From NCBI GenBank assembly GCA_947477755.1, contig CANJVS010000003.1:1-35560 (forward strand): DNA of 35,560 nucleotides, written 5' to 3'. Of this stretch, positions 1-35,560 are shown piece after piece. The notes beneath the pieces were generated by a model, which saw only the letters and a program-made list of their open reading frames with translations, was not told where the DNA came from and did not search any database. The position numbers and the translations under genes are program-made. Positions within the stretch are counted from its first letter, which is position 1. Every line of letters begins with the position of its first letter. This DNA comes from Verrucomicrobiaceae bacterium (lineage in GTDB: Bacteria; Verrucomicrobiota; Verrucomicrobiia; Verrucomicrobiales; Verrucomicrobiaceae).

Positions 1-1
1 C

Positions 2-2833
2 CTGAAGCAGACGGAAGAGCGGTGGCAGTTTGCCCTGCAAAACAACGGACTCGGAGTCTGGGATTGGAATATCCTCAGCGGCTGCGTCCTATATACCGAC
101 CGTCTGCAGGAAATGCTTGGCTACGAACCCGGCGAATGGCCACAGCATGTGGACAGTTGGGCGGGTCGCGTTCACCCTGACGACCTTTCCCTCGTCATGA
201 GCGAGATGAACTGTTGCTTGGCCGGAGAAAAAACGGACTACATCTGCGAGCACCGATTGCGCTGCAAGGATGGAGGATGGCTCTGGGTGCAGGACGTGGG
301 ACGGATCGTTTCATTCACTCAGGAAGGAAAGCCGCAGCGCATGATCGGCACGCAGATGGATATCCATATCCGAAAGCAGGCGGAATTACTCAACAGGAAG
401 CGAATCACCCTGATGAACAGCATGCGATCAGCACAGGAGCAGTTTATCGCAACCAACAATCCTGGTCCGGTCTTTTCCGAGATGCTTAAGGTCATCCTGA
501 ATTACACGGAGAGTTCTTTTGGCTTCATTGGTGAGGTCTTGCATGCTGAAGATGGAAATCCCTATATTAACTGCTATTCAACATCCGGAATTACCCCGAT
601 CGACTCCAGCAAAGATTCGTTGCAGTCCGCAACTCCCATTGGGTTCCAGAGCCGGGATCTTAAATCACTTTCAACCGCTGCAATGGTGACGGGTTTGCCA
701 TTCATTGCGAACGAGATGAGTAATGATCCACGGCCGAGCGGACTGCCTCCAGGACACCCGTCCATTGCATGCTTTCTGGGGTTGCCTATTTTCAGTGGTC
801 TTGAAATGGTCGGTATCGTCTGTGTCGCAAACAGTCCGGCTGGTTATCAACGCGATGTCGTTGGTGAACTTGATCCGTTCAGTGCCGCCGCAAGCAGCAT
901 GATCATTGCACGCCGGGAGATCGAACGACAAGCTAAGCTCGAGGAAGAACTTCGCAATGCGCGTGACCTGGCTGAGGGTGCAAGTCGTGCGAAAAGCGAG
1001 TTTTTAGCGGTGATCAGTCATGAGATACGCACGCCAATGAATGGCGTCATTGGTATGGCGGATCTACTGCGTGACACGGATCTCAACAGCTCCCAATCCG
1101 AGATGGTTGAAGCCATCATGCATAGTGGCCATGCACTCGTCTCGATCATTGACGACATCCTCGACATCGCAAAAATCGAGGCAGGAAAGATTGTTCTGCG
1201 CAATCATTCCGTTAAATTGGACGACCTGATTGACGGCGTGGCAGACCTCCTGGCTCATGAGGCTGCGGACAAGGAGCTGGAACTTGTCATCATCATCGAT
1301 CCCAAATTACCCGACATCATCACGGGCGATACCGGACGCCTGCGCCAGGTTCTCCTGAACCTGGTTGGCAACGCTGTTAAATTCACCGAGCAGGGAAGCG
1401 TGGTGATTCGTGTCTCCGGATTGGACAGGCAGATCTTGTTCAGCGTGGAGGATACCGGTATCGGTATTGGAATAGAAGATCAGAATCGCCTCTTCCTGCC
1501 CTTCACTCAGGTGGACGCGTCAGCTTCCCGCCGGTTCGGTGGGACAGGACTTGGTTTGGCCATTTGTAAAAAGCTCGTCAATCTTCAAAACGGTGAGATT
1601 GGCATGGAGAGTGAACTCGGCAGGGGCTCACGCTTCTGGTTCAGCCTCTTTTGTTCTGCCAGCGATGAGATACCAAACACGAAATGGTCGCCAGTTTCGC
1701 GCCCTTTGATCATCTGGGTCGCTGACGAGTCCGAGCATGTCCGCAATTCGATTTGCTCGGCTCTGGAGACCTCAACGATCACCCTGATGGAAGTGCCAAG
1801 CATAGCCAGGTTGCAAACAAATCTGCGCGAAAACCATCACTCCTTTGACATCCTCTTCATTGATGGCTCATGGTTGACTAAATCTCTACTCGACACACTT
1901 GAAAAGTGGAGAAACCAGGGGACATCAAACGAGCGAAAAATCATACTCACCCGCCGTGCCTCTGAAGGCATTCAGGTTCCTGCTGAGTGGCGCCTGCTAT
2001 CCCGTCCACTTCATCGCAGCGCAATTCGTTATTCACTAAAACCGCAACTACCGGCCTATGTCACCTCTGCTCCAGAGCAGGGAATAAATGAACACCTCGG
2101 TCTCAAAGTTCTCGTCGCCGAAGACAATCGGGTAAACGCCAGGCTTGCCGTTTTGCTTTTACGCAAGATGGGCTGCGAGACAGATATTGCAGTCAATGGC
2201 AAAGAGGCAATTCGTCTGCATCAACAGCATGCCTACGATGTCATTCTCATGGACTGTCAAATGCCTGTCATCGACGGCTACGAGGCTGCCTGCCGCATTC
2301 GCGCACTGGAAGCAACGTCTCCAGTGGCTACCCCTCCCTGCGGAATCATCGCCATGACAGCCAACGCTTTTCCGGGGGATCGCACTCGCTGCCTGGAAGC
2401 TGGCATGGACGACTATCTGGCAAAGCCCTTCAATTCATCTTCCCTGCACCTCATCCTATCTCGGTTCGTGCATAAAAAGCCAAGCTTGCATGAACAGGCA
2501 AGTAATGAAGCGGTTCATTCGGCAAGATCTCAGTTGGAAAAGCAGATCGGTAAAGATGCGACCAGGGAATTGATCGGTATCTGGCTGGTTGAAACCCCTC
2601 AGCGCTTGGAGATGATTCGCCAGTCCCTGAAAGAGGGCAGAAATGAAGACGCTCGAAAAGCCGCGCATGCCTTGCGCGGTGGTTGTTCAATCTTTGGATT
2701 GACCGGCATCCACGATTGTTGCCGCGAAATCGAAGATAAAGTTCGTCAGTCGGAACCTTTAACCAAAACACATGTCGACAAATTGATCCGTGAAATCGAA
2801 GAAGGCATGAAGAGGCTCTCGGCAGGAGCTTAA
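2..2833 (+). CDS. Hybrid sensor histidine kinase (PAS-GAF-HisKA-HATPase-REC-Hpt), 5' partial
   Basis: The reading frame is open from the first bases of the window, so the true start lies upstream; the in-frame ATG at 113 falls inside the PAS domain and is not a credible start. Domains in order: PAS/PAC (about 2-400), GAF-like (about 430-920), a short helical linker, and HisKA with the motif SHEIRTPMNGV and its phospho-acceptor His codon at 1019. HATPase_c follows, with N box (NLVGNAVKFT), G1 (DTGIGIG) and G2 (GGTGLGLAI). Next is a degenerate receiver-like segment (about 1705-2040), then a true receiver (Asp codon 2252 in MDCQMP; Lys in LAKPF), and an Hpt domain (His codon 2666 in AHALRGG). 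It should autophosphorylate and run an internal His-Asp-His relay. No membrane segment is visible in the part seen. Its stop lies 3 bp from the stop of the convergent response regulator, a plausible but unproven partner. Confidence 0.93.
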   Translation: MKQTEERWQFALQNNGLGVWDWNILSGCVLYTDRLQEMLGYEPGEWPQHVDSWAGRVHPDDLSLVMSEMNCCLAGEKTDYICEHRLRCKDGGWLWVQDVGRIVSFTQEGKPQRMIGTQMDIHIRKQAELLNRKRITLMNSMRSAQEQFIATNNPGPVFSEMLKVILNYTESSFGFIGEVLHAEDGNPYINCYSTSGITPIDSSKDSLQSATPIGFQSRDLKSLSTAAMVTGLPFIANEMSNDPRPSGLPPGHPSIACFLGLPIFSGLEMVGIVCVANSPAGYQRDVVGELDPFSAAASSMIIARREIERQAKLEEELRNARDLAEGASRAKSEFLAVISHEIRTPMNGVIGMADLLRDTDLNSSQSEMVEAIMHSGHALVSIIDDILDIAKIEAGKIVLRNHSVKLDDLIDGVADLLAHEAADKELELVIIIDPKLPDIITGDTGRLRQVLLNLVGNAVKFTEQGSVVIRVSGLDRQILFSVEDTGIGIGIEDQNRLFLPFTQVDASASRRFGGTGLGLAICKKLVNLQNGEIGMESELGRGSRFWFSLFCSASDEIPNTKWSPVSRPLIIWVADESEHVRNSICSALETSTITLMEVPSIARLQTNLRENHHSFDILFIDGSWLTKSLLDTLEKWRNQGTSNERKIILTRRASEGIQVPAEWRLLSRPLHRSAIRYSLKPQLPAYVTSAPEQGINEHLGLKVLVAEDNRVNARLAVLLLRKMGCETDIAVNGKEAIRLHQQHAYDVILMDCQMPVIDGYEAACRIRALEATSPVATPPCGIIAMTANAFPGDRTRCLEAGMDDYLAKPFNSSSLHLILSRFVHKKPSLHEQASNEAVHSARSQLEKQIGKDATRELIGIWLVETPQRLEMIRQSLKEGRNEDARKAAHALRGGCSIFGLTGIHDCCREIEDKVRQSEPLTKTHVDKLIREIEEGMKRLSAGA

Positions 2834-2836
2834 AAC

Positions 2837-3541
2837 TTATAGCACGTTGCCTTTGGACTGAGATTGAGCTAGCACGGCCAATGCCCCCTCTTTTGAACTC
2901 ACATGAAGCTTTTGATAGACCTTCTTCATGTGAACACGGACCGTTTCGTGGCTCAGGCCGAGTGCTGCTGCTGTTTCCTTGGCCGAACCATATTTTGAAA
3001 TCAATTTAAGCACTTCAAACTCGCGATCAGTCAGGCTTTTCACGCCTGACGATTGACCGTTATGACCACCTCGCGCCCCTCGCGCCCCTCCTCCCATGCT
3101 TAAAAACTCATCCACAAGTAGTTTGGCAATCACAGGGCTCAAGCTGACGCCGTCATGAATGACCGATCGAATGCTGCCTAGCAGTTCATCCGGACTTGAA
3201 TTCTTCACTAGATATCCAGAGGCGCCGGCCCGCATGGCCGCAAACACATCCCTCGGATCGCTGGAAGAAGTCAGAACAATGCACGACAACTCTGGCTGCT
3301 TCTGATGCATTCGCTGAATCAAGGAAATTCCACTCTCTCCAGGCAGCTCCAGATCAACCAACAGTAAATCCAATTCATTCCGTTCTGAGTTGGTCACAAA
3401 ATCCTCCGCCGACTCCCAAACCGTCACCGAACCAACCTCTGCCTGACTTTGCAGTAGTGCAGCCAGGTAGGTGCGGATCATACGATCATCTTCGACGAGA
3501 CCGATCCGCCTGCCTTGAGTCTGGTTAGTGGTGTTGAGCAT
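2837..3541 (-). CDS. LuxR/NarL-family response regulator
   Basis: 234 residues. The N-terminal receiver domain has the acidic pair in LVEDD, phospho-acceptor D63 in LLLVDLELP, Thr/Ser near 91 and K113 in YLVKNSS. A Gly/Arg-rich linker (about 149-166) leads to a C-terminal LuxR-type helix-turn-helix (about 169-222; LTDREFEVLKLIS, then AAALGLSHETVRVHMKKVY). It is a DNA-binding transcription regulator activated by phosphorylation. The linker is encoded by a tandem 9-bp repeat (3072-3089), so its length may vary between strains. The gene converges with the hybrid kinase. It lies 127 bp downstream of accA on the same strand, so it probably has its own promoter. Family assignment is secure; target genes and partner kinase are inference. 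Confidence 0.93.
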   Translation of the reverse strand: MLNTTNQTQGRRIGLVEDDRMIRTYLAALLQSQAEVGSVTVWESAEDFVTNSERNELDLLLVDLELPGESGISLIQRMHQKQPELSCIVLTSSSDPRDVFAAMRAGASGYLVKNSSPDELLGSIRSVIHDGVSLSPVIAKLLVDEFLSMGGGARGARGGHNGQSSGVKSLTDREFEVLKLISKYGSAKETAAALGLSHETVRVHMKKVYQKLHVSSKEGALAVLAQSQSKGNVL

Positions 3542-3668
3542 CCCATTTCATGGCGGGCACAATTACAGACGGCAAGTTTATTTTTACAACTATTTTGAGT
3601 ATATCCCACGAGTGCTCTAAAGCGTCTGAATCGTGGTAACGACTGCAACACCGGACAGACCAAGCAGA

Positions 3669-4628
3669 TTAGTTTCCTGTGTGCTTGCCCAAGGCGCGAA
3701 ATTTCTGGTATCTCTGCTCTAAAAGCTGCGGGATTGGCAACTTTTCCAATTCAGAAATGGCCGCAAGCACGGCCGTCTTGAGCGAGGCTGCAGAGGTCTC
3801 ATGATCATTGTGAGCGCCACCGAGAGGCTCGGGCACGATGCCGTCGATGACTCCTAGTTCCGACAGATCCTGGGCACTTAGTTTCAGAGCTGAAGCCGCC
3901 TCGGGGGCATGTTCACGGTGCTTCCACAAGATGGCTGCGCATCCTTCCGGGCTGATCACGCTGTAGTAGGCATTCTCCATCATGAGCACACGGTCGGCTA
4001 TGCCGATGCCAAGAGCTCCACCAGAGCCGCCCTCACCAATCACGACGGCCACCACGGGAGTGCGCAGGGTCATCATCTCACGCAGATTAAAGGCGATGGC
4101 TTCAGCGATGTTACGCTCCTCAGCGCCAATACCTGGAAACGCGCCGGGGGTGTCGATCAAGGTCACGATCGGGAGGCCAAACTTTTCTGCGAGGCGCATG
4201 AGTCGCAGGGCTTTTCGATAACCTTCCGGATGTGCGCTGCCGAAGTTGCGCAGCAAATTTTCCTTGGTGTCACGACCCTTCTGATGCCCGATGACAACCA
4301 CCTTCTTATCGCCCCAGGTGGCAAAGCCAGCCGGCATGGCGTGATCGTCACCGATGTGCCGGTCACCGTGCACCTCGATGAATTCATCACAGCAGTGCTT
4401 CACATAATCGAGCATGAAGGGCCGCTGGATGTGACGGGAGATTTGCACGCGTTGCCAGGGGTTGAGGTTGATGTGGATGTCGCGCTGCAGGTTGTCGGCT
4501 TTTTTCTCTAACTCAGCAATCTGTGCGGCCAGCTTGTCGCTTGGTTTGTTGGCTAGTTTTTTTCTCGCCTCCTCGATTTCTTCGCGGAGTTTAACAACGG
4601 GTTTTTCAAATTCCAAGACTAGTTTCAT
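3669..4628 (-). CDS. accA: Acetyl-CoA carboxylase carboxyltransferase subunit alpha
   Basis: 319 residues, the usual length for AccA. With AccD it forms the carboxyltransferase that moves CO2 from biotin-BCCP to acetyl-CoA, giving malonyl-CoA for fatty acid synthesis in the cytoplasm. Visible hallmarks are the N-terminal coiled segment (LEFEKPVVKLREEIEE), WQRVQISRHIQRP, the DRHIGDD segment, the crotonase-fold core IDTPGAFPGIGAEER and the oxyanion-hole region GEGGSGGALGIG, followed by YSVISPEGCAAILWK. The start at 4628 gives the canonical N-terminus. It is last in a minus-strand run, 27 bp behind the LysM protein gene. accD is not in the window. Confidence 0.97.
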   Translation of the reverse strand: MKLVLEFEKPVVKLREEIEEARKKLANKPSDKLAAQIAELEKKADNLQRDIHINLNPWQRVQISRHIQRPFMLDYVKHCCDEFIEVHGDRHIGDDHAMPAGFATWGDKKVVVIGHQKGRDTKENLLRNFGSAHPEGYRKALRLMRLAEKFGLPIVTLIDTPGAFPGIGAEERNIAEAIAFNLREMMTLRTPVVAVVIGEGGSGGALGIGIADRVLMMENAYYSVISPEGCAAILWKHREHAPEAASALKLSAQDLSELGVIDGIVPEPLGGAHNDHETSAASLKTAVLAAISELEKLPIPQLLEQRYQKFRALGKHTGN

Positions 4629-4655
4629 GGTCTAAAGATGGGGGTGCGGTGTAGG

Positions 4656-5579
4656 CTAGCGGACAATGTAGAGTTTTGATCCATTGCGGACGAGCGCAAA
4701 CAATTCCTCAAGATCTGCGCGGGCCAGAAAGATGCCGGATTCAGGAGTTGCTGCCTCAGCCAGACTGTCTGCAACTGGCGGTGTTGCAGGAGGTTCGGTA
4801 CCGGGTTGCGCCTTGGCCATGGCCGGGGGCGTGATGCGCAGGGCGACCCCAGCGCGGCTTCCGGGAAGCCATTTCTCGGCATTGATGTAGCGCGGGTCGT
4901 TTGAGAGAATGGATTTGCCTTCGGCTACTGCGGACTTGCCCTTGATCTCCATTTCCGCAGGAGCTTTCACTCCGGGCGGCAGCCGGATGCTTTCGGCTAG
5001 ATACTCCTTGAAAAAGTATTCCTTCTCCCCGGCTTTGCGACGAAGTGTGACGGTCTTTTCAGAGATGTCCACGACGACCGAAAAATCGAGTGGCTGAATG
5101 GTGAGATGGTCGCCCGGCTGCAATGTGTTTCCCATCAGTCCATTCAAGCGAACGAGCATGTCCATGTTTGTAGCCTGCCTGGTGGCAATAAGTGCCAATG
5201 AATCACCCGGTTGAACAATGTAGTCTCGCTTGCCGATTTTATTTTTTAACGAGTAAATCTCATCAAGATTGATCTCGCCAATAATCCGTTTGGCTTCCGT
5301 GCAGGTAGCGGAATCAGGGAACTGCTGAAGCATCTTGTAGAGGAGTTCCCGGCCTTCATGAATCTTGTTCTCCTTAATCTGAGCGATCGCCACATCAAAG
5401 CGCTTTGACCCGGGATCGAAGCGTGGCATGTCGATTTTTTTCATCCCGGCCATCTCGGCCTGAATGAGTTTTTCTGGCGTCAGCACCCTGGTGTAAAAAT
5501 AATACGCCGTGGCCATGCATCCGAGAGTGATGCTCAGAGTGACCAGGAAGAGCAGGAGTTTAAGTTGCGTTTTGGCCAT
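4656..5579 (-). CDS. Membrane-anchored LysM protein with a degenerate L,D-transpeptidase (YkuD-like) domain
   Basis: 307 residues. An N-terminal hydrophobic segment (about 7-29) anchors it facing the periplasm. A short TPR-like helical region (about 60-105) is followed by a LysM domain (about 119-163; YIVQPGDSLALIA ... LNGL ... LQPGDHLTIQP) that should bind peptidoglycan. Residues 166-307 resemble an ErfK/YkuD L,D-transpeptidase fold. The last part, SGIFLARADLEELFALV, aligns with the active-site strand that normally reads HGCIRL before a Glu-Leu helix. Here the catalytic Cys position is Gly, and the preceding His-Gly is missing (GVALRI). It therefore looks non-catalytic, perhaps a peptidoglycan-binding structural protein. 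It is sandwiched between accA (27 bp) and an unknown gene (74 bp), probably co-transcribed. The LysM call is firm; the dead transpeptidase is my alignment by eye. Confidence 0.82.
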   Translation of the reverse strand: MAKTQLKLLLFLVTLSITLGCMATAYYFYTRVLTPEKLIQAEMAGMKKIDMPRFDPGSKRFDVAIAQIKENKIHEGRELLYKMLQQFPDSATCTEAKRIIGEINLDEIYSLKNKIGKRDYIVQPGDSLALIATRQATNMDMLVRLNGLMGNTLQPGDHLTIQPLDFSVVVDISEKTVTLRRKAGEKEYFFKEYLAESIRLPPGVKAPAEMEIKGKSAVAEGKSILSNDPRYINAEKWLPGSRAGVALRITPPAMAKAQPGTEPPATPPVADSLAEAATPESGIFLARADLEELFALVRNGSKLYIVR

Positions 5580-5653
5580 TTCAGAAGAGCTGAAAGGTTA
5601 ATCCGCCGCCGGCTGGCACAAATATGGAAGTCGGTGCTTTCATCCTCTTCGGC

Positions 5654-6187
5654 TCACTCCAGCAGACCCCGCCTCTTAAAGTCGAAAAGATTGATCTTCT
5701 GTGACTTTTCAATCATTTCGACGGTGAACTTTAACAGGCTGATCTCCCAGGTGTCATCCACACCGGTGATCACGGCACGCATTGGATTACCGGAAACGCG
5801 TATGGCATCCAGCAGCTTGTCACAAACTTGATTGATGGGTTCATGAATGATTTCCTCCTGCATGTCGCCCACCTTGAAGCTGAAGCCGTATTTTAGAATT
5901 GCCAGTTTGTGCAGGTTCTCACGCAGGAAGTTGCCAAAAGCATGTCCTTGTGGACCAAATCCCTCGAAATCAAAATCTGCTACTGAGGCTGGATCTGGAC
6001 GAAGGATTAGGGGTTTTTGCGCTGTGATCTGACCCACACGTATGCGGGTGGTGTTGATCTTATCCATGAGTTCGGTCACAAGCTGGAACTCAAACTGTGT
6101 GCTGCCAAAGGTGTCGATCCGGCGATCCGGTTCGTGGATCACCTGAGTGTTCTCAACGGCGTATTGGATGTCAAATTCACTGGGCAT
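5654..6187 (-). CDS. Conserved-looking hypothetical cytoplasmic protein
   Basis: 177 residues; I do not recognise the family. It has no signal peptide, membrane segment or metal-binding Cys/His cluster. The sequence is a mixed alpha/beta pattern with a charged N-terminal half (FDIQYAVENTQVIHEPDRRI) and a helical C-terminal third (FTVEMIEKSQKINLFDFKRR). Typical codon use and its position as first gene of a run with the LysM protein (74 bp) and accA support a real gene. The upstream side is a 116-bp divergent intergenic region shared with the secreted hydrolase, where its promoter should lie. The ATG at 6187 has no obvious Shine-Dalgarno sequence. Confidence 0.75.
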   Translation of the reverse strand: MPSEFDIQYAVENTQVIHEPDRRIDTFGSTQFEFQLVTELMDKINTTRIRVGQITAQKPLILRPDPASVADFDFEGFGPQGHAFGNFLRENLHKLAILKYGFSFKVGDMQEEIIHEPINQVCDKLLDAIRVSGNPMRAVITGVDDTWEISLLKFTVEMIEKSQKINLFDFKRRGLLE

Positions 6188-6294
6188 GTTCGGACGTCGA
6201 GGCTAAGCGGGACGAGGGCGGTAGCCAGCGTTTTTTGCTGACAACATCCGCGAGGCTAGTGCGCTATTTGATCGAGCCACCGCGTCCGCACCGT

Positions 6295-6299
6295 AGGAG
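6295..6299 (+). promoter_or_regulatory. Shine-Dalgarno site that sets the hydrolase start
   Basis: AGGAG lies 4 nt before the ATG at 6304. That ATG opens a classical signal peptide, while the upstream in-frame ATG at 6097 would prepend 69 residues of low-quality sequence antisense to the neighbouring gene. Most other starts here lack a Shine-Dalgarno sequence, so this one is informative. Confidence 0.6.
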
Positions 6300-6303
6300 T
6301 CTA

Positions 6304-7380
6304 ATGCGTTATCTGTCTCTTTTGACCATTCTGCCTTTGTCTATTGGAAGCGTCTTTGCTGAAATTCCTCCGATTAGAGGGCTTAGTCGCTCCAATTTAT
6401 TAGAATATCACGATCATTCCGGTGCCGTGAAAATCGCCGCCGCTCCTGCTGAATGGGAAATGCGCCGTCAGGAAGCCCTCGCAGGTTTTCTAAGCATGAC
6501 CGGACCTCTGCCTGGTGCCGATCAACGTTGCGCGCTCGACATGCGGATCGAGGAGGAGACTGACTGTGGTAGCTACATCCGCCGCTTGATTAGTTACCAA
6601 TCGTCACCCGGCGGTCGCGTACCGGCTTACTTATGCATTCCCAAAACAGCCCTCAGCGGCAGACCTGTCCCGGCAGTCCTCTGTCTGCACCCCACGGAAA
6701 ATTCCATCGGTCACAAAGTCGTCGTCGGACTCGGCGGCAAACCGCATCGCCAGTATGCGTCCGAATTAGCCGAGCGTGGTTACGTCACTCTTTCACCAAG
6801 CTATCCCCTGCTGGCCAAGTATCAGCCTGATCTCAAGGCTCTCGGCTTCACCAGTGGCACCATGAAAGCCATTTGGGACAATATTCGCGGACTCGATCTG
6901 CTGGAGACACTGCCGTTTGTAAAAAAACAAGTGGGATTCGCCACCATCGGCCACTCTCTTGGCGGACATAACAGTATCTTCACGGCCGTTCATGATATCC
7001 GGTTAAAAGTTATCGTATCAAGCTGCGGCTTTGATTCAGTTCTTGATTACTATGACGGCAACATCAAAGGCTGGGTGCAGGAGCGCTACATCCTCAAGAT
7101 GGGTGATTACCTCGGTCACCCAAAGGATGTCCCTTTTGACTACTACGAACTGATCGCGGCACTGGCCCCTCGCCGCGTTTTTGTGAATGCGCCGATGAAA
7201 GACGCCAATTTCAAATGGGATAGCGTGGATCGCATCGCCGCCGCTGCCCGTCCTATATATGCTCTGTTAAATGCGGGAAATAATTTAACCATTCGCCATC
7301 CAGAAAGTGATCATGATTTCCCCGATAAGGTGCGCTTTGAATCTTATGACGTAATTCAACAGGTACTCGGAAACCCCTGA
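6304..7380 (+). CDS. Secreted alpha/beta hydrolase (dienelactone hydrolase / acetyl-xylan-esterase-like)
   Basis: 358 residues from the ATG behind AGGAG. It has a Sec signal peptide (about 1-19, ending SVFA) and an alpha/beta-hydrolase fold. Features include the oxyanion strand AVLCLHP (about 124-130), the nucleophile elbow IGHSLGGH (Ser about 218) and a late catalytic His in HPESDHDFP (His about 337); the acid is probably an Asp near 300-306. Planctomycetes and Verrucomicrobia have many such exported esterases acting on acylated carbohydrates, but the substrate cannot be read from the sequence. It is divergent from the accA run and followed by 168 bp without a gene before the kinase gene, so it is probably monocistronic. 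Confidence 0.85.
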   Translation: MRYLSLLTILPLSIGSVFAEIPPIRGLSRSNLLEYHDHSGAVKIAAAPAEWEMRRQEALAGFLSMTGPLPGADQRCALDMRIEEETDCGSYIRRLISYQSSPGGRVPAYLCIPKTALSGRPVPAVLCLHPTENSIGHKVVVGLGGKPHRQYASELAERGYVTLSPSYPLLAKYQPDLKALGFTSGTMKAIWDNIRGLDLLETLPFVKKQVGFATIGHSLGGHNSIFTAVHDIRLKVIVSSCGFDSVLDYYDGNIKGWVQERYILKMGDYLGHPKDVPFDYYELIAALAPRRVFVNAPMKDANFKWDSVDRIAAAARPIYALLNAGNNLTIRHPESDHDFPDKVRFESYDVIQQVLGNP

Positions 7381-7469
7381 AGTGTTATCCCATGAATTCC
7401 AAACCTTGGTTTAAAAAATGTTGAAGATCACTTTCATAATGTTTGAAATCGTGGATGTGAAGTTTCCCA

Positions 7470-7487
7470 AGATGAGGTCACTCATCT
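7470..7487 (+). terminator. Hairpin between the hydrolase and kinase genes
   Basis: AGATGAG and CTCATCT form a perfect 7-bp stem with a 4-nt loop, 90 bp after the hydrolase stop. A pyrimidine-rich tract (tcttttctttc) follows about 15 nt later rather than directly, so this may be a weak terminator or simply a local inverted repeat. Confidence 0.25.
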
Positions 7488-7548
7488 CATTCTACGTGCA
7501 GTCTTTTCTTTCATCACAACGTGTTTACCGCTGATTCTCTGAATCGTT

Positions 7549-9159
7549 ATGCATTCTGATTATTTTCAGCCCGAAAAACTCCTCGCCGTAGGACCCTCGG
7601 CGAAAGTGTATCGTGGCGTGGAAATTGCCACAGGTCGCAAGGTGCTGATTAAGGTCCTCCTCGCCGAACATGAAACCCCGTACCCGCTGGATCTCGAGAT
7701 GTTGCAGATGCTGGCTCCCTCTTTGATGCAGGTCCGGCACCCGCAGATTGCCGGATTAATCACACTGTTGCCGGCGGAAGATGAGTTTGTGCTGGTCTAT
7801 GAATTCATGCCGGGGATCAGCGGGCGGGCACTGCCACAAGTGAAAAAAATCACCGCCAGTGATGTTCGGGCACTGGCGGTACAGTTGATGCATGCGCTTC
7901 TGATGGGTGAACATCAACATCAGCCACATGGTGATCTTAAGCCGAGTAATTTGATCATTGCCAATCATCCCGGTGGCGGACTTTTCCTCCAGGTGCAGGA
8001 CTGGGGCCTCGCACTGGCCCGCCCACAATCTTCTCCCGAATCTCTCTGGTTCCGCTCACCAGAGCTGCATCGTGGCGCACCCATTTCCTCGCAGAGCGAT
8101 CTCTTCACTTCAGCGGCGAGCCTGTTTTTTCTAGCTACCGGTGCCGCACCAGCCCAGGGCAATACACCGGAGGAAATCCTGGCTGACTTGAGTACTTTTG
8201 ACCTGCGGGGCTCGCTCAATCTTATGCGCCCGGACATCGACCAGACTTTCGTCGACTGGCTGGCCTGGCTGCTCAATCCGGCACCGGAGCAGCGCCCACC
8301 ATCTGTGGCACATGCTCTGGATGCGTTAATGCGAACCATGCAAGCTGACTTTGTATATCAGCCGCAACCAGCTCCGGAAATGGCTCCAGGCTCAGCTACA
8401 GGCCCGCTGCTCCCTGGACCCGCCACACGCTCAATTCCTAGGCCGGTGGTTCCTCGCCATGCCATGCCGCGCCCGGCGACGCCTTCTGCCGCTTCACCCA
8501 CGACAGCACCACCATCAGATCGCAAAACAACCTCTGCGGCACCCAAAACCGCGATTGCTCCGAAAAAGAGCGGCCTGAACGGGAAGGTCATCCTCGCTAT
8601 TGTGCTGAACCTTCTCGCGCTTGTTGCCCTGCTTTGGTTCTTCCACCTCATTCCAGGAACGGGTGGCCCGAAAAAAATTGAATCAACGCCGGTCACTGCA
8701 CCCAAGGTGCCAAAACCCACCGCTTCTGTTGAAAGCAAAAGCCTCAGAGGGCGCTATGTGCGCGTTTCGATGCAGGGGAAGGGGATCATCAGTCTGGCGG
8801 AAATGCAGGTCTTTAGTGGTGCTCAGAATATTGCCAGTCAAGGCACCGCCACTCAAAGCAGCGTCCATTCGGACAGCACTGCTGATCGCGCCATCGATAA
8901 CAACACGGATGGAGACCCAAAGAGTGGCAGCGTGACCATTACGCACTTCAATGACAAGGACCCCCTCTGGCAACTCGACCTCGGACGGGAACTGCCTCTG
9001 GACAAAATTGTGATTTGGAACCGGACGGATGACGAAAAGCGCATTGATCAATTGAAAAACTTCACCGTCTCCGTGCTCAATGACCAGCAGGGTGTCGTGT
9101 GGGAAAAGAAAATCGATCAGGCTCCCAAGCCTAGTGTGGCGCTGGCACTCGCCAAATAA
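7549..9159 (+). CDS. Transmembrane Ser/Thr protein kinase-like protein with C-terminal F5/8 type C domain
   Basis: 536 residues. The kinase-like domain (about 1-262) has a degenerate glycine loop ([10 protein letters not shown]), ATP-anchoring Lys35 (VLIKVLL), a catalytic loop HGDLKPSN (Asp129, Asn retained; the usual Arg of HRD is Gly), DWG in place of DFG (Asp151) and an APE-like RSPELH. The catalytic residues are largely kept, so activity is possible. A Pro/Ala-rich juxtamembrane region (about 270-340) and one transmembrane helix (about 346-366) follow. The C-terminal domain (about 399-530) looks like F5/8 type C/discoidin ([50 protein letters not shown]), typically a carbohydrate-binding module. 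The likely topology is kinase inside and binding domain outside. The acyl-CoA synthetase gene follows after 64 bp. Confidence 0.85.
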
Positions 9160-9223
9160 TTGCCGAGTGCGAAATCGCGAATCAGAAGTGGAGAGAACGG
9201 CCGTCCCATACGAGATCTCAGTT

Positions 9224-11359
9224 ATGTCCAGCCCCCCGCTTGCTGTTTGCACACTGCCCACCGGACCTTCGCAGTTGCAATCCTTGTTTGAGCCGCGTTC
9301 AGTCGCGCTCATTGGTGCCACTGAGCGCGCTGGCAGTGTGGGACGGGCGGTGATGGAGAATCTGCTCGCCTTTCCCGGCGAGGTTTTTCCCATCAATGCC
9401 AGGCATGACAGCGTGCTTGGATATCAGACCTGGGCCAGTTTGAAGGCGCTCGCCAAACCGGTCGATCTGGTGGTGATCGCCACACCTGCCGCGCAAGTGC
9501 CCGAAATCATCCGTGATTGTGTAGCCTGTGGCGTGAGGGCAGCCATCATCATCTCCGCCGGATTTAAAGAAACGGGTGCCGCCGGAGCGTCTCTCGAGTC
9601 GAGTGTATGTGAAGAAATACAACACCACGGACTGCGTTTGATCGGGCCTAATTGTCTGGGCCTCATGGTGCCGCACATCGGCCTCAACGCCACCTTTGCG
9701 ACGTCGATGGCAAGACCTGGCCGTGTGGCTTTCCTGAGTCAGAGCGGGGCGCTCTGCACCGCCATCCTGGACTGGAGCTTCCGCCAGTGCGTGGGTTTCA
9801 GCGCCTTTGTTTCCGTGGGTTCCATGCTGGACGTTGGATGGGGCGATCTCATCCGCCACTTTGGTGATGATCCACGCACCGAAAGCATTGTCATCTACAT
9901 GGAGTCGGTGGGTGATGCCCCAGCCTTCATGGAGGCCGCCCGACTGGTCGCGGGAAGGAAGCCCATCGTTGTCATTAAAGTGGGCCGGACTGCTGCCGCT
10001 GCGCGTGCTGCCGCTTCTCACACGGGAGCGATGACAGGCAGCGATGAAGTGCTTGATGCGGCTTTCGAGCGCGCTGGCGTGCTCAGGGTGAACAGTATCG
10101 AGGAGCTTTTTGACATGGCTGAGGTTTTGGCCAAACAATCTTTGCCGAAAGGACCGCGTCTTGCCATTGTCACCAATGCCGGAGGTCCCGGGGCGCTCGC
10201 CACAGACGCCCTCGTCAATCATGGCGGCAAACTTGCGGAGTTGGTTGAATCCACGTTGAACCGGCTTGATGAACAATTGCCCGCACACTGGAGCCATGCG
10301 AATCCTGTGGACGTTCTTGGTGATGCCAGCGCCATGCGCTATGCCGAAGCGTTCGTCGCTGTCGCTGCGGACGTTAACACGGATGGCCTGCTCGCAGTCC
10401 TCACTCCACAGGCCATGACTGAGCCCCTTGCCACAGCTCAGGCGCTGATCGAAGTGACAAAGACCACAGGAAAGCCTGTGCTTGCCAGTTGGATGGGAGG
10501 AGCCGCTGTGGACTCTGCACGCGAGGCGTTGAACATGGCCGGCGTGCCCACTTACGATTATCCCGATGAGGCTGCGCGTGCATTTCAGTTCATGTGGCAG
10601 AGGCACGAGCGCCTGCGCTGGCTTGAGAAAACAAATCAGCTCGCATGCGCTGAACGCCCGGTCATGGGGGCTGCGCGTGACATGATCGTCTCTCTGCAGA
10701 GGAGTGGCCGAACTTTACTCAATGAAATCGAGGCCAAAAGTGTTCTAGCCCTTGCAGGCATTCCTGTTTTAGAAACCCATCACGCAGGTTCTGAAAACGA
10801 AGCCGTCACGCTGGCCGCACGCCTCGGTTATCCCGTCGTTCTTAAATTGCAATCTCCCACCATCACACACAAAACAGATGTCGGTGGCGTGCATCTTGAT
10901 CTGAAGGATGAAGGCTCTGTGCGTGCCGCATGGCAAGGCATCCTGAGAGCCGTGCCATCTGCCGCATTTGATGGAGTCACGGTTCAGCGCATGATCCGAA
11001 AGCGGGGTGTCGAACTGATTTGTGGTTGTTCAATGGATCAACAATTCGGTCCTGTACTGCTTTTTGGCGCCGGAGGTGTCTGGGTGGAAATCCTGCAGGA
11101 TCGCGTGCTGATGCTGCCACCACTCTCACCTGAGCTCGCCTTAGACCGCATCCGTCAAACGCGGATCTATCACGCACTCAGGGGCACACGCAACCAAGCT
11201 CCCGCAAATATGGAAACCATTTGCGACGTGCTCGTAAAACTCGGTGATCTTGTGCTCGCCGCACCCGAGATTCTTGAGATCGACATCAATCCTCTGATTG
11301 CGACCGCCGATGGCGTGATTGCTCTCGATGCGCGCATCGTGTGCAACAGAGGATCATGA
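9224..11359 (+). CDS. ADP-forming acetyl/acyl-CoA synthetase, fused alpha-beta chain
   Basis: About 711 residues from the ATG at 9224; earlier in-frame starts overlap the kinase gene. Order: CoA-binding Rossmann domain (about 20-150; [18 protein letters not shown]), succinyl-CoA-ligase-like domains (about 155-450) with phospho-histidine motif SHTGAMTG (His about 266) and [10 protein letters not shown], and a C-terminal ATP-grasp domain (about 490-705; [21 protein letters not shown], ending EIDINPL). Enzymes of this family interconvert acyl-CoA + ADP + Pi with acid + ATP + CoA, in acetate or branched-chain acid metabolism. There is no GNAT domain, so it is not a PatZ/Pka-type lysine acetyltransferase. 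It may be co-transcribed with the kinase gene upstream. The substrate is unknown. Confidence 0.92.
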
Positions 11360-11385
11360 TTGATTTCCTAGATGCTGCCCGCTGA

Positions 11386-13848
<2,463 letters not shown>

Positions 13849-13865
13849 AAGTAGGAGAGTGTGGG

Positions 13866-14648
13866 TTACCAAGTCACCCATTTTGGTAATTCGCGCGGTG
13901 CGATAACCAGGGTGATTTCGCCTTTTGGAGGCTTGGTTTGATAGTGCGAAAGCACGTTTCGGGCCGGGCCGCGTTGAAATTCTTCAAACTTCTTTGTCAA
14001 CTCCCGGGCCACGACGACACGATGTTCAGGGGCGTGAGTTGAGAGCATTTCAAGAGTGTCGACGATGCGGTAAGGACTCTCAAAATAAACGCTGGTGCTG
14101 TCGCGCTGGAGAGCACTGATGAGTTCCTTTTCCCGTTGGCCTTTTTTATGTGGGAGGAAGCCGCCAAAATAGAACGGTGTCGTGGGCAGACCAGAAGCTG
14201 CGAGGGCCGTAAGAACGGCACTGGGACCAGGGATGCCTTCGACCCGCAGTCCGGCAGCAATCACGCTCTGGACGAGTCTTTGTCCCGGGTCCGAAACAGT
14301 GGGCATCCCCGCATCTGAAATGAGTGCGATACTGCCACCCTGCTGGATGTGGGCGATGAGTTCCGGGATCCTGCGTGCTTCGTTATGCTCGTTGAGGCTG
14401 ATAAGCCGACTACGTATGCCGTGGTGGGATAGCAGACGCCCGGAATGCCTTGTGTCCTCACAGGCGATGGCCCCAACACATTTTAAGATATCGAGGGCCC
14501 GCAGCGTGATGTCTGCCAGATTACCGATCGGGGTGGCGACAAGGTACAGGGCGGATTGAATTCCACTCTGTGGTGCCTCCAGACTAAGCTGGGATTCCTC
14601 CATCTCCGGAGGGGACTCAATGCTGGGCGTCTCAGATTCAGCCTCCAT
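13866..14648 (-). CDS. rsmI: 16S rRNA (cytidine(1402)-2'-O)-methyltransferase
   Basis: About 260 residues. It methylates C1402 of 16S rRNA at the ribose, helping P-site fidelity. Family signatures are [79 protein letters not shown] and FESPYRI. An extra acidic tail of about 28 residues precedes the domain. The ATG at 14648 shares one base with the TGA of the LptE-like gene (TGATG) and has GAGGG upstream, which indicates translational coupling. A GTG at 14651 is an alternative. Confidence 0.95.
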
Positions 14649-15160
14649 CACCAGCCCTCGGAGATCTCCACGGCGAGATTGGCTGCGAGTCTCTGAGCAG
14701 CATCGTCGAGAGCCTGTGCTTCAGAGTTCTGAACGTTGGTGTCGAGAATCACATAGGAGTTGGCACTGGCATTTCCAGAGTGAATGGCCATCCCGTTAGC
14801 CGTATCACGGATGACAAACCCACAGGTGAGACGCATCTGAAGTTGCGAGGTTCTCAGGACGTTGCCGCGAGTGGAGCGGAATTGGCTGCGATCAATGCGA
14901 TTGATTGAACCCTCCAGCACTGCATCAGCTTGATCTTTTGGAACAATCTGGTAGGAGCCATCAATCTGGATCTGCTTGATGAGGGCATTGGTCACCACTG
15001 AGGCGAGCCGAGGTTCAAGCGTCAGATTTTCAAAAGTGGGCACAGCAAGCTTTGTGACGCCGGCGAGGTGTTTGGGCTTTTGCCCGCCTAGATGATAACC
15101 CGCGCAACCGGTGAGCAGGAGGCAGAGGTTGAGGGCAAGCAGCGTGAATCGTGTCGTCAT
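14648..15160 (-). CDS. lptE: LptE-like outer-membrane LPS-assembly lipoprotein
   Basis: 170 residues. A lipoprotein signal peptide ends in the lipobox LLTGC (Cys about 19), followed by GYHLGG, the usual GYxLxG start of mature LptE. The pattern VTKLAVPTFENLTLEPRLASVVTNALIKQIQ and the later VLEGSINRIDRSQF fit the LptE/secretin-like small fold of the family. LptE plugs the LptD barrel that inserts LPS into the outer membrane, so this suggests a diderm envelope with LPS-type glycolipid. The upstream neighbour is a TPR envelope protein (51 bp); the downstream rsmI start overlaps its stop. lptD is not in the window. Moderately sure of the family, since LptE is divergent. Confidence 0.8.
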   Translation of the reverse strand: MTTRFTLLALNLCLLLTGCAGYHLGGQKPKHLAGVTKLAVPTFENLTLEPRLASVVTNALIKQIQIDGSYQIVPKDQADAVLEGSINRIDRSQFRSTRGNVLRTSQLQMRLTCGFVIRDTANGMAIHSGNASANSYVILDTNVQNSEAQALDDAAQRLAANLAVEISEGW

Positions 15161-15211
15161 CCTGGGCGTGGTGGTATTGAGGGGTGTGCAGCGAAGAAAG
15201 GGATGCTTGAA

Positions 15212-16525
15212 TCAGGGAGCTGGTGTGGTCGGCTTGGGCGGTACAGGCAGCAGCCCGGGCGGTTGGGGCGGGATGGCGGGGACGGGTAAAAGGGCAGGCT
15301 TCTCTTCCGGCACAGGCGGTAAAAGCGTGCCAGCTCCAGGAGCCATGTTGCCAAGTTTGGTTGGAAGTTCTGGCTCTTTTAAAGGGATGGGCATGAAATT
15401 ATCATTGCCTGTGCGCATGCCAGGTTTTTGGCCAAGCCGGGCGAGTTCAGGTGCCAGTGGGCCAACGTAGTCCTCACGACCTTTCAAGTTGCGGGCACCC
15501 GATACGGTGTAGTCCTGATCAGGTTGACCGGTCTTTGCTTCTGCCACGGCTTCAGGGTCGGCAGCGGCAAGTTCGGCGAGGAGGGTGCGGGCCTCAGCAG
15601 ACGCCTCAGGTGAACCATACTTGAGGGCTTCATTAAAGTAGATTGCAGCCGCCTTTGATTTGCCAATGCGCTTGTAAAACTTGCCAACGGTTAGCGACTG
15701 ACCTGCCTCCACGGCATTGATTTGATGGAGTCCCTGTTCAGCTTCTGTTGCACGTTCACCTTTGGGATTGGTGGTCATGTAGGTCGTCAGGGCATCGCGA
15801 GCGGCAATGATGTTCGACTTATCCTCACTACGGCTGGCTGCCACGCTGCTGACGGAACCAATGCGAAACTGAGCTTCCTTGGCTTGTTTGGTATTCGGGT
15901 AATTGTCCACCACGGTCTGGTAAGCACGGACAGCCTGATCTTTCTCACCGATGTCCTGGAAAATCTCACCAATGCTGAACTGTGAGAGCGGAGCCAGTTT
16001 GCCGAACGGGGCATTAGCAATGATTTTTTTATACATTGCAACGACTTCCTCTCCTCCCATTTTCACTTTGAGGAGAATCAAGCTGCGCTCCCTTTTGCCA
16101 CTCTTGGCGATCTCAGCGATTTCATACTGCTGCTGGATGGCATCTTCAAAGCGGGCGCTTGAGTGATATTGGTCAATGAAGGATTGGAACGCATCAAACG
16201 AGGTTTGCAAAGTGCTGTCCTGACGAACAAGGAAGGCGTTGGCGTAGGATGCTTCGGAAGCGGCGACGGTGAAGGGGTAAAGTTTAACGATCTGTTGGTA
16301 GATGCTGCGGGCCTTGCCGGCGCGGCCTTCGGTTTGAGCCTCCCGAGCCTGAGCCAGGAGGGCCGTTGCTTGGGTTTCCTGGATTTGGCGCTCGGCAGCG
16401 GCTGGAGCCTGCTTTTCTTTCTTTTCAAACAATCCAAGAAAGGCTGACGAAGGGGTGGTCAGGGCACAAAAAGAAGCCACCGCGAGGGCAAAAACTGGCA
16501 GGCGTGTGAGGGTGAGGGCTCTCAT
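15212..16525 (-). CDS. Exported TPR protein (BamD/YbgF-like) with proline-rich tail
   Basis: About 437 residues from the ATG at 16525, which opens a Sec signal peptide (ending PSSA-F); a longer in-frame start at 16606 would bury it. At least four TPR-like helical pairs follow, including IYQQIVKLYPFTVAASEASY, QSFIDQYHSSARFEDAIQ, AYQTVVDNYPNTKQAKEAQF and IYFNEALKYGSPEASAEA. This is the repeat style of BamD and YbgF/CpoB, which act in outer-membrane assembly and cell-envelope constriction. Unlike BamD it lacks a convincing lipobox. The last ~100 residues are rich in Pro, Gly and Leu (PAIPPQPPGLLPVPPKP), probably disordered. Role inferred from fold and from lptE next door. Confidence 0.82.
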   Translation of the reverse strand: MRALTLTRLPVFALAVASFCALTTPSSAFLGLFEKKEKQAPAAAERQIQETQATALLAQAREAQTEGRAGKARSIYQQIVKLYPFTVAASEASYANAFLVRQDSTLQTSFDAFQSFIDQYHSSARFEDAIQQQYEIAEIAKSGKRERSLILLKVKMGGEEVVAMYKKIIANAPFGKLAPLSQFSIGEIFQDIGEKDQAVRAYQTVVDNYPNTKQAKEAQFRIGSVSSVAASRSEDKSNIIAARDALTTYMTTNPKGERATEAEQGLHQINAVEAGQSLTVGKFYKRIGKSKAAAIYFNEALKYGSPEASAEARTLLAELAAADPEAVAEAKTGQPDQDYTVSGARNLKGREDYVGPLAPELARLGQKPGMRTGNDNFMPIPLKEPELPTKLGNMAPGAGTLLPPVPEEKPALLPVPAIPPQPPGLLPVPPKPTTPAP

Positions 16526-16602
16526 CGGGAGGGGGATACTAAAGGCGTGTGAAAGACGCGTCAAGTTGGCAGAACCGGCGGTGCAAATTTCGATGGAGGA
16601 GT

Positions 16603-17088
16603 TCAAATCTCCTCGTTCCCCGCACCTTCTGCTCCGTGCCCCTCCTCAGCCATGCGTTGGATGATGCCGCTTAGATACTCGATATAACCATGCACATCCA
16701 GGCTGTCTGCCTCCGGTTGACCCTGCACAGCGTAGAGCCAACCAACTTCGTAGGGGTCAGTGCGCACGACGCAGGCATCCTGTTTCAGGTAGGGGTTTCC
16801 TTCCACAAAGGTGCCATTCATGACGCAATAAACGTCAGACGCGGCCTTGAAACCCTCCACCCAGCCGACGTTTTTGCCGGGCTCCACGGTATCGCCGATC
16901 TTCATCTGCCATTCGCAGTCCACGAGTTCGCCGAGCATTCGGGTGGCAAATTTGGTGAAGCCTACCCGCCAGACATCTTCACCCCCCTCCACCCTGGCCA
17001 TCCAGTAGTGCGAGCGCGAGTAGCGGTAAGTCTCCGGGAAGCGGGCGGAAAAGCGGGCGTGCTTGAAGCGAACAGTCGGTAGCGGCAT
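16603..17088 (-). CDS. GcvH-like lipoyl-domain protein
   Basis: About 161 residues from the ATG at 17088 (a start at 17133 would overlap the upstream gene). It matches the glycine cleavage H-protein fold: SHYWMARVEGGEDVWRVGF, FATRMLGELVDCEW, KIGDTVEPGKNVGWVEGFKAASDVYCVMNG, with the Lys of GFKAASD in the position that carries lipoate, then DPYEVGWLY. H protein shuttles the aminomethyl group between GcvP, GcvT and Lpd. No gcvT, gcvP, lpd or lipoate ligase gene lies nearby; the neighbours are envelope genes. The usual ESVKA is EGFKA, and the N- and C-termini are longer than in GcvH. It may be a true but dispersed GcvH or a specialised lipoyl carrier. Confidence 0.8.
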   Translation of the reverse strand: MPLPTVRFKHARFSARFPETYRYSRSHYWMARVEGGEDVWRVGFTKFATRMLGELVDCEWQMKIGDTVEPGKNVGWVEGFKAASDVYCVMNGTFVEGNPYLKQDACVVRTDPYEVGWLYAVQGQPEADSLDVHGYIEYLSGIIQRMAEEGHGAEGAGNEEI

Positions 17089-17114
17089 GAGGGCAGGGGA
17101 TCTGGATCTGGCCG

Positions 17115-18314
17115 TTATTTGGCATCGAGGCACACCACATGTCCTGGCGTGTTGCGTAGATATAGCTGACCATTCGCAAGCACTGGAGCACTCCAGCAGC
17201 GCCCGCTCAAAACCTGGGCACGGCTGAGTTCATCAAACTTTGCTGGACTGGCTTTTGCGATTACGAGTTCGCCTTTTTCGGTGAGAATGATCAAACGCCC
17301 ATCTGCCGCCATGAGCGATCCGAAGCCCACGGATTTCTCAGCCCATAATTCCTTGCCATCATTGAGACGAACGCACTTGAGTGAACAACGGCTGTTTTGA
17401 TCACCATCGATACCGTAAAGATGGCCATCGATGAGCACGCTCGAATTGAATTGGTTTTTAAGCACCTTGCTTTCCCAAACCTTCTCGGGTTGGCTGGAGC
17501 TGAGTTTTAGCAGGGTGCATCCCTTGTTGTAACCGCTGGAGATGAAAAGTTGGTCGCCACTGAGGATCGGGTCGGCAGCGTTCACCCCATAACGAGTGTT
17601 CCATTTGTAAGACCACACAGGCGTGCCGCTCGCCACTTCAACGGCCACAAAAATCTCGCCAGAGCCAATCACCGCCAGCTTTTTACCATCACGAGTCATC
17701 GGGTAGGGCGTCGAATAGCCGGCATTGCTGGTATCACTCTTCCAGATGATTTTACCCGTGGCCTTGTCCACTGCCATGCCTGCCTTGCCGACATTTAATA
17801 TGAGCAACTTTCCCTGCACCAAAGGGGCCCCGGCGTAGCCCCAGTCGGGAATGTTGGAGTCCGTTTCCTTCTGTACATTTTTTTCCCAAATGACCTTTCC
17901 CGTGGCTGACTCGAAACAAAGGAGATCACCCCAGCGGCTGAGTTGATACACCTTGTCGCCGTCGAGGGTCGGTGTGGCTGAGGTGCCGCCTTCGTAGTAT
18001 TTGTCGCCCAGATCCGCCTCATATTCGTGTTTCCAAAGCACCTTGCCGGTTTTGGCATCCAGACAGAAAACGCCGTCCTTTCCTTCAGCGTGCCCGGTGG
18101 TGAAGGCGCGTCCATCAGCCACCACAAAGGAGGAAAATCCAAGTCCGACCTCGGCTTCCCAAAGTATTTTAGGCTCGCCTGTCAGCTTCCATTCCTTTTC
18201 CAGCGAAAGCCCATCCCGTGTGGGACCACGCCAGATTGGCCAGTCCGCAGCTGTGCTGAGCGATGTCGTCAGCGCCAGTGATGCCAGGCAGGAACGTTGG
18301 AAAAATGTTTTCAT
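17115..18314 (-). CDS. Secreted PQQ-type beta-propeller protein (BamB-like fold)
   Basis: About 399 residues from the ATG at 18314, giving a signal peptide (MKTFFQRSCLASLALTT, cleavage near STAA). The mature part starts DWPIWRGP, the common opening of this family in Planctomycetes and Verrucomicrobia. PQQ-like blades repeat as VFCLDAKTGKVLWKHE, LLCFESATGKVIWEKN, MAVDKATGKIIWKSD, FVAVEVASGTPVWSYK and CVRLNDGKELWAEK. Nothing shows a bound PQQ or a dehydrogenase, so it is a structural or binding propeller like BamB rather than an enzyme. It heads the minus-strand run that continues into the GcvH-like gene (26-bp gap) and faces the divergent uvrA. Confidence 0.87.
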   Translation of the reverse strand: MKTFFQRSCLASLALTTSLSTAADWPIWRGPTRDGLSLEKEWKLTGEPKILWEAEVGLGFSSFVVADGRAFTTGHAEGKDGVFCLDAKTGKVLWKHEYEADLGDKYYEGGTSATPTLDGDKVYQLSRWGDLLCFESATGKVIWEKNVQKETDSNIPDWGYAGAPLVQGKLLILNVGKAGMAVDKATGKIIWKSDTSNAGYSTPYPMTRDGKKLAVIGSGEIFVAVEVASGTPVWSYKWNTRYGVNAADPILSGDQLFISSGYNKGCTLLKLSSSQPEKVWESKVLKNQFNSSVLIDGHLYGIDGDQNSRCSLKCVRLNDGKELWAEKSVGFGSLMAADGRLIILTEKGELVIAKASPAKFDELSRAQVLSGRCWSAPVLANGQLYLRNTPGHVVCLDAK

Positions 18315-18446
18315 GCGCCCTGAAATACGCGCCTGCGGGCAGAAATCGCAACTGTCCATTTACAAACCAGTCATGAGGAATGTGATCCAGCGAGATGCAG
18401 CCACTGCTTGCAGGTGACGTTCTCAGCTTCTACCTACCCGGTCTCC

Positions 18447-24206
<5,760 letters not shown>

Positions 24207-24229
24207 GCCGGAGGCTTGCCCAAAGTCTG

Positions 24230-24517
24230 CTACTTTGCCGACATCAGATACCCCAGCACCATGACGCCCAGCAGAACAGCGGCGACGATGCGCCAGAACA
24301 ATCGACGATCCATTGATGCTGCAGGGCGCCCGAATTCTCGATTGATGAAATCGTCATAGTCGAAGTCTTCGTCGGGCAGATCGAGTCCGTCGTAAATGTT
24401 GGTGTCGGATTTCCATCCTGATTTTGCGCAGGCCCCACAATCATCGCAGGCAGCGCTTCCGCGTGTAACCCACTCGCCACAGGCAGGGCATTGGCCGGGT
24501 GGTTTAAACGCGGCCAT
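24230..24517 (-). CDS. Small zinc-ribbon, C-terminally anchored membrane protein
   Basis: 95 residues. The N-terminus holds a Cys4 zinc ribbon (CPACGEW ... CDDCGAC). An acidic linker (DEDFDYDDF) leads to a single transmembrane helix at the very C-terminus (about 73-92), so the zinc ribbon faces the cytoplasm as in tail-anchored proteins. The start is 5 bp after the sufT stop, so the two are co-transcribed. Its function is unknown; I do not recognise a named family. Confidence 0.75.
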   Translation of the reverse strand: MAAFKPPGQCPACGEWVTRGSAACDDCGACAKSGWKSDTNIYDGLDLPDEDFDYDDFINREFGRPAASMDRRLFWRIVAAVLLGVMVLGYLMSAK

Positions 24518-24522
24518 GGCGG

Positions 24523-25080
24523 TCAGATCATGCCGAGTTTCATCTTACCCTCGACGGAGATCATGCCCTGATTCCAGGCTGGCTCCCAGACAAGTTCGAC
24601 AGCGGCATCATCCATTTCCTCGATGGTCATGATCCGGCTTTGAGCATCGGCTGCAATGGTGGGTCCCATGCCGCAACCCGGGGCGGTCAGGGTCATTTTC
24701 ACCACCGCGCGGCTTTTTCCATCCTCTGTCTGCTCGATTGAGCAATCATACACGAGTCCGAGATCGACGATGTTCACGGGGATCTCGGGGTCGTAAACAT
24801 TCTTGAGCTGATTCCAAACCTGAGCTTCCAGGTCACTGGCTTCATCCGGGATGTTGGATGAAGTGCTTTCCTGTTCTTTTTTGCTGGCTTCGGGATCTAT
24901 GCCGAGTGCATCGATATCCTTGGCGCTGATGCGAGCGAGTCCGAAATCCGTGGCCACCGTGTAGGTGCCGCCGAGTGACTGGGTGATGATGACCTTCAGG
25001 CCAAGTGGCAGCTTGATCGCGTCGCCACTGGGGATTTGGACGGCTTCGACTTCGCGCTTGAGTTCGATGGAGGAATGCAT
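24523..25080 (-). CDS. sufT: Putative Fe-S cluster assembly/maturation protein SufT (MIP18/DUF59 family)
   Basis: 185 residues. The C-terminal MIP18-like domain (about 85-180) shows NVYDPEIPVNIVDLGLVYD and the Cys motif LTAPGCGMG, the hallmarks of SufT and related maturation factors that help load Fe-S clusters onto target proteins. The N-terminal ~80 residues (GDAIKLPLGLKVIITQSLGGTYTVAT) match the extra domain seen in the long SufT form. No sufBCDSU genes are near. It is translationally close to the zinc-ribbon protein downstream (5 bp). Confidence 0.9.
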   Translation of the reverse strand: MHSSIELKREVEAVQIPSGDAIKLPLGLKVIITQSLGGTYTVATDFGLARISAKDIDALGIDPEASKKEQESTSSNIPDEASDLEAQVWNQLKNVYDPEIPVNIVDLGLVYDCSIEQTEDGKSRAVVKMTLTAPGCGMGPTIAADAQSRIMTIEEMDDAAVELVWEPAWNQGMISVEGKMKLGMI

Positions 25081-25205
25081 GTGGGGGGAGGGGAAATGAG
25101 GGAAGATCTGGAAGCTGAGTGGGACGCGAGGATGGAGTCCCGAACCACGGTGTCAACCCTCCCGTGCTTATTGCTGAAACGACTCCGCAATGTTGAAGCC
25201 GATCG

Positions 25206-26138
25206 TTAAGGGACCACTTCGCCTGAGCCGGTGTAGATCCACTTCTCCACGGCACCATTTTTGATATGAGCTTGGGCTTCGGTATCGAATTTGCCGAACA
25301 TGGTTTGTGTTTCGTATTTGACGATGACCGTCCAGACTCCGTCAGTGAGTTGTGGCTCGCCCCACTCCTTGATGATGTCCGGTTTGATCTCAGTGACCTG
25401 TCCCGACTTCATGCTGGCAACAAGTAGAGGGTAGGTGCCGTCCTTGTCTTTGGCGGGTTTGTCGTTACCGGCTTTGGCAGCGCCTTTGGATTCTGGCGGA
25501 GCATTCTTTGCTCGTTCGGCGGCAACCAGTTTGAACTCATGAGCTCTTTTCAGGGTCGCGGTATAAGTGATTTTCCAGCGTTCGTAACCCTGGGTGAGAA
25601 CATCCTTCAAATCAGTGTCATCGAGAGCCACGGCACCTCTCATTGGCGAGGTGTCGGAAGGTGACACGAGAATGTTCGCGCCGTCCTGGCCCACGGCATA
25701 CATTTTGCCACCTGCCTTCACTTGAGTGGAGGCGCTGGAGGTGCCGATTTTCATGCTCAATTGAAGATCGCGCTTCATGGTCACCTGACGCGGGAAAGCG
25801 CTCTTTGGCAGTGCCGTCCAATTCTTGGTCGCTTCTTCGATACTTGGAAGAACAGGCGCAACGAACTGGTTCGGGTCCACCACCGGCTTTGGCATTTCGG
25901 GCATCGGTTCAGGCTTGGGTGCTTCCATCACCACTTTTGGTTTGGGCGCTTCAACCACCGGCTTGGGTGGCTCGATAACCTTCACTTTCTTCTTAACCAC
26001 GGGTTTTGGGGCCGGGGCGACGACAATCTCCTTTTTATGCTTCTCAAATTTTACATATCCGGCAAGGATGGGGTAAGCATACTGATAGGAGATGTAGCCG
26101 ACTGCGGCTGCGAGAATAAGTACGAGGATGCCTTTCAT
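25206..26138 (-). CDS. Hypothetical membrane-anchored protein with Pro/Lys-rich stalk
   Basis: 310 residues, no recognised family. The N-terminal signal anchor (about 3-26) is followed by a long Pro/Lys/Val-rich stalk (about 40-95) made of PKPVV/APKPK-type repeats, resembling the periplasm-spanning stretch of TonB-like proteins. A globular extracytoplasmic region (about 100-310) follows, with beta-rich pattern and a charged Lys/Ala/Gly insert (about 215-235). There is no TonB C-terminal motif. It sits between khpA and sufT on the same strand with gaps above 120 bp on both sides, so it may be transcribed alone. Confidence 0.72.
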   Translation of the reverse strand: MKGILVLILAAAVGYISYQYAYPILAGYVKFEKHKKEIVVAPAPKPVVKKKVKVIEPPKPVVEAPKPKVVMEAPKPEPMPEMPKPVVDPNQFVAPVLPSIEEATKNWTALPKSAFPRQVTMKRDLQLSMKIGTSSASTQVKAGGKMYAVGQDGANILVSPSDTSPMRGAVALDDTDLKDVLTQGYERWKITYTATLKRAHEFKLVAAERAKNAPPESKGAAKAGNDKPAKDKDGTYPLLVASMKSGQVTEIKPDIIKEWGEPQLTDGVWTVIVKYETQTMFGKFDTEAQAHIKNGAVEKWIYTGSGEVVP

Positions 26139-26299
26139 GGTGGAGGAGGTGTAGCGGAATCCGAGCGAAGTTCAACCACGAGACTCGAAACATGCTGGAT
26201 TAAAGCTCAACCCCTGGACCCGTTTCCAGCATGGATTGCCCAATAAGGGTGTTTCTGACCTTCGCCATGTTAGCCTGGTCGGCCACCAAAAGGTGATCT

Positions 26300-26318
26300 C
26301 ATGGCATCTTGTGCCATG
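26300..26318 (-). terminator. Hairpin downstream of khpA
   Basis: CATGGCA and TGCCATG form a perfect 7-bp stem with a 5-nt loop, about 10 bp past the khpA stop. There is no U-tract, so it could be an mRNA 3'-end stabiliser or a non-canonical terminator of the rpsP-khpA transcript. A second short stem (CACC/GGTG) follows at once. Confidence 0.35.
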
Positions 26319-26328
26319 TCCTTGGATC

Positions 26329-26646
26329 TCAGGCAGCCGCGTCTTCTTCGCGCTTCTGCTCTTGCTCAGCCGTTTCCTCTGCATCGAGATCACGTGCTGC
26401 GCCTACTTTGAGGCTGACTTTAATATGATGCTTCTCGGCCGCAGTGTTGAGCAGCGAGCGGATGGAACTGATGGTCAATCCGTTTTTACCTATGACGTGA
26501 CGAACATCTTCCGGTGCCAGTTGCACACGAAATGAGACCGCCCCATTGGCGTTGTGACTGATGGCGATGCTTGCCTGCTGCGGGTGCTCAATCAGATTGG
26601 CGACCACGTAGGAAAGGAACTCGCGAAGTGCTTCGGGGGCGTCCAT
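26329..26646 (-). CDS. khpA: KH-domain RNA-binding protein KhpA
   Basis: 105 residues. A single KH domain contains the GXXG loop in HVIGKNGLTISSIRSLLNTAA, preceded by LREFLSYVVANLIEHP, the usual KhpA N-terminus. The C-terminal ~18 residues are a Glu/Ala-rich acidic tail not always present. KhpA binds RNA, often with KhpB/Jag, and affects cell-wall growth and sRNA-type regulation. It follows rpsP by 68 bp, the standard rpsP-khpA order, but rimM, trmD and rplS are absent downstream. Confidence 0.92.
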   Translation of the reverse strand: MDAPEALREFLSYVVANLIEHPQQASIAISHNANGAVSFRVQLAPEDVRHVIGKNGLTISSIRSLLNTAAEKHHIKVSLKVGAARDLDAEETAEQEQKREEDAAA

Positions 26647-26714
26647 AGAGATAAAAAATGGTCACTGGACCCAAGCCGCCGAGTCCCGGCGGCTACCTGC
26701 CTTCTATCTGCGAA

Positions 26715-26963
26715 TTACTTCGCAGCGGCTTGCGCCTTCTTGATCAGACTGCGGACGGTGGGGGATGGCTGGGCACCCTTGGAAATCCAGTCATTCACCT
26801 TGTCGAGATTGACGTTGGCATTGCCTTTCTCCTTGGCTGGATCGTAGGTGCCAAGGATGTCAAGGAAGCGACCATCGCGGGGGAAACGTTTGTCAGCGGC
26901 GACAATACGGAAGACGTGATGCCCTTTGGCACCTTCTTGACGGAGACGAATAACTACAGCCAT
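26715..26963 (-). CDS. rpsP: 30S ribosomal protein S16
   Basis: 82 residues, the standard S16 length. It contains the characteristic N-terminus MAVVIRLRQEGAK (canonical MVKIRLxRxGxK), FRIVAADKRFPRDGRFLDILGTYDP, and the C-terminal pattern VNDWISKGAQPSPTVRSLIKKA. It is a structural protein of the 30S subunit and is needed for its assembly. It sits 176 bp downstream of the small basic protein gene and 68 bp upstream of khpA. Confidence 0.98.
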   Translation of the reverse strand: MAVVIRLRQEGAKGHHVFRIVAADKRFPRDGRFLDILGTYDPAKEKGNANVNLDKVNDWISKGAQPSPTVRSLIKKAQAAAK

Positions 26964-27139
26964 GATTTTTTATGTTCGAACTATTTTTCGGGGAGGCGGA
27001 CAGTGGGAGAGAAGGTTAAGAAATCAAGAGCTTTTTTGAGCTTTCTCCCATGCTGGTATCGGGGTGATACCGCACCGGGAGAGAGATTTCCGCCTTGGCA
27101 CTACTGGTTGGACCAGATGCCACCACGTCCAGAGGGCAC

Positions 27140-27355
27140 TTACTCGGCAGCAGGGGCTTCGGCAGCAGCGGGTTTGGCGGCGACAGGCTTGGCAACCTTC
27201 TTGGCGGCAGGTTTCTTGACAGCGGTTTTCTTAGCTTTTGGCTCGCTCTTGACGGCGGATTTGCGGCTTGCACCTGATTTAACCAAAGCCTTCTTGCGGG
27301 CTTTGTAGGCTTTAAGGCGGCGGCGTTTGACGATCTTATTGAGTTGCTGTCCCAT
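27140..27355 (-). CDS. Small basic Lys/Ala-rich protein
   Basis: 71 residues, strongly basic. The N-terminal third (MGQQLNKIVKRRRLKAYKAR) is a helical Arg/Lys cluster. The rest is a low-complexity tail of Lys/Ala/Pro with AKK/KKPAAKK repeats resembling histone H1-type or ribosome-associated tails, ending in an acidic APAAE. A nucleic-acid-binding role is inferred from composition only. It lies upstream of rpsP on the same strand with a 176-bp gap that includes a small hairpin (27055-27071), and is divergent from ribE. Confidence 0.7.
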   Translation of the reverse strand: MGQQLNKIVKRRRLKAYKARKKALVKSGASRKSAVKSEPKAKKTAVKKPAAKKVAKPVAAKPAAAEAPAAE

Positions 27356-27498
27356 GTGGAGTTTGTGTGGTTGGTTGCTAGAAAAACGGCTCGGAGAGTG
27401 GCACCTTCCTCACGGGAATCAAGAAGCTATTCACAATTCCCCTGACTGCCGGCTCGCGGCTTGCGTCTTTCAGCCATTGGTTATACACAGCAGGCATC

Positions 27499-28104
27499 AT
27501 GTTTACCGGTCTTGTCGAAGCCACAGCAACCGTCATCTCAATCGAGTGCCGAGGTGATGGTGCACGTCTATCATTAAGTGCCGGTATGATGGTTAACGAG
27601 CTGACGCTCGGCGAAAGCGTGGCGGTGAATGGTTGCTGCCTAACCGTTGCTGATTATGACACGGTCGCCCTGACGGTCAGCTTCGACCTGCTCATGCAAA
27701 CACTTCGTGTCACCAGCCTGGGTGACTTGCAGCCTGGAGGCCTGGTGAATCTGGAGCGGGCGATGGCCCTGGGCACGCGCTTCGGTGGACATCTCGTTCA
27801 GGGGCATGTCGATGCAACGGTGAGCATCCTTGATTGGCGAATGATAGGCCAGGATCATCGACTTGAAGTGGAATTGCCTTCGGAACATCGTGGTTTGGTC
27901 ATCCCGAAGGGCTCCATCTGTCTGGACGGCATCTCCCTCACCGCTGCGGAGGTCACCGAAACAAGCGTCGTCTGCTGGATCATCCCGCACACCTACCAAG
28001 TCACGAATCTGCACACGAAGAGGGCAGGGGAGCGACTCAACATCGAGTTCGACATGCTCGGCAAGTATGTTCGCGAGATGATGAAAGCGCAGTCGATGAA
28101 GTGA
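27499..28104 (+). CDS. ribE: Riboflavin synthase, alpha chain
   Basis: 201 residues, the normal length. The enzyme dismutates two 6,7-dimethyl-8-ribityllumazines into riboflavin and the pyrimidine precursor. It consists of two repeated lumazine-binding barrels. Repeat 1 starts with the invariant MFTGLVE and holds GESVAVNGCCLTV; repeat 2 holds GHLVQGHVDATV and IPKGSICLDGISLT. It stands alone: no ribB/A, ribD or ribH is in the window, and I found no FMN aptamer in the 143 bp upstream. It converges with the B12 receptor gene. Confidence 0.97.
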   Translation: MFTGLVEATATVISIECRGDGARLSLSAGMMVNELTLGESVAVNGCCLTVADYDTVALTVSFDLLMQTLRVTSLGDLQPGGLVNLERAMALGTRFGGHLVQGHVDATVSILDWRMIGQDHRLEVELPSEHRGLVIPKGSICLDGISLTAAEVTETSVVCWIIPHTYQVTNLHTKRAGERLNIEFDMLGKYVREMMKAQSMK

Positions 28105-28122
28105 AGCGGGATTCAACCCGCT
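28105..28122. terminator. Bidirectional hairpin between convergent ribE and btuB
   Basis: AGCGGG and CCCGCT form a perfect 6-bp stem with a 6-nt loop, directly after the ribE stop and 39 bp beyond the btuB stop on the other strand. There is no T-run on either side. Its placement between convergent genes suggests transcription termination or 3'-end protection. Confidence 0.5.
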
Positions 28123-28161
28123 CCACCTGAATCAATGTTGGTGGACTAATGCCAGTTCGGC

Positions 28162-30027
28162 TTAGAAACGAAATTTCACGCCTGCATAGGCACCGGTATC
28201 CAGCGCGGGAAACCCCGGGATCTCCGCATATTGTTCTCCGAGCAAGTTTTCAATTCGGGCAAAAATCTCCGCGTTCCGGCGCAGCCGCCAGGACGCGCTG
28301 AGGCGCACATTCAGGTAATCCTCGACATCCGTCTGTCCAAGTGCGGTGAAGTCCTCGCGATCGATGACATAATTGGCGCTCAGGCTGAAAGTCACATCCT
28401 GATGCGGTTGAACTGTAATGCCGCCCGAGAGCGAGTGACGCGGGCGCCTTACGAGCCTTGCCCGACTCGTATCATCCGTAGCGTCGAGGTAGGTGTAGTT
28501 CAGATTCAAACCGAACCCTTTGCAGGGATTCCAATCGAGCCCCGACTCCAGCCCCTGAGTGGTGGCCTTTCCCACCGCGACAGGGATGTAAAAAGGGGGG
28601 AGATATTGATAAGTATTCCGCAGGTCATTGCGGAAACCTGTCACATGGATTCTGAGCTTGTTGGCCAAAAACGGCTGTTCAATCCCAACCTCATACCCGC
28701 GGCTGCGCTCCGGGTTGAGCAGATTCGGATTGCCACCAAAAACGGGCGTCAAATCCTGAGGTGTCGGTGGAGTGAAAGCGGTGCCGTAGTTGGCATGCAG
28801 CACCGTCTGGATCAAAGGCACACGATAACTCAAGCCTGAGCGCCAGGTCACGGCCTCATTGAAATCTGAGTAGCGATCATAACGCAATCCGCCCAGTAAA
28901 TTCAATCCCGGCAGCACTTCTGCCTGCGACTGCAGAAACAGCGCCAAGTTCGTCTGCGACTGCGCGATGTCCTCCATGCCGGCACTGTCATTGAACCGCG
29001 TGATGAATTGATCCTGCAGCCATGTACCTGCCGTGATGGACCATTGATCCATGACCTGGACCACGCTTTGATATTCCAGGAAATCCGAGCGCGATGAAAT
29101 GCGATTGTTAGGCTGCCCCCCCCCGGGGAAACCCGTGGCCACCTGCCGGAACTGACTGTGTGAAAATGTCAGGGTCTGTTTCCAGCGCTCGTTCGTCTCC
29201 CATATCAGCCTTGGAGAAGCGCTCCAAAATTCAGTTAACAAATGATTATTCTGATCATTCACCGCAATTGTTCCAGGCGTACCGACATCCGCCGTGTAGT
29301 GGCGCAGATCCAGGTCAAATCGCAGGCTGTCGTCAATCTGATAGCCCATCTTGCCCGCCGCGCTGGTCTGCTGAAACTGGCTGTTGATTCGCTGTCCCTG
29401 AATATCCGTCCTGCTTGCTTCAAAGCCCCAGTCCAAGTCTCCGGCTGAACCCAGCGTGCTGATGCCTTCACGGAATGTTCCATAGCTTCCGGTCTCAAAG
29501 AACGTTGTCGTCTCAGGCTTCACTAAACCGCGTCCGCTTCGAGTGATGATATTGATCACGCCACCCATGGTACGTCCTCCATAAATGCTGGCCGCCGGAC
29601 CGCGCAGCACCTCGATGCGCTCCACATTGTCCAGAGTTGTGGTTTCGAGATTGAAGGATCCGGCAAGGTTTCCAGGCATCGGCCGCCCATCGATGAGCAG
29701 CGCCGTGTCCTTTGTCGTCGTTCCTCGAACCATCACGGTGGCGACGTTGCCGGTGACGCCGGGTGTGGCGATGGTCAACCCCGGCACAGCTCTCAGCGCG
29801 TCTGGCAGCAGGGGATACTTTTCCTGATCAATTTTTTTTCGATCGATGACCGTGATGCTTGATGCTGTTCGCCAGGCTTCAGTCTCGGTCTTTGTTGCCG
29901 TGATCACCGTCACCGGCAATTCCTTCACGGGTTCATTCTCTTCCGCTCCATGCAGCAGATGGCTGCTAAGGAGTGTGATCCCTGCGAATCTGAGTGCGGG
30001 GCATAGTCGTGTCTTTGGATATGTCAT
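28162..30027 (-). CDS. btuB: TonB-dependent outer-membrane receptor, probable vitamin B12 transporter BtuB
   Basis: About 621 residues from the ATG at 30027, which opens a signal peptide (about 1-27, ending LLHGAE); the longer in-frame start at 30159 lies inside the riboswitch. A TonB-box-like PVTVITATKT and a plug domain follow (ITVIDRKKI, LPDALRAVPGLTI, MVRGTTTKDTALLIDGRPM, VERIEVLRGPAASIYGGRTMGGVINIITR). A 22-strand-type barrel then ends in the aromatic FRF terminus. At about 620 residues it is BtuB-sized. Family alone would allow other ligands, but the cobalamin riboswitch upstream makes B12/corrinoid uptake the best call. No btuF, btuC or btuD gene is adjacent. Confidence 0.9.
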   Translation of the reverse strand: MTYPKTRLCPALRFAGITLLSSHLLHGAEENEPVKELPVTVITATKTETEAWRTASSITVIDRKKIDQEKYPLLPDALRAVPGLTIATPGVTGNVATVMVRGTTTKDTALLIDGRPMPGNLAGSFNLETTTLDNVERIEVLRGPAASIYGGRTMGGVINIITRSGRGLVKPETTTFFETGSYGTFREGISTLGSAGDLDWGFEASRTDIQGQRINSQFQQTSAAGKMGYQIDDSLRFDLDLRHYTADVGTPGTIAVNDQNNHLLTEFWSASPRLIWETNERWKQTLTFSHSQFRQVATGFPGGGQPNNRISSRSDFLEYQSVVQVMDQWSITAGTWLQDQFITRFNDSAGMEDIAQSQTNLALFLQSQAEVLPGLNLLGGLRYDRYSDFNEAVTWRSGLSYRVPLIQTVLHANYGTAFTPPTPQDLTPVFGGNPNLLNPERSRGYEVGIEQPFLANKLRIHVTGFRNDLRNTYQYLPPFYIPVAVGKATTQGLESGLDWNPCKGFGLNLNYTYLDATDDTSRARLVRRPRHSLSGGITVQPHQDVTFSLSANYVIDREDFTALGQTDVEDYLNVRLSASWRLRRNAEIFARIENLLGEQYAEIPGFPALDTGAYAGVKFRF

Positions 30028-30061
30028 TGGGGCCGTTGCTTCATTACTTGCGATGAAGTGT

Positions 30062-30092
30062 GAACCCGCCGTTCTCCACATGAAGGGGCGGG
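30062..30092 (-). promoter_or_regulatory. GC hairpin in the riboswitch expression platform
   Basis: CCCGCC (30087-30092) and GGCGGG (30065-30070) pair in a 6-bp all-GC stem with a 16-nt loop, between the aptamer's 3' end and the btuB start. It may be the switch that terminates transcription or hides the start region. There is no U-run, so translation control is at least as likely. Confidence 0.45.
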
Positions 30093-30098
30093 CGTGAG

Positions 30099-30293
30099 CA
30101 TTCGGAGAGAGATATTCGGACTCCGGGTTTGTGTGTGGTTGCCCGCACGCCTCTCTCACTCGCCTTCACCCTTGGTTGCCCTCGGATTGACTTTGCCCGC
30201 GAATCATCACTGACCAGCGTGTTGTGAAATTGTGACCCGTTACCGCAGCGCGACTGTGGCCGATTTTCACGGCCTTCCCTGCATCTACGAATG
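30099..30293 (-). promoter_or_regulatory. Cobalamin (AdoCbl) riboswitch
   Basis: On the minus strand, closing stem P1 is formed by CATTCG (30293-30288) and CGAATG (30104-30099). Inside are the conserved GGGAA (30279-30275), CGTGAAAATCGG, and the B12 box region GTCGCGCTGCGGTAACGG (about 30254-30237), the core consensus of the class. Near the 3' side is AGTCCGAATATC (30122-30111), matching the conserved AGTCcGAAtAcC element. Order, spacing and the position 72 nt upstream of a TonB receptor start all fit. B12 binding should repress the receptor. Confidence 0.92.
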
Positions 30294-30522
30294 ACTGCCC
30301 GGATCATCATCATGACCCGGGACGAATAAAGAAAACGTTGCGCTGCAAGCGCGCCGCCGTGGTTGGCAATACCGGATCAGCCATGGTCATGCAAGCGGAT
30401 GTTGCCTTAGGGATCAGACAAGTTCCCGGGATCTCACGCATCTTTGATAGTGTTCCGGATTTTCATGGGGCAGGGGCACCTTTCCGCTTCATCTGCTTCC
30501 AACTTACGCTATCCTCAGTTGC
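30294..30522. other. Intergenic region upstream of the riboswitch and of the M20 peptidase
   Basis: This stretch must hold the btuB promoter (minus) and the M20 peptidase promoter (plus). I see no convincing -35/-10 pair. One hairpin stands out, CCCGG/CCGGG around an ATCATCATCATGA loop (about 30298-30321), just 5' of the riboswitch P1. Short ORFs here show no protein-like character. Confidence 0.4.
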
Positions 30523-31737
30523 ATGGACTCGGCCCGGCTCATCGAAAGCGCTCAACAGCATCTGCCCGCCGCACTGGAATGGCTCCGGCGCATGGTTCAG
30601 ATCAACAGCTACACCTCAAATGTTGCAGGCGTTAACGCGCTGGGCCAACTCACCGCCGAGTGTTTCGCTTCAATGGGTTTCACCGCCCAATTCATCCCGG
30701 CCACCGATCCTCAGCATGGCAGTCATCTTTTCCTCAGTCGCGGTCCATTGGACCTGCCGGCTGTCGTCCTTGTGACTCATCTGGATACCGTTTTTCCATC
30801 CGAAGAAGAGCTCCGAAACAATTTCAATTGGCAGCCTGAAGCCTCCCGAATCTATGGCCCTGGAACCGTCGATAACAAAGGAGGCACGGCACTCATTTGG
30901 CTCATGTTGCGTGTTCTGATGGATGTCCATCCTGCGCTTTTTGAATCTACCACTTGGCTCATTGCCGCCAATTCTGCTGAAGAGGTCATCGGCACCGATT
31001 TTGCTGAACGCACCTCCGAACTGTGTCACCACGCCGCGCGTGCCGTGCTCGTTTTCGAAGGCGGACCGCGAGAGGGCAAGGACTGGCACCTTGTCACTTC
31101 ACGGAAAGGCCGGGCCGAATACCGGATCACTTGCACCGGACGTGCCGCTCACGCCGGCAGCAGTCATGCTGAGGGTATCAATGCTATCGTCGAACTCGCC
31201 CGGTTGCTGCCAAAAGTTGCGGCACTCACATCTCCAGAGAGCGAACTGACCGTCAATATTGCCAACATTCAGGGTGGAACTGCTCTTAACCGCGTGCCTC
31301 ACGAGGCCACTGCTGAGTTGGAGATGCGTGCCTTTGATCCCGAGGCGCTTAGCCTGGCCGGAATGGTGCTGGAGAGCATGGGAGGAGTGGCTGAAGGCGG
31401 CGCACTGGTACAAATTGACTGTGTCGGTCGGACTCGTGCCTGGCCAGGTGGCGACGGCACCCAGGCCTTGTTTGAACTTTGGGCCAAACATGCCGACACG
31501 CTCGGCATTAAAGCGATTTCAATGAAACGTGGAGGGCTTAGCGATGCCAATTATCTTTGCCAACTAGGCCCGACACTTGATGCACTTGGTCCGGTGGGTG
31601 GCAATGCTCATTGCTCTGAGCGCACTTCAGACGGCACTAAAATTCCTGAATATGTCGAACAAGACAGCTTTGTGCCAAAGGCTGTATTGAACCTCCTCGC
31701 CTTGGAGGATTTTCTCGCCAGCCAGCCGAATCCATGA
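30523..31737 (+). CDS. M20-family metallopeptidase (carboxypeptidase G2 / ArgE / DapE-like)
   Basis: 404 residues, no signal peptide. The dinuclear zinc site is readable: LVTHLDTVF (His and the Asp two on), GPGTVDNKGG (bridging Asp), NSAEEVIG (catalytic Glu and metal Glu), VFEGGP (Glu ligand) and GNAHCSERT (last His). The dimerisation domain includes GRAAHAGSSHAEGINAI with its conserved His. The arrangement is closest to carboxypeptidase G2-type members, which remove C-terminal Glu or similar amide-linked groups; the substrate cannot be set from sequence. It is monocistronic: btuB is divergent and the IS1-type element follows. Confidence 0.92.
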   Translation: MDSARLIESAQQHLPAALEWLRRMVQINSYTSNVAGVNALGQLTAECFASMGFTAQFIPATDPQHGSHLFLSRGPLDLPAVVLVTHLDTVFPSEEELRNNFNWQPEASRIYGPGTVDNKGGTALIWLMLRVLMDVHPALFESTTWLIAANSAEEVIGTDFAERTSELCHHAARAVLVFEGGPREGKDWHLVTSRKGRAEYRITCTGRAAHAGSSHAEGINAIVELARLLPKVAALTSPESELTVNIANIQGGTALNRVPHEATAELEMRAFDPEALSLAGMVLESMGGVAEGGALVQIDCVGRTRAWPGGDGTQALFELWAKHADTLGIKAISMKRGGLSDANYLCQLGPTLDALGPVGGNAHCSERTSDGTKIPEYVEQDSFVPKAVLNLLALEDFLASQPNP

Positions 31738-31792
31738 TCTCGAGATGCCTCCCAGGACATGCAGTAGCTGTCCCGCGGGTCGTTTTAATAAC

Positions 31793-31809
31793 TACATACA
31801 ATGTATGTA
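31793..31809. promoter_or_regulatory. 17-bp operator-like palindrome
   Basis: TACATACA-A-TGTATGTA is a perfect inverted repeat with 8-bp arms and a 1-bp centre. It is A/T-rich and followed by a -10-like TATAGT (31813-31818). It stands 7 bp outside the left target duplication of the IS1-type element, so it belongs to the target locus. It resembles a repressor site over a promoter, but the gene it would control is not evident. Confidence 0.5.
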
Positions 31810-31815
31810 AAGTAT

Positions 31816-31823
31816 AGTCTTGT
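31816..31823 (+). repeat. Left copy of 8-bp target-site duplication
   Basis: AGTCTTGT directly abuts the left terminal inverted repeat; an identical copy abuts the right one (33065-33072). Eight base pairs is within the range made by IS1-family elements. Confidence 0.85.
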
Positions 31824-31841
31824 GGTGGTGGGTCAGATGCT

Positions 31842-32273
31842 TTATGGTAAATCAGTTCGATAAGCGATCCCCGGCTTGCGAACCACTGGATCAGGGCCGC
31901 CGCTCTCAGGATCGAGATACCATGGAGTTCTTGGAGCCTGCGGAGTAAACGTTTTTGGCGTTCTCCGTGGAGCGCTGAACTTCAAACGTGTAAACGCCTG
32001 CTCAAACTGAAGCCTTTCCCGTTCAGCTAAAGACTCGTCCATCATGGCAATGACGTCTTCAAGCGTCCATTGGTGATCAGAGATTCCAGCGGCCTGTGCT
32101 GGCGTCTTCTTGATTGTGCTATGCTTGCGGCAGAAATTGTAGTTCATGAATGACAGCGCCAGCATGTGGCAGTGATTTTCTGTCTTCTTGCTGAATGCGT
32201 TTGTGAGGCGTGTGAAACGGCGGTTTCCCATGCGAATCGTGAGGTTGGCGCGCTCAACGTAGCTAGTGCTCGT
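31842..32273 (-). pseudogene. IS1-family transposase, C-terminal fragment
   Basis: The fragment encodes STSYVERANLTIRMGNRR, FTRLTNAFSKKTENHCH and NYNFCRKHSTIKKTPAQAAG, the well-known C-terminal part of single-ORF IS1-family transposases, in which the Glu of SYVER is probably the last DDE residue. The homology begins about 14 codons before the internal ATG at 32231 and is preceded by an in-frame TAA at 32282-32280, so the N-terminal helix-turn-helix and both catalytic Asp residues are gone. After the conserved part comes a tail of ~60 residues; the stop sits next to the left inverted repeat. Confidence 0.85.
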
Positions 32274-32867
32274 GCCATTTTAAAAGCGCGACAAATGCGG
32301 GTATTTGATGGCGAAGTTTTTACCCGCTACGCAGAAGCGGCAGAATCTTTTGTTATCTCAGTGGCAAAAGTTGGGATTATTGCCCTAATTGATGAGGCCA
32401 CAGGACATCAAGACTCACGACCAAGAGACGATCTCCAAAAACACCTCGATAAGTATCTCAAAAAGGAATTTGCCGCATGGTCTAAGCGATTCCCGGACGA
32501 TTTTTATGAAGAGATGTATCGCCTCAAAGGCTGGCAGTGGCAAGGTATGAAGGTCAATCGCTTCCAAGTCGTAGCATTTTACACAAACGATCTGATTTAT
32601 TCACGACTGACACCAGGGATGCTTGAAGAGCTTCAACAGATAAATCCAGCAAATGAGTTTGGGTTACGCAATCACAAACACCATCAGCATCTAACGCATG
32701 ATATTGGACATCCCGCTTTGCAGCAGCATTTATATGCCATTATCGGCATGATGAGAGCATCGACCAGTTGGGGGCCTTTTGTGCGGATGATCGACCGCGC
32801 TTTCCCAAAAATTGGCTCTACTTATGCGCTTGCCCTTGATGATGATGAACTAAATCCACCTGATTAA
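32274..32867 (+). pseudogene. P63C-domain protein, N-terminally truncated
   Basis: The frame encodes AILKARQMRVF, VAKVGIIALIDEATGHQ, FYEEMYRLKGWQWQGMKVNR, YTNDLIYSRLTPGMLEELQ, and RNHKHHQHLTHDIGHPALQQ, the P63C domain (PF10546), a domain of unknown function often found in phage-related and mobile DNA. Complete family members have a further N-terminal region. Here homology stops where the oppositely oriented transposase fragment begins, and in-frame codons further 5' (from 32166) are antisense to that fragment. An ATG at 32295 could still start a shortened product of about 190 residues, so residual expression is possible. Confidence 0.75.
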
Positions 32868-32995
32868 TTTGGCTTTGGGTCAGCTTTCTCCAATACCTTT
32901 GCAAACACCCTTTGGGCCGCAGAAACACCGCTTTCTGCGGCTTTTGCTTTGGCTTTGCGGGTGGCTTGCTTCTTGGTTGTGCGCGTCTTTGTCAT
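32864..32995 (-). CDS. Small basic ORF inside the IS1-type element
   Basis: 43 residues, with a Lys/Arg/Thr-rich N-terminus (MTKTRTTKKQATRKAKAKAA) followed by an amphipathic helix (SAAQRVFAKVLEKA). The stop overlaps the stop of the P63C frame. The ATG lies 57 bp inside the right inverted repeat, in the place of a first gene read from that end. No family recognised; it may be real or chance. Confidence 0.35.
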   Translation of the reverse strand: MTKTRTTKKQATRKAKAKAAESGVSAAQRVFAKVLEKADPKPN

Positions 32996-33064
32996 GCGCT
33001 AAAGTAGCATGTTTGGAAGAAATCGGGAATCTATAATTTCTATCAATCGGTGTGACCCACTACC

Positions 33065-33072
33065 AGTCTTGT
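33065..33072 (+). repeat. Right copy of 8-bp target-site duplication
   Basis: AGTCTTGT immediately follows the right inverted repeat and is identical to the copy at 31816-31823. The next three bases (GGT) also match the left side, but there they belong to the inverted repeat. Confidence 0.85.
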
Positions 33073-33176
33073 GGTAGCCTGTGGCTAGCTTGTAGGTTTG
33101 AGAATTGCGGGTCAAAAACCAGCCATTCACGTGATTCATGGTAAAGATCTATGGGACGGGCTTATTCAAAAAGAAA

Positions 33177-34151
33177 TCAGGACAAGCCCCAATGGTTTGG
33201 TGGAATACGGATCTCCAGCCATTCTGCAGTTGTTGAAAATTCTGTGAGTTGGCGCTGTTCAGAACTCAGTGCGGCTGGGACGATGGCAAAGTCACCAGCC
33301 TGAAGCTGAGTGTTAGCAGTTGTTAATTGGCCCTTGATCATGGCGATGACCAAATGTTCACCGGATTCTCCAACCACTGACTGGCCGGCGCGATTGCGGC
33401 GAATTTCAAAGAACTCACTGGAGATGAGGTTTCCGTTAGCGTCGGCATTCTGGAAACTCGGGGCCGCAGTTTCGAAATCAATGCTGCGAAGTGATTTCTG
33501 GAGATGCAGCTCTCGTGGCTTTCCATCAAGACCGAGGCGGTTCCAATCAAACACCCGATAGGTTGTGTCGCTATTTTGCTGCACTTCGAAAATAACGAGA
33601 CCACCGCCGATGGCGTGGATCAGTCCGCTCGGAATGTAGAGACAGTCTCCGGGTTTTGGCTCCATGACCTGGACACATTCGATCATCGTCCCGTCGTGGA
33701 TGGATTGCTCAAGAATTTGCGGTGTCACGCCATGGCGGAGACCGGCATAAAGCTTTGCTCCAGGCTCAGCATGAATCACGTACCACATTTCCGTCTTCGG
33801 GTCTCCGCCCAGTTCGGCAGCCAGGTGCGCTGGTGGATGAACCTGAATGGAGAGATCATCACAGGCATCAAGGATCTTCATCAGGAGCGGATAACGAGCA
33901 GCAGGATGGCTCATTAAGGCCTTTCCAAAGACGGCTTCGCGGTGCCCGGTCCATAGATCATGCAGAGAAACCTGCTGGCCATTGCTAATTGTGCAGACGC
34001 TCTGCTCAAGGGGGCGATCGCTGATTTCCCACGACTCACCGAACGGACTTTGAGGGTCCGGTAGCGTCCGATTCAGCAAAGTCTCCAATCTCCTTCCGCC
34101 CCACATGCGGGTTTGATAGAGCGGTTGAAACGTTAAAAGTGAATCGAACAT
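33177..34151 (-). CDS. manA: Mannose-6-phosphate isomerase, class I (type I PMI)
   Basis: 324 residues, the short bacterial form. It interconverts mannose-6-phosphate and fructose-6-phosphate, feeding GDP-mannose for glycans or letting mannose enter glycolysis. The cupin zinc site is visible: LSIQVHPPAHLA (Gln and His ligands), KTEMWYVI (Glu ligand) and the later YIPSGLIHAIGGG (His ligand); FEVQQNSDTTYRVFDW is the conserved C-terminal-side motif with the catalytic Arg. The start at 34151 gives the standard N-terminus (LTFQPLYQTRMWGGRRLE). It converges with the M20 gene across the IS1-type element. Confidence 0.95.
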   Translation of the reverse strand: MFDSLLTFQPLYQTRMWGGRRLETLLNRTLPDPQSPFGESWEISDRPLEQSVCTISNGQQVSLHDLWTGHREAVFGKALMSHPAARYPLLMKILDACDDLSIQVHPPAHLAAELGGDPKTEMWYVIHAEPGAKLYAGLRHGVTPQILEQSIHDGTMIECVQVMEPKPGDCLYIPSGLIHAIGGGLVIFEVQQNSDTTYRVFDWNRLGLDGKPRELHLQKSLRSIDFETAAPSFQNADANGNLISSEFFEIRRNRAGQSVVGESGEHLVIAMIKGQLTTANTQLQAGDFAIVPAALSSEQRQLTEFSTTAEWLEIRIPPNHWGLS

Positions 34152-34349
34152 GCTGACTGTGAACGGTTAAAGCCATCTTCTGCAAGTTTTGGCATGTCCA
34201 ATCCGCAGCGGACCAAACAGCAATCCCGTGGTGGAGGGAACCATGAGGCCACCCCGGTATACAGGCTCACGCTACCAATGGGCGTGATCGCAAATGGCAG
34301 CAAGTAATGCTTGCAGCTTGGCGTTGTTTTCGGGCAATCTTTAATCTCT

Positions 34350-35560
34350 ATGGAAAACACACCCGACACCACGTCGCGCCGCGACTTTTTGAAAAACTCC
34401 ACCAAGGCGGTCGCTGGACTGTCCGTCCTCTCAGGCATTCAGATTCCTTATGTCCACGCGGCTGGTGATGACACGATCAACATCGCTCTCGTAGGTTGTG
34501 GCGGTCGCGGCACAGGAGCAGCGAGCAACTCCATGGGAGTGAAGCAGCGCACACGCCTCGTCGCCATGGCGGATGTGCAGGAAAGCCGCTTGGAAGCCAG
34601 CTTTGCCGGCCTGAGCGCCAAACACCCTGATCGCTTTTCGGTTTCTGCGGATGCCAAATTCATCGGCTTTGATGCCTATAAGAAAGCCATTGATGTCCTG
34701 AAACCGGGCGACGTGGTCGTGCTGGCGACACCTCCAGCCTTCCGCTGGGTGCAGTTTAAATATGCCATCGAAAAAGGCGTGAACGTCTTCATGGAAAAAC
34801 CCATTTGCGTGGACGCACCGAGCGGCAAGCGCATGCTGGCTCTGGGTGAAGAGGCCAAGGCTAAAAACATGAAAGTGGGCGTGGGTCTCATGTGCCGTCA
34901 CTGCCGCGTTCGTGGCGAGCTTTTTGACCGCATTCAGCAGGGGGAAATCGGCGACATCATCCTGGGCCGGGCCTATCGTCTCCAAGGCCCGGTTGGCACC
35001 TGCTTCACCCTGCCCCGTGACCCGAATACGGAAAAGAGCGAACTGCTCTGGCAGATCAAAAACTTCCACTCTTTCCTCTGGGCTTCAGGGGGTGCCTTCA
35101 GCGACTTCAACATTCATAACATTGATGAAATCTGCTGGATGAAGAATGACTGGCCGGTTGAAGCCAAAGCCACCGGAGGACGCTCAGACCGCGGGATTCA
35201 CATCGATCAAAACTTTGACCATTACAGCGTCGAGTACACCTTCCGCGATGGCAGCAAATTCTGGCTTGAAGGCCGCAATGCCATGAAGACGCACAATGAG
35301 TTTGCCAGCTATGTGCACGGGTCCAAGGGCATGGCCGTGATCTCCACCGCAGGTCATTTCCCTTCCCGCGCAATGACATTCAAGGGTCAAAACAAGAATC
35401 CCAAGGAGATCATCTGGCGTGGACCCAAGGTTGAGCCAAACCCATACGACCTGGAATGGCAGGATCTGATCGACGCCATTCACAACGACAAGCCCTACAA
35501 TGAAGTTGAGCGCGGCGCGAAGAGCAGCCTCGTCACCGTCATGGGTCGTATGTCGGCACA
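34350..35560 (+). CDS. Tat-exported Gfo/Idh/MocA-family oxidoreductase, 3' partial
   Basis: About 403 residues are visible and the frame is still open at the window edge. The N-terminus carries a twin-arginine signal (SRRDFLKNSTKAVAGLSVLS, cleavage near VHAA), so the enzyme folds and acquires its cofactor before export. The Rossmann fold follows (INIALVGCGGRGTGAA), then VVVLATPP and the EKP motif FMEKPICVD, and the C-terminal Gfo/Idh domain (GGAFSDFNIHNIDEICWM). Such secreted NAD(P)-binding sugar oxidoreductases are abundant in Planctomycetes and Verrucomicrobia; the substrate is unknown. It is divergent from manA across 198 bp. Confidence 0.92.
   Translation, partial: MENTPDTTSRRDFLKNSTKAVAGLSVLSGIQIPYVHAAGDDTINIALVGCGGRGTGAASNSMGVKQRTRLVAMADVQESRLEASFAGLSAKHPDRFSVSADAKFIGFDAYKKAIDVLKPGDVVVLATPPAFRWVQFKYAIEKGVNVFMEKPICVDAPSGKRMLALGEEAKAKNMKVGVGLMCRHCRVRGELFDRIQQGEIGDIILGRAYRLQGPVGTCFTLPRDPNTEKSELLWQIKNFHSFLWASGGAFSDFNIHNIDEICWMKNDWPVEAKATGGRSDRGIHIDQNFDHYSVEYTFRDGSKFWLEGRNAMKTHNEFASYVHGSKGMAVISTAGHFPSRAMTFKGQNKNPKEIIWRGPKVEPNPYDLEWQDLIDAIHNDKPYNEVERGAKSSLVTVMGRMSA

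Follow-up and report, generated by a model that had tools for sequence, protein, structure and literature searches.

An accA-linked LysM protein of the Verrucomicrobiota with a putatively inactive L,D-transpeptidase domain

We propose that a LysM protein encoded next to accA in a member of the Verrucomicrobiaceae is a pseudo-L,D-transpeptidase, a non-catalytic protein that would be anchored in the inner membrane, bind peptidoglycan in the periplasm, and serve there as a tether or adaptor. According to this proposal, to which we assign a probability of about 60% on the basis of sequence comparisons and a fold model, the protein descends from an accA-linked LysM enzyme.

Results

A conserved gene upstream of accA

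The window, by which we mean the whole stretch of 35,560 nucleotides that was analyzed, comes from a 53% complete assembly of a Prosthecobacter-like member of the Verrucomicrobiaceae. Orthologs of the minus-strand gene under study (Table 1) are present in 66 of the 68 genomes of the family and a match was found in 230 of the 240 genomes of the order, and we therefore consider the open reading frame to be a real, conserved gene and not a chance frame. Named records that encode relatives, with 59 to 96% identity, include those of Prosthecobacter isolates and of Brevifollis gellanilyticus.

The tie to LysM made in the initial annotation is a physical one, since the LysM domain lies in the same protein: the Pfam match spans residues 120 to 161 and scores 38.6 bits, above the cut-off of 20.9. 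The helical part that precedes it gives weak tetratricopeptide repeat matches in the relatives L064, L068, and L073. A single membrane anchor is predicted at the N terminus, which would place the C terminus in the periplasm; the start codons of the relatives were chosen by rule. Lipoprotein anchoring via LGC (residues 19 to 21) was considered and ruled out, as LGS occupies this position in some orthologs. Elsewhere in the window, a 1932-residue open reading frame (18408-24206, plus strand) resembles a head-to-tail fusion of two complete UvrA proteins and has four GxSGSGKS motifs of the Walker type.

Table 1. Position of the gene, of the parts of its product, and of the neighboring genes in the window
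Feature	Position	Strand	Basis or remark
LysM/putative pseudo-YkuD gene, 307 aa	4656..5579	-	Frame open in every sampled relative but that of G269 (0.9 Mb)
Residues 1-48, N-terminal helix with predicted membrane anchor	5436..5579	-	Helix 2-48 in the model; hydrophobic from about residue 8
Residues 56-109, three helices	5253..5414	-	Fold model; weak tetratricopeptide-like matches in relatives
LysM domain, residues 119-162	5094..5225	-	Pfam PF01476, E = 1.1e-9; 4uz2 LysM, E = 2e-11
Putatively inactive YkuD-type domain, residues 163-307	4659..5093	-	Profile comparisons and fold model
Arg248, site of the active-site His (HG)	4836..4838	-	Arg in 66/115 inactive copies, His in 38/38 active copies
Pro/Ala-rich variable linker replacing the catalytic loop, residues 251-281	4737..4829	-	Alignments; pLDDT of about 70
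Gly282, site of the catalytic Cys	4734..4736	-	Gly in 105/115 inactive copies, Cys in 38/38 active copies
Last strand-helix-strand of the YkuD fold (DLEEL helix), residues 282-307	4659..4736	-	Most constrained part
accA	3669..4628	-	27 bases downstream, same strand; NCBIfam PRK05724, E = 3e-140
Upstream gene, 177 aa	5654..6187	-	No Pfam family, no PDB fold match

The C-terminal domain is predicted to adopt a YkuD fold

By themselves, Pfam and NCBIfam detect LysM or general LysM proteins only, and PF03734 (YkuD) gave no match to the window protein at E values up to 10 in Pfam, let alone at the curated cut-off. The accA-linked active orthologs that were tested against PF03734 scored 76 to 84 bits (E = 1e-20 to 1e-23). 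The relationship between the two groups emerged from profile comparisons with hhalign, in which the profile built from 44 inactive C-terminal domains matched one of 14 active domains with a probability of 99.1% over 118 columns (E = 4e-19) and the N-terminal half, the negative control, reached 0.4% against the active profile. Comparison with two YkuD paralogs from the genome of the window gave 0.6%, this profile being probably too thin. Searched against the PDB, the same inactive-only profile retrieved Bacillus subtilis YkuD (E = 3e-5).

An AlphaFold model, for which only 57 inactive relatives served as input, had a pLDDT of 92.5 and yielded 16 PDB matches at E values of 0.001 or less, most of them annotated as L,D-transpeptidases or as YkuD relatives, with a best E value of 4e-8. 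The whole-chain TM-scores were low (0.28 by query and 0.49 by target), as is expected if the arrangement of the domains differs in the longer chain. Taken together, profile homology and the model predict that residues 163 to 307 form the beta-sandwich of the YkuD (L,D-transpeptidase) family. The kinship of the last segment with YkuD had initially been seen by eye, with a profile-profile search suggested as a check; that search, the PDB profile match, and the fold model all agree with it.

The active site is missing from the window protein

An ungapped alignment (ESGIFLARADLEELF / AGCIRLLNSDIEELF) places Gly282 in the column of the catalytic cysteine, which belongs to an (S/T)xGC(I/V)R motif, and Arg248 stands in the column of the upstream active-site histidine (the HG of 'GIHGTW'). 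The replacement of Cys and the absence of the upstream HG, both noted in the initial annotation, were thus confirmed at these columns, and the C-terminal domain of the window protein contains zero Cys and zero His. The TPxG motif is missing as well; it is found in 36 of the 38 orthologs that we call active, a term that denotes the presence of the active-site residues as judged from sequence, and 4 of the 115 inactive orthologs match the pattern. A search for a substitute nucleophile returned no Ser, Thr, Cys, or His conserved at 60% or more in the domain across the clade.

These observations suggest that the YkuD domain of the window protein is catalytically dead. They also argue against the earlier description of the domain as "binding-only," at least as far as the YkuD cleft is concerned: TPxG and the catalytic loop as a whole have disappeared too, and LysM alone is therefore a likely binder. 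We consider it very improbable that the domain is still catalytic via another nucleophile or a metal. Serine-dependent activity is reported for one YkuD-superfamily protein, of the YafK type from Legionella (PMC13400389), but the domain of the window has neither Cys nor His, no alternative residue reaches 60% conservation in the clade, and a variable Pro/Ala-rich linker occupies the place of the catalytic loop.

Catalysis appears to have been lost once in an ancestor of 17 families

Our sample, which was not exhaustive, comprised 154 orthologs: 38 active copies, 115 copies that lack the active site, and a single pseudogene. The last is L207, from the reduced 0.9-Mb genome G269, where four stops interrupt the LysM gene preceding accA, its upstream neighbor and accA itself being open. 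The inactive copies consist of L073 and of 114 members of one clade, which covers 17 families, namely, every one of the six families sampled within the window's order plus eleven more from elsewhere in the class; the catalytic pair is missing from all 114 of these clade members. Within the class, two further families (f86 and f87) have active copies (HG...SxGC) at this accA-linked locus, as do 17 families elsewhere in the phylum; in several families of the class (e.g., f7 and f9), accA is present but the gene is missing upstream of it.

In a protein tree of 132 sequences, obtained by a quick search with the catalytic-loop columns left out, a single change of state is needed (SH-aLRT of 95): the inactive copies group on one branch arising from the active ones, with L073 attached by a long branch at the base of this inactive group. 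For accA, an independent tree, likewise from a quick search, needs two changes, or one with L073 set aside. These trees point to one ancestral loss of catalysis in the window's clade, common to the 17 families. As for L073/L112 (genome G243), it has kept the His, carries Arg in place of Cys, and falls just under the cut-off of PF03734. We set it aside as an "intermediate," since the accA tree places it apart; given its long branch, it is best described as probably a second, independent loss in a distant genome. The initial annotation had envisaged either a conserved pseudoenzyme or a copy that is simply mutated, to be told apart by aligning orthologs. The former is supported by the loss of Cys and His from every sampled ortholog of the clade, and the latter does not apply, as the Cys-bearing orthologs found at this locus belong to other clades and the loss is ancestral to the 17 families.

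The accA linkage is shared with active copies

The gene lies upstream of accA on the same strand for 103 of the 115 inactive copies and for 35 of the 38 active ones (138 of 153 loci). Because active copies are also linked to accA, the gene order predates the loss of activity, and the linkage is probably an inherited arrangement and not evidence for a lipid role. The genus coded g12 is informative in this respect. No clear accA was found in the 15 g12 genomes searched (best PF03255 E values of about 1e-7 to 1e-9), and the members examined (L099-L101, L208-L211, and L213, in genomes of 2 to 3.5 Mb) keep the pseudo-YkuD protein. Several g12 copies have a signal-peptide-like start, and in the one member scanned, LysM falls just under the Pfam cut-off. 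The tie to accA advanced in the initial annotation thus stands as gene linkage but is not supported as a functional tie, the order being older than the loss and g12 retaining the protein.

The same observations bear on a regulator that would couple acetyl-CoA carboxylase, i.e., fatty-acid supply, to wall growth. Such a role would account for the same-strand linkage and for the gap of 27 bases in the window, but the active enzyme shares the linkage, AccA is cytoplasmic whereas the domains are predicted to be periplasmic, and g12 genomes keep the protein without showing a clear accA; we therefore judge it very improbable.

On the other side, the 177-residue gene is found upstream in 101 of the 115 inactive loci versus none of the 38 active loci. 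In genomes with an active copy it is located elsewhere or missing; the gene is widespread in Verrucomicrobiota and is also present in some genomes that have no LysM gene at accA. Given this distribution, we set it aside as a dedicated partner. Its product belongs to no Pfam family and its model (pLDDT of 82.8) has no PDB fold match, and for this reason, together with its unlinked occurrence, it is omitted from the mechanism proposed below.

The remaining domain is constrained

Substitution rates indicate that the gene is kept under purifying selection. For each part, the nonsynonymous rate was divided by the synonymous rate calculated over the entire gene (Nei-Gojobori; medians of 258 family pairs, which are not independent). 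The ratio was lowest for the last strand-helix-strand (0.15) and LysM (0.18), intermediate for the helices (0.22), the YkuD core (0.30), and the anchor (0.39), and highest for the linker (0.60), the least constrained part. The former catalytic loop is thus relaxed and the remainder of the dead domain is held. Consequently, it is barely credible that we are looking at a decaying gene in the course of being lost: the broken copy of one reduced genome would be an instance of this, but the frames are open in all other sampled members, from 17 families, selection is purifying, and 66 of 68 family genomes have kept the gene.

More weight must be given to a simple tether, in which LysM and the anchor do everything, leaving the dead YkuD domain as an inert, partnerless spacer or stabilizer. 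The retention of LysM and of the anchor almost everywhere, the freedom of the linker to vary, and the loss of the catalytic and substrate-loop motifs would all be in keeping with it. We nevertheless find it rather unlikely, since the constraint on the last strand-helix-strand equals or exceeds that on LysM and since D289 and E292 are retained in more than 90% of the copies, seemingly beyond the needs of a passive spacer.

YkuD paralogs are numerous where the accA-linked gene is inactive

Genomes with the inactive gene contain 6 to 18 YkuD loci (median of 11; 28 genomes), compared with 1 to 5 in genomes with the active gene (median of 2; 25 genomes) and 1 to 6 in genomes of the class without the accA-linked gene (median of 2; 15 genomes). 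Genome size does not explain the difference between inactive and active, the density being 2.67 versus 0.45 YkuD loci per Mb. In eight genomes (G268, G310, G371, G374, G423, G456, G516, and G582), the accA-linked gene is the sole YkuD match. A rank test on the paralog numbers, which ignores relatedness, gave a p value of 4e-10; because there is one transition on the tree, the rise counts as a single coincidence and not as independent support. One possible reading, which we advance tentatively, is that the YkuD enzymes multiplied from 1 to 5 to 6 to 18 per genome and that the accA-linked enzyme dropped catalysis and became a membrane-anchored, peptidoglycan-bound adaptor or regulator, organizing the others.

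Discussion

The intact preservation of the protein in at least 17 families strongly suggests that it has a non-enzymatic job at the cell wall. Sequence, fold model, trees, and substitution rates show its homology to L,D-transpeptidases, the loss of every catalytic residue, a single loss for the whole clade, and conservation of the gene. It is the ortholog of an accA-linked LysM L,D-transpeptidase whose active site other Verrucomicrobiota have kept. The YkuD domain lost Cys, His, and the catalytic loop in the last ancestor that the window's order shares with its sister families, the fold, LysM, and the predicted membrane anchor being retained under purifying selection. As for the present-day protein, we favor a scenario in which LysM would grip the glycan. 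The dead YkuD domain, and above all its conserved last strand-helix-strand, would provide a docking surface for partners, most plausibly envelope proteins such as the many YkuD paralogs of the genome. The conserved YkuD residues may also merely maintain the fold and form no docking surface.

Among kinases and phosphatases, pseudoenzymes are a familiar phenomenon; our search of the open-licence literature turned up no description of a family of L,D-transpeptidases that are naturally dead. The closest relatives within the phylum are the accA-linked LysM L,D-transpeptidases (e.g., L075, L114, L166, and L181), orthologous proteins with the same locus and domain order, which keep HG, SxGC, and usually TPxG, whereas the window protein has none of them. 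The best structural match is B. subtilis YkuD (PDB 4a1i, 1y7m, and 3zqd; Foldseek E = 4e-8 to 5e-7), which shares both domain types, LysM and L,D-transpeptidase. However, B. subtilis YkuD has a Cys/His active site where the window protein has Gly/Arg and no catalytic loop, and the window protein possesses in addition a predicted membrane anchor and an extra helical part. A functional likeness is offered by LdtJ of Acinetobacter baumannii, an L,D-transpeptidase with a catalysis-independent role in fitness and shape, whose inactive C390S variant still fulfils its role in growth and shape (PMC12548408). LdtJ is natively active, though, and was inactivated in the laboratory, and even its YkuD domain is dispensable there (PMC12548408). 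DpaA/LdtF and YafK-type relatives likewise use the YkuD fold for a function other than crosslinking, but they retain a nucleophile and hydrolyze, whereas the window's clade has no conserved nucleophile.

Glycine-containing tetrapeptides are a usual product of L,D-transpeptidase exchange. Such tetrapeptides, along with tripeptides, are present in the peptidoglycan of Verrucomicrobium spinosum (PMC12283558), whose muropeptides are consistent with active YkuD paralogs. The "unusual peptidoglycan" ascribed initially to this group of bacteria needs to be toned down, the peptidoglycan of V. spinosum being largely canonical, with non-acetylated glucosamine (PMC12283558). Targeted mutagenesis and a transposon essentiality dataset exist for V. 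spinosum (PMC12283558).

The occurrence of intact and lost active sites at one locus within one phylum makes the job of the dead form directly testable, and the same holds for the question of why catalysis went while the YkuD paralogs multiplied. Our proposal would also correct the annotation of this gene, which currently sees just a LysM protein.
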